A stretch of 64,000 nt of DNA from Stenotrophomonas maltophilia R551-3 (GTDB lineage Bacteria; Pseudomonadota; Gammaproteobacteria; Xanthomonadales; Xanthomonadaceae): positions 3,152,501-3,216,500 of the forward strand of contig NC_011071.1 of the NCBI RefSeq assembly GCF_000020665.1, written 5' to 3'. Shown in pieces: positions 1-64,000 of this stretch. The notes under the pieces were generated by a model that saw only the letters and a program-made list of their open reading frames with translations, was not told where the DNA came from and did not search any database. A program made the translations under genes and the position numbers. Within the stretch, counting starts at the first letter, position 1. Every line of letters starts with the position of its first letter.

Positions 1-1046
1 CGGAGGTCATGCCGAATACCTCGGCGCTGGCTCAGTCAGCGCGCGTGTATGACCGCCACTTCAGCACCGGCAACGCCACCCGTTACGGTCTGTTCGGCCT
101 GTTGTACGGCCTCCCTGGTGGTTACTGGCAGAGCATGCTGGACGAGCAGCGCGGCTCGCAGTTGTTCCAGGTGCTGGGGCAGCAGGGCTACGACCTGCAC
201 CTGTATGGCAGCGCGCCGCTGTACAGCCCCGAATTCGACCGCACCGCGTTCGCCGACGTACGCAACCAACTGCATCAGGGGCCCTCCGAGCTGGGTTCGG
301 AGGGACGCGACCGTGCCATCGTCGCCTCGCTGCAGCAGGACATCCGCACCAGCCAGGCCGCGCACAAGCCGTGGTTCGGCTTCGTATTCCTCGATTCCAC
401 CCACGCGCCGTACCACATGCCCGCCGGGTACCCGGCTCTGGCCACGCCAATGGCCGGCGAAATCGACTTCCTCAAGTTCGGCCCCGAGCATGACCCGACC
501 CCCGAGCTGAACCGCTACCGCACCGCCGTGCACTACGCCGACAGCCTGGTGGGCACGTTGCTGGACGACCTGCGCGCACAGGGCCTGGATCAGGACACCA
601 TCGTGCTGGTCACCGGCGACCACGCCGAGGAATTCAACGACCTCGCACTGAATTACTGGGGCCACAACGGCAACTTCTCGGATTACCAGTTGCAGGTGCC
701 ATTCGTGCTGCACTGGCCGGGCCGGGGCAGCGCGCGCGAATCCCGCACCAGTTCGCATGAGGACTGGGTCCCGACGTTGATGCGCCACGCGCTGGGCTGC
801 GAGAACGCGCTGACCGACTTCAGCACCGGCCAGGATCTGTTGGCCGAGCCCAGCGGCGAACGTGCACTGGTGGTGGAAAGCTGGTCGCAACGCGCTGTCC
901 GCCATGGCAACGCCATCTATGTGTTCGACAAGTTCGGCAACGCAACCGCTCTGGATCTGCAGTACCGCGCGCTGCCGCAGCAGGCCCCGGATGCCACCGC
1001 CGTCCGTACCGCATGGGAAGCGCTGACCCGCTTCCGCAACCGCTGA
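1..1046 (+). CDS. YejM/PbgA-like inner-membrane sulfatase-fold protein, 3' part only
   Basis: The reading frame is open from the first bases of the window, so the gene starts upstream; the ATG at 9 is an internal Met (the frame reads E-V-M-P-N before it). What remains is the periplasmic alkaline-phosphatase/sulfatase domain. Visible marks are the family segment with YGLPGGYW (about 35-42 of the visible part), APLYSPEFDR, and VTGDHAEEF, which carries the conserved Asp-His metal-ligand pair. In YejM/PbgA this domain follows five membrane helices and works in control of lipopolysaccharide level and outer-membrane lipid balance. The next three genes on the same strand (glycosyltransferase, deacetylase, epimerase) suit an envelope-polysaccharide role. 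The exact activity cannot be told from this fragment; it could be a phosphoethanolamine-transferase-like paralogue. Confidence 0.8.
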   Translation, partial: EVMPNTSALAQSARVYDRHFSTGNATRYGLFGLLYGLPGGYWQSMLDEQRGSQLFQVLGQQGYDLHLYGSAPLYSPEFDRTAFADVRNQLHQGPSELGSEGRDRAIVASLQQDIRTSQAAHKPWFGFVFLDSTHAPYHMPAGYPALATPMAGEIDFLKFGPEHDPTPELNRYRTAVHYADSLVGTLLDDLRAQGLDQDTIVLVTGDHAEEFNDLALNYWGHNGNFSDYQLQVPFVLHWPGRGSARESRTSSHEDWVPTLMRHALGCENALTDFSTGQDLLAEPSGERALVVESWSQRAVRHGNAIYVFDKFGNATALDLQYRALPQQAPDATAVRTAWEALTRFRNR

Positions 1047-1064
1047 CCACAGAGGATGGTTTCC

Positions 1065-2210
1065 ATGAAACGCCCGCTGCGCATCCTGCATACCGAAGCC
1101 GCCAAGGGCATGGGTGGGCAGGAAATCTACATCTTCCGCCACATGCAGGTGATGCGTGCGCGCGGCCATGAGGTATCCCTGCTGTGTCAGCCCGATGCAC
1201 GCCTGGCCCAGCTGGCACGTGATGATGGATTCACCGTACACACCCTGCGCATGGGTGGACTGGCCCGACTGCTGCGTGGCATCTGGTCGGTATCACGACT
1301 GGTGCGCCGCGAGCGCTACGACGTGGTCAATACCACCAGCCGCCGCGATGCACTGATCGCCGCCGCCGGTGCACGCCTGGGTGGAACCCCGCTCGTGGTG
1401 CGCTCGCGCCATCTGATGAGCCCGGTCAACTCGCTGCTGACGTATACCAGGCTTCCCCACCGGATCATCACCGTCAGCGACTTCGTCAAGCGGTTGCTGG
1501 TCGACCGCGGCATCGCTGCCGGGCATATTGGCATCGTGCCGCCGATGGCGACGCCGCCACGCTGGGACGTCTCCGAGCAGAGCGATCCCTGGACGAGACT
1601 GCAGGAGACCCGCGCGCACGTGCGTGCTGAACTCGGTTTCGCCGAGCATGACATCGTGATTGGCTGCGTGGCCGTGCTGCGCGAACCCAAGGGCCATGCC
1701 GAACTGCTGCGCGCCATTGCGCCTTTGTGCAAGGCCAACCCCGATCTGCACCTGGCCGTGGTCGGAGACGGAGAGCCAGTAATGGGCCGGCTGCTGGCCC
1801 TGCGCAGCGAACTCGGCCTGGAGCAGCAGGTGCATCTGCTCGGCTTCCGCAGCGAGGCTCATCGACTGATGGCGGGCTTCGACATCTTCGCCCTGGCGAC
1901 CCACAAGGAAGCTTCGGGAACAGTTTTCCTGGAAGCCGCGCAGGCAGCACTGCCAATCGTCTCGCACCGCGTTGGCGGCGTGCCTGAAATGCTGGTGGAA
2001 GGCAGCAATGCCATCCTCACCCGGCTGGGCGATGAAGCGGCCCTCACCGGCGCGTTGCGGTTGCTGGTGGAGGATCAGGAGCGTCGACGACAGATGGGCC
2101 GTGCCGGCTGGGACTGGATCCGAACCACCTCGCGCTTCAGCACGGCCGGTCATGGCGAGGCGACCGAGAATTATTACCTGCAATGGTTGAAGGAGCTGGG
2201 TCATGGCTAA
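1065..2210 (+). CDS. GT4-family (group 1) glycosyltransferase
   Basis: A 381-residue GT-B-fold retaining glycosyltransferase that would move a sugar from a nucleotide-sugar donor onto a lipopolysaccharide or glycan acceptor at the cytoplasmic membrane face. The N-terminal domain has a glycine-rich donor loop (KGMGGQEIYI). The C-terminal domain has the GT4 E-x7-E signature (EASGTVFLE) followed by GGVPEMLVEG. An AGAGG ribosome site ends at 1055, too close to the ATG at 1056 but well placed for the ATG at 1065, so 1065 is chosen. It starts 18 bases after the sulfatase-like gene and overlaps the deacetylase gene by 8 bases, which points to one operon. Acceptor and donor are not predictable; a lipopolysaccharide core or O-chain enzyme is an inference from neighbours. 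Confidence 0.88.
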   Translation: MKRPLRILHTEAAKGMGGQEIYIFRHMQVMRARGHEVSLLCQPDARLAQLARDDGFTVHTLRMGGLARLLRGIWSVSRLVRRERYDVVNTTSRRDALIAAAGARLGGTPLVVRSRHLMSPVNSLLTYTRLPHRIITVSDFVKRLLVDRGIAAGHIGIVPPMATPPRWDVSEQSDPWTRLQETRAHVRAELGFAEHDIVIGCVAVLREPKGHAELLRAIAPLCKANPDLHLAVVGDGEPVMGRLLALRSELGLEQQVHLLGFRSEAHRLMAGFDIFALATHKEASGTVFLEAAQAALPIVSHRVGGVPEMLVEGSNAILTRLGDEAALTGALRLLVEDQERRRQMGRAGWDWIRTTSRFSTAGHGEATENYYLQWLKELGHG

Positions 2211-3060
2211 TGCCCGAACCGTACCGGTGCTGATGCACCACCATGTCAGCAACTCACCTGGCATGATCACCGTATCCCCGGAGAACTTCGAGAGCCAGAT
2301 CGCGTGGCTTGCACGTACCGGCTGGACGTCATTGACGCTGGACCAGTACGCCGGCTTCCTCGCCGGCAAACCGGTACCGCGCAAGTCGATCGTGATCACG
2401 TTCGACGACGGCTATCTGGACAACTGGGTCTATGCCCATCCGATCCTGCAGAAGTACGGCATGCATGCGGTGGTATTCGTGGTCACCGGCTGGATGCATG
2501 AAGGTCCGGCGCGCCCGCACGCAGGCATCGAAGGCGCCCAGCTGCCGGCTACGCCGGAGCATCGTGCCTGCGAAGACCTGATCTACAAGCAGGGCCGCAG
2601 CGACGAAGTGATGATGCGCTGGAGCGAAGCACGCGCCGCGATCGAGGCCGGCACGTTCGAGGTCCACTGCCATACCCACAGCCACACCCGCTGGCTGAAG
2701 CGTGATGATCTGGATCGCGCACAACGCCGGGAAGGCATCAGTGGCGATCTGGCGATGGCCAAGCAAACGCTGCTCGAGAAGCTCGGCGAGGTCTCCGACA
2801 CGCTGTGCTGGCCTTATGGCGACTTCGACGATGACTACATCGAGGTGGCGCGCGAACAGGGCTTCCGCTATCTGCACACCACCCATCCATTTGGCCGCAA
2901 CGTGGTTGGTGGAGATCCAGAGCGCATCTACCGCTTTGCGATCCGCAACCGCCCGGCCAGCTGGCTGCGCAAGCGCATCGCCTGGAGTTACAACCCGCTG
3001 ATTGCACCGATCTTCAACAGTTTCAAGGCGCGGCAGAAGAAGATGGTGCCGGGCCCGTAA
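2203..3060 (+). CDS. Polysaccharide deacetylase (NodB-homology, CE4) family protein
   Basis: A 285-residue CE4 deacetylase that would remove an acetyl (or formyl) group from an amino sugar. Motif 1 is FDDGYLDN (catalytic base Asp and metal Asp). The HCHTHSH stretch gives the metal histidines. The CWPYGDFDDDY segment is the later substrate-groove motif. No signal peptide is visible, so it probably acts in the cytoplasm or at the inner membrane on a lipid-linked sugar, unlike secreted chitin or peptidoglycan deacetylases. The start overlaps the upstream glycosyltransferase by 8 bases, so the two are likely co-translated. The substrate is unknown. Confidence 0.87.
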   Translation: MANARTVPVLMHHHVSNSPGMITVSPENFESQIAWLARTGWTSLTLDQYAGFLAGKPVPRKSIVITFDDGYLDNWVYAHPILQKYGMHAVVFVVTGWMHEGPARPHAGIEGAQLPATPEHRACEDLIYKQGRSDEVMMRWSEARAAIEAGTFEVHCHTHSHTRWLKRDDLDRAQRREGISGDLAMAKQTLLEKLGEVSDTLCWPYGDFDDDYIEVAREQGFRYLHTTHPFGRNVVGGDPERIYRFAIRNRPASWLRKRIAWSYNPLIAPIFNSFKARQKKMVPGP

Positions 3061-3128
3061 ACGGCGGTTCCATCCCGGTGTTCATCAGCACCCGATTCTC
3101 GAATGGATTCCAAGGAACAGTGAAGGCA

Positions 3129-4151
3129 ATGAACATTCTGGTGACCGGCGGCGCTGGCTACATCGGCTCACATGCATGCGTCGAGCTGCAGCAGCAGGGG
3201 CATCGCGTGGTCATCGTGGATTCGCTGTGCAACAGCGACGCCAGCGTCGTCGAGCGTATCGGACAGATCACCGGTACGGCGCCGGTGTTCGTGCAGACGG
3301 ACATCCGTGATCGACCGCGTATGGCCACCCTGATGCGGCAGCATGCGATCGATGCTGTGCTGCATTTTGCGGCGCTCAAATCCGTGGGCGAATCGCAGAA
3401 GGTGCCCCTGCAGTACTTCGACAGCAACATCAGCGGCACCATTGCCCTGCTCGGTGCAATGCAGGATTCGGGGGTGGCGTTGCTGGTCTTCAGCTCCTCC
3501 GCCACTGTGTACGGCAACCAGGAGCACTGCCCGGTGGCCGAATCCGCTTCAACCTGTGCAATGACGCCCTATGGGCGTACCAAGCTGGTGGTGGAGCAGC
3601 TGCTTGCCGACCTGATCGCCACGGGCCCGGACCTGCACGTGGCGACGCTTCGCTACTTCAACCCGGTCGGCGCCCATGACACTGCATTGATCGGCGAGCT
3701 GCCGCACGGCACGCCGAGCAACCTGATGCCCTACATCGCGCAGGTTGCCGCCGGGCTGCTGCCGGAAGTCCAGGTCTTCGGTGATGACTATCCGACCCAC
3801 GACGGCACCGGTGTACGCGACTACATCCACGTCCAGGATGTAGCCAACGCCCATGTACTGGCCCTGCAGTTCCTGCGCGACGAACGGCGCAGCATCACAC
3901 TCAACCTCGGTACCGGCCAGGGTCACAGCGTGCTGGAGCTGATCCAGGCCTTCGAGCACACCACCGGAATTCGGATTCCGTTCCGCATCGTTCCGCGACG
4001 CAATGGTGACATCGCCGTCAGCTTCGCCGACGCCTCGCTGGCACTGCGCGAGCTGGGCTGGAAGGCCCGGCACACGTTGGCCGATATGTGTCGTGACACA
4101 TGGAAGTGGCAGAGAGAAATGCCGGCCCAAGCGCCAACAACATCCCGATGA
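3129..4151 (+). CDS. galE: UDP-glucose 4-epimerase
   Basis: Converts UDP-glucose and UDP-galactose (or the N-acetyl forms) in the cytoplasm, feeding glycan synthesis. It is an extended short-chain dehydrogenase of about 340 residues. The Rossmann NAD loop GGAGYIG is at residues 7-13, the catalytic Ser lies in SSSATVYG, and the Tyr-x3-Lys pair is in PYGRTK. The frame is open further upstream, but the conserved N-terminus MNILVTGG begins at 3129. A GTG at 3120, with AAGGA three bases before it, would only add three residues. It is 68 bases after the deacetylase gene and closes the envelope-sugar group. A perfect 10-bp hairpin follows 13 bases after the stop. Confidence 0.93.
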   Translation: MNILVTGGAGYIGSHACVELQQQGHRVVIVDSLCNSDASVVERIGQITGTAPVFVQTDIRDRPRMATLMRQHAIDAVLHFAALKSVGESQKVPLQYFDSNISGTIALLGAMQDSGVALLVFSSSATVYGNQEHCPVAESASTCAMTPYGRTKLVVEQLLADLIATGPDLHVATLRYFNPVGAHDTALIGELPHGTPSNLMPYIAQVAAGLLPEVQVFGDDYPTHDGTGVRDYIHVQDVANAHVLALQFLRDERRSITLNLGTGQGHSVLELIQAFEHTTGIRIPFRIVPRRNGDIAVSFADASLALRELGWKARHTLADMCRDTWKWQREMPAQAPTTSR

Positions 4152-4164
4152 ACGAACAGCTGTG

Positions 4165-4190
4165 CCTGCCTGCGCCGTGACGCAGGCAGG
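4165..4190. terminator. Hairpin between convergent galE and glmM
   Basis: A perfect 10-bp inverted repeat (CCTGCCTGCG, loop CCGTGA, then CGCAGGCAGG) sits 13 bases after the galE stop. No T-run follows on either strand, so it is terminator-like rather than a textbook intrinsic terminator. Between two convergent genes a two-way transcription block is the simplest reading. Confidence 0.5.
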
Positions 4191-4371
4191 TACCACCGGT
4201 CAAAAGAGACGCCTGGGCCCGCTCTGCTCGATCTCATCGCGGGTATTGCCGCTACTCGTCACGGGAGACCGGCCGCGCATTGCCCGGATCGCTTGGACGC
4301 TACATCCGCGGGTGATCCCAATACGCGCACTTCGGCTCCTATCGAGGTTCCAGGTTACCCCGTCACCAGAC

Positions 4372-5732
4372 TCAGGCGGCGGCTTCGCGCACCGCGGCAG
4401 ACAGGCGATCGAGCGTCTCCTGCATCAGTGTCGCGTCATCGGCCTCGACCGTGACCCGCACCACCGGTTCGGTACCGGACGGACGCAGGAACGCACGACC
4501 ACGACCGGCCACCGCATGCTGCGCGTCGGCAAGCGCGGACTGCACACTTCCAGCCTGCACCGTGGCCTTGGCCGAGACATTGCCCAGCCGCACGTTGACC
4601 GTCTTCTGCGGCACCCGCACCAGCCCCTTCAGCGCCTGGCGCAGGGTCTGGCCGTTGTTGCGCAGCGCTACCAGCACCTGCAGGGCACTGACGATGCCAT
4701 CGCCGGTGGTGGCCCGATCCAGGCACAGCAGGTGCCCCGACGCTTCACCGCCGAGCACGCCACCACCTTCGGTCAGCACCTGGTGCACGTAGCGGTCACC
4801 GACGTTGCTGCGCAGGAACGGAATCTGCAGATCGGCGAAGGCCTTCTCCACACCGTAGTTGCTCATCAGCGTACCGACCACCGGACCGCGCAGGCGACCT
4901 TCGTCCTTCCACGCACGCGCCAGGATGTACAGCAGATCATCACCGTCGACCGGATTGCCCTGGTCGTCGGCCATCAGCACGCGGTCGCCGTCGCCATCGA
5001 AGGCGATGCCGAGATCGGCGCGGGTCTCGCGGACCTTGGCTGCCAGGTTGTCGATGTGGGTGGAACCGACGCCGGCGTTGATGTTGACGCCGTTGGGTTC
5101 AGCACCGATACCGATCACTTCCGCACCCAGCTCACGGAACAGCAGCGGTGCGATCTGGTAGGTGGCCCCATGCGCACAGTCCAGGACCAGGCGCACGCCA
5201 CGCAGGTCGAATGCACGCGGCACGCTGGCCTTGCAGAATTCGATGTAGCGGCCAACCGCCTCACGTGCGCGCGAGGCCTTGCCCAGCTTCTCCGATTCAG
5301 CAGTGGTGAACGGCACATCCAGTGCCGCTTCCAGCGCCAGTTCGGTGGCATCGTCGAGCTTCTCGCCCTGGGCGGAGAAGAACTTGATGCCGTTGTCGTA
5401 GTGCGGATTGTGCGAAGCACTGATGACGATGCCGGCATCCACGCCCAGCGTGCGGGTCAGGAAGGCCACGGCCGGGGTCGGCATCGGGCCCAGCAACTGC
5501 ACGTCGGCGCCGGCAGCGACCAGTCCGGCCTCCAGCGCCGCTTCGAACATGTAGCCGGAAATGCGGGTGTCCTTGCCGATGATCACGATCGGCCGGCGCC
5601 CATCCTGGCCACGCTGGGCCACCAGCACCCGGCCCAGGGCGTTGCCCAGACGCAACACGAAGTCGGCCGAGATCACGCCCTGGCCGACCCGCCCACGGAT
5701 GCCATCAGTACCGAAGTACTTGCGGCCTCCCA

Positions 5733-5733
<1 letters not shown>
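4372..5733 (-). CDS. glmM: Phosphoglucosamine mutase
   Basis: Interconverts glucosamine 6-phosphate and glucosamine 1-phosphate, the step before UDP-GlcNAc for peptidoglycan and lipopolysaccharide. It has 453 residues, the usual length. The N-terminal [10 protein letters not shown] is the family hallmark. The active-site loop SASHNP carries the phosphorylated Ser at about residue 107. The Mg-binding loop is DGDGDR, and the C-terminal phosphate-binding segment is RPSGTEP. The start codon overlaps the accD stop by one base (TGATG) with GGAGGT just before it, so translation is probably coupled to accD. Confidence 0.96.
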
Positions 5734-6608
<875 letters not shown>

Positions 6609-6759
6609 GCGGGAGGACACTTCCGTTCAGGGCGGCCCAAGGGCCGCAAAGGCGGACAGTCTAGCTCCGCTTTCCCTGCCCGTGCACCCCCTGTGCGACC
6701 GGCGGAAGGCCGGAAAAAACCATGCTGGGACGTACGTTTAGCGCGGCAACGCCGTGCGG

Positions 6760-6825
6760 GTAGCGCCGGGCCATGCCCGGCGGATACCCTTGCGCCCCGC
6801 ACCGCCGGGCATGGCCCGGCGCTAC
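6760..6825. repeat. SMAG (GTAG) palindrome pair
   Basis: GTAGCGCCGGGCCATGCCCGGC and its inverted partner ending GGCGCTAC face each other across a short spacer between trpA and accD. This is the dimeric form of the short GTAG palindromes that are abundant in S. maltophilia. Folded RNA would form a long stem-loop between two genes of the same operon, so it may act in RNA processing or partial termination. Confidence 0.8.
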
Positions 6826-6827
6826 CG

Positions 6828-7637
6828 TTACTGGTCCAGCGCCTGCCGCAGCGGGGCCAGGAAGGCAGCGGCACGCTGCGCGGCCTGTTCTACCGAGCCC
6901 GCCTCAGCCAGGGCAGCGACCAGCGCGCTGCCGACCACCACGCCATCGGCCTGGCGGGCCATGGCCGCGGCACTGGCTGCATCCTTGATGCCGAAGCCTG
7001 CCACCACCGGCACCGTGGCGCGCGCGCGGAGGGCCTGCAGCCGAGCGCTTGCGGCATCGCTGTCCAGTCGCTCGGAGGCACCGGTGACGCCGGCGAAGCT
7101 GACGTAGTAAAGGTAACCACGCGCCAATGCCAACAGCTTGTCGGCACGTGCCTCGCTGGTGGTCGGCGAGGCCAGCAGCACCAGCGCCAGGCCGGCTGCA
7201 TCGAAGGCCTGCTGCGCCTCACCGGCTTCTTCCGGCGGCAGGTCGACCAGCAGCACGCCATCGACGCCAGCGTCCACGGCGGTGCTGGCAAATGCTGCGT
7301 AGCCATGGATCTCCACCGGGTTCAGGTAGCCCATCAGTACCACCGGGGTCTGCGCGTCGCGCTCGCGGAACTGCGCCACCGCCTGCAGCACGTAACGGCT
7401 GCCAGCACCGCGTGCCAGCGCGCGCTCGGAGCTGCGCTGGATGGTTGGGCCGTCGGCCATCGGGTCGGAGAACGGCACGCCCAGCTCAATCACATCGGCA
7501 CCGGCGCCGACCAGTGCATGCATCACCGGCACGGTCGCCTCCAGCGAGGGATCGCCGGCGGTGATGAATGGGATCAGCGCCTTGCGCTGCTGCGCGCGCA
7601 GGCGCTGGAAACAGGCATCGAGTCGGGAAACAGGCAT
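6828..7637 (-). CDS. trpA: Tryptophan synthase alpha chain
   Basis: Splits indole-3-glycerol phosphate into indole and glyceraldehyde 3-phosphate; indole then tunnels to TrpB. It has 269 residues. The conserved IPFITAGDPS, the ELGVPFSDPMADGP segment with the catalytic Glu and Asp, and GFGIKD near the phosphate site are all present. The ATG at 7637 is preceded by GAAGGA at a good distance and begins one base after the stop of the lipoprotein gene. It is separated from trpB by that lipoprotein gene, which is unusual because trpB and trpA are normally adjacent. Confidence 0.95.
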   Translation of the reverse strand: MPVSRLDACFQRLRAQQRKALIPFITAGDPSLEATVPVMHALVGAGADVIELGVPFSDPMADGPTIQRSSERALARGAGSRYVLQAVAQFRERDAQTPVVLMGYLNPVEIHGYAAFASTAVDAGVDGVLLVDLPPEEAGEAQQAFDAAGLALVLLASPTTSEARADKLLALARGYLYYVSFAGVTGASERLDSDAASARLQALRARATVPVVAGFGIKDAASAAAMARQADGVVVGSALVAALAEAGSVEQAAQRAAAFLAPLRQALDQ

Positions 7638-7638
7638 C

Positions 7639-8319
7639 TCAGGCACATCCTTCAATCAGTTCAATCGCATCGCTGGTCCCCCAGTACATCTGGATGACCC
7701 TCCCTTCAAACAGTTCCACGCGGATGCCAAGGGCCGAGCCCGGGTCCTGCCAGGTCAGGTATTCGCCCTGCTCGCCATCGTAGGCATGCGGGCTGGACAC
7801 AGGCGGCTTCGGAAACCGGGCAACCGCCTGGGCACGGGTCATGCCGACACGCAGGCCGAACGGGCCCGGCTGCTGGGTCGGCGCCCCGCTCTCCGGATCC
7901 AGGCCGAGGTCGAAGCGGACCACACGATCTTCGTCGGTCATCATCGACACGCCGGGCGGCAGCCCCTTGCCGTCGTAGTACTCGCAGCTTCCGCCAATGG
8001 CCTCGACCGCCCCTTGTGCCGTCCACGGCCCGAATGCCTTCAGATCGGTCATGTGCTGTCCGATCAGCACCTCGCCGGCATGGTCCAGCGCCACCGAGAC
8101 CACCGCCGGCGCGTCATCGCTGTTGGTCTCTTCCGTGGAGGGCGGGTCGTCGATCGGCGTGCGCGCCATCGGGTCGAGGTCATCATTGGCCGCCGGTTGC
8201 TGCACCGGTTGCGTGGTGGCCTTGGCCGCCGGTGCCAGCACCGGCGGTTCCGGCGGCTGGCATGCCGCCAGGCCCAAGGCCAGCAGAAGCACACCGCTGC
8301 TTCGCAGCCGCGCGCTCAC
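7639..8319 (-). CDS. Predicted lipoprotein encoded between trpB and trpA
   Basis: A 226-residue protein of unknown function. Starting at the GTG at 8319, it has a short basic N-terminus, a hydrophobic run and a lipobox (LGLAAC, Cys near residue 19), so it should be lipidated and attached to a periplasmic membrane face. After a Pro/Ala/Thr-rich linker the rest looks globular, with [12 protein letters not shown] and a segment [16 protein letters not shown] that resembles small periplasmic beta domains. Its GTG overlaps the trpB stop by four bases (GTGA) and trpA follows one base after its stop, so it is translated from the trp message. No tryptophan-related function can be read from the sequence. 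Confidence 0.8.
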
Positions 8320-9533
8320 AGCACCAGGCCTTCGCGCGCGGCGATGGTATGCACGTCCTTGTCGCCACGGCCGGACAGATTGCACAGCACGATCTGGTCA
8401 CGCGGTCGCTCACGCGCCAGCTTCATCGCCTGCGCCAGCGCGTGGCTGGATTCCAGCGCCGGCAGGATGCCCTCGGTGTGCGCCAGCAGATGGAAGGCCT
8501 GCAGGGCCTCCTCATCGGTGATGCCGAGGTAACGCGCGCGGCCGCTGTCGGCCAGGAACGCGTGCTCCGGGCCGACGCCCGGGTAGTCCAGGCCGGCCGA
8601 CACCGAATGAGTCTCGATGATCTGGCCATCGTCATCGCACAGCACGTAGGTGCGGTTGCCATGCAGTACGCCCGGGCGACCGGCAGCAATCGAGGCCGCA
8701 TGGCGGCCGGTATGGATGCCATCACCGGCGGCTTCGGCACCGACGATCTCGACCTGACGATCGTTGAGGAAGGCATGGAACAGGCCGATCGCATTGCTGC
8801 CGCCGCCAACGCAGGCGGTGATCGCATCGGGCAGGCGACCGTATTCGGCCAGCATCTGCTCACGCGCTTCGCGGCCGACGATGGCGTTGAAGTCACGCAC
8901 CATGCGCGGGTACGGATCCGGGCCGGCCACCGTACCGATGATGTAGAAGGTGTCCTGCACGTTGGTCACCCAGTCGCGCATCGCTTCGTTGAGCGCGTCC
9001 TTCAGGGTGGCCGAGCCGGAGGTGACCGGCACCACCGTCGCGCCCAGCAGCTTCATGCGGTAGACGTTGATCTTCTGCCGCTCGATGTCGGTGGCGCCCA
9101 TGTACACCACGCATTCCAGGCCCAGGCGTGCGGCGACGGTGGCACTGGCCACGCCATGCTGGCCGGCGCCTGTCTCGGCGATGATGCGCTTCTTGCCCAT
9201 CCGCGCGGCCAGCAGGGCCTGGCCGATGGTGTTGTTGATCTTGTGCGCGCCGGTGTGGTTCAGGTCCTCGCGCTTGAGCAGGATCTGCGCACCGCCGACA
9301 TGATCGCTCAGGCGCTGGGCGTGATAGATCGGGCTCGGCCGGCCCACGTAATGGGCCAGGTCGCGGTCGTAGGCGGCCTGGAATGCCGGGTCCTGGCGGG
9401 CCTGGTCATAGGCCTGGGCCAGTTCCTGCAGCGGGCCGACCAGGGTTTCGGCAACGAAGCTGCCGCCGTAGCGGCCGAAGTGGCCCTGGGCATCCGGGAA
9501 GGCGTGGTAGTCGGCAATGGGGGAGGCAGACAT
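8316..9533 (-). CDS. trpB: Tryptophan synthase beta chain
   Basis: PLP-dependent condensation of indole with serine to tryptophan. It has 405 residues, full length. The PLP lysine is K98 in HTGAHKINN. The glycine-rich phosphate loop GGGSNAIG and the conserved RDWVTN segment are present. The gene is first in its transcript and is divergent from a LysR gene 97 bases away, the same arrangement as trpI-trpBA in Pseudomonas, where TrpI activates trpBA in response to indoleglycerol phosphate. Regulation by that neighbour is inferred. Confidence 0.97.
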
Positions 9534-9595
9534 GGAAGCGACCGCTGGTTCGAGACAGGTGGATACTCTAGCGCACGGGTCGTGACCGGAAAATG

Positions 9596-9615
9596 GATAT
9601 TATCTGGCGCATATC
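9596..9615. promoter_or_regulatory. Candidate LysR-type operator between trpB and the LysR gene
   Basis: The only clear dyad in the 97-base divergent gap is GATAT, ten bases, ATATC. It lies in an AT-richer patch 16 bases before the LysR-gene start and about 60 bases upstream of trpB. A LysR recognition site is usually an interrupted AT-rich dyad in this position. The assignment rests on location and symmetry only. Confidence 0.4.
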
Positions 9616-9630
9616 GTCAGGAAATCTCAC

Positions 9631-10518
9631 ATGAGCCGTTCCCTGCTGCCGCCCCTCAATGCGCTGCGTGCGTTCGAAGCCACTGCCCGGCTTGGCGGCG
9701 TTGGGCGCGCCGCACAGGACCTGCATGTCACCCACGGCGCGGTCAGCCGGCAGCTGAAGCTGCTGGAAGACCATCTCGGCCTGGCGCTGTTCCAGCGTGC
9801 CGGCCGCGGGCTGCGCCTGACCCCTGCGGGCACTCGCCTGCAGGCTGCGTGCAGTGACGCCTTCACTGGCATCGAGGATTGCGTGCGCGAGCTGCGACGG
9901 CCGGCAGCTTCTCCGGCGCTGGTGCTGGGTTGCAGTGGCAGCGTGCTCGCGCGCTGGATGATCCCGCGCCTGCCCACGCTGCAGGCCGCCCTGCCCGGCG
10001 TGCGCCTGCAATGGTCGGCGCTGGACGGCAGCTTCACCGATGCGCAGGCGGCACTGGATGCGGTGCTGCTGCTTGCGCAGGGACCGTGGCCACGCGGTTG
10101 GCAGGTGCGCGAACTGGCACCGGAACGGGTCGGCGTGGTGGTGGCCCCCTCGCATCCTGCGGCACTGCGCCTGCGCCACGTGCCGCCGTCTGCACTACTG
10201 CAGGAGACACTGCTGCACACCAGCTCACGGCCACAAGCGTGGCCAGCCTGGGCGCAGGCGCATGGTCTGGAGACGTCCAGACTGCAGCTGGGCACCGCCT
10301 TCGAGCACCTGTACTACCTGCTTGAGGCGGCCGTAGCCGGGCTGGGCCCTGCGATCGCGCCCGAGCCGTTGGTCGCGGAGGATCTGGCGGCGGGCCGGCT
10401 GGTCGCGCCGTGGGGGTTTGCCGCCACCGGTGGCTTCTGGGTGCTGGCGCGGCCGGATGGCCCGGCCGATGCGCGCGTGGATGCGCTGGCCGACTGGCTG
10501 GGTCAGCAACTCCGTTGA
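9631..10518 (+). CDS. LysR-family regulator, TrpI-like
   Basis: A 295-residue LysR-type transcription factor. The winged helix-turn-helix fills residues 6-65 (LNALRAFEATARLGGVGRAA, then HVTHGAVSRQLKLLE). The substrate-binding domain starts near residue 90. The closest type by layout is the GcvA/TrpI/AmpR branch, which shares the PPLNALRAFEA start. It is divergent from trpB, which matches trpI of Pseudomonas, so activation of trpB-lipoprotein-trpA is the likely job. The gene is followed after seven bases by a large palindromic repeat that could end its transcript. The symbol is withheld because only context supports TrpI over other members of the branch. Confidence 0.85.
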   Translation: MSRSLLPPLNALRAFEATARLGGVGRAAQDLHVTHGAVSRQLKLLEDHLGLALFQRAGRGLRLTPAGTRLQAACSDAFTGIEDCVRELRRPAASPALVLGCSGSVLARWMIPRLPTLQAALPGVRLQWSALDGSFTDAQAALDAVLLLAQGPWPRGWQVRELAPERVGVVVAPSHPAALRLRHVPPSALLQETLLHTSSRPQAWPAWAQAHGLETSRLQLGTAFEHLYYLLEAAVAGLGPAIAPEPLVAEDLAAGRLVAPWGFAATGGFWVLARPDGPADARVDALADWLGQQLR

Positions 10519-10525
10519 CAACGAG

Positions 10526-10590
10526 AAAGGGGACGGAGGAAATCAAGTCGTATGTGGCGTATACGACTTAATCCCCTCCGTCCCCTTTTT
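10526..10590. repeat. GGGGACGGAGG palindrome, copy 1 (terminator-like)
   Basis: An imperfect inverted repeat of about 28 bases per arm: AAAGGGGACGGAGG... on the left and ...CCTCCGTCCCCTTTTT on the right, with a short middle. It begins seven bases after the LysR-gene stop and ends in a T-run on the + strand. On the - strand it lies just downstream of the telA-family gene. Two related copies are at 30619-30684 and 57219-57306. Its strong stem plus T-run should stop transcription from both sides. Confidence 0.8.
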
Positions 10591-10595
10591 CCACT

Positions 10596-11705
10596 TCAGG
10601 GTGCGGTGGGAGCGGCCAGCCGCTGCTGCAGGTCCTCGCGCAGGCGCGACAGCTCCACTTCCGCCTGCTGCCGCTGCTGCATCCCCTCACGATGGATGCT
10701 GCGTACTTCTTCCACTGTCGCGATCAGCTGATCATGCACATGGCGCAGCGTGGCCACGTCGATCACCCCACGCTGGTTGCTGCGTGCGGTATCCACCGAG
10801 GCCTGGCGCAACAGGTCGGCATTGCGGCGCATCAGTTCGTTGGTCGCATCGTCGATGGCGTTGGCCAGCTCGGCGGCATTCTTCTGCTCGCCCAGCGACA
10901 ACTGGATCGCGAACTGGCGCTTCCACGAGGGGATGGTGATGTCGCGGACGGTGTTGAATTTCTCGATCAGCTGCAGTGCGTTGGCCTGGATCAGGCGGAT
11001 CATCGGCAACGATTGGTCGGCCGCGTGCTGCATCAGCTGCAGGTCGGACACGCGCTTCTCGATCAGGCGGATCGCATTATCGATCTCACTCTGGCGAATA
11101 CGTTGCTGCGGATCTTCGCTGCCCTGCCCCAGCAACTGCTCGGACTGCAGCTGGGCCAGGCGCTGCTTGCCGGCGGCGGCATACAGTCCCAGCGCATGAC
11201 GTTCTTCGCGGACGATGTCGTGCATGCGGTCGAAATCAGTGACCCGCTTGCCCATCAGCGCCTGCTGCGCGCCGACGTCGCCGAGCAGCTGCTCGATCTG
11301 CGCATTGGTATCGCTGAACTTCTGCACCAGCTCGCCCTTGGACGAACGCAGGCGATCGATCAGGCCACCGATCAGCGGCACTTTCGAGCGCTGGGAGAAG
11401 CCATCAAGTTTCAGTTCACGGGCGATGCGCACTACTTCACCCAGCTTTTCGCCGTTGGCATCCAGGTCACGATTGCGCACCTGATCCAGCAGCTGACTGG
11501 AGAACGCCGTGGTCCGGGCAGCCGCCTCGCGCCCGAACACCTGCAGGTTGCCTGGGCGCAGGTCCTCCAGTTCGCGGCCGATCTCGGCGATGCGCGGCAG
11601 GTCGTCGCGCACCAGGCCCAGGGCCTTCAGGGTGCTGTCGTCAATCTCGGCGGCGGTCGTCGTGGCAGGCACGAGGGTTCCGGGGGTCTGGCTGTCCTGG
11701 GTCAT
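10596..11705 (-). CDS. telA: TelA/KlaA-family protein (toxic-anion resistance family)
   Basis: A 369-residue, mainly helical protein of the TelA family, named after plasmid tellurite resistance genes; the biochemical activity of the family is not established. The family core is visible as the LRPGNLQVFGREAA region, SKVPLIGGLIDRL and a long helical stretch to the C-terminus (TVRDITIPSWKRQFAIQLS). The ATG at 11705 is used because AAGGA lies about ten bases upstream; the open frame extends 27 codons further into poorly conserved sequence. It is the last gene of the five-gene flotillin/AAA set, 43 bases after the helical gene. TelA proteins often occur with stress or membrane-repair genes, which fits here. 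Confidence 0.85.
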   Translation of the reverse strand: MTQDSQTPGTLVPATTTAAEIDDSTLKALGLVRDDLPRIAEIGRELEDLRPGNLQVFGREAAARTTAFSSQLLDQVRNRDLDANGEKLGEVVRIARELKLDGFSQRSKVPLIGGLIDRLRSSKGELVQKFSDTNAQIEQLLGDVGAQQALMGKRVTDFDRMHDIVREERHALGLYAAAGKQRLAQLQSEQLLGQGSEDPQQRIRQSEIDNAIRLIEKRVSDLQLMQHAADQSLPMIRLIQANALQLIEKFNTVRDITIPSWKRQFAIQLSLGEQKNAAELANAIDDATNELMRRNADLLRQASVDTARSNQRGVIDVATLRHVHDQLIATVEEVRSIHREGMQQRQQAEVELSRLREDLQQRLAAPTAP

Positions 11706-11748
11706 CGGGCGGTGTCCTTGCAGTGGAAAAGCGGCAGCGGCGGCCGGC

Positions 11749-12456
11749 TCAGCGCAGTCTAGCCTGAGCGGCAGCCACTTCGTCATGGATCTGTACCTGC
11801 AGCGCAGCCGCCGTCGCCACCTGTGCCGACTGCGCCTGGAGCTGTCGGTTCAACGTGGCCTGTCGCCACGCCGGCAGCAGCACATCGTGGATGCGTGCGA
11901 ACCGTTCCAGCAACGCCTCGTCCTGGGCCTGCAGCAACCGCCACTGCCCGGCGTCGATACGGTGCAGCGCGGCCAACCGCTGCAGGTGGTCGATGCGCGA
12001 GGCCAATGCCGCCTGTGCACCGACAGGCAGCTGTGGCAGCAGCGCGCCTGCATGTTCGCCCCAGGCCTGCAGGGCCAGCGCCGCAGCATCCGCGTCGATG
12101 ATCGCTTCACGCCGCTGCTCGCCCTGCACGCGCACTGCCTGCGCCTGTTCCCGGGCCTGCAGCGCCAACACGCCCAGCTGCGCCTGCAACGCCTGCGCTT
12201 CGGCCTGGCGGACAACGTCGCGGCCCAGCAGGCGCCCCCACCAGCCTTCACGTCGGCGCAGGGCGCGCGGGTCGGTTGCCTGCAACGCCAATGCGATACG
12301 CGCCAGCGCATCGACCAGGCCCTGCCCTGCCGTCTGTGCCTCGGCGGCGTGATGCACGCCGATCGCCTGCAGCAATGGTGCACCGTAGCTCGACAGCGTT
12401 GCGATGTCCGCCGATGGCGGCAGCACGGGCGCAGGCAGGGGGCGTGACGCGGTCAT
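11749..12456 (-). CDS. Helical (coiled-coil) protein of unknown function, partner of the TelA/AAA genes
   Basis: A 235-residue protein rich in Ala, Gln, Leu and Arg with no Cys and almost no Gly/Pro after residue 20. It looks like an all-helical bundle or coiled coil from about residue 70 to the end. No signal peptide or membrane segment is seen. Its ATG overlaps the stop of the giant ATPase gene by four bases (ATGA), so the two are translationally coupled, and the TelA-family gene follows 43 bases later. I do not recognise the family. The Gln/Ala-rich composition resembles the TelA protein's own helices, so a direct partner of TelA or the ATPase is a reasonable guess. Confidence 0.75.
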   Translation of the reverse strand: MTASRPLPAPVLPPSADIATLSSYGAPLLQAIGVHHAAEAQTAGQGLVDALARIALALQATDPRALRRREGWWGRLLGRDVVRQAEAQALQAQLGVLALQAREQAQAVRVQGEQRREAIIDADAAALALQAWGEHAGALLPQLPVGAQAALASRIDHLQRLAALHRIDAGQWRLLQAQDEALLERFARIHDVLLPAWRQATLNRQLQAQSAQVATAAALQVQIHDEVAAAQARLR

Positions 12457-15400
12457 GGCAGCGGAGGCGGCCGCGGCATATCGCCGTCGGTGGTTTCCGG
12501 TGGCAATGACTCACCATAGAAGTGGCGCATCAAGGCTTCATCGAGCGCACGCTCTTCCGGTGTGGCAGCACGCCGCACGCGCGGACGCGGGCGCACGTCG
12601 GCCGTGGCCACGCCGGATGCCAGCTGCTGCCGCGCCCAGCCGGCAAACGCCGCCAATGTCTGCGAAACCTGCGCCTGCTGTTCCTGCGAGGCAACCAGCA
12701 ACTGCAGCAGCGGGGCCAGCCCGGCCTGCAGGTCCTCGGCCAACGGCGTTGCAACAGGCACTGTCGTTGCCAACACCGGCTGGCGGGCCTGCTGCGCCTG
12801 CGCCAACTGCTGCAGCGCCGCCAGCAATGCCGGCCAAGGCGCCGGCTCTGGCGCTGCGACAACCTCGGGCACCGGCGGCGGCAGCTGCAGGGCACTGGCA
12901 ATGTCGGCAAGCTGGGCCACGACACGGCCGCCAACATCACCGTCGCCCGCGCCCATCGCCTTGTTGCGCAGGAAATCGCGCTTGATCTGCGCCCAGCGCT
13001 GGGCCTGTTCCGCGCTCAGTACATCACGCAGTTCCGCCAGCTTGAGCAGGTTCTCTTCGGCACCGGTGGTCAGCAGCTGCGCTTCGCCCAGGTAGTGGTC
13101 GGAAATCAGCTGCTGCAGCTCGTCCTCGTTCATCACCGGCGAGATCTTCTCGGCCAGCTTGTTCATGTTGCGGTAGCTGCCCTGCAGGCGGAACGGTGGT
13201 TCGGTGCGGTAGCGGTCGTCCTGCGCGGCACTCACGATGTATTGCTGGTTGACCCGGTACACCACGTCGCGCACGCGCAGCATGCGCTGCAGGGTGGCGG
13301 TGATCTCGTTGATCTCGGCACTGCTGTAGGCGTGACTGAGGCCATTGGTGGAGACGTCCTTGCCCATCGCCCGGTCGACCAGCAGGTACAGATCGGACAT
13401 CTCCCGCGTGGCCAGTGGTGCCAGCACCGGGTTGGAGGTCAGGCTGTTCTCGATGTAGCTGAGGGTAAATGCCGCTTCCATGCCGCCGAGCACATCGCCA
13501 AGGTTGTAGATGTCGGCGCGGTTGGCCAGCATGTCCGGAATCTTGAACACTTCACCGGACTCGGTGTACGGATTGCCGGCCATCACCACGCAGAATTTCT
13601 TGCCGCGCATGTCGTAGGTACGTGTCTTCCCGCGCCACACGCCTTCGATGCGACGGGTGCCATCGCACAGCGAAATGAATTTCTGCAGGAACTCTGGATG
13701 GGTATGCTGGATGTCGTCGACATACAGCATGGTGTTGTTGCCCATCTCCAGCGCCAGGTTGAGCTTCTGCAGCTCCTGCCGCGAGGTGGCATCAGGGGCC
13801 TGTTCCGGATCCAGCGAACGCACCTCATGGCCTAGCGCCGGGCCATTGATCTTCATGAAAACCAGGCCGAGGCGATGCGCGACGTACTCCATCAGCGTGG
13901 TTTTGCCGTAGCCCGGCGGCGAGATCATCATCAGCAGGCCCATCAGGTCACTGCGCTTGTTCTCGCCGACCGTGCCCATCTGCTTGGCCAGGTTGTCGCC
14001 GATCACGCCAAGATAGACATCGTTGATCAGCTTGTTGCGCACGAACGAGGACAACGGCCGTGCCTTGAACTCGGACAGGCGCAGGGTCTCACGCTCGCGG
14101 CCGATGATGCCCTGGCGCACGGCCTGGTAGGCATGGAAGGCGGGCACGAACTTGCGCAGATGCTGCTGCAGGCGTGCCAGGAAATCATCCAGCGACAACG
14201 CAAGCGTGCCATTGCCGATGCGCGCGTGCTCGCCGAGAAGTCCGTTGACCTCCACCCGCAACGCGGCATCGCTGGCGCGGGTGCGCAGCTGTCGCTGCAC
14301 CAGCAGCAGTGCCGCCGCCTCATCGACATAGCCGGCGTGCATGGCGTACGCCGGAGTACCCGCCAGTGCACGCAGCCACTGCCCGGCCAACGCCCAGCGC
14401 GTAGCCAATGGATCCTGGCTGCGTTGCAGCGCGCGCTCGACCACCTCGCGTTGCCCGGCCTGCTCCAGCTGCTGTGCAAGCCCCTCCAGCAAAGCCAACG
14501 CGTGGCGGCTGCTGTTGAACACCGGATCGCCGCCAGCCAGCTCCTCGCCGAGGTAGGCCGCTGACGCATCGGCAGCAGCGGCATCGAACGGCAACGCGTG
14601 GGAGTGCGCGTAGGCCACAATCGCCTCGGCCATCTCTGCCCGCAATGCCTGCCGCCCTTCATCGGAACCAAACAGGCGTGCCAGCGCTTCGGCACCGGCC
14701 TGGCGCGCCGGCCACTGCGCCACGCCCTCACTGCGTTGCTCGGCCGCCCAGAACAGCAGCGCCAGCGCGCGCACCTGCGGCGGGTGTCTCAGGCTGCCCG
14801 CGGCCTGCTGCAATGGCAGCAGCGCGCGCAGGATCAGCGCGGCATCGTGATCATGGATGCCACGCTCGTAGCCTTCGCGGTAGCGCGGCGCGGCAAATCC
14901 ACGCACACGCTGGTCCAGCAGTTCGGGGTTGGCAACCTCGTGCTGCAGCGTGGCCAGATCGAGGCCGTCGCAACCTTCCTGCGCGGCCAGCAACAGGCAC
15001 CCGGCCAGATACTCGCCGCGATACAACGTGGTCGATTCAGAATCCAGGGTCACCGGCCAGAACGGCTTCAGTGCATCAAGCTCCGGATCGTGCAGGGTCT
15101 CCAGGAAGTCGGTACCGGTCAGGTGAATGGCCAGAGTGTCACCGCGCGGCAACAGGGTCAGATCCAGTGCCTGGGTGTTGACACTGAATCGATGCCGTGG
15201 CCCCAGCCGCACCACATTGCCACCGGCTTCGTACAGATCACTGCGATCACGCAGCTGGCGCACGGCCTGGTCGCGTACGCCCTTCAGGCGCGCCTCGATA
15301 TCGTCAGCCTTGACGTTATCGTGCAGGGCACGCAGGCGCTCGGCCAGTTCACGCAGTTTGAGGATCAACGGATCGCCGGCAAAGAAGGCATTGAGCTCAT

Positions 15401-17825
15401 CGGCGGTGGCGAAGCGCTCCGTTCGCTTGGCCAGGCCGTCAAGGATGCGGTTGGCCGCATCCAGAACCGAGCGCGCCTTGCGCTGGCGGTCATCAAGCAG
15501 CGCCTGCTTGTGCGTATCGAAGGCCTCGACCAGCTCCTCGCGCTTGCTGAGAATGTCGCCGAGGAACTGTTCGTGCTCACCGAACTGGCTTTCCAGCTCC
15601 TCCAGCTGTACCAGCAGGCGCGACAGCTGTTCGTCGGCACGCTCCGGGTCCGTGGCCAGGGCCAGCGCACTGGTGATCGACTGCGAGAACAGCGCGAACT
15701 GCGCGGCGAACTGTGCCACGGCCTCGGCTGAACCGAGCGACCTGCGGCGTTGATCAGCACGCGCGCGGGCCTGGTTGAGGCGGCCATACAGCACGGAGAT
15801 CGACTCGACCACGCGGGTACGGGCGGTAGCGTCGTCCACCTTCAAGCCGGCCATCAGCTCGGACAGCATGTCCAGGTCGGTGGCCATGCCGCGCAGTCCA
15901 TCCAGCTGCTCATCCAGCTGGCGCGCACTCTGTGCCTGCTGCGCCGCTTCATCCAGGACCTGCAGGCGCTCGACCAGCGGTGCCAGTGCAGCTTCGCCGG
16001 CGAGGAAGCCACCGGTGGCGGCACCCACATGGTCCTGCGCATCCACCAGCTCGGCCGTCATTGCGTCGATGCGAACGGTGTCGATGTAACGCAGCTCGCG
16101 GATGGTCAGCAACCGTCCGCGCAGTGCGGTGACCGCATTGAGCGCCTCGACGAACGCCTGCACCTCGTTCCAGTTCTGCGGCTGCAAACGGCCCAGCAGG
16201 GCCTTGTGCGCAGCCTCCGCCTCGACCATCGCCTGCGACGACTGCTGGCGGATCGACTGCACTTTCTCGTATTCGTCCAGAACCGATTCGCCGGTGGCGC
16301 TGATCTGTCGCAGCAGCGTCTCGGCACCATCGCAGGCCTGGTCACCCAGCCAGTGGTGGGCATCGAACAGGCGCCGGGTATCGGCCACCAGGCGCTGGTA
16401 GCGCTGTACCGACACATCCTGGCCATCAATCTCGCGCGCGAGGTTGAACAGGTTGGAGATGCCGCGCACCAGTTCGGCGTTGCCGATGCGGCCCATGAAG
16501 GTATTGCCGGATGGGCGGCTGGCAGCGAACTCGTCGCTGCTGAACGGGGTTTGCCAGACCTGCATCGGATGGATGCGGGTCGGTTCGTTGCCTTCTGCAT
16601 GGAACAGCACCATGCGCCCGTCCTGCAGGAAGGCGTAGCCATGGCCGAACACCGGATTCTGCAGCACGCGCTGGATGGTGTTGTAGACAAACAGTGCGGA
16701 GCGACCGCCTTCACGCTCGTAGAAGATGTAGAGCACATCTTCGCCATTGGGGGAGCGGATGCTGCGCTTGAACTGCATGCCGGCCATCGAGGCGTCGAAC
16801 GCCTTGTGCTCGCCGCCCTGCAGGTAATACCCACCCGGGAAGATCACGCCATGGTCTTCAGGCAGCTGCACGCAGGCCTGCACGATTGCATCGTTGCGCA
16901 CGATGTCGCCGGTCAGCGTGTTGTAGATCAGGCCGCGCCACTCCGTCTCGCGGTACGGCAGCACCTTCAACAGCACCAGCGAGCCGACCCGGGCGAACTC
17001 GAACTGGGCGTCATCCAGCGACTGCGTGCTGTCTTCCACCGGTTCGCTGTAGATGCCCTGCCCGGTCTCGGTGTTGTTCTCGACCTTGATCGTAAGGTCA
17101 CCACCGGTGGTCTCGACGAACAGGGTGTCGAGGATGTTCAGGTGCGAATGGCGGCCACTGACCGCAAGATCGCGGGTGGCCTTGGTCCATTCGAAATCAA
17201 ATGGTGGCGGTAGCGCGATGTCACGCTCACCGCGTGCGTCCAGATAGGTCAGTTCTCCATCGCGCGACAGCGCCCAGCGGAACACGCGCACATCGCTGCT
17301 GCGCTCGCCGATCTGGAACGAAGCCAGCAGCTTGTCACCGACCACGATCAGCTGCAGCAGGCGTGCATGTTTGTAGTAGGCGTAAAGCTCGTTGAAGTCG
17401 TGCACGAAACCCGGCTGATCGAGGAAGCTGCCCTTCAGCTCCAGCGCGGCGACGTCGTAGCCATCACTGCCCTGCACCAGGCGGTACAGGCCGAACACAT
17501 CCTCGATGCGGGTCTGGGTCTTCAGCCCGATGAACACGTTGTAGCCGAACAGCAGGCGGTCCGGTCCAACCTGGACGATGTCGCGGCCGACACAGTTGTT
17601 CTCGCTGCGGATGCGGAAGCGCCCGGCCACTTCCAGGCGGCTGTCGCCGAACTCGGCCAGGCGCTGGCGGTTCAGTGTTTCAGCCAGGGTCTGCAGGCGC
17701 TGGCCCTGTTCGGCCAGGCGGCGGCGCAGGACTTCATAGGCACCGCCCTGGGCGACGGCCTGGTCGACGGTGCTGCCGCCGGCCTCCGGCGCGGTGGTTT
17801 CGGCGGACGGGTGGGTTTCAGACAT
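12453..17825 (-). CDS. Giant DUF3686-type AAA ATPase ('DNA repair ATPase' family)
   Basis: A 1790-residue protein. Residues about 15-470 hold a beta-rich N-terminal region (DUF3686-like; RIRSENNCVGRDIV near 75). Residues about 490-870 are long helices or coiled coil. A single AAA module lies near 1295-1480: Walker A PPGYGKTT at about 1302, Walker B LYVDDIQ at about 1366, sensor-1 in VVMAGNP and a likely arginine finger in LANRAD. The C-terminal 150 residues are Ala/Pro/Gln-rich with RPRPRVRRA near the end. Databases name relatives 'DNA repair ATPase', but the sequence shows only an ATP-driven machine. It lies 85 bases after the flotillin gene and overlaps the next gene (ATGA), so it belongs to the five-gene set. 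Confidence 0.85.
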   Translation of the reverse strand: MSETHPSAETTAPEAGGSTVDQAVAQGGAYEVLRRRLAEQGQRLQTLAETLNRQRLAEFGDSRLEVAGRFRIRSENNCVGRDIVQVGPDRLLFGYNVFIGLKTQTRIEDVFGLYRLVQGSDGYDVAALELKGSFLDQPGFVHDFNELYAYYKHARLLQLIVVGDKLLASFQIGERSSDVRVFRWALSRDGELTYLDARGERDIALPPPFDFEWTKATRDLAVSGRHSHLNILDTLFVETTGGDLTIKVENNTETGQGIYSEPVEDSTQSLDDAQFEFARVGSLVLLKVLPYRETEWRGLIYNTLTGDIVRNDAIVQACVQLPEDHGVIFPGGYYLQGGEHKAFDASMAGMQFKRSIRSPNGEDVLYIFYEREGGRSALFVYNTIQRVLQNPVFGHGYAFLQDGRMVLFHAEGNEPTRIHPMQVWQTPFSSDEFAASRPSGNTFMGRIGNAELVRGISNLFNLAREIDGQDVSVQRYQRLVADTRRLFDAHHWLGDQACDGAETLLRQISATGESVLDEYEKVQSIRQQSSQAMVEAEAAHKALLGRLQPQNWNEVQAFVEALNAVTALRGRLLTIRELRYIDTVRIDAMTAELVDAQDHVGAATGGFLAGEAALAPLVERLQVLDEAAQQAQSARQLDEQLDGLRGMATDLDMLSELMAGLKVDDATARTRVVESISVLYGRLNQARARADQRRRSLGSAEAVAQFAAQFALFSQSITSALALATDPERADEQLSRLLVQLEELESQFGEHEQFLGDILSKREELVEAFDTHKQALLDDRQRKARSVLDAANRILDGLAKRTERFATADELNAFFAGDPLILKLRELAERLRALHDNVKADDIEARLKGVRDQAVRQLRDRSDLYEAGGNVVRLGPRHRFSVNTQALDLTLLPRGDTLAIHLTGTDFLETLHDPELDALKPFWPVTLDSESTTLYRGEYLAGCLLLAAQEGCDGLDLATLQHEVANPELLDQRVRGFAAPRYREGYERGIHDHDAALILRALLPLQQAAGSLRHPPQVRALALLFWAAEQRSEGVAQWPARQAGAEALARLFGSDEGRQALRAEMAEAIVAYAHSHALPFDAAAADASAAYLGEELAGGDPVFNSSRHALALLEGLAQQLEQAGQREVVERALQRSQDPLATRWALAGQWLRALAGTPAYAMHAGYVDEAAALLLVQRQLRTRASDAALRVEVNGLLGEHARIGNGTLALSLDDFLARLQQHLRKFVPAFHAYQAVRQGIIGRERETLRLSEFKARPLSSFVRNKLINDVYLGVIGDNLAKQMGTVGENKRSDLMGLLMMISPPGYGKTTLMEYVAHRLGLVFMKINGPALGHEVRSLDPEQAPDATSRQELQKLNLALEMGNNTMLYVDDIQHTHPEFLQKFISLCDGTRRIEGVWRGKTRTYDMRGKKFCVVMAGNPYTESGEVFKIPDMLANRADIYNLGDVLGGMEAAFTLSYIENSLTSNPVLAPLATREMSDLYLLVDRAMGKDVSTNGLSHAYSSAEINEITATLQRMLRVRDVVYRVNQQYIVSAAQDDRYRTEPPFRLQGSYRNMNKLAEKISPVMNEDELQQLISDHYLGEAQLLTTGAEENLLKLAELRDVLSAEQAQRWAQIKRDFLRNKAMGAGDGDVGGRVVAQLADIASALQLPPPVPEVVAAPEPAPWPALLAALQQLAQAQQARQPVLATTVPVATPLAEDLQAGLAPLLQLLVASQEQQAQVSQTLAAFAGWARQQLASGVATADVRPRPRVRRAATPEERALDEALMRHFYGESLPPETTDGDMPRPPPLP

Positions 17826-17910
17826 CAGCAGGCTTCCAGCTCACGGGCGAATGGCCGCATGTGCGGCCGGCACGGGCGGGCGATGGCCAGACCGGCCATC
17901 GCTCGGTGCA

Positions 17911-19929
17911 TCAACGGGCGCTGTCGAGCACGGTGGCCGACACGGTCGGCACCGCTTCGGCGTCCTCGGCGATCTGCCGCGGTGCCGGTTCGGCCACGGA
18001 CACGCCCAGGTAGCGCTGCATCAGTTCCTGCACGATCGGGCTCTTGCCAGCGAAGCCTTCGATCGACTTGCCCAGCGAGACGGCCTTGACCAGGTTCTCG
18101 AACATGCCGCCATCGCCACCCACCAGATCGATGTCGGCGTTGCGCAGCGCACTGGCGATGACGTTGGCATTCTCGCGCGACACTTCCTTGCCTGCTTCGA
18201 TCGAGGCCAGCGCCTGCTTCAGGCTGTTGTCCAGCATCATGCGGAACTCTTCGTGGCCGCGCGCCTGGTCGCTCAGCGAGGCGATGGCCTCGAACTTGCG
18301 CACCAGGCCTTCGGCCTCGGCCAGCAGCTTCTTCTGCACCACGCCCGCTTCGGCGTTGCCCAGCGATTCGGTGGCGGTGGCACGGGCCAGGCCCATCTTC
18401 TCTTCACCCTGGGCCTGCGCCTGCAGGGTCTCGGCCAGCACGCGGGCTTCATTGCTGCCCTGCTTCAGGCTGGCTTCGGCCTTGGCTTCGATCACGCGGG
18501 CCTCGGCAATGCCGACCTTCTCGATGGCCAGCGCCGATGCTTCACGCACCTGCGCTTCGGCCAGGCCCGGTGCGGCCTGTTCGGCACGATAGGCGTCGGC
18601 CAGCAGGCGCTTGGCTTCGGCCTGCTTGCCGGCGGCCTCGTGCTCGGCCTGGGCCAGCGTGGTGAGTTCCACCGCGCGGTGCTTGGAGGCGGTTTCACGC
18701 GCCTGCGCTTCTTTCACTTCGCGCACCAGTGATTCCTGCGCCTTGGCTTCGGCTTCGAGGATCAGCACCTGCTTCTGGCGGTCGGCCTCGGAGACCTCGC
18801 GCACTTCCTTGATGCGCTCTTCTTCCTGCGCCACGGTCTTGTCGATGGAGATGCGTTCGCGGGTGATGTTGGCCACATCCATCTTGCCCTGCTCGACCAC
18901 CTTGTCGCGCTCCACGCCCTGCAGCTGCACTTCGCGGTCGGTGGTGACCTGCTCCAGCTGGCGCGCACGCTCCACACGCTCGGCCTCGATGGCCACCGCG
19001 CGCTGGCGGTTCTGCTCGGCCACTTCCACTTCGCGCAGACGGTTCTGGTCGCGGATGTCGATCAGCTGCTGGGCTTCGATGCGTGCATTCTCCGACAGCT
19101 GGCGCTGTTCTTCCTGGACCTTGGCGGTCTCGGCCTCCTCGCGCGCGCGGATCGTCTCGATCTCGCGCTTCTGGCGCGCCTCGGCTTCGGCCTGCTGGCG
19201 TTCCAGCGCCAGCAGCGCTTCGCGGGCTTCCACGTTCTTCTTGGTGATGGCGAGCTTCTCGTTCTGCTCCAGCTCGTTGGTCACCACGTTCTGTGCGGCG
19301 GTCAGCTCGGTGATCTTGCGGATGCCCTGCGCGTCGAGGATGTTGAACTGGTCCAGCAACGACTTCGGGGTCTGCTCCAGGTAATCGATCGCCACGTCTT
19401 CCAGCACGTAGCCGTTCAGATCGTTGCCGATCACCGCGATGATCTCGTCGCGGAACTCCTGGCGTTTCTCGAACAGCTCGGTGAAGTCGAACTTCTTGCC
19501 AACCGTCTTCAGCGCTTCGGAGAACTTGGCGTTGAACAGCTCATCGACGGCATGCTTGTCCGACGCACGGTCGGCACCGATGGCCTTGGCCACGCGCAGC
19601 ACGTCGGCCTGGGTCTCGTTGACCCGCAGGTAGAAAGCCACGGCGATATCGGCGCGCATGTTGTCGCGGCAGATCAGGCCTTCCTTGCCACGACGGTCGA
19701 TCTGCAGGGTGATCAGGCTGATCCGCATCAGCTCGGCGCGGTACAGCACCGGGATGATCAGCGCACCGGTGAAGTGCACCTTCGGCGTGGAGCTCATGTC
19801 GTTGACGATCAGGGCCACGCCCTGGTCGACCTTGCGGTAGAAGGCCTTGAACAGGCCGGCCACGCCCAGCAGCAGGACGAGCAGGCCGCCGGCGACGGCC
19901 AGGATCGGTAAGAGGGACGCCAACGTCAT
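17911..19929 (-). CDS. yqiK: YqiK-type flotillin (SPFH-domain membrane scaffold)
   Basis: A 672-residue flotillin. One N-terminal membrane segment (about 5-27) is followed by the SPFH/Band-7 domain (about 30-210; VDQGVALIVND, RRGKEGLICRDNM). A very long Glu/Ala/Arg-rich coiled coil runs from about 215 to 520, and a flotillin-type C-terminal region (EGLVRKFEAIASLSDQARGH) follows to about 620. Such proteins form large oligomeric rings or rafts in the inner membrane. The ATG overlaps the stop of the NfeD/YqiJ-like gene by four bases, the usual pairing of flotillins with OB-fold NfeD proteins. The giant ATPase gene follows, suggesting that the ATPase works at a flotillin-marked membrane site. Confidence 0.92.
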   Translation of the reverse strand: MTLASLLPILAVAGGLLVLLLGVAGLFKAFYRKVDQGVALIVNDMSSTPKVHFTGALIIPVLYRAELMRISLITLQIDRRGKEGLICRDNMRADIAVAFYLRVNETQADVLRVAKAIGADRASDKHAVDELFNAKFSEALKTVGKKFDFTELFEKRQEFRDEIIAVIGNDLNGYVLEDVAIDYLEQTPKSLLDQFNILDAQGIRKITELTAAQNVVTNELEQNEKLAITKKNVEAREALLALERQQAEAEARQKREIETIRAREEAETAKVQEEQRQLSENARIEAQQLIDIRDQNRLREVEVAEQNRQRAVAIEAERVERARQLEQVTTDREVQLQGVERDKVVEQGKMDVANITRERISIDKTVAQEEERIKEVREVSEADRQKQVLILEAEAKAQESLVREVKEAQARETASKHRAVELTTLAQAEHEAAGKQAEAKRLLADAYRAEQAAPGLAEAQVREASALAIEKVGIAEARVIEAKAEASLKQGSNEARVLAETLQAQAQGEEKMGLARATATESLGNAEAGVVQKKLLAEAEGLVRKFEAIASLSDQARGHEEFRMMLDNSLKQALASIEAGKEVSRENANVIASALRNADIDLVGGDGGMFENLVKAVSLGKSIEGFAGKSPIVQELMQRYLGVSVAEPAPRQIAEDAEAVPTVSATVLDSAR

Positions 19930-20600
19930 TGATGATTCTCCTTGTTGCCCGGAAGCAGGTTGTCCTGGAAATCGAGGGCGATCGCATCAGCGCGGACCAC
20001 CCGGTAATAGTGTTGTTCGGCCATGTGCTCGACCAGCACGATGCGCTCGCCACGCTGCAGTTCGATGTCGCTGCGGATCTGCAGCACCAGCCCGGCGCCG
20101 CCATCATCGACATTGGCATGACCGCTGCGTGCGTCCGCCTTCGGCGATGCGACCACGCCGATCCGACCCAGCAGCGATGCCTGCGGCACCGGCCGCAGGC
20201 GCAGCAGGAAGCGACGGACCGGGCGCAGGATCAGCGCGGTGAGCGGTACCGCAGGCAGCGGTGCCAGCATCGCCACGAGCGTACCCAGGCCCCAGCGCAG
20301 CAGGTCCGGCAGCGGCAGCAGTACGAACAGATGGATGAAATAGGTGATGAGCCAGCCGAACAGGCCCAGCAGGGTGACCACCACCATGATCGGGACACCG
20401 CCCAGCCCCCAACGCGCCAGCACGGCCGACAGGCCACTGAGGTCGGTCCCGGCCTCGAGTGCGCCATCGGCGCCGAGATCGCCGAAACCGTCATCGACCA
20501 GGCCGAACGCCGCAACCGCCCAATACATCACCGACACCATCAGCAGAATGCTGTACGGCAGAGTCGGGTAACCGAGCACGACGGTGAGAAACTCCTGCAT
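19926..20600 (-). CDS. yqiJ: YqiJ/NfeD-like membrane protein with OB-fold domain
   Basis: A 224-residue inner-membrane protein. Three or four hydrophobic segments are seen (about 5-32, 70-98, 103-130). A soluble C-terminal domain of about 85 residues follows (LLGRIGVVASPKA ... GERIVLVEH ... YYRVV), the beta pattern of the NfeD OB fold. These proteins partner flotillins in the membrane. The ATG at 20600 has GGAAGG seven bases upstream; the frame upstream of it is not conserved-looking. First gene of the five-gene transcript; its promoter should lie in 20601-20767, behind trpF. Confidence 0.88.
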   Translation of the reverse strand: MQEFLTVVLGYPTLPYSILLMVSVMYWAVAAFGLVDDGFGDLGADGALEAGTDLSGLSAVLARWGLGGVPIMVVVTLLGLFGWLITYFIHLFVLLPLPDLLRWGLGTLVAMLAPLPAVPLTALILRPVRRFLLRLRPVPQASLLGRIGVVASPKADARSGHANVDDGGAGLVLQIRSDIELQRGERIVLVEHMAEQHYYRVVRADAIALDFQDNLLPGNKENHQ

Positions 20601-20767
20601 CGCTTGCCTTCCTGGGCTGTGGGCGGCGGCCGCCCGTTCGGGGCGCACAGTACACGCCCCGTCGATCCCGCGCCGGCCTTCATGGCTGGCGCGCCTGGGT
20701 CCATCCTATGTGAAGAATGCGTGCAGGCTCAAATCTGCGTGCAGATCGCCGTGAATGGTGACGCCAT

Positions 20768-21424
20768 TCACTCGAGAACCGTGCAATCCGCGCGGCGCAC
20801 TTCCTCGACGAAGGTGCGCATCCTGTAACCGTCCTTGATGCCCGGTTCCAGCTCGATGCCGCTGGAGACGTCCACACCCCATGGCAAGGTAGCCAGCACG
20901 GCGTCGTAGACGTTTTCCGGGTTCAGGCCGCCGGCGAGCAGGAACGGACGGTGCAGTCCGGTCGGGACGCGGCTCCAGTCGAAGGCCACGCCGGTACCGC
21001 CACCGCCGCCCGGCGCATGGCTGTCGAACAGGAAGCCAGCCGCACTGGGGTAGCGCAGCTGCAGGGTACGGGCGTTGACCTCTTCCCGCCCCCCCATCGC
21101 GATCGCCTTCAGGTACGGCATGTTGAAACTGCGGCAGAAGCTCTCGTCTTCCTCGCCATGGAACTGCAGCAGGGTCGGCCGCACCGTGCGCAGCACCTCA
21201 CGCACCTCTTCCTTGCTGTTGTTGCGGAACAGCGCCACCACGTCGACCATCGGCGCGATCGCCTGGCGCATCGCGCGCGCTTCGGCCGGAGCGACCCGGC
21301 GACTGCTTTCACGGGCAAAGATGAAACCCACTGCGTCCACGCCCAGCTCACCGGCCAGGCGGACGTCGCCAGCCCGGGTCATGCCACAGAACTTGATGCG
21401 CGTGCGGTAGTAGGAGCGGCTCAT
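20768..21424 (-). CDS. trpF: Phosphoribosylanthranilate isomerase
   Basis: Third step of tryptophan synthesis from anthranilate (Amadori rearrangement of phosphoribosylanthranilate to CdRP). It has 218 residues in a TIM barrel. The catalytic Cys is in KFCGMTR, the catalytic Asp is in [10 protein letters not shown], and [11 protein letters not shown] forms the phosphate-binding turn. Its ATG overlaps the truA stop by four bases (ATGA), so it is read from the asd-fimV-truA transcript and not with trpB, which lies 11 kb away across the flotillin/TelA genes. Confidence 0.96.
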
Positions 21425-22191
21425 AGCGTGACCTCGGCGGGCAGATGCCAGTTGTCGGGGTACAGGGGCCCAAGGAACACCAGGCCCTGCGGCGGTGCGG
21501 TGGGACCGGCTACGGTGCGGTCGCGCCCGGCCAGCAGTTCAGCGATCCATTCCACCGGTTTCTCGCCGCTGCCCACCAGGATCAACGAACCGACAATATT
21601 GCGGACCATGTGATGAAGGAATGCATTGCCCTGTACTGAGACCTCGATCACCTCGCCGTGGCGGCTGACCTGCAGCGACTGCAGTTCACGCCGTGCATGC
21701 AGCGCCTGGCACTGCACGGAGCGGAATGCATTGAAGTCGTTCTCGCCGAGCAGGGCCTGCCCGGCGATGTGCATGCGTGTTTCGTCCAGCGCACGCCGCT
21801 CCCAGCTCAGGGTCTGCCGCTCCAGCGCCGGCCGCACCTCGCGGTTGAGCAGTCGGTAGCGGTAGCGGCGCGCGCGCGCCGAGAAGCGGGCATGGAAATC
21901 GTCAGCGACCGGAACGCACCAGCGCACCGCGATCGAACGCGGCAGACGGGTGGTGGTGCCCAGCATCCAGGCGCGCGGATCGCGCACCACGTCGGTATCG
22001 AAATGCACGACCTGGCATTGGCCGTGCACACCGGCATCGGTACGACCGGCACAGACCACCTGCAGCGGCGTGTCCGCCACCGACGACAGGGCCTGTTCAA
22101 GACTGGCCTGCACGCTGGGACCACCCTCGCCCAGGTTCTGCCAGCCCCTGAAATCGCTGCCGTCGTACTCGACGCCAAGCGCGTAACGCAT
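21421..22191 (-). CDS. truA: tRNA pseudouridine(38-40) synthase
   Basis: Makes pseudouridine at positions 38-40 in the tRNA anticodon arm. It has 256 residues. The catalytic Asp sits in [10 protein letters not shown], and RYRYRLLNR and [11 protein letters not shown] are family-conserved. It sits between a VOC-family gene (33 bases upstream) and trpF (4-base overlap), the conserved fimV-truA-trpF neighbourhood of gammaproteobacteria. Confidence 0.96.
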
Positions 22192-22223
22192 GTGCTACCT
22201 CGAAGTTGCGGAGGGGGTGACGC

Positions 22224-22586
22224 TCAGGCCGGGTCGCGCTCGGACCAGACCGCCAGTTCGTTGCCACCGGGCTCGACGAACTGGAAGCGGCTACCGCCGG
22301 GAAAAGAGAACACCGGGCGCACGATCGCGCCGCCGGCATCACGCACGGCCGCTTCGACCGGCGCCAGCTGATCGGCATACAGCACCAGCAGCGGTGCGCC
22401 ACCGTCCGTGGCCCGCTGTGGCTGGCCGCGGAAGAAACCGCCCTGCAGGCGGCCGTCGTCGAAGGCGGTGTAATCGCTGCCGTAGTCGACGAATGACCAG
22501 CCAAACACTTTCTCGAAGAATGCACGGCTGGCCGCCGGATCGCTGGAAGCGAATTCAACGTAATCGATGCGGCGCTCGCGGCTCAT
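22224..22586 (-). CDS. VOC-family (glyoxalase/bleomycin-resistance fold) protein
   Basis: A 120-residue single VOC module: it starts with IDYVEFASSDPAASRAFFE and ends with QFVEPGGNELAVW, where the Glu is a usual metal ligand of the fold. No specific substrate can be assigned; short members are often metal-dependent dioxygenases, isomerases or orphan binding proteins. The ATG at 22586 gives the natural domain start. It lies 26 bases after fimV and 32 bases before truA, so it is an extra gene in the otherwise conserved fimV-truA block. Confidence 0.85.
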   Translation of the reverse strand: MSRERRIDYVEFASSDPAASRAFFEKVFGWSFVDYGSDYTAFDDGRLQGGFFRGQPQRATDGGAPLLVLYADQLAPVEAAVRDAGGAIVRPVFSFPGGSRFQFVEPGGNELAVWSERDPA

Positions 22587-22612
22587 GGCACAGTCCTTGT
22601 CGGCAGGTTCGG

Positions 22613-24652
22613 TCACGGCAGGCGGGCCAGCAGTTCCCGGGCCTGTGCCTGGCTGTGCAGGTCGCCGCCTTCGGCGACTTCCAGCAGCAGGGTACGCGCA
22701 GTCTGTGCGTCACCCAGGTCAAGATAGGCGATGGCCAGCTCCAGGCGCTCCTGGCCGGCACGCGGCGACCAGCCAGCATCGCCGACGGACGCAGCCTCCG
22801 TCGGCCCGACATCATCAGGGTGCGCGTTGTCGATGCGGTCATGGTGGACGGGGTCGACCACGGCCTCGACCTCATGCGACTCCGCCGGCAGGTCAAATAC
22901 GCCACGGAACTGCGGCTGTTGTTCGGCGTGCAGCGCATAGTCCGGCACACCGACGTCGGCAGCGGCGTCCTGTACCACCGGTTCGTCAGGGTGCTGTTCG
23001 ACGACAAGCCCATCGTCACGTCCGGACATCGGCTCGTCCCAGCGCGGCTGCTCGGTCACTGCCGCAGGCAGCTCCACCACATCCTCGGCGCGCAGCGTCC
23101 CGGCCTGCCAATCGGCCTGCACTGCGTGATCGGCCGTCGGCTCGGCATGCGCCGGGTCCTGCGTTTCGGTTTCGGTGGCCCAGGCTGGCATCGCCGGCTC
23201 CTGGCGGCCGCCTTCGGCAACCACCGACGACCATGAAGACTGCTCGGCCAGGGCATCCAGCGCGGCTCCGGCCGGGACTGCCGCGGCAAGCCCGGCGGCA
23301 TCGTCTTCTTCACGCAATGGAGGCAACGGCGACGGCTTGCGACGGCGCAGCAGCCAGGTCGCAGCGGCGGCCAGCAGCAACACCGGCAGCCCCAGCCAGT
23401 ACCACGGTGTTGCCGCGTCGCGGGCGCCCGGGGCCTGCGCGAGGCGTTGCTGCGCGGCGGCCAGATCGTTGTCCTTCATGGCGATCAGCGACTGCTGCTG
23501 TTGCTTCAGCGCTTCCAGGTCGGCCACGCGCTGCTTCAGCTCGCCGATCTCGGCATCGCGGGTGGCGATGTCCTCACGCGCCTGGCGCAGTTGTTCGTTG
23601 CCCAGCATGTCACCCTCACTGCCGGCAGCGGTGCCGGTGGTTGTGCCCGCATGCGCGGCGTCGGACGCCAGCGCCGGAGCGATCTCAAGTCGTGCCCCGT
23701 TGGCCGCAGCCGGGGAGGAATCGGTGGCCGCGTCCACCTTGGCGACCGGGGCGACCGTGCCCGCCGGTTGCGGCACGGTACGCGCCTGCCGCCATTGCGC
23801 CGCGTGCTCGCGCACCAGCGCAGCGGCCTCGGCGGCATCGACGGCTGCCAGCGCATCACTACCCGGCATGCGCAGCACCGCGCCCTGCTTGAGCAGGTTC
23901 ACGTTGCCCCGGATGAAGGCTTCGGGATTGGCGCGCAGCAGGGCGATCATCGCGCGGTCGCGGCTGATCTGGTTGCCACGGGCAACCGCACCGGCGATCT
24001 GCGACAGGGTCTGTCCACGCTGCACGGTGACGCTGCCATCGGCTGACGGCACGGAAACCGGCGTGGCCGCTGTACGTGGGCGCGCCGGCACCGGCGCAGC
24101 GGTGGATGCATGCACGGGCGCTGGCACGCTTGCCGTTTCGGCTGCCGCAGGCTCAGGCGCCACGTCACGCGTGATGGTGTTGGACAGGGTGCCTGCAGGA
24201 GCAACGATCTCCGGTTCGGCCACGGCCAGCGCACTGGGGGGTGCATCGACCAGCGCCGAGTACTCGCGCACCAGCCGGCCCTGGCCCCAGTCGGCCTCGA
24301 TCAGGAAGCTCAGCGACGGGGTCTCGACCGGTGCCTGCGAGGTCACCCGCACCACCGCTCTGCCCTGTGCATTGCGGGTCAGTTCGAACTGCAGCTCGCT
24401 GACCAGCCCGGTCGGCCGTTGCAGGCCTACGCGTTCGAAGGTGACCGGTGAGGCCAGCGCCACGCGCAGGTTTTCCAGCTCGGACGGGTCGGCCGAGACC
24501 ACCGGAATTTCTGCCAGCAGTGGCTGGCCCGGCTTGGACAGGACACGGATGTCACCCAAGCCCAGGGCAAGCGCCGAACTGCTGGCCAGGGCCAGCAGCG
24601 CGGCGGAAAGATAGCTGAGCGGGCGCTTTGCGCCCTTGGCCCGTTTATTCAT
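22613..24652 (-). CDS. fimV: FimV-like motility/polarity protein
   Basis: A 679-residue FimV homologue, an inner-membrane, peptidoglycan-associated hub for type IV pilus assembly and cell-pole organisation. A signal peptide (residues about 18-36) is followed by the FimV N-terminal domain (LGDIRVLSKPGQPLLAEI). A LysM-like peptidoglycan-binding module lies at about 200-270 (VQRGQTLSQIAGAV). Then come a coiled coil (DAEIGELKQRVADLEAL), one membrane helix near 440 and an acidic cytoplasmic part ending in the FimV C-terminal motif (AIAYLDLGDAQTARTLLLEV), a TPR-like helix pair. The ATG at 24652 begins the signal peptide. Downstream order asd-fimV-truA matches Pseudomonas. Confidence 0.9.
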   Translation of the reverse strand: MNKRAKGAKRPLSYLSAALLALASSSALALGLGDIRVLSKPGQPLLAEIPVVSADPSELENLRVALASPVTFERVGLQRPTGLVSELQFELTRNAQGRAVVRVTSQAPVETPSLSFLIEADWGQGRLVREYSALVDAPPSALAVAEPEIVAPAGTLSNTITRDVAPEPAAAETASVPAPVHASTAAPVPARPRTAATPVSVPSADGSVTVQRGQTLSQIAGAVARGNQISRDRAMIALLRANPEAFIRGNVNLLKQGAVLRMPGSDALAAVDAAEAAALVREHAAQWRQARTVPQPAGTVAPVAKVDAATDSSPAAANGARLEIAPALASDAAHAGTTTGTAAGSEGDMLGNEQLRQAREDIATRDAEIGELKQRVADLEALKQQQQSLIAMKDNDLAAAQQRLAQAPGARDAATPWYWLGLPVLLLAAAATWLLRRRKPSPLPPLREEDDAAGLAAAVPAGAALDALAEQSSWSSVVAEGGRQEPAMPAWATETETQDPAHAEPTADHAVQADWQAGTLRAEDVVELPAAVTEQPRWDEPMSGRDDGLVVEQHPDEPVVQDAAADVGVPDYALHAEQQPQFRGVFDLPAESHEVEAVVDPVHHDRIDNAHPDDVGPTEAASVGDAGWSPRAGQERLELAIAYLDLGDAQTARTLLLEVAEGGDLHSQAQARELLARLP

Positions 24653-24708
24653 GGGCGACACTATAAAGCGTGCGGACCGGGGTCCGCACCCACCGGAAAG
24701 ACCCTTGA

Positions 24709-24781
24709 GGTAGTGCCGGCCGCTGGCCGGCAATCCCTTCAGCCGGTGGATCAGGGCAATGCCGGCCAGCGGCCGGCACTA
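24709..24781. repeat. SMAG palindrome pair between asd and fimV
   Basis: GTAGTGCCGGCCGCTGGCCGGCA faces its inverted copy TGCCGGCCAGCGGCCGGCACTAC across about 27 bases. It is the dimeric SMAG form and lies just upstream of fimV, so the transcript running from asd must cross a strong stem-loop. Confidence 0.8.
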
Positions 24782-24790
24782 CCGACAAGC

Positions 24791-24813
24791 AGTCGAGCAT
24801 GGCTCGACTCTAC
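24791..24813. repeat. SMAG monomer downstream of asd
   Basis: AGTCGAGCATGGCTCGACTCTAC is a single SMAG palindrome ending in CTAC, a different sequence subtype from the neighbouring GCCGGC pair. It lies 11 bases after the asd stop. Confidence 0.7.
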
Positions 24814-24824
24814 ATAACCGGAGA

Positions 24825-25853
<1,029 letters not shown>

Positions 25854-25945
25854 GGGGGAAACTCTCACGAAAACAGGGATGGGGGAAAATCACGCACGAC
25901 AGCTGGGTTCGGGGAACCTCCTCAAGCAGCACGCACGGAGGCTCC

Positions 25946-26983
25946 CTATCGTTTCCCGGTTTTTTTGCCCAGGGTCACGCGCGCGGCCATTGCCGCGTCA
26001 GCGTTGATCGCGCTTGGCATGCGCGATGGGGCGCCGTCCAGGCCAAGCCCGGCAAGCAGATTATCCACCGCCAGCTGTACCATCGCCGTGCGCGTGGCCA
26101 GCGAGGCACTGCCGATATGCGGGGTCAGCACCACGTTGCTCAGCGCCAGCAGTTCCGGACGCACCGTCGGCTCGCCTTCGTACACATCCAGGCCGGCCGC
26201 AGCGAGGCGGCCGTTGGCCAGTGCGTCGACCAGTGCCAGTTCGTCGACGATGCCGCCGCGGGCGATGTTCACCAGCGTGGCCGTCGGCTTCATCTTCGCC
26301 AGTGCAGCTGCATCGATGATGTGATGCGAGGACGGCGAATACGGCAGCACCGTGATCAGGTGATCGGCCTGCGCCAGCAGCGTATCCAGATCCACATACG
26401 AAGCGCCGACAGCGGCCTCGGTGTCGGCCGGCAGGCGCGAACGGTTGTGGTAAAGCACTTTCATGCCAAAACCGTGCGCACCGCGGCGGGCGATCCCCTG
26501 GCCGATGCGGCCCATGCCCAGGATGCCCAGCGTGCTGCCATGGATGTCGGCGCCGAGCATGGTCTGGAACGACCACTGCTGCCACTGGCCCTCGCGCAGC
26601 CAGCGCTCGGACTCGGTGATGCGGCGCGCGGTGGCCATCAGCAGTGCGAAGCCGAGATCGGCGGTGGTTTCGGTCAGGACGTCCGGCGTGTTGCTGGCCA
26701 GGATGCCGGCCGCGCTGAGCGCGTCGACGTCCAGGTTGTTGTAGCCGACCCCGACATTGGCGATCACCTGCAGCTGCGCGGCATCGGCCAGCTGGGCCGC
26801 GCCGATGCGCTCGTTGAGGGTGATGATCGCGCCGTCGGCGCTGGCCAGTTGTTCGGCGATCTGGTCCGGCGACCAGGCGGTGACGGTGTCGGTGCTGCGC
26901 AGCTGCACGCGATCGCGCAGCGGCGCGATGGCCGCGTCGATCAGCGGCTGGCTCACCCACACAGTCGGCCGCGTGTCAGCCAT
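25946..26983 (-). CDS. D-isomer 2-hydroxyacid dehydrogenase (GhrB-like glyoxylate/hydroxypyruvate reductase)
   Basis: A 345-residue NAD(P)-dependent dehydrogenase. The dinucleotide loop is [11 protein letters not shown], and the catalytic Arg (NIARGG), Glu (DVYEGEP) and His (LTPHIGSA) are all present, so it should be active. The closest functional group by motif is glyoxylate/hydroxypyruvate/gluconate 2-reductase. The start at 26983 overlaps the aroC stop by eight bases. Exact substrate unknown. Confidence 0.88.
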
Positions 26984-28079
26984 CGAACTGACCAGGAATA
27001 CGCGGGGTGATGGTGCCGACGTCGCCGCACTGCGCACGGTGGCGCAGGGCCTGGTCCATCAGCACCATCGCCACCATCGCCTCGGCGATGGGCGTGGCGC
27101 GGATGCCGACGCAGGGATCGTGGCGACCGGTGGTGACCACCTCAACCACGTTGCCGGATGTATCCAGCGACGGGCCGGGCAGACGCAGGCTGGAGGTCGG
27201 CTTGAGCACGATCGAGGCGACCACCGGCTGGCCGGTGGAAATGCCGCCGAGGATGCCGCCGGCGTGGTTGCTGGCGAAACCCTGCGGGGTCAGCAGGTCA
27301 CGGTGTTCGGTGCCCTTCTGCACGGCGCTGGCGAAACCGTCGCCGATCTCCACGCCCTTGACCGCGTTGATGCTCATCAACGCAGCGGCCAGGTCGCCAT
27401 CGAGCTTGCCATAGATCGGCTCGCCCCAGCCGGGCGGCACGTTGTCGGCGACCACGTCCACGCACGCGCCGACCGAATCACCGGACTTGCGCAACGCATC
27501 CATGTACGCCTCCAGCTCCGGCACCTGCGCGGCGTGCGGCCAGAAGAACGGGTTGTCTTTCACCGCCGACCAGTCGAAACCGGCCGGGGTGATCTCGCCC
27601 AGCTGCGACAGGTAGCCGCGCACGGTGACGCCGAAGCGCTCGGCCAGCCACTTCTTGGCGACCACGCCGGCGGCCACGCGCATGGTGGTCTCGCGTGCCG
27701 AAGACCGGCCGCCGCCACGCGGGTCACGGATGCCGTACTTGTGCCAGTAGCTGTAGTCGGCATGGCCCGGGCGGAACTGCTGGCCGATATTGGCGTAATC
27801 CTTGCTGCGCTGGTCGGTGTTGCGGATCAGCAGTGCGATCGGAGTGCCAGTGGTCAGGCCCTCGTACACGCCGGACAGGATCTCGACCTCATCGGCCTCG
27901 CGGCGCGCCGAGGTGTGCCGGCTCTTGCCGGTGGCGCGGCGCTGCAGGTCGTGGGCGAATTCGGCCGCGTCCAGCGCCAGCCCCGGCGGGCAGCCATCGA
28001 TCACGCAGCCGATGGCCGGCCCGTGCGATTCGCCGAACGTGGTGACGGTGAACAGCTTGCCGAACGAATTGGAGCTCAC
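26976..28079 (-). CDS. aroC: Chorismate synthase
   Basis: Makes chorismate from EPSP with reduced FMN as cofactor, the last shikimate step and precursor of tryptophan. It has 367 residues with the signatures GESHG near the start, GRSSARET in the middle and GRHDPC near the end. The start is GTG at 28079, sharing four bases with the prmB stop (GTGA); this gives the family N-terminus [19 protein letters not shown]. The prmB-aroC pairing is common in gammaproteobacteria. Confidence 0.96.
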
Positions 28080-29005
28080 GAGCGCTGCGCCGCCAGTTCG
28101 GTGATGCGCGCGCTGTGGGCAATCAGCTCGCGGCATTCAACCGCGAAGATGCCCATCTGGCCGACCTTGAACTCGATCCAGGCGAAGTCGACTTCCGGCA
28201 GCAGCTTGATCAGATGCTGTTCGGACTCGCCTACTTCACAGATCAGCAGGCCGTCTTCGCTCAGGTGCAGCGGGGCGTCGCGCAGGATCTTCAGCACCAG
28301 GTCCAGGCCGTCGTCGCCGGCACGCAGGCCCATGTCCGGCTCGTAGGAGTACTCCTGCGGCAGCGCATCGGTCTCGTCGTTGGTGACGTACGGCGGGTTG
28401 GTGACGATCAGGTCGTAGTGGCGGCCGGTCAGGCCGTTGAACAGGTCCGACTTGAGCAGGGTGACGTTGTGCGCCTGCAGGCGCTCCTTGTTCTCGGTGG
28501 CCAGCGACAGCGCGTCATCGCTGAGGTCCACGCCATCCACTTCCCAGTTCGGGTAGTAGTGACCCATGGCGATGGCAATACAGCCCGAACCGGTGCACAG
28601 GTCCAGCGCACGGCTGACATCGCGGCCGGCCAGCCACGGCTCGAAGCCGCACTCGATCAGTTCAGCGATCGGCGAGCGCGGCACCAGGGCGCGCTTGTCG
28701 CTCTTGAAGCTCAGACCGGCGAACCAGGCTTCACCGGTCAGATAGGCGGCCGGCATGCGCTCGTCGATACGGCGCTGGAACAGTTCCAGCACGCGCACCT
28801 TCTCTTCCTGCAGCAGGCGCGCCTGGCCGTAGGCCGGGCCCAGATCGTGCGGCAGGTGCAGGCTGTGCAGCACCAGCTGGGTCGCTTCATCCAGCGCGTT
28901 GTCGTAGCTGTGGCCGAAGGTCAGCCCGGCAGCGTTGAAACGGCTGGTGCCGTAGCGGATCAGATCGATGATCGTGTGGAGTTCGGCGGCCGTTTCAGCG
29001 GTCAT
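28076..29005 (-). CDS. prmB: Ribosomal protein L3 N5-glutamine methyltransferase
   Basis: Methylates a glutamine of ribosomal protein L3, using S-adenosylmethionine. It has 309 residues. The class I SAM-binding loop is [13 protein letters not shown], and the substrate Gln-binding NPPY is in [10 protein letters not shown]. The N-terminal helical domain ([11 protein letters not shown]) and the adjacent aroC distinguish it from PrmC, the release-factor enzyme. The ATG at 29005 is chosen because upstream codons run into the divergent promoter of the SCO-like gene. Confidence 0.93.
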
Positions 29006-29127
29006 GGCGGTACTGCGGGCAAAGTGGCCCCCGATTATAGGGGCTGGCGCCCGTGGCGGCATCCGTTGCGGCAGAAACGATCGGGCCACAGCCGGTATGA
29101 TGGAGCCCACTTCGCGCGGGGGCTCCC

Positions 29128-29778
29128 ATGTTCAATCGCAACGCCGGCATCATCCTGCTGATCGCCCTGGCGGCGGGTCTCGGCCTGCTGGCAGCCCAGC
29201 AGGTGTTCGCGCCGAAGCCGCCGGCCAATGCCCCGGCCACCGAAGCGATCACGCTGTACCCGCAGGCGCGCGAACTGCCCGACTTCAATCTGGCCCAGTC
29301 CGACGGCACCCGCCTGATCCCGGGCGAACTGAAGGGTCACTGGACCCTGGTGTTCCTGGGCTTCACCTTCTGCCCCGACGTCTGCCCGACCACCCTGGCC
29401 GAGCTGGCCGGCGCGCAGAACCAGTGGGAAGCCCTGCCCGACAGCCTGCGCCCGCGCGTGCTGTTCATCTCGGTCGACCCGGACCGTGACAGCGCCACCC
29501 GCCTCGGCGAGTACGTGCACGGCTTCCACAAGGACACCCTGGCCGCCACCGCCGACGTTCCCTCGCTGGAGCGCTTCGCCACCTCGCTGGGCTTCGTGTT
29601 CCAGAAGGTGCCGGGCAAGCATTTCGACGAGAACCCCGAGGATTACACCGTCGAGCATTCGGCCAGCCTGGCCGTGCTCGACCCGCAGGGCCGCCTTGCC
29701 GGCCTGGTGCGGCCCCCGTTCAACGCGCCGGCCATTGCCCGCGACCTGCAGAAGCTGACCGAGAAAACCGCCCCATGA
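29128..29778 (+). CDS. SCO1/SenC-family copper chaperone
   Basis: A 216-residue thioredoxin-fold protein anchored by one N-terminal helix (about 5-24) with the rest in the periplasm. The copper ligands are in CPDVCP and the distant His in VEHSAS, so metal binding looks intact. Such proteins help load the CuA site of cytochrome c oxidase or reduce its cysteines. The stop overlaps the psd start (ATGA), so both are translated together; no oxidase gene is nearby. Confidence 0.92.
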
Positions 29779-30617
29779 GCCTCACCACCGCCCTGACGTA
29801 CGCCCTGCCCCACCGCCTGCTGTCCTCGATGGCGCGTTCGCTGGCGTACTCGGACGATCCGCGCGTGTCGCGCTGGCTGATCGACACGGTCACCCGCAAG
29901 TTCAACGTCAACCTGGACGAAGCGGCCAACCCGGACCCGCGCAGCTATGCGACCTTCAACCAGTTCTTCACCCGTGCGCTGAAGCCGGGCGCGCGCGTGG
30001 CCGATGCCGATCCGCGCAGCCTGGTGATGCCGGCCGACGGCCGCATCAGCCAGCTTGGCAGGATCGAGGCAGGCCGCATCTTCCAGGCCAAGGGCCAGTC
30101 GTTCACCGCCGCCGAACTGCTTGGCAGTGACGAGGATGCCAAGCCGTACAACGACGGCCTGTACGCCACCGTGTACCTGTCGCCGCGCGATTACCATCGC
30201 GTGCACATGCCGTGGACCGGCACCCTGCGCGAAACCGTGCACGTGCCCGGCCGCCTGTTCAGCGTCGGCCCGGCCGCCGTCAACGGCGTGCCGCGCCTGT
30301 TCGCGCGCAACGAACGCCTGGTCTGCCATTTCGACACCAGCTTCGGCCCGATGGTCAGCGTGATGGTCGGTGCGCTGCTGGTGTCCGGCGTGGAAACCGT
30401 GTGGAGCGGCGAAGAAATTCCGGCCTACGGTGACCGCATCACCCGCAAGGATTACCGCGGCCAGGGCATCCAGCTGGAGCGCTTCGCCGAGATGGCGCGC
30501 TTCAACTACGGTTCGACCGTGATCGTGCTGCTGCCGCCGGGCGTGGCCGAATTCGCCCCGCAGCTGGGTGCCGAAAGCCCGGTGCAGCTGGGCCAGGCCC
30601 TGGCGAAACTGCGCTGA
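29775..30617 (+). CDS. psd: Phosphatidylserine decarboxylase proenzyme
   Basis: Makes phosphatidylethanolamine at the inner membrane. It has 280 residues. The self-cleavage site is the GST in NYGSTVIV near residue 250, where Ser becomes the pyruvoyl group. The assisting Asp (PADGRI) and His (YHRVHMP) are present. Its ATG overlaps the SCO-like gene by four bases. A perfect palindrome with a T-run follows two bases after the stop and should end the transcript. Confidence 0.95.
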
Positions 30618-30618
30618 C

Positions 30619-30684
30619 AAAAAGGGGACGGAGGGGATCAAGTCGTTTATGCATAAACGACTTGATCCCCTCCGTCCCCTTTTT
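30619..30684. repeat. GGGGACGGAGG palindrome, copy 2, perfect 66-base dyad
   Basis: The 66 bases from AAAAAGGGGACGGAGG to CCTCCGTCCCCTTTTT read the same on both strands without a single mismatch, centred between 30651 and 30652 (TATGCATA). It starts two bases after the psd stop. The perfect arms and the flanking A5/T5 make it a likely two-way intrinsic terminator, and it is the most regular member of the three-copy family. Confidence 0.9.
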
Positions 30685-30694
30685 CCACAACGGA

Positions 30695-30718
30695 ATGCCG
30701 GCCAGCGGCCGGCACTAC
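30695..30718. repeat. SMAG monomer upstream of the rraB stop
   Basis: ATGCCGGCCAGCGGCCGGCACTAC, a single SMAG half that is identical in type to the pair at 24709-24781. It lies directly behind the 66-base palindrome, 11 bases before the rraB-like stop. Confidence 0.7.
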
Positions 30719-30728
30719 CGTACGCGCG

Positions 30729-31076
30729 CTACTGCAGGGCCGGGGCGGGGCCGACGTCCATGCCGTCGTAGTCTTCCACGCCCTTCTCCGCGGCCAGCGC
30801 CGCGAACGCCTGGTTGCGGCGGTCCAGCGAGGCTTCGTCGTGGATCTCCACGCGCTCCACGTGCAGCACGTGGAACGGCGCACCGCCCTCTTCCGGCTCC
30901 TGCTCGAACAGTTCGACGAAGCTGTAGCCCTGCGCCTGCAGATGATCCGCCAGTGCCTGCAGCGGCTCGGCGCTGGAATGGACGAAGAAATACCCCCACA
31001 ACAACGGGCCGTTGATGTCCCAGTCGGTGTTTTCGCGGAGGTTGGCGAACAGGTTGCGGGTGTCTTCGAGGTCCAT
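30729..31076 (-). CDS. rraB: RraB-family protein (ribonuclease E activity regulator family)
   Basis: A 115-residue acidic protein with the single RraB/DUF695-like fold: it opens with DTRNLFANLREN, has GPLLWGYFFVHSS in the centre, and an acidic tail (GVEDYDGMDVGP). In E. coli RraB binds the scaffold part of RNase E and changes its target choice. It lies 24 bases after the lytic transglycosylase gene. The family is assigned by pattern; the partner is not shown by sequence. Confidence 0.75.
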   Translation of the reverse strand: MDLEDTRNLFANLRENTDWDINGPLLWGYFFVHSSAEPLQALADHLQAQGYSFVELFEQEPEEGGAPFHVLHVERVEIHDEASLDRRNQAFAALAAEKGVEDYDGMDVGPAPALQ

Positions 31077-31100
31077 GCGGGTTCCAGGGGTCGTGGGGGA

Positions 31101-32705
31101 TTACTTGTCGCAGCCCTGCAGCTTCAGCGTATGGCCGTGGCGCAGGCTGTAGGCCGGGGCTTTCAGGCCGTTGGCGCGGGCCAGGGTCGGCACATCGCAC
31201 TGGAATTTCGCGGCGATGGCGCCGAGGGTTTCGCCCTTGCCCACCTTGTGGCTGCGCACCGGCTTCGGCCGCGCAGCCGGACGTGGCGTGGCCACCGGCG
31301 CCACCGGTGTGGTCGGCACGCTGGTGGATGCGGCCGCATCAGCCACCGGCACCACGCCGCCCACGGCCACGCTGCCGGTGTAGCTGGCAGCGGTCGGGCG
31401 CACGATCGCGGCATTCAGATCGGCGGTGATCAGGGTGCGGGCGAGGTCGGCACGCGGGCCGCTGACGCAGTTGCGCTGGTACAGGCCGGCAATGCGGGTA
31501 GTGGCGTTGATCAGCGTGCCGGCCGGAATCCAGCCATCAGCTTCATAGCGCGGGTTGAGATTGCGCAGCGCGCGCATGTAGCCATCGCGGGTGCCATGGC
31601 TGCCCAGGCAGATGGTCAGTTCATAGATCGTGGTGGATCGCGCCAGGCGGATGGTGGCCGGCTGCGCGCTGATCTTCGGGAACTCCACGCCGTACTGCTG
31701 CGGGTGCAGGAAGATCCACGCCGCGGCGATCACCATCGGCACGTAGTCCTTGGTTTCGCCGGGAAACTGGTTGTAGACGCTGTCCACCCAGAAGCTCTGC
31801 CCCGGGTACTGCTTGTAGACGCGCGCTGCGCGGCCTTCGCCGCCGTTGTAGCCAGCCAGCGACAGTTCAACGTTGTTGTTGAGCTCGCGCATGCGCTCGT
31901 TGAGGTAGGTGGCACTGGCTTCTGCAGCACTGCGTGCATCGAAGCGGGTGTCGAAACCGGTGCCATCCGGGCCCAGGCCGAAGCGGCGGCCAGTGGCCGG
32001 CATGAACTGCATCAGGCCGGCGGCACCGGCACGCGAAGATGCGTGTACGCGACCATTGGATTCCTTGGCCATGATGCCGAACAGCAATGCCTCGGGCAGG
32101 CCGCGCTTTTCCCACTCCGGCCACATCACCGCGCGCAGGTTCTGGTAGTTCTCGTAGGTGGTCATCAGCGCCGGGCGCATGTCGGTCAGCCAGCGGCGGA
32201 TACCGGCCTGTACCGCCGGGTTGTACTCCACCATGCTGTCGAAGGCGTGCCGCTTGTCGTTCAGCAGCGCAGCGGCGCGGGCCGCCTCGGGCACGTCGGC
32301 GGTGAGCGGGCCGATATGGTCGGGGTCGGCTTCCAGGCGGTCGCCACCTTCATCGGCCACGTCATCGCTGGCAGCCGCATCGGCATCATGCTTGAGCAGG
32401 CGCTTGTAGCTGGCCAGCAGGGTGCCCATCTGGCAGCCCTTCTGCTTCACGCAGTCGTTGAGGACATCTTCCATGTCCTCCAGCGCAGCATCGGCCTCGT
32501 TGCTGCCCTTGGGGTCGGCATTGGCGACCAGCAGCAGGGCATCGCTGTAGCGCTTCTCGGCGGCGGTCATGCGCTGCTGCAGCGCATCCACCTTCACCTT
32601 GTCCCGGGCCGAGACCCGCTGTGCATGGGCATCGGGTGCCAGGGAAACCAGGCCGGCCAAGGCCAGCAGCGGCCAACCGCGGGAAATCAGGACAGGAACG
32701 GGCAT
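31101..32705 (-). CDS. Membrane/periplasmic lytic transglycosylase with C-terminal LysM (MltD-like)
   Basis: A 534-residue peptidoglycan lytic enzyme. A signal peptide ends near DAHA (about residue 28). The GH23 lytic domain spans about 190-340 with the catalytic Glu in AKESNGRVH, then AAGLMQFMPATGRRFG and AGYNGGEGR. A Pro/Ala linker leads to one LysM repeat at about 488-530 (HKVGKGETLGAIAAKF). Before the catalytic domain lies a helical region of about 160 residues that is not part of E. coli MltD. The ATG at 32705 starts the signal peptide. Only one LysM copy is seen. Confidence 0.9.
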   Translation of the reverse strand: MPVPVLISRGWPLLALAGLVSLAPDAHAQRVSARDKVKVDALQQRMTAAEKRYSDALLLVANADPKGSNEADAALEDMEDVLNDCVKQKGCQMGTLLASYKRLLKHDADAAASDDVADEGGDRLEADPDHIGPLTADVPEAARAAALLNDKRHAFDSMVEYNPAVQAGIRRWLTDMRPALMTTYENYQNLRAVMWPEWEKRGLPEALLFGIMAKESNGRVHASSRAGAAGLMQFMPATGRRFGLGPDGTGFDTRFDARSAAEASATYLNERMRELNNNVELSLAGYNGGEGRAARVYKQYPGQSFWVDSVYNQFPGETKDYVPMVIAAAWIFLHPQQYGVEFPKISAQPATIRLARSTTIYELTICLGSHGTRDGYMRALRNLNPRYEADGWIPAGTLINATTRIAGLYQRNCVSGPRADLARTLITADLNAAIVRPTAASYTGSVAVGGVVPVADAAASTSVPTTPVAPVATPRPAARPKPVRSHKVGKGETLGAIAAKFQCDVPTLARANGLKAPAYSLRHGHTLKLQGCDK

Positions 32706-32827
32706 TGATGGCACTGTGTGCGAAACAGGCAGGCAGAGTAGCGGCGCCGCCAAGGTCCGGGCAAGCGGACCTTCGGACCGTCACCGCCGGCGGTTAACAT
32801 TGGGCTATTCACCACAAGGGCTGGACC

Positions 32828-34333
32828 ATGGATCCGATTCTGCTCGGCAAAGGCATCACCGACGATGTTGCCGTCACCCTGCTGCCGAAACTGGGCAACC
32901 GTCACGGCCTGGTGGCCGGCGCCACCGGTACCGGCAAGACCGTGACCCTGATGACCCTGGCCGAGGGCTTCTCGCGGCTGGGCGTGCCCGTGTTCCTGGC
33001 CGATGTGAAGGGCGATGTGTCCGGCCTGGCCGTGCCCGGCACCGGCGCCGAGAACCTGCTCGCGCGCGCCGCCGAGATCGGCGTGGCCGATTATGCGCCG
33101 GCCGCAAGCCCGGCCATTTTCTGGGACCTGTACGGCAAACTCGGCCACCCGGTGCGCACCACGGTCAGCGAAATGGGCCCGACCCTGCTGTCGCGCATCC
33201 TCGAGTTGAACGACACCCAGGCCGGCGTGCTCGACATCGTGTTCAAGCTGGCCGACGACCGTGGCCTGCTGCTGCTGGACATGGACGATCTGCGCGCCCT
33301 GCTCGGCCTGGTTGCCGAGGAACGCAAGGACATCTCCACCGAGTACGGCCTGGTCAGCGCACAGTCGATCGCTGCCATCCAGCGTTCGGTGCTGCGCCTG
33401 GCGCAGGACGGCGGCGAGAACTTCTTCGGCGAACCCGCGCTGGAACTGGCCGACATCATGCGGGTCAATCACGACGGCCGCGGTGTGATCGGCATCCTGG
33501 CCGCCGACCAGCTGGTGCTCAAGCCCAAGCTGTATTCCACTTTCCTGCTGTGGCTGCTGTCGGAGCTGTTCGAGCAGTTGCCGGAAGTGGGCGACCTGGA
33601 CAAGCCGAAGCTGGTCTTCATCTTCGACGAGGCACACCTCCTGTTCGACGATGCACCCGCCTCGCTGGTGCAGCGCATCGAGCAGGTGGTGCGGTTGATC
33701 CGCTCCAAGGGCGTGGGCGTGTACTTCTGCTCGCAGTTCCCGGACGACGTGCCGGGCAACATCCTCGGCCAGCTGGGCAACCGCGTGCAGCATGCACTGC
33801 GCGCGTTCACCCCGCGCGACCAGAAGGCGGTCAAGACCGCCGCCGAAACCTTCGTGCCCAATCCGAAACTGGATGTGGTGAAGGTACTGAGCCAGCTCGG
33901 CACCGGCGAAGCGCTGGTTTCCACGCTGCAGGACAAGGGCGTGCCGATGCCGGTACAGCAGACGATGATCGCACCACCGCGCTGCCGGATGGGGCCGATC
34001 ACCGAGGCCGAGCGCGCCCAGGTGCGTGCCGGCAGCCCGGTCGGTACCCGTTACGACACGGCGATCAACCGCGAATCGGCTGCCGAACTGCTGGCACAAC
34101 GTGCGCAGAAGGCGGTTGAGAAAGCAGAGGCCCCCGCTGCCCGCAGCCGTGAGCAGGACGAGGCGCAGGAAGGTGGTTTCGGCCAGTCGATCAAGGACGC
34201 GATCTTCGGCACCAAGCGCCGCCAGGGCATGATCGAGACCATGGCCAAGCAGACCACGCGCACCGTCGGCACCAAGCTGGGCAACCAGATCGTGCGCGGC
34301 ATCCTGGGTGGCATTTTCGGCGGCAAACGCTAG
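32828..34333 (+). CDS. yjgR: HerA/FtsK-like ATPase, YjgR (DUF853) family
   Basis: A 501-residue P-loop ATPase. Walker A is [10 protein letters not shown] near residue 31, Walker B is [12 protein letters not shown] near 260, and the HerA-type segment [17 protein letters not shown] lies between. HerA relatives pump DNA or move along it, but the role of the YjgR branch is not known. The C-terminus (about 400-501) is Ala/Glu-rich and then basic, ending in a Gly-rich tail. It is divergent from the lytic transglycosylase, sharing a 122-base promoter gap. Confidence 0.88.
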
Positions 34334-34344
34334 CTGCCCCTGCT

Positions 34345-34383
34345 GGGGTCAGAGCCCTTTCCTGCGGAAAGGGATCCGACCCC
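34345..34383. terminator. GGGGTCAGAGCCCTTT hairpin repeat after yjgR
   Basis: GGGGTCAGAGCCCTTTCC, three bases, GGAAAGGGATCCGACCCC forms a near-perfect 18-bp hairpin 11 bases after the yjgR stop. The sequence looks like a dispersed repeat of the REP type, different from SMAG and from the GGGGACGGAGG family. There is only one copy in the window, so its repeat nature is inferred; a terminator role fits its position. Confidence 0.6.
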
Positions 34384-34422
34384 ACGCCCCCCCACCGCTC
34401 CCCTGAAAAGAAATCGCACCAC

Positions 34423-34929
34423 ATGTCGCGTTGGCGTCCCCCTGCAGAAAAGAGCACCGCACTGATCACCGCCTCCGGCCATGCACGGCTGAAGGCTGAA
34501 CTGGATGAGCTATGGCGTGTGCGGCGCCCCGAAGTGGTGAAAGCACTGGCCGCGGCGGCTGCGGAAGGCGACCGTTCGGAAAACGCCGAGTACACCTATC
34601 GCAAGAAGCAGCTGGGCGAGATCGACCGCCGCGTTCGCTACCTGACCAAGCGGCTGGAATCGCTGCGCGTGGTCGATACCACGCCTACCGATCCGCAGGC
34701 GGTGTTCTTCGGTGCCTGGGTGGAACTGGAGAACGTGGACAGCGGGCAGACCAGCCGCTACCGCATCGTCGGCCCGGACGAGACCGATGCGGGATTGGGC
34801 TGGATCAGCATCGACTCACCGCTGGCACGGGCACTGCTGAAGAAACGGCTGGATGATGAATTCTCAGTGGAGCTGCCGAGCGGGCCGCACACCTTTGCGG
34901 TGATCGGGGTGGAATACGAGCCCCTGTAG
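34423..34929 (+). CDS. greB: Transcription elongation factor GreB
   Basis: Rescues backtracked RNA polymerase by stimulating cleavage of the RNA 3' end through the secondary channel. It has 168 residues: an N-terminal coiled coil with the acidic tip ([10 protein letters not shown]) at about 45-55, then the FKBP-like globular domain ([11 protein letters not shown]). GreB rather than GreA by the conserved [13 protein letters not shown] stretch and length. Its stop codon TAG is the TAG of a SMAG repeat's GTAG. Confidence 0.92.
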
Positions 34930-34948
34930 CGTCGAGCCAAGCTCGACT
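34926..34948. repeat. SMAG monomer overlapping the greB stop
   Basis: GTAGCGTCGAGCCAAGCTCGACT: a GTAG-headed palindrome whose TAG (34927-34929) is the greB stop codon. Confidence 0.7.
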
Positions 34949-34959
34949 GCGCTGCCGTT

Positions 34960-35020
34960 GTAGAGCCGAGCCCATGCTCGGCTGCGTTTGCCCATCAGCC
35001 GAGCATGGGCTCGGCTCTAC
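34960..35020. repeat. SMAG pair between greB and the DUF3025 gene
   Basis: GTAGAGCCGAGCCCATGCTC (34960) and its inverted partner ending CTCGGCTCTAC (35020) form a near-perfect 25-bp-arm stem with an 11-base loop between convergent genes. The right CTAC contains, on the minus strand, the TAG stop of the DUF3025 gene. The last bases CTCGGCTCTAC and the following AACGGC match the site used by the IS110 element at 61298. Confidence 0.85.
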
Positions 35021-35853
35021 AACGGCAACAGCGCCAACGGCGGCGGATACGCGCGGCCGGCACGCAGCGGGCGGAAGTAGCCGGTATCTGCGTAGAAGGC
35101 TGCATCCTGCACCTCGTACCAGCCCGGAATACCAGCCAGCGGCAGGGGCCGCAGTTGCAAGGGATCCGTCAGTACCCCGCCCTCGTTGATGGCCCTCGCG
35201 ACGGCATCGACACACTCCGCATCGGCATCGCCGTGCACCACCACGCACTTGCCCACCAGCCGGCGCCCGGGCAGCAGCGCCTGCTCCATCAATGCATGGC
35301 CGAATACCGCAGCGATGGCGATGTCACCGCTTTGCCAGTACGCCGGTTCGAACAACGCGCGCCAGTCATGCGCATCCCACCCGGCCAGCAATGTCTCATC
35401 GCGCATACGCACGATCACGCCGGTCTCGTCGAACTGGGTCAGCGCGGCCTGCGCGCGGTTGCGCTGGCCTGGCGGCATGGACTCGATATGCAGGCACTGC
35501 CGCGCATTGAGTGCGTGTTTGAGTTGCCGATGGCGTGCCCACACCAGCGCATTGAACAGGTCGTGCCAGTTGTCGGCGCGGGTGGCGATGCGCCCCTGTG
35601 CGATGCGGGCTTCGTAGTGCAGGCCGTCGGCCAGCAGCGTGGCATCCTGCTCGACCAGGCGCAGTCCCGACAGCCCCAGCCGCGCATCCAGATCGGCAAT
35701 GGCAGGCCACTCGCGGCCAGCCAGCAGGTCATGGAAGTCCTTCAACCCGGCAAACAGCGGGTGCTCGAAAACAGTAGCGTCGACCGCCGCACGCGGCGGC
35801 GGCATGAAGCGGCGCAGGCCGCCCGCTGTGGCAGCGGCCTGCGCGAAGGTCAC
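35017..35853 (-). CDS. DUF3025-family protein of unknown function
   Basis: A 278-residue soluble protein that I place in DUF3025 by its [20 protein letters not shown] core with conserved Trp/His and the [12 protein letters not shown] segment near the C-terminus. Function unknown. It has many His, Asp and Arg residues but no recognisable catalytic signature. Its GTG start at 35853 overlaps the rimO stop by four bases (GTGA), so it is translationally coupled to the S12 methylthiotransferase. Its stop TAG lies inside a SMAG repeat. Confidence 0.78.
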
Positions 35854-37211
35854 AGCACCTTGAGGTCGAGTGCCGGGCGGGCTGCAGCCGGCAACGCATC
35901 GCCGTACAGATCGTGGTCGTCACTCTCGGTGATTTCCACGTCGACGAACTCACCGACGCGCAACGCCACCTGGTCGGCATTCTGGATGTGCACCAGGCCA
36001 TCGATCTCCGGGGCATCGGCCTTGGAACGGGCCACCGCGATATCGCCTTCGATGGCGTCGACCAGGCACTGCTGCACGGTGCCAATTTTGGCTTCCAGGC
36101 GTGCGGCGGAAATCTGCGCCTGCTTCTCCATGAAACGGGCCAAGCGCTCCTGCTTCACCTCTTCCGGCACCGCATCGGGCAGGTCGTTGGCGGTGGCACC
36201 CTCGACCGGCGAATAGGCGAACGCGCCGACGCGGTCCAGCTGCGCTTCGTCCAGGAACGACAGCAGCTCCTCGAACTCGGCCTCGGTCTCGCCGGGGAAG
36301 CCAACGATGAAGGTCGAACGCACGGTGATGTCCGGGGCGATACGGCGCCAGTTCTGCACGCGCTCCAGGGTTTTCTCGACCGCACCGGGGCGCTTCATCA
36401 GGCGCAGGATGCGCGGGCTGGCGTGCTGGAACGGAATGTCCAGGTACGGCAGGATGCGGTTCTCGGCCATCAGCGGTACCACCTCGTCCACGTGCGGGTA
36501 CGGGTAGACGTAGTGCATGCGCACCCACGCATCCAGCTCGGACAGGCCTTCGCACAATGCCTTCAGACGGGTCTGGTAGGCCTTGTCGCGCCACATCTTC
36601 TCGGCGTACTTCACGTCCACGCCATAGGCCGAGGTGTCCTGCGACACCACCAGCAACTCACGCACGCCGCCTCGCACCAGGCGCTCGGCTTCACGCAGCA
36701 CCTCATCGACCGGGCGCGAGACCAGCTTGCCGCGCATCGATGGAATGATGCAGAAGCTGCACTTGTGATTGCAGCCTTCGGAAATCTTCAGGTAGGCGTA
36801 GTGGCGCGGGGTCAGCTTGATGCCGTAGTCAGGCACCAGATCCACGAACGGGTCGTGCTTGGGCGGCAGCGCTTCGTGCACCGCCTCCATCACGCTCTGG
36901 TAGTCCTGCGGGCCGGACACCGCCAGCACGTTCGGGTAGGCCTCGCGGATCTGTTCCGGGCGCTTGCCCAGGCAGCCGGTGACGATGACCTTGCCGTTCT
37001 GGTTCATCGCCTCGCCGATCGCGTCCAGCGACTCGGTCACCGCCGAATCGATGAAGCCACAGGTGTTGACCACCACCACGTCGGCCGAATCGTAGGACGG
37101 GACGATGTCGTATCCCTCGGACCGCAACTGGGTGAGGATGCGCTCGGAATCGACAAGGGCCTTCGGGCAGCCAAGGCTGACGAAGCCGACTTTGGGGTTC
37201 AGCTGGGACAT
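35850..37211 (-). CDS. rimO: Ribosomal protein S12 methylthiotransferase
   Basis: A radical-SAM enzyme that adds a methylthio group to an Asp of ribosomal protein S12. It has 453 residues. The N-terminal domain carries the auxiliary [4Fe-4S] cysteines ([27 protein letters not shown]), the radical-SAM CxxxCxxC is in [11 protein letters not shown], and a C-terminal TRAM domain is present ([17 protein letters not shown]). RimO rather than MiaB by [12 protein letters not shown]. The ATG at 37211 is chosen; upstream codons are low-complexity. A GC-rich hairpin lies in the leader. Confidence 0.95.
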
Positions 37212-37238
37212 GGAATCGCGGGACTCTGGGGGCCTGGG

Positions 37239-37259
37239 CCCCTGCCGGCATGGCAGGGG
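37239..37259. other. Hairpin in the rimO leader
   Basis: CCCCTGCC, five bases, GGCAGGGG forms an 8-bp stem 28 bases upstream of the rimO start, inside a G/C-run-rich leader. No terminator T-run follows. It could influence rimO expression, but nothing specific is recognisable. Confidence 0.3.
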
Positions 37260-37414
37260 GACCTGGGGGCCGGGGCCTGAAAGGGCGCCAGTATACCGGG
37301 GTTGGCGGCCGCGCTCTGAACCCCCAGCCGCCTGATCGGGCACAGCCGCTGACACCGCGCTAACCCGCGCAGCATCGACAATGCAGCCCTGTTCCCCGCA
37401 ACGAGGTAGAAACG

Positions 37415-38086
37415 ATGGCCGAGTGGATCACCCTGGATACGCATCACGGCCCGGTACGCGCCTGGCAGGCCCTGCCCGAGGGCACCCCGCGCGGCGGGCT
37501 GGTGGTGGTGCAGGAAATCTTCGGCGCCAACCCGCACATCCGGGGCGTGGCCGAGCGCTTTGCCGCCGAAGGCTATGCGGTGCTGGCGCCGTCGTTCTTC
37601 GACCTGGTCGATGGCACCGATGCCGATCCGGACGCCCTGCCCTACGACGCCGACGGCGTGAAGCAGGGCCTGGAACGGGTGACCGCACTGGGCATGGAGA
37701 AGGCATTGGAGGTGGTCCGTGCCGCAGCGACCCGGCTGGCTCCCTACGGCAAAGTCGGCACGATCGGTTACTGCTGGGGCGGCAGTGTCGCCCTGCTGTC
37801 CGCGCTGCGCCTGGGACTGCCGTCGGTCAGCTACTACGGTGCGCGCAACGTCCAGTTCCTGGATGAGACGCCAAAGGCCCCGGTGATCTTCCACTTCGGC
37901 GCCCAGGACAAGAGCATCCCGCCGGAAGCCATCCAGGCCCATCGCCAGAAGCTGCCGCAGATGGCCACCTACGTCTATCCGGCCGATCACGCCTTCAACC
38001 GGGAGGTCGGACATGCGTATGATCCAGACAGCGCCACCCTGGCGCTGCAACGCACCCTGGACTTCTTCTCGGAGCATCTTGGATGA
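37415..38086 (+). CDS. Dienelactone hydrolase family protein
   Basis: A 223-residue cytoplasmic alpha/beta hydrolase with the dienelactone-hydrolase nucleophile Cys in GYCWGG (about residue 118), Asp in GAQDKSIP and His in ADHAFNR. In aromatic degradation the enzyme opens dienelactone to maleylacetate, but no such pathway genes are nearby, so a general hydrolase is more likely. The stop overlaps the next gene (ATGA). Confidence 0.92.
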
Positions 38087-38505
38087 GCGATTTCGAACTC
38101 GATTCACGCCTGGCCACCGATAGCGTGCTGGTGGCGGAAGGACCGTTGTCGCAAGTGCGGCTGATGAACGACGAACGATTCCCCTGGCTGGTGCTGGTAC
38201 CGCGCCTGGCCGGGGTGACCGAGTGGATCGAGCTGGACGGCGAGCAGCAGGACAAGCTGCGCACCGAGCTCAACCGCGCCTGCAAGGCCCTGCACGGTTC
38301 CGACGGGGTGGAGAAGATCAACATCGGCGCGCTGGGCAACATCGTGCGCCAGCTGCACTTCCACGTGATCGGCCGCCATGACGGCGATCCGGCCTGGCCG
38401 GGACCGGTCTGGGGCAGCGGCCCGGCGCACCGCTACGAGCCGGCCGCGCTGGACCAGCATGTCGCCTACTGGAAGGAACGGCTAGGATATCCGGCCCAGT
38501 CCTGA
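38083..38505 (+). CDS. HIT-domain protein
   Basis: A 140-residue member of the histidine-triad superfamily; the motif is QLHFHVIGRHDGD, with two of the three canonical His and an Arg/His continuation. Such proteins hydrolyse or transfer nucleotidyl groups. It has the longer C-terminal tail (WGSGPAHRYEP) seen in proteobacterial HIT proteins. The substrate cannot be told. It is coupled to the dienelactone hydrolase gene by a 4-base overlap. Confidence 0.87.
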   Translation: MSDFELDSRLATDSVLVAEGPLSQVRLMNDERFPWLVLVPRLAGVTEWIELDGEQQDKLRTELNRACKALHGSDGVEKINIGALGNIVRQLHFHVIGRHDGDPAWPGPVWGSGPAHRYEPAALDQHVAYWKERLGYPAQS

Positions 38506-38519
38506 GCCGTTGCCGACCG

Positions 38520-38687
38520 ATGCGATTCAACCTCGTTGCCGCCGTCCTGCTGATCCTGATCGGGCTGTTCATGCTCGCCAGCAACCTGGGCTGGACCCAC
38601 CTGAACCTGTCCAAGCTGCTGCTGACCTGGTGGCCGGTGGCGCTGGTCGGCGTCGGCATCGCGATGCTGTTCGGTCGCGGCAAGTAA
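38520..38687 (+). CDS. Small two-helix membrane protein (LiaI/LiaF-like TM region, DUF5668-like)
   Basis: A 55-residue protein, MRFNLVAAVL... ending ...MLFGRGK, starting 14 bases after the HIT gene stop. Two hydrophobic segments (about 4-22 and 30-50) are joined by a Asn-Leu-Gly-Trp turn, and the second contains LLLTWWPVALVGVG; this pattern is typical of the small LiaI/LiaF-like transmembrane family. It has a positively charged tail. Probably third in the hydrolase-HIT transcript. Function unknown. A SMAG pair follows directly after its TAA. Confidence 0.75.
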   Translation: MRFNLVAAVLLILIGLFMLASNLGWTHLNLSKLLLTWWPVALVGVGIAMLFGRGK

Positions 38688-38688
38688 G

Positions 38689-38763
38689 GTAGCGCCGGGC
38701 CAAGCCCGGCGAGCGCAGCGCGCGGCCCCACAAACGGAAACGCCGGGCATGGCCCGGCGCTAC
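38689..38763. repeat. SMAG pair after the small membrane protein gene
   Basis: GTAGCGCCGGGCCAAGCCCGGC and the inverted CGCCGGGCATGGCCCGGCGCTAC about 30 bases further on; same subtype as 6760-6825. It lies between convergent genes and starts two bases after a stop codon. Confidence 0.8.
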
Positions 38764-38785
38764 CGATACGCGTTGACGCAGGCAG

Positions 38786-39358
38786 TCAGGTACGCGGCAG
38801 GGTCACGCCGGTCTGGCCCTGGTACTTGCCACCGCGATCGCGGTACGACGTCTCGCAGACGTCATCGGCTGCGGCCTGGAAGAACAGCATCTGCGCCACG
38901 CCTTCGTTGGCGTAGATGCGCGCCGGCAGCGGCGTGGTGTTGCTGAATTCCAGGGTCACGTGACCTTCCCATTCCGGCTCCAGCGGCGTCACGTTGACGA
39001 TGATGCCGCAGCGCGCGTAGGTGCTCTTGCCCAGGCACACCACCAGGGTGTCGCGCGGAATGCGGAAGTACTCGACGGTACGCGCCAGCGCGAAGCTGTT
39101 CGGCGGAATGATGCACTCGTCACCGACGATGTCGACGAAGCTGCCCGGATCGAAGTGCTTTGGGTCGACGATCGTCGAGTTGATGTTGGTGAATACCTTG
39201 AACTCGCGCGAGCAGCGCACGTCATAGCCATAGCTGGAGGTGCCGTAGCTGACGATGCGTTCGCCGTTGGCCTGCTTGACCTGCCCAGCCTCGAACGGCT
39301 CGATCATGCCGTGCTGCTCGGACATGCGGCGGATCCAACGGTCACTCTTGATGCTCAT
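38786..39358 (-). CDS. dcd: dCTP deaminase
   Basis: Deaminates dCTP to dUTP, the main source of dUMP for thymidylate. It has 190 residues, the standard length. The GKSTYAR loop, [16 protein letters not shown] with the catalytic Glu, and the C-terminal [13 protein letters not shown] that closes over the triphosphate are all present. The ATG at 39358 gives the usual [11 protein letters not shown] start. It lies downstream of apbC, the same pairing as in many proteobacteria. Confidence 0.96.
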
Positions 39359-39436
39359 GCTCTGTCCTGGGGAATACGGGGGGCGCGAGGATTCTAGCAG
39401 GGGCCCGGGCATCGCCGCCGGCCCCTGCCCCAGCGC

Positions 39437-40300
39437 TTACAGCAGCGACGACAGGATCGGGATCGAGGCGCGCGGGCGCTTGCCCACTTCCTCGATCAGG
39501 CGCTGCGCAGCATGGCGATAGGCCTGCGCCGGCGCCGAATCCGGCTGGGCCACGGTGATCGGGGTGCCTGCATCGCCCTGCTCACGGATGCCGATCTGCA
39601 GCGGCAGCGAGCCCAGCAGCGGCACGCCGTACTGCGCGGCCATGCGCTCGCCGCCACCCTCGCCGAACAGGTGCTCGACGTGCCCGCAGCTGCTGCAGGT
39701 ATGCACCGCCATGTTCTCGACGATGCCCAGCACCGGCACCTCCACCTTCTCGAACATCTTCAGTGCCTTCTTCGCATCCAGCGTGGCGATGTCCTGCGGC
39801 GTGGTGACGATCACCGCGCCGGCCAGCGGAATTTTCTGGGTCAGGGTCAACTGGATGTCACCGGTACCCGGCGGCAGGTCGATCAGCAGGAAGTCCAGAT
39901 CGTCCCACAGGGTATCGTTGAACAGCTGGGTCATCGCCGAGGTGGCCATCGGACCGCGCCAGATCATCGGCGTGTCCTCTTCGATCAGGTAGCCGATCGA
40001 CATGGTGTCCACGCCGAATGCGCGCAGTGGCTCAATGCTTTTGTTGTCGGGGCTTTCCGGGCGACCGGACAGGCCCAGCATGGCCGGCACGCTAGGGCCG
40101 TAGATGTCCGCATCGAGCACGCCGACGCGCGCGCCCAACTGCTGCAGGGCCACTGCAAGATTGACTGCAGTGGTCGACTTGCCAACCCCCCCCTTGCCCG
40201 AGCCGACCGCGATCACGTTGCGGATGCGGGCATGCGGCGTCAATCCCTTCTGGACCTGGCTGGCATGGGGACGGCGAGGAGAACTGTTCACAACGGGCAC
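39437..40300 (-). CDS. apbC: Iron-sulfur cluster carrier ATPase ApbC (Mrp/NBP35 family)
   Basis: A 287-residue P-loop ATPase that holds and hands over [4Fe-4S] clusters. The deviant Walker A GSGKGGVGKST (about 33-43) and the switch LPPGTGDIQL are present, and the bridging cluster Cys pair is in CSSCGH near 208. It lacks the N-terminal MIP18-like domain of longer Mrp proteins, so it is a short form. Start is GTG at 40300; another GTG three codons later is possible. Confidence 0.93.
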   Translation of the reverse strand: MPVVNSSPRRPHASQVQKGLTPHARIRNVIAVGSGKGGVGKSTTAVNLAVALQQLGARVGVLDADIYGPSVPAMLGLSGRPESPDNKSIEPLRAFGVDTMSIGYLIEEDTPMIWRGPMATSAMTQLFNDTLWDDLDFLLIDLPPGTGDIQLTLTQKIPLAGAVIVTTPQDIATLDAKKALKMFEKVEVPVLGIVENMAVHTCSSCGHVEHLFGEGGGERMAAQYGVPLLGSLPLQIGIREQGDAGTPITVAQPDSAPAQAYRHAAQRLIEEVGKRPRASIPILSSLL

Positions 40301-40504
40301 CGGCAGATCAGGAGTGAGAACCCAACATCATACAAGCTGGACCTAACCTGACTGAAATTCAGGATTGCTACAGATTCGTGCACAGATTGTTAAGTTCATG
40401 TTACGTTCGTAGAGCACTGTTTTGGGCTGCGGGGCTGGCTTTCCAGCGCGCACGATGGCGCATGCGCAGTGCCGTTTTTGTTATTTGCTCTTTATTGGAA
40501 CTAC

Positions 40505-43312
40505 ATGAACTACGTAAGCAACACCGCACGTCGCAACACGCTCGCCGTCGCCCTGATTTCCGCCCTGATGGCCGCCGCCCCGGCAATGGCCCAGGACAAG
40601 GCGACCAACCTGGACAAGATCACCGTCACCGGTTCGCTGATCCCGCAGACCCAGGTTGAAACCCAGACCCCGGTGATGTCCATCACCGCCGAAGACATCC
40701 AGACCCGCGGCTTCAGCAGTGTTGCTGAAGTGCTGCAGCAGTCGTCGCTGACCACCGGCGGCCTGCAGGGCGGCCAGACCTCGGGTTCATTCACCCAGGG
40801 CGCCGAAGCCGCCGGCATGTTCGGCCTGAATCCGGGCTACACCAAGTACCTGATCAACGGCCGCCCGATGCTCTCGTATCCGGCGCTGTACAACGGCAGC
40901 GAAACCTTCAACAACATCAGCGGCATTCCGATCGACATCGTCGAGCGCATCGAAGTGCTGCCGGGCGGCCAGTCCTCGCTGTACGGCTCGGACGCGATCG
41001 CCGGCGTGGTCAACATCATCCTGAAGGAGCGCATGGACGGCGGCACGATGACCGTCCGTGGTGGCACCTACACCGAAGGTGGCGGCAGCAACATCCGCTT
41101 CAGCGCCGCCAAGGGCTTCAACGCGTTTGACGACCGCTTCCACGCGCTGGTCAACGTGCAGATCGAAAACGGCAGCCCGATCTGGGGCTACCAGCGTGAC
41201 ATCACCAAGCAGACCAACCCGGTCGGCTACACCGCCCAGGTGCCGTCGAACGACTTCGCCGTCATCACCAACGCTGACAACAAGCTGTTGATGATGGACC
41301 CGACCCGCTGCGCCAATGTCGCGGGCCTGTACGACGGCACCACCGTGGTCGGCCAGCGCCCGTCGGGCGAATCCTGCGGCTCGGTGTACAGCGCCGGCTA
41401 CAAGACCCTGAAGAACGGCAAGAACAGCGGCCAGTTCTACTCGTCGATGACCTTCGACGTGAACGACAACTTCCAGCTGTTCGCCGACGTGCTGTACAGC
41501 AAGGAAAAGACCGAGTTCACCTCCGGCTCCAGCGCCCTGTGGTGGGGCACCAAGTCGGTCATGGGCGGTTTCTACGACCAGGGCCTGGGCAAGGTCGTGA
41601 ACCTGCAGCGCGCCTTCGCGCCGGAAGAAATCGGTACGGGCGACTACAACAACATCCTGAACTCCGATGAGAGCCGCGCCTACCAGGTCACCCTGGGCGG
41701 CAAGGGCATGGTCGGCGATTGGGATTACAGCGCCAGCTTCACCCGCGGCGAGTACCGCCTGGACCAGAACCGCTTCGTGCGCTGGAAGGACAAGATCGAA
41801 GACTTCTTCGGCCAGACCGTGCTGGGCCCGCGCCTGGGCACCCACACCGACCCGAAGGATCCGACCGCCCAGTTCGGCATCTACAGCCCGAACTACGCTG
41901 CCTTCTACTCGCCGATCACCCCGGACCAGTTTGCCAGCTTCACCGGCTACGGCACCCACCGCAGCAAGACCTGGCAGAACCTGGGTCGCGTGCAGGTGAC
42001 CAACGGTTCGCTGTTCAGCCTGCCGGGCGGTGACGCCGGCCTGGCCGTTGTGCTGGAAGGTGGCAGCGAAGGCTGGGACTATTCGCCGGATCAGGCGTTC
42101 GTCGACGGCAACGTGTGGGGCACCACTGCCGTCGCCGGCGCCGGTCACCGCAGCAACTATGCGGTCACCAGCGAACTGCGCATGCCGCTGCACGACAAGC
42201 TGACTGTCAGCGCGTCGGGCCGCTATGACGCCTTCAAGATCGCCGACAAGACCGTCGACAAGGCCACCTACAGCATTGGCCTGGAATTCCGTCCGATCGA
42301 GAGCCTGCTGCTTCGCGGCAAGTACGGTACCGCCTTCCGCGCACCGACCCTGTCCGATGCCTTCCAGGGCATGAGCGGCTCGTACGCCTCCAGCCAGAAC
42401 GACTACTACCGCTGCAGCCAGCTGGGCTACGGCCTGCGTGACGAGGCCTGCTCCTTCTACAAGGGCACCTCGGTGTACAGCGAAAAGTCCGGCAACCCGG
42501 ACCTGAAGCCGATCACCGCCGATGTGTGGAGCGCAGGCGTGGTGTGGGCCCCGGTCAGCAACTTCTCGCTGTCGGCCGACTACTACAACTGGAAGATCAA
42601 GAACGAGGTCAAGACCCTCAGCAGCGATCAGCTGCTGCTGGCCGAGTACCAGTGCCGCAACGGCCTGCCGAACAACACCTCGGCCAGCTGCGGGAACGTG
42701 ACCGACTGGGTGTCCCGCGATGCCGGCGGCAACCTGACCCGCGTGTACACGCCGAAGCTCAACGTTGCCAGCCAGAACCTGGAAGCGGTGACCGTGGCGG
42801 CCAAGTACCAGCAGGATATCGGCCGCTTCGGCTCGCTGATGTTCTCCGGCAACTACACCAACATGCTGAAGCGTGAAGTTCAGCCGATGCCGGGTGCCGC
42901 CAAGCTCGACCTGCTGAGCGATCCGTACAACATGTGGTACTACGACAACTTCGCCAAGGTTCGCGGCGATCTGTCGGTGGCATGGAACATCGCCAAGTTC
43001 ACCACCACTGTGTACGCCAACTACGTCGGCAGCACCCCGAACTACCTGGCCTACACCGGCCGCAGCTACGGCTATGTCCACTCTTCCGGCGCCAAGGCCG
43101 GCAAGTGGGGTTCGTACACCACGTACAACCTGAGCATGAACTACCAGGCGCAGGACGATCTGGTCCTGTCGCTGATGGTCAACAACGTGTTCAACAAGCT
43201 GCCGGAAGGCCAGCGCTACAACTACCCGGGCAACGAATCGACCCCGTTCAACGACGGCTTCTACAGCGTCTACGGCCGCCAGATCTCGGCCCAGGTCAAG
43301 TACAACTTCTGA
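40505..43312 (+). CDS. TonB-dependent outer-membrane receptor 1
   Basis: A 935-residue receptor. The signal peptide ends at AMA-QDK (about 29), followed by a likely TonB box (KITVTGS), the plug domain (VAEVLQ ... GQSSLYGSDAIAGVVNII) and a 22-strand barrel ending in the aromatic C-terminus (YGRQISAQVKYNF). The start at 40505 is fixed by the signal peptide. With the downstream receptor and peptidases it probably imports peptides, but the ligand cannot be read from sequence. A strong intrinsic terminator follows. Confidence 0.93.
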   Translation: MNYVSNTARRNTLAVALISALMAAAPAMAQDKATNLDKITVTGSLIPQTQVETQTPVMSITAEDIQTRGFSSVAEVLQQSSLTTGGLQGGQTSGSFTQGAEAAGMFGLNPGYTKYLINGRPMLSYPALYNGSETFNNISGIPIDIVERIEVLPGGQSSLYGSDAIAGVVNIILKERMDGGTMTVRGGTYTEGGGSNIRFSAAKGFNAFDDRFHALVNVQIENGSPIWGYQRDITKQTNPVGYTAQVPSNDFAVITNADNKLLMMDPTRCANVAGLYDGTTVVGQRPSGESCGSVYSAGYKTLKNGKNSGQFYSSMTFDVNDNFQLFADVLYSKEKTEFTSGSSALWWGTKSVMGGFYDQGLGKVVNLQRAFAPEEIGTGDYNNILNSDESRAYQVTLGGKGMVGDWDYSASFTRGEYRLDQNRFVRWKDKIEDFFGQTVLGPRLGTHTDPKDPTAQFGIYSPNYAAFYSPITPDQFASFTGYGTHRSKTWQNLGRVQVTNGSLFSLPGGDAGLAVVLEGGSEGWDYSPDQAFVDGNVWGTTAVAGAGHRSNYAVTSELRMPLHDKLTVSASGRYDAFKIADKTVDKATYSIGLEFRPIESLLLRGKYGTAFRAPTLSDAFQGMSGSYASSQNDYYRCSQLGYGLRDEACSFYKGTSVYSEKSGNPDLKPITADVWSAGVVWAPVSNFSLSADYYNWKIKNEVKTLSSDQLLLAEYQCRNGLPNNTSASCGNVTDWVSRDAGGNLTRVYTPKLNVASQNLEAVTVAAKYQQDIGRFGSLMFSGNYTNMLKREVQPMPGAAKLDLLSDPYNMWYYDNFAKVRGDLSVAWNIAKFTTTVYANYVGSTPNYLAYTGRSYGYVHSSGAKAGKWGSYTTYNLSMNYQAQDDLVLSLMVNNVFNKLPEGQRYNYPGNESTPFNDGFYSVYGRQISAQVKYNF

Positions 43313-43345
43313 TCCCGTCGTTTTCCGGACCTTGTGTCTGGACCA

Positions 43346-43373
43346 GGCCCCGCTTCGGCGGGGCCTTTTTTTT
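43346..43373 (+). terminator. Intrinsic terminator of TonB receptor 1
   Basis: GGCCCCGC-TTCG-GCGGGGCC followed by eight T: an 8-bp GC stem with a tetraloop, 33 bases after the stop. A classical rho-independent terminator. Confidence 0.93.
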
Positions 43374-43540
43374 GGGGCGGAGCGGTCACCGAAGTGACTA
43401 CTCGTCCGAATTCAGCATTCAGACACATTGGAGCGACCACAAAAAATTCACTAGAATTCAATGACATGCAACTCCAGAACGCAACAAAAGCTGAAGCGGA
43501 CAGCATTTCCGCAACAATTTGATGACTCCTCAATGAACGT

Positions 43541-43571
43541 TTGACAGCATCGGTTAATGTCGTGTTAATCT
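43541..43571 (+). promoter_or_regulatory. Candidate sigma-70 promoter of TonB receptor 2
   Basis: TTGACA at 43541-43546, then TTAATC near 43565-43570 (spacer about 18), within the only AT-rich stretch of the 393-base gap 43313-43705. The gap otherwise holds the receptor-1 terminator and a structured leader of about 130 bases (hairpins ACCGGCTT...AAGCCGGT at about 43578-43596 and GGGGGCAGC...GCTGCCG further on) before the receptor-2 start. The -35 is a perfect match; the -10 is weak. Confidence 0.5.
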
Positions 43572-43705
43572 CGAGTTACCGGCTTGTGAAGCCGGTGCAG
43601 ACCGGGGGCAGCACGCTGCCGACACCGGGTCAGGGGCACACGGAGACGCCCGCAAGGCAATGTCCCCGGTGTACGACGCAATCATTGGATTCAAGGGGAT
43701 TTCAG

Positions 43706-46654
43706 ATGATCAATCGCAAGTCGCTCGGCAGGCATCCGCTGAGCTTTGCCCTCGCTTCGGCCGTGCTGCTCGTCGCAGCCGCTCCGGCGCTCGCCCAGGA
43801 CGCAGGCTCGACGCAGACGGCACAAGACACGCCGAAGGAAGCACCGAAGTCCAAGGCGACCAACCTGGACACGGTGACCGTCACCGGTTCGCGCATCAGC
43901 CGCGACGTGTTCAACTCGGTTTCGCCGGTGCAGGTCGTAACCCGTGAGGAAACCACCCTGGCGGGCTTCAACTCGACCGCCGCCGCGCTGCAGAGCAACA
44001 GCGTCACTGCGGGCAGCGCACAGATCAACAACTCCTTCGGCGGCTACGTCACCAATGGCGGCCCCGGTGCCAACACCCTGTCGCTGCGTGGCCTGGGCGC
44101 CACCCGTACTCTGATCCTGCTCAATGGCCGCCGCGTTGCACCGGCAGGCTCGCGCGGCTCGGTCGGCTCGGCCGACCTGAACGTGCTGCCCAGCGCGATG
44201 GTCGACCGCGTGGAAATTCTGAAGGACGGTGCTTCGTCCATCTACGGTTCGGACGCTGTGGCCGGCGTTGTCAACATCATCACCCGCAAGAACGTCGACG
44301 GTGTTGAGGCCGAGTTCCAGCACAACGCCACCGAAAGCGGTGGCGGCGACGAAACCCGATACTCGATCGTGTTCGGCAGCACCGGCGAGCGTTCGCACTT
44401 CTCCGGCTCATACGAGCACTACCGCCGCAATGAAATGACCGTGGGTGATCGCAGCTGGGCCAGCTGTCCGACCGACAACCTGCGCGACATGACTGTGGGC
44501 AACTACTTCGGTAGCGGCGACTACATCGATCCGACCACCGGCAAGTCGAAGTGCTTCACGCTCGATTCCGGCGGCGTGACCATCAATACTCTGGGAACTG
44601 CCACCTTTGGTGGATTCAACCGCTGGCGTCCGAATCCCGCCGTCACCACCGGCCGCCTGCCGGGTTATGAGTCTGTCGGCTACTACGACCGCGACACCTT
44701 CGATCCGGGCCTGCTGAGGGAATCGCTGGTGTCCCCGGCCACCACTCACACCCTGTTCTTCCAGGGTGGCGTGGATCTGGGCGTGATGGGAGATGCCGAG
44801 TTCTACTACGAGTTCCTCGGCAACAAGCGCGACTCCACCCAGACCGGCTACCGACAGCTGTCCTATGACTACTCGGTCGGTAATCCGCTGCTCGGCGACC
44901 TGTCCAACCTGCCGGCCTTCGCCCTGCCGACGGAAACGTCCAATGGCAAGAACGTATCGGCCCGCACCTTCATCGGCTTCGGCAACGACCGCAGCAAGCA
45001 GTCGGTGGACTTCTTCCGTGCCACTGCCGGCGTGCGCGGCAGGCTCGGTTCGGAATGGAACTATGACTTCATGGTCAGCCACGCCGACTCCGACGCGGAC
45101 TACACCTTCAACACGTTCCTGACTGATCGCCTGGCACAGAGCCTGAACGTGGTGTCCGACGGCGCCGGTGGCTTCAAGTGCGTGAACCCGGCCAACGGCT
45201 GCGTTGCTGCACCGATGCTCAACGCACAGACGCTGGCCGGCAAGCTGCCGTACGAGTGGAAGAACTTCGTCTATACCCCGGTCACTGGCAACACCAGCTA
45301 CAAGGAATCGACCGCGAACCTGAACGTCAATGGTCCGCTGTTCGACCTGCCGGGCGGTACCGCCGCGGGCGCCTTCGGTGTCGAATACCGCAAGGCCAAG
45401 ATCGACGATACCCCGAGCATCCACTCGATCAACCGCAACCTGTACAACCTGACCAGCTCCGACCCGACCCGCGGCAGCGATTCGGTGTGGGAAGCCTACG
45501 GTGAAATCGAGCTGCCGCTACTGTCAGGCGTCACCGCTGCCGAGGAACTGACCTTCAACGCCTCGGCCCGATACACCGACTACCAGTCGTACGGTTCGGA
45601 CACCACCTGGAAGTTGGGTGGCCTGTGGACACCGGTCAAGTGGCTGTCGCTGCGTGCGTCCTACGGCACCTCCTACCGTGCCCCGGCACTGTTCGAACAG
45701 TTCCTGGGTGCCACCAGCGGCTTCCTGAACGCTTCCAGCGATCCCTGCAATAACTACGGGTCGCGCAATCCGACCAGCCCGCGCTATATCAACTGCGCCT
45801 CCCAGGGCCTGCCCACCAGCTTCACCGCGACCAACTCGGTACGCGTGGACTCCATCGGTGGTGGCCTGGTCGGTGCCAACCTGAAGGCCGAAACATCTGA
45901 CGCGTTCACGGTCGGCCTGGTGTTGCAGCCGGAGTTTGGCAGCGGCTTCGGTGATCTGTCCTTCGCCGTCGATTACTACGATATCGAAGTGGAGAACGGC
46001 GTTGCCCAGATGGGTGCCACCTACATCCTGAGCACCTGCTACAACGGCACCACCGGCGACTTCGCCGCCAACAATGGTCTGTGCCGCCTGATCAGCCGTT
46101 CGCCCAACAACACCCTGACGGTCCAGAACGGCTATGCCAACCTGGCCACCGACAAGGTGCGCGGCCTGGACTTCACCACCCGCTACGTTCGCGACATCGG
46201 TCCGGGCGAGTTCCGCGCCAACGTGCAGGTCTCGCGGTTCCTGGAGCAGTCCGGCAAGGTGTTCGAGGACGATCCGCTGGTTGATGCCAACGGCCGGATC
46301 AATAATCCGAAGTTCACCGGCCAGCTGGACCTGACGTACAAGTTCAAGGAATGGCGTGTGCGCTATGGCCTGAACTGGGTGGACAACATGTCCAGCTATG
46401 CGTACTACGAGGAAGATCCCGCAACCTCGGCGTACAAGCTGGCCGTGCCGAACTACATCACCCAGGACTTCTCGGTTCAGTACACCGCCGACAAGTGGCA
46501 GGCCACCGCCGGCGTGCGCAACTTTGCTGACAAGGAACCGCCGACCATCAGCCCGGGTGCCGGCATCTACAACACCATCGGCAACGCCCCGTTGTACAGT
46601 GGCTACGACTACTTCGGCCGTACGTTCTTCGTGAACCTCAGCAAGAAGTTCTAA
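43706..46654 (+). CDS. TonB-dependent outer-membrane receptor 2
   Basis: A 982-residue receptor. The signal peptide ends at ALA-QDA (about 32), then a Gln/Thr/Lys linker, TonB-box-like DTVTVTGSRI, plug (LSLRGLGATRTLILLNGRR, ASSIYGSDAVAGVVNIITRK) and barrel ending in FFVNLSKKF. The ATG at 43706 has AAGGGGAT upstream. This is the receptor type with the LRGLGATRTLILLNGRR plug signature, common in Lysobacterales/sphingomonads and often next to peptidase genes. It is followed by a GC hairpin and then an S9 peptidase gene, so peptide import is a reasonable inference. Confidence 0.93.
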   Translation: MINRKSLGRHPLSFALASAVLLVAAAPALAQDAGSTQTAQDTPKEAPKSKATNLDTVTVTGSRISRDVFNSVSPVQVVTREETTLAGFNSTAAALQSNSVTAGSAQINNSFGGYVTNGGPGANTLSLRGLGATRTLILLNGRRVAPAGSRGSVGSADLNVLPSAMVDRVEILKDGASSIYGSDAVAGVVNIITRKNVDGVEAEFQHNATESGGGDETRYSIVFGSTGERSHFSGSYEHYRRNEMTVGDRSWASCPTDNLRDMTVGNYFGSGDYIDPTTGKSKCFTLDSGGVTINTLGTATFGGFNRWRPNPAVTTGRLPGYESVGYYDRDTFDPGLLRESLVSPATTHTLFFQGGVDLGVMGDAEFYYEFLGNKRDSTQTGYRQLSYDYSVGNPLLGDLSNLPAFALPTETSNGKNVSARTFIGFGNDRSKQSVDFFRATAGVRGRLGSEWNYDFMVSHADSDADYTFNTFLTDRLAQSLNVVSDGAGGFKCVNPANGCVAAPMLNAQTLAGKLPYEWKNFVYTPVTGNTSYKESTANLNVNGPLFDLPGGTAAGAFGVEYRKAKIDDTPSIHSINRNLYNLTSSDPTRGSDSVWEAYGEIELPLLSGVTAAEELTFNASARYTDYQSYGSDTTWKLGGLWTPVKWLSLRASYGTSYRAPALFEQFLGATSGFLNASSDPCNNYGSRNPTSPRYINCASQGLPTSFTATNSVRVDSIGGGLVGANLKAETSDAFTVGLVLQPEFGSGFGDLSFAVDYYDIEVENGVAQMGATYILSTCYNGTTGDFAANNGLCRLISRSPNNTLTVQNGYANLATDKVRGLDFTTRYVRDIGPGEFRANVQVSRFLEQSGKVFEDDPLVDANGRINNPKFTGQLDLTYKFKEWRVRYGLNWVDNMSSYAYYEEDPATSAYKLAVPNYITQDFSVQYTADKWQATAGVRNFADKEPPTISPGAGIYNTIGNAPLYSGYDYFGRTFFVNLSKKF

Positions 46655-46665
46655 GCCTGCACCAC

Positions 46666-46693
46666 CAGCCGCCGCCCTTACGGGCGGCGGCTG
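46666..46693. terminator. Hairpin after TonB receptor 2
   Basis: CAGCCGCCGCCC-TTAC-GGGCGGCGGCTG, a perfect 12-bp stem 11 bases after the stop, without a T-run. It may only partly separate the receptor from the S9 peptidase gene 57 bases on. Confidence 0.6.
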
Positions 46694-46750
46694 CATATGG
46701 GGTGGGTGCAACGCCCACTCTCCCATTGCTCGGATACAGTGAGACGTAGC

Positions 46751-48784
46751 ATGAAGCACTATCTGCTGCTGGCCGCGCTGGCCGTCGCCGCGCCGCTGCA
46801 CCTCCATGCCAAGCCGGCGGTCCCAACGATCGAACAGCTGGCCGCCTTCCCGGACATATCAAGTCTCTCCGTGTCTCCGGACGGCACTCAGATCGCCGGG
46901 CTTCAAGCCCGCGGCGAAGATCGTGTGATCCTGGTCTGGAAGACCGACAACCTCAGCGCAGCGCCCACCACGATCGGCGCAGGCCGCATGAAGTTCCAGA
47001 GCGTGAGCTTCATCAAAGACGGACTGCTGGCGGTCACCCTGTGGCAGCCATTCGACCTGCGTACCGACCGCGTCAACAAGACATTCATCAGCAAGTTCTT
47101 CATCACCGATACCGAAGGCAAGCAGTGGAAGGAGCCAATCAGCGTTCCACGTGCCACCAGCCGCAATGAAGAACTGGAGCAGGCACTGTCCAATGCCACG
47201 GTCCTGGACACGCTGCCCAACGACCCGGATCACATCCTGGTGGTCAACGGTTCGGGCAGCAACTCGGGAGACGTCTACAAAGTCAACCTGCGCAGCTTCA
47301 CATCCCAGCGCATCCAGAAGACTGAAGAACGCGTCGCCGGTTACCTCACCGATCTGAACAGCGAACTGCGCGCACGCCTGCGCCAGGACGTGGATGGTAC
47401 CGGTGCCTACGTCGCCACCGAATTCCGCAACCCGGCCACCAACGCGTGGGAAGAACATTTCCGCTCGCATGTGAAGGACCGCGACATCACCCAGGTCGTC
47501 GGTTTCGCCGATGACCCGAACATCGCCTTCATCCAGAGCAACGTCGGCCGCGACAAGACCATCATCTACGAGTACGACATCACTGCACGCAAACAGAGGG
47601 AAGTGCTGTTCGAGCACAAATTCTTCAATGCAGGTTCAGTTCATGTGAACCGCTACAAGGATGTGGAGGGCGTGCCGTTCGGCGCACTGCTCGGCGTGAC
47701 CTACAGTGGCCCTCGCGAGAACGAAGTTGAATGGACCCATCCGGTGTTCAAGGGCCTCAACCAAGGCGTACGCCAGGCCCTGGGCATCCAGTCCAGCGAA
47801 GTCACCTTGGTCGATCCCGCGACGGGTCAGCGCGCGACCACCCAGGCCGATACCGGCCGTGCGGTGCGCGTCGTCGACTACAGCAAGAACCTGAAGACCT
47901 TCGTGCTGGCCGTCTCTGGACCGGCCAATCCGCCTGAATATCACCTGCTGCGAAACGGCAAGCTGACCCTGCTGGCCAAGTCCTATCCGAAGATCGATCC
48001 GGCTGCGCTGGGCGATACCAGGCTGGTCTATTACAAAGCCCGCGATGGGCTGGATATTCCGGCGTTCCTGACCACCCCCAACACCGAACTGTGCGGTGCC
48101 GGTCCCTGGAAGGCGGTCGTGCACCCGCATGGCGGTCCGTGGGCCCGCGATGGCATGGACTTCGATGGTTCGATGTGGGTACCGCTGATGGCATCGCGCT
48201 GCATGGCCGTACTGCGCCCGCAGTTCCGCGGCTCCGCAGACTGGAGCCGCAAGCTTTGGATGGCCGGTGACGCCGAATGGGGCCAGAAGATGCAGGACGA
48301 CAAGGATGACGGCGCCAAGTGGATGATCGACCAGAAGATCGCCCAGCCCGGCCACATTGCCATGTTCGGCTTTTCCTACGGTGGCTACTCCGCGTTTGCC
48401 GCCTCGGTTCGCCCGAACGGCCTGTACAAGTGCGCGATTGCCGGTGCCGGCGTCTCGGACATCAAGAAGATCTGGGCACGTTTCTATACCAACCCATTCT
48501 TCCGCCAAGCGCAGTCGAAGACCGTGGACGGCCTGAACCCGCTGGACAAGGCCGGTGAAATGAAGATCCCGTTGATGGTCTACCACGGTGACCGCGATCG
48601 CACGGTCCCCATCGAGCAATCGGAGTGGTTCGTGAACAAGGCCAAGGGCTCGGGCCAGCCGGTCGAGTTCCACGCCATCGCCGACTATGCGCATGGGCCG
48701 GCCTGGACCCGCGCGATCATGGGCGACCAGCTCAGGTTGATCGACGACTATCTTGGCAAGGGCTGCGGCGGCGGCGGTCTGTAA
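46751..48784 (+). CDS. Secreted S9-family prolyl oligopeptidase-type peptidase
   Basis: A 677-residue serine peptidase. An N-terminal signal peptide (cleavage after LHA, about 20) targets it to the periplasm or envelope. A beta-propeller region covers about 30-400 and the alpha/beta hydrolase domain about 430-670. Catalytic Ser542 is in GFSYGGYS, the Asp is in YHGDRDRTVP and the His is in DYAHGPAW. The family is the acylaminoacyl/dipeptidyl peptidase branch (S9C-like). It is placed directly after a TonB receptor and before two M13 peptidases, so the group probably trims imported peptides. Confidence 0.92.
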   Translation: MKHYLLLAALAVAAPLHLHAKPAVPTIEQLAAFPDISSLSVSPDGTQIAGLQARGEDRVILVWKTDNLSAAPTTIGAGRMKFQSVSFIKDGLLAVTLWQPFDLRTDRVNKTFISKFFITDTEGKQWKEPISVPRATSRNEELEQALSNATVLDTLPNDPDHILVVNGSGSNSGDVYKVNLRSFTSQRIQKTEERVAGYLTDLNSELRARLRQDVDGTGAYVATEFRNPATNAWEEHFRSHVKDRDITQVVGFADDPNIAFIQSNVGRDKTIIYEYDITARKQREVLFEHKFFNAGSVHVNRYKDVEGVPFGALLGVTYSGPRENEVEWTHPVFKGLNQGVRQALGIQSSEVTLVDPATGQRATTQADTGRAVRVVDYSKNLKTFVLAVSGPANPPEYHLLRNGKLTLLAKSYPKIDPAALGDTRLVYYKARDGLDIPAFLTTPNTELCGAGPWKAVVHPHGGPWARDGMDFDGSMWVPLMASRCMAVLRPQFRGSADWSRKLWMAGDAEWGQKMQDDKDDGAKWMIDQKIAQPGHIAMFGFSYGGYSAFAASVRPNGLYKCAIAGAGVSDIKKIWARFYTNPFFRQAQSKTVDGLNPLDKAGEMKIPLMVYHGDRDRTVPIEQSEWFVNKAKGSGQPVEFHAIADYAHGPAWTRAIMGDQLRLIDDYLGKGCGGGGL

Positions 48785-48800
48785 CCAGAACAATGTCCAT

Positions 48801-48828
48801 GCAAGGGCGCCCAACCGGGCGCCCTTGC
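48801..48828. terminator. Hairpin after the S9 peptidase gene
   Basis: GCAAGGGCGCCC-AACC-GGGCGCCCTTGC: a perfect 12-bp stem 16 bases after the stop, no T-run. Confidence 0.65.
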
Positions 48829-48954
48829 ACGTTCTGGCCCTTGCGCCCGGCCATGACCTTCGACACCCTTGCAGGACAGGCCGGCGGCGTATCGTTCGGC
48901 CCACGGCCGTCCCCGCGGCCCTTCCCTGACTCACTCGGCCTGGAGGCCATTCAA

Positions 48955-51057
48955 GTGACCCGTACTCCCAAGATCGTACTGCTGACCCTGGCCGTTTCGG
49001 CCGCGCTGGTCGGCTGCGGCAAGAACGAAACCCCGGCCAAGGACGCCACCGCCTCCACGCCGGCCACCACCGAAGCCACCAACTACACGCTGGACGAAAG
49101 CAAGCTGCCGGCCTACAACGCCTTCCAGCCGAGCGATCTGGACACCACCAAGGATGCCTGCGGCGCCTTCGGCGACTACGTCAACAGCAAGTGGCTGGCC
49201 GCCAATGAAATCCCGGGCGACCGCACCAGCTGGGGCGCCTTCACCATCCTCGACGAGCGTTCGGTCGCCGTGCAGCACCAGCTGGCTGAACAGGTGGCGC
49301 AGGTCAAGAACCCGAACCATATCGAGAAGATCGTCGGCGACCTGTGGGCAACCGGCATGGACGAAGCCAAGATCAATGCGCAGGGCATCGAGCCGCTGAA
49401 GGCCGACCTGACCGCGATCGACGGCCTGCAGGACAAGGCAGCCATCGCCAACTACCTGCGCACCAGCGCCGCCAAGGGTGACAACATCCTGTTCGGCTTC
49501 GGCGCCGAAGCCGACTTCAAGAACTCGGCCGTGAACATGGCCTACGCCAGCCAGGGCGGCCTGGGCCTGCCGGACACCACCTACTACACCGATGCCAAGA
49601 ACGCGGACAAGCTGAAGGCCTACCAGGCGCACGTCGCCAAGGTGCTGGAGCTGTCCGGCGTCGCCGCGGCCGACGCCGCCAAGCAGGCCGAAGAAGTGGT
49701 CAAGTTCGAAACCCGCCTGGCCAAGGCCTCCAAGTCGCGCGTCGAGCTGTCGCGCAACGTCGAGCTGTTCTACAACCCGGTCACCCTGGCAGACGCCGAC
49801 AAGCTGACCCCGAACTTCAGCTGGACCGAGTTCTTCAAGTCGCAGGGCGTGGCTGCGCCGGAGAAGTTCTCGCTGGCCATGCCGGCCTTCCATGAAGAAG
49901 TGAGCAAGGCACTGGGCGACGCCGATCCGGCGGTGTGGCGCGCCTACCTGCGCTTCCACACCGTGGACAGCGCTTCGCCGTACCTGGCCGACGCGTTCGT
50001 GCAGGAGAACTACGAGTTCTACGGCAAGACCCTCAATGGCCAGAAAGAACAGAAGCCGCGCTGGAAGCGCGTGCTGGGCACCATCGAAAATGATGCCGGC
50101 GAAGCCTTCGGCCAGCTGTACGTGAAGGTGGCCTTCTCGCCGGAAGCCAAGGCGAAGATGGAAGAACTGGTGAAGAACCTGGCAGCTTCGCTGAAGGAAC
50201 GCATCCAGGGCCTGAGCTGGATGAGCGAGGAAACCAAGGCCAAGGCCATCGCCAAGTGGGAAACCTTCACCCCGAAGATCGGCTACCCGGACAAGTGGCG
50301 TGACTGGTCGGGCCTGCAGACCCAGCGCGACAGCTTCCTGGGCAATGTGCGCGCCGCCAGCGAGTTCAACTACAAGTTCAACCTGTCCAAGATCGGCAAG
50401 CCGGTGGACAAGACCGAGTGGGGCATGACCCCGCAGACGGTCAATGCCTACTACAACCCGCTGCAGAACGAGATCGTGTTCCCGGCCGCCATCCTGCAGC
50501 CGCCGTTCTTCGATCCGAAGGCCGACGACGCGCTGAACTACGGCGGCATCGGTGCGGTGATCGGCCATGAAATGACCCACGGCTACGACGACCAGGGTGC
50601 GCGCTTCGGGCCGACCGGCAACATGGAAGACTGGTGGACCCCGGCCGACAAGAAGAACTTCGAAGGCCTGACCGGCAAGCTGGTCAAGCAGTTCGACCAG
50701 TACAAGGTCGACGGCCAGGCGGTGAACGGCCACCTGACCCTGGGTGAGAACATCGCCGATCTGGGCGGCCTTGCCACCGCCTACGACGCCCTGCAGAAGG
50801 CCACCGCCGGCAAGGAAGATGCCAAGGTCGACGGCTTCACCCGCGACCAGCGCTTCTTCTTCAACTGGGCCACCGTGTGGCGCACCAAGTACACCCCGGA
50901 AAACGCCAAGGTCCGCCTGGCCACCGATCCGCACGCCCCGGCGCAGTTCCGCGCCATGGGTGCGCCGTCGAACCTGCCGACCTTCGCCGCTGCGTTCCAG
51001 TGCAAGGCCGGTTCGCCGATGGTCCGCGCCGGCGAACAGCAGGTGGTGATCTGGTAA
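48955..51057 (+). CDS. M13-family zinc metallopeptidase lipoprotein (PepO/neprilysin type)
   Basis: A 700-residue peptidase starting at GTG 48955 with GGAGG eight bases upstream. A signal peptide with lipobox LVGC (Cys about 21) predicts a lipoprotein. The M13 N-domain (DACGAFGDYVNSKWL) lies early. The substrate motif NAYYNP and the catalytic zinc site H538-E-M-T-H542 are present, with the third ligand E598 in GENIADLGG. It ends in the family C-terminus with a conserved Cys and Trp (FQCKAG...VIW). It should cleave oligopeptides in the periplasm. A terminator follows, then a paralogue. Confidence 0.95.
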   Translation: MTRTPKIVLLTLAVSAALVGCGKNETPAKDATASTPATTEATNYTLDESKLPAYNAFQPSDLDTTKDACGAFGDYVNSKWLAANEIPGDRTSWGAFTILDERSVAVQHQLAEQVAQVKNPNHIEKIVGDLWATGMDEAKINAQGIEPLKADLTAIDGLQDKAAIANYLRTSAAKGDNILFGFGAEADFKNSAVNMAYASQGGLGLPDTTYYTDAKNADKLKAYQAHVAKVLELSGVAAADAAKQAEEVVKFETRLAKASKSRVELSRNVELFYNPVTLADADKLTPNFSWTEFFKSQGVAAPEKFSLAMPAFHEEVSKALGDADPAVWRAYLRFHTVDSASPYLADAFVQENYEFYGKTLNGQKEQKPRWKRVLGTIENDAGEAFGQLYVKVAFSPEAKAKMEELVKNLAASLKERIQGLSWMSEETKAKAIAKWETFTPKIGYPDKWRDWSGLQTQRDSFLGNVRAASEFNYKFNLSKIGKPVDKTEWGMTPQTVNAYYNPLQNEIVFPAAILQPPFFDPKADDALNYGGIGAVIGHEMTHGYDDQGARFGPTGNMEDWWTPADKKNFEGLTGKLVKQFDQYKVDGQAVNGHLTLGENIADLGGLATAYDALQKATAGKEDAKVDGFTRDQRFFFNWATVWRTKYTPENAKVRLATDPHAPAQFRAMGAPSNLPTFAAAFQCKAGSPMVRAGEQQVVIW

Positions 51058-51087
51058 GCCCTGGCTGATGCCAAGGTAGACCTGCAG

Positions 51088-51117
51088 AGGCCCGGGAATT
51101 CCCGGGCCTTTGCTTTT
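51088..51117 (+). terminator. Intrinsic terminator between the two M13 genes
   Basis: AGGCCCGGG-AATT-CCCGGGCCT followed by TTGCTTTT; 31 bases after the first M13 stop. Confidence 0.8.
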
Positions 51118-51260
51118 GGCGGCGCATTGCATGTCATCCACGAATGGCCTGGATCTACTGATGCCGGTGCCCCGCGAACACGGCGTGACGCCTGCATGCC
51201 GCGTCGATGCACGGCTTGCTATAGTGCGCGCGCCCTCAATCCATCACGGATTCGTTCCAC

Positions 51261-53267
51261 ATGCCCAATTTCCGTCCGCTTGCCATCGCCCTGGGCATCA
51301 GCCTGGCGACCCTGGTCCCGACCCACGATGCCTTCGCCGCCAAGAAAAAGGCCGCGCGCGCCCCGGCTGTCAGCGCCCAGTGCAGCGACTTCTACGACGC
51401 CACCAATGCAGGCTGGCTGAAGGCCAACCCGGTGCCACAGACCGGCGCCATCACCGCACTGGGCCAGCTGGTCGACCGCAGCCGCCAGCAGCAGCGCGAA
51501 CTGCTCGACGCGGCGATGAAGTCGCCGCAGGGCAACGTGCAGAAGCTGCTGGGTGATTTCTGGGCCAGTGGCCTGGACGAAGCGGCCGTGGAAGCAGACG
51601 GCTCCAACCCGATCGCACCGCTGCTGACCCGCATCAACGCGATCAAGAAGGCCAAGGATGTACCGGCCTCGATCGCGGCACTGCATCAGGTCGGCATCCC
51701 GGTGGCCTTCAACTTCGGCCCGGACGTCGACCTGAAAGCACTGGACCGCCACATCGGCTACTTCATGCAGGGCGGCATGGGCCTGCCGGATCCGGCGTTC
51801 TATACCCGCACCGACGCCGACACCGTGGCCCTGATGGGGCGCTACCGCAACTACGTCAAGCAGATCCTGGCGCTGACCGGTACCCCGGCCGCCAAGCTGG
51901 ATGCCGAGTCGCAGGCGGTGATCGCACTGGAAACCGAACTGGCACGCAATGCGCAGTCGCTGGCCGGCATCAACAACCCATTCAACAACTACGCGCCGAT
52001 CTCCACCAAGGAGCTCAACAGCCGCTACCGCAATCTGCAGCTGGACGCCTTCCTTAAGGCACAGGGCGTGGATGACGATCTGGTCTCGCTGGCCGACCCG
52101 GGCCTGTTCAAGCAGCTCGACGGCATGGTCACCAAGCTCAAGCCGGACCAGTGGAAGGCTTACCTGCGCTGGCGCGTGGGCGACTCGATGGCGCCGTACC
52201 TGTCCAAGGCCTACCGCGACGCCGAGTTCGAATTCCGCGGCCGCGTGCTGCGTGGCGAGACCCTGCCGCCGCAGCGTTGGGAAGACGTGCTCGATGCGAT
52301 CAACGTGGCCGCTGGCCCGATGGTCGGTCGCGAGTACGCCGCGCGTTACCTGTCGGCCGAAGACCGTCGCCAGGCGGCGTGGATCGTCGACAAGGTGCGC
52401 GAAGTGCAGATCGAAGCGGTCAAGAACAGCAGCTGGATGAGCGCCGAGGCCAAGACCGAAGCACAGGCCAAGCTGGCCGCGCTGAAGATCGAGATCGGCA
52501 CCCCGCTGCGCGACCTCGACTACAGCGTGCAGCCGATGGGCCGTGGCTCGTTCGGCGGCAACATGCTGATTGCTTCGACCTGGCGCCATCGCGAGGAAAT
52601 GAAGCGCATCGGCAAGGGCAACGCCGACCGCCGCTGGGACGTGCTGCCGCAGCAGCCGTCGCTGGCCTACGACCTGGCACAGAACCGCCTGATCGTCACC
52701 GCCGCGATCCTGCAGGGCCCGGTGTTCAACGCCAAGGCCGACGCCGCCGACAAGTTCGGCAGCTTCGGTGGCCTGGTCGGCCACGAGCTGACCCGCGCGA
52801 TCGATGCAAAGGGCGCTCTGGTCGACGCCAAGGGTGAACTGCGCAGCTGGTGGACTCCGGCCGACAAGACCGCCTGGACCCTGCTCGGCAACCGCGTGGC
52901 CGCGCAGTACGGCAGCTATGATTTCCCGGGCGTGAAGGGTGCCAAGGTCAACGGCACGCTCACCCAGGAGGAGAACCTGGCCGACATCGCCGGCCTGGAG
53001 CTGGCCTGGGCGGCTTATCTCGCACAGGAGCCGAAGGCCAAGCAGGCACAGCAGCAGGGCTTCTTCCGCGCCTGGTCGGCGCTGTGGGCACAGCAGCTGT
53101 CGCCGAACGAAGCCGTGCGCCGCCTGACCGCCGACATCCGTGCACCGGGCCTGTGGCGCAGCAACGGCACGCTGGCCAACCTGCCGGCGTTCGGTGCCAC
53201 CTTCAGCTGCAAGGCCGGCCAGCCGATGCAGCGCAGCGAGGCCGAGCAGATCAAGGTCTGGCGCTGA
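51261..53267 (+). CDS. M13-family peptidase paralogue with degenerate zinc site
   Basis: A 668-residue M13 relative with a signal peptide (cleavage near AFA, about 27) but no lipobox Cys. The overall M13 pattern is intact (CSDFYDATNAGWL; AAILQGPVF; FSCKAGQPM...VWR at the end). However, the zinc motif HExxH reads H508-E-L-T-R512, so the second zinc His is Arg (codon CGC at 52794). The substrate motif NAYY of the neighbour is LAYD here. The third-ligand segment EENLADIAG (Glu571) remains. The frame is open and codon use is normal, so this is a maintained protein, perhaps a pseudo-peptidase or one with altered metal use, rather than a decaying gene. Confidence 0.9.
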   Translation: MPNFRPLAIALGISLATLVPTHDAFAAKKKAARAPAVSAQCSDFYDATNAGWLKANPVPQTGAITALGQLVDRSRQQQRELLDAAMKSPQGNVQKLLGDFWASGLDEAAVEADGSNPIAPLLTRINAIKKAKDVPASIAALHQVGIPVAFNFGPDVDLKALDRHIGYFMQGGMGLPDPAFYTRTDADTVALMGRYRNYVKQILALTGTPAAKLDAESQAVIALETELARNAQSLAGINNPFNNYAPISTKELNSRYRNLQLDAFLKAQGVDDDLVSLADPGLFKQLDGMVTKLKPDQWKAYLRWRVGDSMAPYLSKAYRDAEFEFRGRVLRGETLPPQRWEDVLDAINVAAGPMVGREYAARYLSAEDRRQAAWIVDKVREVQIEAVKNSSWMSAEAKTEAQAKLAALKIEIGTPLRDLDYSVQPMGRGSFGGNMLIASTWRHREEMKRIGKGNADRRWDVLPQQPSLAYDLAQNRLIVTAAILQGPVFNAKADAADKFGSFGGLVGHELTRAIDAKGALVDAKGELRSWWTPADKTAWTLLGNRVAAQYGSYDFPGVKGAKVNGTLTQEENLADIAGLELAWAAYLAQEPKAKQAQQQGFFRAWSALWAQQLSPNEAVRRLTADIRAPGLWRSNGTLANLPAFGATFSCKAGQPMQRSEAEQIKVWR

Positions 53268-53294
53268 TCAATAGGCAATAGCAGTAGCGGGAAG

Positions 53295-53317
53295 GGGCGC
53301 CCCCAGGGCGCCCTTTT
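53295..53317 (+). terminator. Intrinsic terminator after the second M13 gene
   Basis: GGGCGCCC-CCA-GGGCGCCC followed by TTTTCTTT, 28 bases after the stop on the + strand. Confidence 0.85.
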
Positions 53318-53338
53318 CTTTGCTTGCTGCCCTGGGAG

Positions 53339-53368
53339 AAAAAAAGGACCCCGGCATTGCCGGGGTCC
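53339..53368 (-). terminator. Intrinsic terminator of the Oar-like receptor gene
   Basis: On the minus strand, GGACCCCGGC-AAT-GCCGGGGTCC is followed by seven T. It lies 38 bases beyond the receptor stop, back to back with the + strand terminator. Confidence 0.9.
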
Positions 53369-53406
53369 AATTCACATCTCATGGAGAGGTAGATCAGAAG
53401 CTGCGA

Positions 53407-56400
53407 TCAGAAGTCATAGGACGCACTAATCCGGACCGAACGCGGTGCACTGAAGTAGGTGCCCATGCCGTAGGTGTTGGAGACCGTGTACGGACCATCC
53501 TCATAGACCGCGTCGGTCTGCACCGCACGGCGCTGGTTCAGCACGTTGAACACATCCAGGCCGATGGCCAGCTTGTGGTCGGCAAACGCCGGACGGTACA
53601 TCACGCCCAGATCCACGCGCGTGGTCCACGGCTGGCGGCCAGCATCACCCGGGCGCGACGGCGAGCCAGCACAATAGTGGTAGGCCGCGCCATAACGCTC
53701 CGGATCGCTTTCGTTGGTGCCGTAGTAGCCGAGGCAGCTCTTGGGCATGCCGGACATGATGCGCAGCGTTGCCGAAGCGGACCACTCGTCGTTGAACATG
53801 TACGCGCCGTAGCCCTTCAGCTGGTGACGACGATCATTGGCCAGGTAACCACCGGCATACTCCATCAGCGTGCCGGCATCCCAGTCCTGGGTCTTGGAAA
53901 CGTCGTCCTGGCCGATGTCCGATTTCACCTGGCCTTCGGTGTTGCCGAAGCTGCGCGACCAGGTGTAGTCCAGGCGGCCATACCACTTGTTGCTCAACGG
54001 GTGCTCGATGAACAGGTCAATCGCGACGTAGTCACGCTTGGCCTTCTTGTTGCCGAAGCCCCAGTCACTGGAACTCATGCGTACCGGGGTGTAGCCCGAA
54101 CCATCGGCGTGCTTGACCATGATGGTATTGGTCTTGCCCGGGTTGAAGATCACGCACCCCGGAACTTCCATGTTACTGCTATCCACACCCATTGCATCGA
54201 GCTTGTCGACGATGCGATCGGATGCACACGTATCATCGATAGCCGACTGCAACCGGCGGTAGGTGAACTTCGCACCTGAGTTCCAGCTTTCACCCAGGGT
54301 CTTCTCGAAGCCCAGGATCAGCTCATCCTGGTACTGCGATTTCAGGTCGGTCGGCGCCACCGACAGCGGGTCCGGCGTCTGGCCGTACTCGTCGTTGGAG
54401 GAAACCGGACCCGGGCCAAGTGCGGTCAGGCCGGTCGGCACGCCATTGGCATCGATACCACTGTACGCGAAGTACTCGCGGGTGTAGGTGGACGCCGAAG
54501 CACCACGGATGGCGACACTGTTGGGCAGTGCCAGATAGTAGCGGCCCAGGTTGGCGAATACCTTCAGCGACGAGTCGCCGAACACATCCCAGCTCGCGCC
54601 CAGGCGCGGGGCCCACTGGTCACCGCTTTCCACGTAGGCGACGGCCGCACTGTTGTAATTGGTGAACTTGTCGTTGCGCACACCGATGGTCAGCAGCCAG
54701 TTCGGGGTGACCTGCCAGCGGTCTTCCACGTAATAGGCTTTCTGCTTCACCGACATGCTGGTGGTGGTGGAGAAGATGTACTTCTGCACGAAGTAGCCGT
54801 CACCGGGCGGCGGGGTGATGTCGAAGCCCGGGCTGGGCGACTCGCCCGGCTCCACACGGCCATAGATCCAGGCATAACCAGGACCGGTCATCGACTGCCC
54901 TTCGTTGTGCCCCTGGTAGTACATGTTGTCGATACCGGCAGTCAGCTCGTGATCGCCAAGGCGATACTGCAGATCGATCCGGAGGCCGCGCGTCTTGCTG
55001 CCGGCGTCGTCGGCCTTCTGGTAGAGCTCCGGCTGGTCATTGCGGATGGGGCGACCACCCGTGATGGACGGATCCTGGGTACCCGGGCTGCTCAGATAGG
55101 GATTGAGGGAGTTGGCCGGATTGGACTCCAGATTGCTCTGCTTGCTGCGACCCCAGACTGCACTCAGGGTCAGATCGTTGGTCAGGTAGCCGGTGTACTT
55201 GAAGATGTCGTAGTCGTCCTTGACCTTCGTGGTGTTCGGGAAGGTTCCGGTGCGATCACCCTCGCTCAGGTCGTCGTAATCGAACGAACGGTAGTAGCCC
55301 CCGTCACGGTCGGTATTCTGCACACGGGTGTATTCCAGCGTATTGCTGTCGTTGATGTTCCAGTCGATCTTGCCGTAGAACTTCGGCGAATCGATGGTGT
55401 AGTGGTTGCGGACCTGCTGCGAGGCAGCCTCACTGTTGGTCGACACACCCTCAACGCGATCCTTCTCCGCAGCCAGGTGGATGAACAAGCGATCTTCGAT
55501 CAACGGGCCACTGGCATAGCCGCTGTAGGTGGTACGGGTCGCCACATCATCCTTGCGGTAGCGGTACAGCTTGCCGGCCAGCGCGTCATCCGTATAGGAA
55601 TAGCGGTCGGGCAGCTGGCGGTTCGGATACATCACAGTAGCGGCCGACGCGGCCAGCGAGTCCGGCGACCAGGTCGTCTGCACGCCGAAGTGCCATTCAT
55701 TGGTGCCGCGCTTGCCGAGCTGGTTGATGACGCCACCGGTGGATCGGCCATAGCTGGCGCTGTAGCCACCCATGTAGGTTTCCTGCTGGTCGATCGAGCC
55801 GTACGGCAGGCTGACGCCGCCCAGGTTGTTGAGCGGGTTGGACGCATTGAAACCGTTGAGGTAGTACGCATTCTCCGTGACGCTGGAGCCGCCGAATGAC
55901 AGTACCGAACGCGAGCCGTTGGTGAAGGCGCCACTGCCCTGGACCACGCCTGGCGCCAACAACGCGATCGCTTCGGCGCTGCGGCCCAGCGGCAATACAT
56001 CCAGTTGCTCGGAGGTGACCACCGACTTGGACACCGTATTGCTGACGTCGATCTTCGGTACATTGGCAGCGACTACGTTCACCGTACCCAGCGTGGTGGC
56101 TCCGGACGCGCCGCCGCCAAACGACACTTCAGTACCGCCACCCACCCTCAGCAACACGTTCTCGCGGCGCTCGACGGTCTGGCCATCGCGCTGCTGGGTA
56201 ATCGTGTACTTGCCTACCGGCAACGAGCCGAGGTTGTAGCGGCCATTGCTGTCGACGGTCGCCGAGCGCGTCAGGCCGGAGTCGCTCTGCACGACAATGG
56301 TGGCGCCGGCGGGGGCGTTGCCGAACAGCGAGCCGGTGGTGCTCTGCGCAGCAGCGGCGCCGATGAATGAGGTCAGAACGACTGCGAGGGCGGTGCGCTT

Positions 56401-56430
56401 CAACCGTGCGACGTTGGTGCGGCTGGTCAT
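53407..56430 (-). CDS. Oar-like TonB-dependent receptor with N-terminal carboxypeptidase-regulatory domain
   Basis: A 1007-residue receptor. A signal peptide (cleavage at AAA-QST, about 28) is followed by a CarboxypepD_reg-like beta domain (about 30-100; TVDSNGRYNLGSLPVGKYTI), then plug and barrel (FNASNPLNNLGGVSLPYGS; C-terminus FSAPRSVRISASYDF). This is the Oar/OmpA-related subclass of TonB receptors. The start at 56430 is fixed by the signal peptide; the frame runs on upstream for 63 codons through AT-rich, non-coding-looking DNA. It is convergent with the M13 genes. The ligand is unknown; one Oar homologue exports a protease in Myxococcus, so transport direction is open. Confidence 0.92.
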   Translation of the reverse strand: MTSRTNVARLKRTALAVVLTSFIGAAAAQSTTGSLFGNAPAGATIVVQSDSGLTRSATVDSNGRYNLGSLPVGKYTITQQRDGQTVERRENVLLRVGGGTEVSFGGGASGATTLGTVNVVAANVPKIDVSNTVSKSVVTSEQLDVLPLGRSAEAIALLAPGVVQGSGAFTNGSRSVLSFGGSSVTENAYYLNGFNASNPLNNLGGVSLPYGSIDQQETYMGGYSASYGRSTGGVINQLGKRGTNEWHFGVQTTWSPDSLAASAATVMYPNRQLPDRYSYTDDALAGKLYRYRKDDVATRTTYSGYASGPLIEDRLFIHLAAEKDRVEGVSTNSEAASQQVRNHYTIDSPKFYGKIDWNINDSNTLEYTRVQNTDRDGGYYRSFDYDDLSEGDRTGTFPNTTKVKDDYDIFKYTGYLTNDLTLSAVWGRSKQSNLESNPANSLNPYLSSPGTQDPSITGGRPIRNDQPELYQKADDAGSKTRGLRIDLQYRLGDHELTAGIDNMYYQGHNEGQSMTGPGYAWIYGRVEPGESPSPGFDITPPPGDGYFVQKYIFSTTTSMSVKQKAYYVEDRWQVTPNWLLTIGVRNDKFTNYNSAAVAYVESGDQWAPRLGASWDVFGDSSLKVFANLGRYYLALPNSVAIRGASASTYTREYFAYSGIDANGVPTGLTALGPGPVSSNDEYGQTPDPLSVAPTDLKSQYQDELILGFEKTLGESWNSGAKFTYRRLQSAIDDTCASDRIVDKLDAMGVDSSNMEVPGCVIFNPGKTNTIMVKHADGSGYTPVRMSSSDWGFGNKKAKRDYVAIDLFIEHPLSNKWYGRLDYTWSRSFGNTEGQVKSDIGQDDVSKTQDWDAGTLMEYAGGYLANDRRHQLKGYGAYMFNDEWSASATLRIMSGMPKSCLGYYGTNESDPERYGAAYHYCAGSPSRPGDAGRQPWTTRVDLGVMYRPAFADHKLAIGLDVFNVLNQRRAVQTDAVYEDGPYTVSNTYGMGTYFSAPRSVRISASYDF

Positions 56431-56747
56431 GAAGTTTCCTTGATTCAGTGAGATCAGGCGTCTGTGGCAATTGCGCTGCAGCGAGGCGAAGGCTTCACGA
56501 CAGCTGAACCCGATCTTAATTTCATCAATCAAACATATGCAATGGCAGATGAACGAACGTAACCATTTGATCCTGAAAGACAAATTTCGACACAATAGTG
56601 AAAATTTCTCATATTTCATTTACCTTTCAGTCACTTGCGGTCACTTCTGTCCTATTTGACTCGCCCGCACGCGCCCTGTGTCAGGAGATGCCGGATTAAC
56701 GGTAGACGTGTTATCGCTGGTACTTCACCCGCTGCGGAGCGCCGCTC
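56431..56747. other. AT-rich 317-base divergent promoter gap, no gene seen
   Basis: The gap between the Oar-like receptor gene and the VOC-protein gene is clearly AT-richer than the rest of the window, most of all at about 56510-56640. No ORF with coding character, hairpin terminator or tRNA is seen. It should hold the receptor promoter (minus strand) and the promoter of the + strand VOC gene. I could not pick a convincing -35/-10 pair. Confidence 0.4.
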
Positions 56748-57242
56748 ATGGCACACAAGAACACGATCTGTGTCTGGTACGACAACGGCGCGCTCGAGGC
56801 CGCCACCTTCTACTCCGGCCTCCTGCCCGACAGCGCGGTGACCGCCGTGCATCACGCCCCGGGCGACTACCCGGACGGCAAGGAAGGCAACGTGCTGACC
56901 GTCGAATTCACCGTCTGCGGCATCCCCTGCGTCGGCCTCAACGGCGGCACCGCGTTCACGCACAGCGAAGCGTTCTCCTTCCAGATCCAGACCGAGGACC
57001 AGGCCGAGACCGACCGCCTGTGGAATGCGATCGTCGGCAACGGCGGACAGGAGAGCCAATGTGGCTGGTGCAAGGACCGTTGGGGCATCTCCTGGCAGAT
57101 CAGCCCACGCATGCTGATCGAAGCGGTGACCAGCCAGGACAAGGCACTGGCCAAGCGCGCCTTCAACGCAATGATGCCGATGAAGAAGATCGACATCGCC
57201 ACCATCGAAGCGGCAATCAAAAAAGGGGACGGAGGGAATTAA
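56748..57242 (+). CDS. PhnB-like VOC-family protein with repeat-derived C-terminus
   Basis: A 164-residue protein of the PhnB / 3-demethylubiquinone-9 methyltransferase-like VOC branch: ICVWYDNGALEAATFYSGLL at the start, LNGGTAFTHSEAFSFQI in the middle, and CGWCKDRWGISWQI, typical of this branch. No cofactor or substrate is established for the group. The last seven codons (KKGDGGN) and the TAA are made from the left arm of the GGGGACGGAGG palindrome at 57219, so the original C-terminus was probably different. The upstream gap supplies the promoter. Confidence 0.88.
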   Translation: MAHKNTICVWYDNGALEAATFYSGLLPDSAVTAVHHAPGDYPDGKEGNVLTVEFTVCGIPCVGLNGGTAFTHSEAFSFQIQTEDQAETDRLWNAIVGNGGQESQCGWCKDRWGISWQISPRMLIEAVTSQDKALAKRAFNAMMPMKKIDIATIEAAIKKGDGGN

Positions 57243-57306
57243 GTCGTTCCCCCCCATGCCCTGTGCTCAGATGCAGATTGCGACTTAATCCCCTCCGTCC
57301 CCTTTT
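57219..57306. repeat. GGGGACGGAGG palindrome, copy 3 (inside a gene end)
   Basis: Left arm AAAAGGGGACGGAGGGAATT... at 57221-57246 and right arm CGACTTAATCCCCTCCGTCC... at 57281-57306 with a 34-base loop, longer than in copies 1 and 2. The left arm encodes the end of the VOC protein; the right arm ends in a T-run 11 bases before the next start codon. Confidence 0.85.
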
Positions 57307-57317
57307 CCGAGGTGCTG

Positions 57318-58901
57318 ATGACCTGGGATGCGATCGTCGTTGGTGGTGGCCACAACGGCCTGGTCTGCGCGGCCTATCTGGCGCGCGGCGGAAAGAAGGT
57401 GCTGGTGCTGGAACGTCGTGGCGTTCTCGGCGGCGCGGCAGTCACCGAGGAATTCCATCCAGGCTTCCGCAATTCGGTGGCGTCATACACGGTCTCGCTG
57501 CTGCAGCCGCAGGTGATCGATGACCTGCAGCTGCATGTACATGGGCTGCGCATCGTCGCGCGTCCCGCCAACAACTTCCTGCCGTTGCCTGATGACCGCT
57601 ACCTGCTGTCGGCACCAGGCCGCACCCAGGCCGAAGTAGCGAAGTTCTCCGAACGGGATGCGCAGCGCTTGCCAGCGTACGATGCGCGCCTGGAGGTCTT
57701 CGCCGACGTACTGCGCGCATGGGCTCTGCGTGCGCCACCCGACCTGGGTGTGGCGGGCGGTTGGCGTGCCCTGCCCGCCCTGTGGCAGATGGGCCGCCTC
57801 GGTCGTGAACTGGCAACGCTGGATGCCTCGCTGCGGCAGGAACTGCTGGACCTGTTCACGCTCTCGGCCGCGGAGTACCTGGATCGCTGGTTCGAGAGCG
57901 AGCCGATCAAGGCGTTGTTCGGTTTCGATGGCATCGTCGGCAACTACGCCAGTCCATACACGCCCGGCAGCGCCTACGTGCTGCTGCACCACGTGTTCGG
58001 CCAGTGCAATGGCGTGAAGGGTGCCTGGGGCCACGCGATCGGCGGCATGGGCGCGATCAGCCAGGCGATTGCGGCCTCGGCACGCGAGGCCGGTGCGCAG
58101 CTTCGCGTGGATGCAGGTGTGCGGCGCGTGCTGGTCGAACAAGGCCGCGCGGTGGGCGTGGAATTGAGCAACGGCGAAACCCTGCGTGCGCGCGTGGTGA
58201 TCGCCAACGTCAATCCGAAGCTGCTGTACGAGCAGCTTCTGGAGCCGGCGCAGGTACCGGCAGCTACGCGCGAGCGGATGGAGAACTGGCGCTGCGGTTC
58301 GGGCACCTTCCGGATGAACGTGGCGCTGTCGCGGTTGCCGGACTTCCGTGCCCTGCCCGGCCCGGGCGAGCATCTCAGTGCGGGCATCATCATGGCACCG
58401 AGTCTGGATTACATGGACCGCGCGTGGCTGGACGCGCGCCGCGAGGGCTGGTCGCGCGAGCCGATCGTGGAGATGTTGATTCCGAGCACGCTGGACGATT
58501 CGCTGGCGCCGCCCGGGCAGCATGTGGCCAGCCTGTTCTGCCAGCACGTGGCGCCGGTGTTGCCCGACGGGCGTCACTGGGATGATCACCGCGAGACTGT
58601 GGCCGACCTGATGATCGCCACCGTCGAACGGTATGCGCCCGGCTTCGCTGACAGCGTGCTCGGTCGACAGGTACTGTCACCGCTGGATCTGGAACGCACC
58701 TTCGGCCTGATCGGCGGCGACATTTTCCACGGCGCGCTCAGTGCCAACCAACTGTTCTCGGCACGGCCGATGGTCGGCCAGGCCGGTTATCGCGGTGCCC
58801 TGCCGGGGTTGTATCTGTGCGGCTCGGGAACCCATCCCGGCGGGGGTGTTACCGGCGCACCGGGGCACAATGCCGCGCAGGTGGTATTGCAGGACCTGTA
58901 G
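57318..58901 (+). CDS. FAD-dependent oxidoreductase, PYROXD2/phytoene-dehydrogenase-like
   Basis: A 527-residue flavoprotein. The FAD-binding Rossmann loop VVGGGHNGLVCA is at 6-17, a second FAD motif is ERRGVLGGAA, and the C-terminal FAD-contact segment is YLCGSGTHPGGGVTGAPGHN. This is the CrtI-like family, of the branch with GGGHNGL that includes mitochondrial PYROXD2; it is not a clear carotenoid enzyme and no carotenoid genes are nearby. The ATG at 57318 follows GAGG by five bases. The stop TAG is part of a GTAG repeat head. Confidence 0.85.
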   Translation: MTWDAIVVGGGHNGLVCAAYLARGGKKVLVLERRGVLGGAAVTEEFHPGFRNSVASYTVSLLQPQVIDDLQLHVHGLRIVARPANNFLPLPDDRYLLSAPGRTQAEVAKFSERDAQRLPAYDARLEVFADVLRAWALRAPPDLGVAGGWRALPALWQMGRLGRELATLDASLRQELLDLFTLSAAEYLDRWFESEPIKALFGFDGIVGNYASPYTPGSAYVLLHHVFGQCNGVKGAWGHAIGGMGAISQAIAASAREAGAQLRVDAGVRRVLVEQGRAVGVELSNGETLRARVVIANVNPKLLYEQLLEPAQVPAATRERMENWRCGSGTFRMNVALSRLPDFRALPGPGEHLSAGIIMAPSLDYMDRAWLDARREGWSREPIVEMLIPSTLDDSLAPPGQHVASLFCQHVAPVLPDGRHWDDHRETVADLMIATVERYAPGFADSVLGRQVLSPLDLERTFGLIGGDIFHGALSANQLFSARPMVGQAGYRGALPGLYLCGSGTHPGGGVTGAPGHNAAQVVLQDL

Positions 58902-58926
58902 AGCCGCGCCATCGTGGAGGCGCGAG
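58898..58926. repeat. GTAG-headed imperfect SMAG at the oxidoreductase stop
   Basis: GTAGAGCCGCGCCATCGTGG with CGCGCC...GGCGCG pairing. Its TAG (58899-58901) is the stop codon of the flavoprotein gene. A weak, possibly decayed SMAG. Confidence 0.5.
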
Positions 58927-58956
58927 TACCCCGTCGCCTGCATGAATCTGCTGTTG

Positions 58957-59104
58957 GTAGGTGCCAACCTTGGTTGGCACGAGGCAGCAGAAGCGATTGC
59001 CAACCAAGATTGGCACCTACCGGGCAATGCGTGCCGACCAACGGTCGGCACCTACCGCGTCAAATGATCCCGTTCAAAGCGTGCCAACCAAGGTTGGCAC
59101 CTAC
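58957..59104. repeat. Cluster of four SMAG palindromes
   Basis: Four related palindromes in 148 bases: GTAGGTGCCAACCTTGGTTG at 58957-58980, a TTGCCAACCAAGATTGG...CTAC copy at 58998-59020, GTGCCGACCAACGGTCGG...CTAC at 59031-59055 and GTGCCAACCAAGGTTGG...CTAC at 59081-59104. The first is inverted relative to the other three. They fill the gap between the convergent oxidoreductase and rhomboid genes. Confidence 0.85.
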
Positions 59105-59130
59105 CCGCGTGAAGCGAGGCGCATCGCGCC

Positions 59131-59805
59131 TCACTTCACGCTGCGCAGATGGTTCGGGCGCTTCGGTGGGCCAGGCGGGCGACGCTTGTTGAACGGCGGC
59201 TGCCCGCGCCAGTAGCGGATCAGCAACCAGCCGAACAGCATGCCGCCAAGGTGCGCGAAGTGGGCCACGCCCGGCTGCCAGCCGGTCATGCCCAGCACCA
59301 GTTCGCCCACGCCGAACAGGATCACGAAGGTGCGTGCCTTCATCGGAATGGGTGGGAACAGCAGCATCACCCGCTGGTTCGGGAACAGCATGCCGTAGGC
59401 CAGCAGCAGGCCGAACACGCCACCGGAGGCACCCAGCACCGTGGCCGGGTTTTCCAGCAGCGTCCCCACCAGCAGCTGGCAGACGCCGGCTCCGGCCACG
59501 CACACCAGGTAATAGAGCAGGAAGCGCTTTTCGCCCCAGGTCTGCTCCAGTGGCGCGCCGAACATGAAGACCGCCAGCATGTTGAAGAACAGATGGCCGA
59601 AGCTGCCATGCAGGAAGCCGTAGGTCAGCAGCTGCCAGGGCTGGAAGTTACCGCCCGGCGAGAACGCGTCGAAGCCCTGCTGCAACGGTTGCAGCATGAA
59701 CGGCTCGAAGGTCTGCATGCCGAGCAGGAACGGCTGCTGCAGCAGGAACAGGATCGCGTTGGCGATCAGCAGGGCCTTGGTAACGGTAGGCAGTCGCGGG
59801 AACAT
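59131..59805 (-). CDS. Rhomboid-family intramembrane serine protease
   Basis: A 224-residue polytopic membrane protein with about six helices. The catalytic Ser is in GASGGVFG (about 130) and the catalytic His in AHFAHLGG (about 187). The HGSFGHLFFNML segment gives the conserved His/Asn of helix 2. The active site therefore looks intact. It has a basic C-terminal tail (KRRPPGPPKRPNHLRSVK). Substrate unknown. Confidence 0.93.
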   Translation of the reverse strand: MFPRLPTVTKALLIANAILFLLQQPFLLGMQTFEPFMLQPLQQGFDAFSPGGNFQPWQLLTYGFLHGSFGHLFFNMLAVFMFGAPLEQTWGEKRFLLYYLVCVAGAGVCQLLVGTLLENPATVLGASGGVFGLLLAYGMLFPNQRVMLLFPPIPMKARTFVILFGVGELVLGMTGWQPGVAHFAHLGGMLFGWLLIRYWRGQPPFNKRRPPGPPKRPNHLRSVK

Positions 59806-59898
59806 GGGAGCACCGGCATGGAACGGCCTCCATCATAGCCGCAGCACCGTGTCTTGTTGGCGACCGGCAGGCGTGGCCTGTTCAGTCGCCAGCGGCGC

Positions 59899-60237
59899 TC
59901 AACCGGGGCCCCACACGGCCGCATCCAGCGCTGCAACCGGATCGGTCGCCGGCATCCGCACCCGGCCATTCTCGACCACCACGCCCTCTGCACGCAGCCG
60001 CTGCGACTGCTCGCGCCAGCCGGCCGACCCTTCTTCCATGGCAATGCGCCCATCCGAGCGCAGCACGCGGTGCCAGGGCAGGTCTGGATCGTCGTTCTGG
60101 CCGAGGATGCGTGCGGTCAACCGCGCGCGCCCAGGCAGGCCGGCACGCATCGCCACCTGGCCGTAGCCCATCACCTTGCCAGGCGGAATCGCACGGATCA
60201 CCGCCAGGATGCGCGCACGCGCCTGCTCCGGCGTCAG
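59899..60237 (-). CDS. Alkyltransferase-like (ATL) protein, MGMT family without the active Cys
   Basis: A protein of about 112 residues with the MGMT DNA-binding domain (IPPGKVMGYGQVA, RAGLPGRARL as the helix-turn-helix) in which the alkyl-acceptor PCHR is PWHR, the mark of ATL proteins. ATLs bind O6-alkylguanine and hand the lesion to nucleotide-excision repair instead of repairing it. Start is uncertain: the domain begins at LTPEQARARI, and the only codon there is CTG at 60237, which overlaps the EamA-gene stop as CTGA. The nearest ATG (60327) would put 30 Arg-rich residues read across the upstream gene. The C-terminal 20 residues are extra to the domain. Confidence 0.8.
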   Translation of the reverse strand: MTPEQARARILAVIRAIPPGKVMGYGQVAMRAGLPGRARLTARILGQNDDPDLPWHRVLRSDGRIAMEEGSAGWREQSQRLRAEGVVVENGRVRMPATDPVAALDAAVWGPG

Positions 60238-61154
60238 CGTCGCAGGCGGGTCACCAGCAGTACGCCGATCAGCACCAGCACGGTGCCGGCGATCTGTGCC
60301 GGCCCCATCGGTTCGTCGAGCAGCCATAGGCTCATCACGATGGTGGAAACAGGGCCCAGCATACCGACCTGCGCGGCCAGCGACGAACCCACGCGCTGCA
60401 CCGCCAGCATGATCGCCAGCACCGGCAGTACGGTACACACGGTGGCGTTGACCAGCGACAGCCACTGCACCGGGGCCGGTGCCTGCCACAGCAGCGGCAG
60501 CGGATGGGTGATGGCGAAGTGCAGCAGCACCAGCACGCTGGCCACGCAGCTGGCATAGGCAGTCAAACGCACCGCGCCGATGCGCGCGACCACCTGGCCG
60601 CTGCCGAACAGGTACAGCGCGTAGCTGAGTGCACTGCCCAGCACCAGCAGGCTGCCGAGGATGATCTGCCCGCCCTCACGCTGCAGGTCGTGGCCAAAGG
60701 CGATCAGCACGCCGATGTAGCTCAGCAGCAGCGCAGCGACCTGCCAGCGGCCGGGTCGCTGGCGGGCCAGCAGCACGTTGATCAACAGCACCAGCGTCGG
60801 GTTCAAGTACAGGATCAATCGTTCCAGGGTCACGCTGATGTACTGCAGCCCCTGGAAGTCGAGCAGGCTGGACAGGTAGTAGCCGGTGAAGCCCAGCCAC
60901 AGCACGCGTGCACGGTCGCGCCAGGACAGCGGTGCGGCACGGCGCGCGGCCCACAGCGCCATCAATGCGAACAGCGGCAGTGCCATCAGCATGCGCAGGG
61001 CAAGCAAGGTGGTGGCGTCAACGCCGTGGCGCAGGCCAAGCTTGACGATGATCGCTTTGCCGGATGCGGCAATGGCGCCGATCGCGGCCAGACCAATGCC
61101 ACCCAGCGCGATGCGCGGGGAAGCGGTGGCGATACGGGAAGCAGGGTTGGACAT
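60234..61154 (-). CDS. EamA/DMT-superfamily transporter
   Basis: A 306-residue inner-membrane protein with about ten predicted helices in two EamA repeats (about 15-150 and 160-300); the second repeat has VGMLGPVSTIVMSLWLLDEP, the usual signature. Likely exporter of an amino acid or metabolite; no substrate can be assigned. The ATG at 61154 gives the natural start; the frame upstream is not coding-like. It is followed by the ATL gene with a 4-base overlap. Confidence 0.9.
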   Translation of the reverse strand: MSNPASRIATASPRIALGGIGLAAIGAIAASGKAIIVKLGLRHGVDATTLLALRMLMALPLFALMALWAARRAAPLSWRDRARVLWLGFTGYYLSSLLDFQGLQYISVTLERLILYLNPTLVLLINVLLARQRPGRWQVAALLLSYIGVLIAFGHDLQREGGQIILGSLLVLGSALSYALYLFGSGQVVARIGAVRLTAYASCVASVLVLLHFAITHPLPLLWQAPAPVQWLSLVNATVCTVLPVLAIMLAVQRVGSSLAAQVGMLGPVSTIVMSLWLLDEPMGPAQIAGTVLVLIGVLLVTRLRR

Positions 61155-61233
61155 CAGGACGACGGCGGGCCGCGCGGAGCGGCTGGGGAAAGCGTGGGGG
61201 CGGCCATTGTCGCATGGAGGCGTCCGATCCCCT

Positions 61234-61299
61234 GTAGAGCCGAGCCCGCGCGCGGCTGCACCATGTCTGGCGAAAAGCAGCCGAGCATGGCTCGGCTCT
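61234..61299. repeat. SMAG pair split by the IS110 element
   Basis: GTAGAGCCGAGCCCGCG... on the left and CAGCCGAGCATGGCTCGGCT at 61279-61298 on the right. The expected final AC of CTAC is missing here and is found at 62524-62525, after the insertion sequence. Joining 61299 to 62524 gives CTCGGCTCTACAACGGC, the same sequence as at 35010-35024. Confidence 0.88.
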
Positions 61300-61332
61300 T
61301 GTGTCTTGGATCGTGCCCTGATCAGGCACAAT

Positions 61333-61525
61333 CCCCCGGTGACCCGGGAGGCTCCGATGACGCTGCCTCGGCTCTTAAGCCTTCGAGCTTGCAAAGTAGA
61401 TTCAGCGCGTCGGCGGCCTGACACCGCCATGGAACTTGAACGGTATCTTAGGCCCGCCATCGGGTGAGAGCCTGTACTCACAAGGGCAAGTCTGGCGGCT
61501 TCCGATCACGATCGTAAGTTCAAGC
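61333..61525 (+). ncRNA. Predicted IS110 bridge RNA (ends approximate)
   Basis: The left end shows, in order: a 5' hairpin (CCCGG-TGAC-CCGGG, 61335-61348); a target loop closed by CGCTG (61361-61365) with CAGCG (61403-61407), holding CTCGGCTCT (61367-61375, identical to the target at 61291-61299) and GTAG (61396-61399, complementary to CTAC across the right junction), with an inner AAGC/GCTT hairpin; and a donor loop closed by CCGCCA (61424-61429) with TGGCGG (61493-61498), holding ACGGTATCT (61440-61448, identical to the right end at 62515-62523) and CACAAG (61479-61484, complementary to CTTGTG at 61298-61303). This is the bridge-RNA plan known from IS621. Exact 5' and 3' ends are inferred. 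Confidence 0.82.
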
Positions 61526-61537
61526 TGGAGCGAAATC

Positions 61538-62503
61538 ATGCAATTTATCGGCATCGACGCAGCCAAGGCGACTTTTGACATCGCCCTGCCTCTATCTCAC
61601 GGCAAGTATCGAACCAAGGCCAAACTCCCCAATACGCCAAAGGGTTTTGATGAGCTTCTGGCCTGGCGCGCCAAACATGCGCCGAACGCGGCGGTAGGTA
61701 TGGAGGCTACAGGCATCTATCACGAGGCCTTGGCTCAAGCACTGGTGGAAGCGGGGGTAGTGGTTCATGTGGCCAATCCCGCCCGAGTAAAGGCGTTTGG
61801 GCAGGCGGAGGGGATGCGGACCAAGACTGACCGCAGCGACGCCAAGCTGATTGCCCGGTTTTTTGAGGCACAACGCTCGGAAAAGCTGTATCCCTACGTT
61901 CCACCGACGCCCTCGGAGGTGAAGCTGCGCGCCTTGGTACGGCGTCGAGATGACCTCCAGGAAATGCTGCAGATGGAGCACAACCGCCTGGACGTTGCCG
62001 ATATCTCGGTCCAGCAAGGGATCAAGGATGTGATCCGGACGTTGGAAGAGCAGATCAAGCAGGTCCAGAAGGCGATTGAGGACCATATCGATAACGATCC
62101 GGACCTGCGCCGGCGTCATCAACTGCTTACCAGCATCCCCGGTGTAGGCAACACCAGCAGTGCCCAGCTGTTGGCCATGCTGGGGGATCTAAGCAAATAC
62201 AGCGACGTGCGCCAGGTGGTTGCCCACGCGGGCCTGAATCCGGCCCAGCGTCAATCAGGAAACTACGAAGGCAAATGCCGGATATCACGCGTCGGCGACG
62301 CCAATTTCCGCAAAAAGCTGTACATGCCGGCGCTGACCGGGAAGACCCACAACCCCACACTGAAGTCCTTTGCAGACCGGCTCAGCGCGAAAGGCAAGCC
62401 CTTCAAGGTCGTCATGTGTGCAGTGATGCGCAAGCTCATCCATCTGATTTGGGGCGTACTGAGAAGTGGCCGACCCTTTGAGCCTGACGTCGCCCTTGCC
62501 TAG
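61538..62503 (+). CDS. IS110-family transposase (bridge-RNA recombinase type)
   Basis: A 321-residue recombinase. The N-terminal RuvC-like DEDD site is intact: D7 (GIDAAK), E55 (GMEATG), D97 and D100 (KTDRSDAK). A coiled coil follows (about 130-185). The C-terminal Transposase_20 domain (SIPGVGNTSSAQLLAMLG) carries the likely catalytic Ser239 in RQSGNYEGKCR. The ATG at 61538 has GGAG nine bases before it, next to the predicted bridge RNA end. All catalytic residues are present and the frame is open, so the element may still be active. Confidence 0.95.
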   Translation: MQFIGIDAAKATFDIALPLSHGKYRTKAKLPNTPKGFDELLAWRAKHAPNAAVGMEATGIYHEALAQALVEAGVVVHVANPARVKAFGQAEGMRTKTDRSDAKLIARFFEAQRSEKLYPYVPPTPSEVKLRALVRRRDDLQEMLQMEHNRLDVADISVQQGIKDVIRTLEEQIKQVQKAIEDHIDNDPDLRRRHQLLTSIPGVGNTSSAQLLAMLGDLSKYSDVRQVVAHAGLNPAQRQSGNYEGKCRISRVGDANFRKKLYMPALTGKTHNPTLKSFADRLSAKGKPFKVVMCAVMRKLIHLIWGVLRSGRPFEPDVALA

Positions 62504-62536
62504 GCGAGGGCGACACGGTATCTACAACGGCCCGGC

Positions 62537-63895
62537 TCAGCGCATCAGCACCACTTCCTCGGCCGAGGTCGGGTGGATCGCCACGGTGTCGTCGAACTGG
62601 GCCTTGGTCGCGCCCATCTTCACCGCCACCGCGAAGCCCTGCAGGATCTCATCCGCGGCCTCGCCCAGCAGATGGATGCCGACCACGCGTTCTTCCGGGC
62701 CGGCGCAGACCATCTTGAACAGGCTGCGCTGGGTGCCATTGGCCAGCGCCTGCAGCATCGGGCGGAAACGGCTGTGGTAAACGCTCACCTGGTCGAAGCC
62801 TGCGCGTGCGTCTTCTTCGCTCATGCCCACCGCGCCCAGCGGCGGGTGCGAGAACACCACGCTGGCCACGTTCTCGTAATCCATCTTCGACTGCGGGCGG
62901 CCACCGAACAGGCGGTCCATCAGCCGCCGCGATGCGGCCACCGCCACCGGGGTCAGGCCAACCTTGCCGGCGATGTCACCCACCGCGTGCACGCTCGGCA
63001 CGCTGGTGGTCTGCCATTCGTCCACCTGCACCTGCTGGTGTTCGCCAATGCCGATGCCGAGCGCTTCCAGGCCCAGATCACGGCTGTTGCCGCGACGCCC
63101 GGTGGCAAAGAACACCGCATCGAACACGTTGTCGAGCGGACCGTCATGGCCGAACGCACGCACCCGTTCGCCATCGCGCTGCAGTTCGCGCAGGCGGTAG
63201 TTGAAATGGATGCGCACGCCCTGCTGTTTCAGGTTCTCGGCCAACTGATCGGTCAGCTCGTAGTCGAAGCGCTCCAGCAATCGCTTGCCGCGCACCAGCA
63301 GGCTCACGCGGCTGCCCAGCGCCTGCAGCAGGCCGGCCAGTTCCACCGCGATGTAACCACCCCCGATGATCGCGACCTCGGCAGGTGCCGCGCGCAGATC
63401 GAAGAAATCGTCGGAGACCAGGCCCAGTTCGGCACCCGGAATGTCGGGCCGCAACGGGTGCGCACCGGTGGCGATCAGGATGTGCTCGGCGCTGTAGCGC
63501 ACACCGTCGCTGCAGGCCACGGTGTGCGCATCCAGCAGATGGCCACGCGCCGGAATACGCACCACGCCGGTCTCATCCAGGCGTTTGTGGTAGCTGGTGT
63601 GAATGTTGCTGATGTAGGCCTGGCGATGGATCACCAGTTCCTTCCAGGAAAGCGCCGGGCGCGCTTTTACATCGAAGCCCATCGCACTGGCCAGGCCGAT
63701 GCGCTCGTGCAGGTCGGCTGCCAGCCACATCGCCTTCTTCGGCACGCAGCCGACATTGACGCAGGTCCCGCCCAGTTCGCCCGGCTCCAGCATCGCCACA
63801 CGCTTGCCGTGCTGTGCGGCGCGGATCGCGCCAGCCAGGCCGGCGGAGCCGCCGCCAAGGACGATCAGGTCGTAATCATAGGGTGCAGTGCTCAT
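62537..63895 (-). CDS. gor: Glutathione-disulfide reductase
   Basis: Reduces glutathione disulfide with NADPH. It has 452 residues. The FAD loop VLGGGSAGLAGA is near the start, followed by the redox-active GGTCVNVGCVPKK. The NADPH loop GGGYIAVELAG is followed by Arg residues (VRGKRLLERFD), which favour NADPH over NADH. The C-terminal active-site His is in HPTSAEE. This is glutathione reductase rather than lipoamide dehydrogenase, by the CVNVGC spacing and HPTSAEE. Its ATG overlaps the stop of an upstream oxidase-like gene (ATGA). Confidence 0.93.
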   Translation of the reverse strand: MSTAPYDYDLIVLGGGSAGLAGAIRAAQHGKRVAMLEPGELGGTCVNVGCVPKKAMWLAADLHERIGLASAMGFDVKARPALSWKELVIHRQAYISNIHTSYHKRLDETGVVRIPARGHLLDAHTVACSDGVRYSAEHILIATGAHPLRPDIPGAELGLVSDDFFDLRAAPAEVAIIGGGYIAVELAGLLQALGSRVSLLVRGKRLLERFDYELTDQLAENLKQQGVRIHFNYRLRELQRDGERVRAFGHDGPLDNVFDAVFFATGRRGNSRDLGLEALGIGIGEHQQVQVDEWQTTSVPSVHAVGDIAGKVGLTPVAVAASRRLMDRLFGGRPQSKMDYENVASVVFSHPPLGAVGMSEEDARAGFDQVSVYHSRFRPMLQALANGTQRSLFKMVCAGPEERVVGIHLLGEAADEILQGFAVAVKMGATKAQFDDTVAIHPTSAEEVVLMR

Positions 63896-64000
63896 CGGAA
63901 TCGCTCGGGTCGGTAGGGGGCAGGATCGATCGCGGGTGGACGGTCGCAGACAGGATCGGCGATCAGCCGGCCGGTGCCGGCACTCATGCTGATATCGAGC
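63892..64000 (-). CDS. 3' end of a D-amino-acid dehydrogenase/oxidase-like flavoprotein gene
   Basis: The last 109 bases on the minus strand are open and encode 35 residues beginning LDISMSAGTGRLIAD and ending PAPYRPERFR before TGA. S/A-x-G-T/S-G-R-x-I/L-A-D followed by P-x-I-D-P-x-P-Y/F is the usual C-terminal end of DadA-like FAD oxidoreductases, where it contacts the FAD. The stop overlaps the gor start by four bases. Only a fragment is visible, so the substrate is open. Confidence 0.6.
   Translation of the reverse strand, partial: LDISMSAGTGRLIADPVCDRPPAIDPAPYRPERFR

Follow-up and report, generated by a model that had tools for sequence, protein, structure and literature searches.

The 64,000-nt window of Stenotrophomonas maltophilia R551-3 analyzed here contains an IS110-family element of the IS621 type, and a bridge RNA promoted in the element's circle very probably directs its entry into the GTAG end of one class of SMAG repeats. 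Direct support for this reading comes from sequence matches, seven copies of the element, empty sites, homology and guide–target covariation. Transcription, circle formation and strand exchange are proposed by analogy with IS621. On that analogy, the excised circle would join the right and left ends and assemble a sigma70-like promoter, from which the bridge RNA would be transcribed out of the left non-coding end. Through its target loop this RNA would pair with CTCGGCT-CT-AC of a SMAG, and through its donor loop with ACGGTAT-CT-TGTGT, the junction of the element itself. The DEDD/Ser recombinase would then exchange strands beside the CT core, so that insertion would take place at the GTAG end of a single SMAG class. 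The features are listed in Table 1.

Table 1. Features of the element, its predicted bridge RNA and its target (window positions)
Feature	Position	Strand	Basis or remark
SMAG (GTAG-tagged REP) pair	61234..61299	.	Imperfect-stem unit starting GTAGAGCCGAG at 61234 and interrupted unit
Left target (LT), CTCGGCT + CT core	61291..61299	+	Flanks of copies; empty site of relatives
IS110-family element between two CT cores	61300-62521	+	Seven genomic copies; 1222 bp, 1224 with one core
5' hairpin of predicted bridge RNA	61335..61348	+	Fold prediction, RNAalifold
Predicted target-binding loop (TBL) with closing stem	61349..61419	+	Fold prediction, arm pairing
Left target guide (LTG), CTCGGCTCT	61367..61375	+	Equals 61291-61299; covariation
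Right target guide (RTG), GTAG	61396..61399	+	Complementary to core + RT, CTAC
Predicted donor-binding loop (DBL) with closing stem	61424..61498	+	Fold prediction, RNAalifold, arm pairing
Left donor guide (LDG), ACGGTATCT	61440..61448	+	Equals right end + core, 62515-62523
Right donor guide (RDG), ACTCACAAG = AC-TCA-CAAG	61476..61484	+	Split pairing with CTTGTGT at 61298-61304
IS110 recombinase, 321 aa (PF01548 + PF02371; NF033542)	61538..62503	+	Domain, profile and structure matches
Right-end part of sigma70-like promoter, complete only in circle, TTGCCT-17-TATCT/T	62496..62523	+	Last T from 61300
Right end (left donor), ACGGTAT + CT core	62515..62523	+	Sequence
Right target (RT), AC, rest of SMAG tag CTAC	62524..62525	+	Sequence and empty sites

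The recombinase scored 262.6 bits against the NCBIfam model 'IS110 family RNA-guided transposase' (cut-off, 140), and its residues 2–315 matched the IS621 recombinase chain 8wt6, a solved structure, with E = 3.9e-69. The first-pass annotation had ascribed to it the D-E-D-D and Ser residues of bridge-RNA recombinases. We located these at D7, E56, D98, D101 and S240, which are invariant across a 29-row alignment and align with D11, E60, D102, D105 and S241 of IS621, the catalytic residues named in PMC11208158. IS621-type elements share the DEDD RuvC-like domain with Transposase_20 and its catalytic residues (D, E, D, D, Ser), and also the long non-coding left end placed before the gene (238 nt here), with a predicted 5' hairpin, TBL and DBL. 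The arrangement of the IS1111 group (seekRNA), with the guide region downstream of the gene, was not found, as the guide region here lies upstream. For example, ISPa11 of that group is likewise an RNA-guided DEDD element that enters a REP, but according to PMC11187229 its non-coding region is downstream and its guide order reversed, whereas the window element is of the IS110 type. Judged from its sequence, the element is a previously undescribed bridge-RNA element of the IS621 type. The same genome has another, distant IS110 gene (G000:C1:563301-564173; 32% identity).

Four guide-like matches had been proposed in the left non-coding end (LTG, GTAG, LDG and CACAAG at 61479–61484), and all were verified. 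The CACAAG match is present, but by the IS621 structural rule the RDG is longer, with AC and CAAG pairing with CTTGTGT and the bases between them skipped. The LTG, RTG, LDG and split RDG each occur once in the actual sequence. To gauge how often such matches arise by chance, the 238-nt non-coding end was dinucleotide-shuffled 40,000 times; 117 shuffles contained the left-target 9-mer, 10 contained the right-end 9-mer and 1 contained both, in counts that imposed neither order nor spacing. The right end reads ACGGTATCT at all 35 loci read; of 23 distinct elements, 11 have an LDG identical to this constant end and 12 have one that departs from it at the final one or two bases. Between the RDG and the left end, all six split pairs form in 12 of 13 distinct combinations (the exception is L081), with AC facing GT (3), AT facing AT (9), CAAG facing CTTG (8) and TAAG facing CTTA (5). 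Where both the RTG and the RT were read (35 loci), the pairs were GTAG–CTAC at 24, GCAG–CTGC at six and ATAG–CTAC at five, and the RTG of P. batumici matched its target at three of four positions. In the sequences compared, the RTG (GTAG; GCAG where the target is CTGC) and the RDG vary together with their partners.

The two loops had been described as closed by the stems CGCTG/CAGCG and CCGCCA/TGGCGG. Both stems are in the predicted fold, but the stability of that fold is only slightly better than that of shuffles, with z = –1.56, and 12 of 200 shuffles equalled or exceeded it. Conservation of a two-loop fold across homologues was likewise recovered in part: the RNAalifold consensus of 21 left ends contained 31 pairs, 23 of them with at least one pair-keeping double change, and included two 5' hairpins and the donor loop, but not the target-loop stem. 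We therefore applied an arm-pairing test to the latter, in which the flank helped to choose the guide position. Across 23 elements, the target-loop arms had a mean of –23.3 kcal/mol within elements and –18.4 between them, and the donor-loop arms –11.3 and –8.2, respectively; for either loop, none of 20,000 re-pairings was as good. An Rfam search of 61000–62700 returned no family at its gathering score. In the S. cyclobalanopsidis copy (L052:1245-1500), part of the guide and linker (CGGCTCTTAAGCCTT) is tandemly duplicated inside the target loop.

Joining the right end to the left end places TTGCCT and TATCTT at a spacing of 17 bases. Each matches the sigma70 consensus at 4 of 6 bases, and this consensus match marks a putative RE-LE junction promoter like that of IS621-type elements. 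TTG-17-TATCTT stands at a fixed offset in 22 of 22 distinct junctions read; since the –10 lies inside the conserved donor, this conservation is not independent of that of the donor.

Seven full copies of the element are present in the window's genome (G000), and in all seven CTCGGCTCT forms the left flank and CTACA the right flank. Six of them, counting the window copy itself as the first, show 0, 0, 0, 0, 2 and 5 base differences relative to the window copy, and the seventh is 100% identical after rounding. At the orthologous position in other Stenotrophomonas genomes, the element was absent from all 24 loci (130 nt viewed in each), and an exact uninterrupted CTCGGCTCTAC was found in seven of them. 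As in IS621-type elements, the insertion point is a CT core and the empty site is scarless. At L006, a tandem duplication has the element in one of its units; the other retains an uninterrupted GCTCGGCTCTAC and is an empty site within the same genome. The targets had also been called safe, which was partly shown: the window copy is intergenic, but the other six were only crudely checked.

Among 91 Stenotrophomonas genomes, with at most eight candidates per genome scored, close copies of the left end were found in four (G000, G479, G471 and G009) and a more distant left end in G030. The first-pass annotation had named unrelated targets of other copies with unchanged guides as a finding that would refute it; every one of the 23 copies with a readable left end has CTCGGCTCT as its left target (seven in G000 and, as copy numbers outside G000 are lower bounds, at least six in G479, four in G471 and six in G009). 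The guide could be read in 17 of these 23, as CTCGGCTCT in 16 and TTCGGCTCT in one; in the other six it is cut at contig ends (five in G009) or by an internal deletion (one in G471). The RT is CTAC in 13 of the 23 copies and in three G471 copies, and the remaining seven have no readable right end. The G471 copies (L197–L200) keep the left end and SMAG target with differing internal deletions; in three the right end lies at +789, +638 and +217, and a search over 1.8 kb gave no exact right-end motif in the fourth.

We then compared guides with targets across relatives. The 39 loci taken were 29 of the 80 relatives' loci, nine further loci and the window element, 37 of them with a left end; L072, L073, L075 and L083–L130 lay outside the guide reading. 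Guide columns taken directly from a MAFFT alignment had most rows one base out of register and gave no signal (own mean, 2.53 of 7; cross, 2.24; 29,294 of 200,000 re-pairings as good). This reading was accordingly replaced by one that was anchored on the hairpin and blind to the flank, and then by one over four linker lengths. Flank-blind reading succeeded at 34 of the 37 loci (L058, L071 and L081 were dropped because no hairpin was found), and of 112 non-core positions in the 16 distinct LTGs, 101 agreed with the element's own target, compared with 80 for the best of 200,000 re-pairings. In the second reading, four linker lengths were open to own and foreign targets alike; G030, G479 and G471 were added, and L081 (6 nt of left target only), L051 and L134 (no left end found) were left out. 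For these 26 elements, LTGs and own targets agreed at 218 of 234 positions, and none of 100,000 re-pairings gave more than 174. This statistic ignores descent, and L064/L065, L132/L133/L138 and L001/L169/L175 are near-identical.

LTG and RTG matching the target, LDG and RDG matching the donor, and a shared core, as in IS621-type elements, were found with two sets of misfits, Acidithiobacillus and G030. In the flank-blind reading, the Acidithiobacillus guides fitted poorly (L069, 3/9; L076, 2/9; L077, 2/9; L078, 7/9), with L069 and L076 reaching 6/9 once the guide was shifted by one base. The G030 guide also required a one-base shift and then matched at 7/9, both misses being wobble-compatible; its six sites are CCGCACCT (3) and CCGCATCT (3), the latter with one extra mismatch. 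For both, the matches in the 26-element reading hinge on the freedom of linker length. L082 has two mismatches, neither of them a wobble. Taken as a natural comparison of sequences, these readings provide clear evidence that guides and targets change together.

A guide that resembles its flank might instead be flanking DNA captured after insertion, which would record the target rather than choose it. The LTG does equal the flank in the window, but the identity ends at exactly 9 nt and the same guide lies beside seven insertion sites in G000. Moreover, the single mismatches of L052, L060, L080 and L132 are wobble-compatible, as expected for pairing and not for copying. The same kind of wobble pair occurs in IS621, which encodes ATCGGGCCTAC and has the natural target ATCAGGCCTAC. 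We consider such capture very improbable, and retain the reading in which the guide selects the target.

The target is a SMAG, or GTAG REP, in which a GTAG tag lies beside a short palindrome present in many genomic copies. The stem of the interrupted unit, at 61279–61297, is AGCCGAGC-ATG-GCTCGGCT. The window has 30 perfect hairpins tagged with GTAG or GTGG, a list that may include chance hairpins, two of them in the GTAGAGCCGAG class; the imperfect-stem unit at 61234 and the interrupted unit come in addition. The proposal that the element is programmed for SMAG repeats is well supported, but for one SMAG class (GTAGAGCCGAG) and not for SMAGs in general. In PMC2817692, this class corresponds to the tabulated Smal1 REP of S. 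maltophilia R551-3, and two further target sequences agree with printed REPs, namely a P. putida W619 REP and GTAGGGTGGGCTTCAGCCCACC, printed for H. influenzae.

Palindromes are common targets: a perfect stem of at least 6 bp lies within 4 nt of the core in 12 of 23 distinct left flanks (11 of 15 with CTAC as RT, none of six with CTGC and one of two with RT unread). This pattern would also suit recognition of the REP by the protein itself or as an extruded hairpin, with the guide-like matches coincidental or inherited. However, some 6-bp stems were reached by 39–57 of 2000 shuffles, and such a stem is lacking in the six CTGC flanks (L076–L078, L082, L131 and L135) and in four of the 15 CTAC flanks (L058, L066, L068 and L070). 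Guides also change in step with targets, and insertions occupy a single SMAG class despite the presence of others. With these observations, protein or hairpin recognition has very little probability in our estimation, and RNA guidance remains the preferred explanation. At L131 and L135 (genome G261; RTG, GCAG), the core lies within the left arm of a palindrome on the right-target side and there is no GTAG tag; the palindrome arms at L131 are GTTCCTGCG and CGCAGGAAC.

We counted exact target 11-mers on both strands in panels of 17 genomes (nine for CCCGCAYCTAC). The very many targets foreseen by the first-pass annotation were found, with 139 exact uninterrupted CTCGGCTCTAC in G000; there were 363 in G009 and 0–2 in the other 15 panel genomes. 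The counts of GCCGCTCCTAC were 387 in G134, 84 in P. shirazensis and at most 27 in the other 15; those of GCCCACCCTAC were 109 in Stutzerimonas and at most 16 in the other 16, including Rhodoferax, which has one even though its element bears that guide; and those of CCAGCTCCTAC were 103 in P. batumici and at most 14 in the other 16. CCCGCAYCTAC occurred 193 times in G030 and 5–13 times in the other eight. Because some genomes also had many copies of the backwards-read control pattern (up to 105 for GCCGCTCCTAC, 68 for CCAGCTCCTAC and 36 for CCCGCAYCTAC), counts were judged against other hosts and the control of the same host (G000, 1; G009, 0; G134, 60; P. shirazensis, 20; Stutzerimonas, 1; P. 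batumici, 20; G030, 20) and not against an empty background. CTCGGCTCTAC was found 93 times in G471 and 120 times in G479, and at no site in G030. Nine of the 10 hosts counted were rich in the 11-mer occupied by their element (84–387 copies), and Rhodoferax had one. The guide of the Rhodoferax MAG element (L059) fits GCCCACCCT, of which the binned genome has one site; the contig may derive from another organism. At least 90 CTCGGCTCTAC sites, a threshold chosen after the counts had been seen, are present in 30 of the 91 Stenotrophomonas genomes, including all four carriers, and only these 4 of the 30 have the element. Target abundance does not predict the presence of the element.

IS621 of Escherichia coli (PMC11208160; PMC11208158) shares with this element a recombinase homologous over nearly its whole length, the CT core, the junction promoter (putative here), a 9-nt LTG, a 4-nt RTG and a split RDG. 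The REP tag is cut at the same place, the natural target of IS621 being ATCAGGCCTAC compared with CTCGGCTCTAC here; the target stem and LTG differ. The LTG–RTG linker is 20 nt here and 19–21 nt in the relatives read, compared with 18 nt by the published IS621 numbering. ISPpu9 and ISPpu10 of Pseudomonas putida, likened here by description, are also IS110-family elements that insert into REPs, though different ones, and all copies in P. putida KT2440 lie within REPs with 2-bp direct repeats (PMC1525189). REP targeting by IS110 elements is already established for IS621, ISPpu9 and ISPpu10 (PMC1525189), as is the bridge-RNA mechanism with broad guide–target covariation (PMC11208160). Within the literature searched, which excluded supplements and subscription papers, we found neither the SMAG case nor a single lineage that keeps a GTAG-reading guide and rewrites the other half for each host.

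In a tree of 17 recombinases drawn with a midpoint root, 12 proteins group at 100/99 support: ten from Pseudomonas, Halopseudomonas or Stutzerimonas, one from a Rhodoferax bin and that of G134, from the window's own family. This mixture of host families indicates that the lineage has crossed between them. It seems somewhat more probable than its converse that one bridge-RNA lineage, mostly of Gammaproteobacteria, is a specialist of GTAG REPs in which the RTG, reading a tag common to many REP classes, is near-fixed and the LTG is rewritten for the REP stem of each host, even within one genus, as between G000 and G030 of Stenotrophomonas. If this is the case, the spread of REPs driven by RAYT transposases would keep supplying landing sites. 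The elements make up a series from several hosts in which the guide of a programmable recombinase has been rewritten in nature, with donor ends conserved, the RTG nearly constant and the LTG changed. Such a series supplies guide–target pairs ready for assays and natural hints on wobble tolerance, and offers a direct route to how elements alter their guides upon a change of host.
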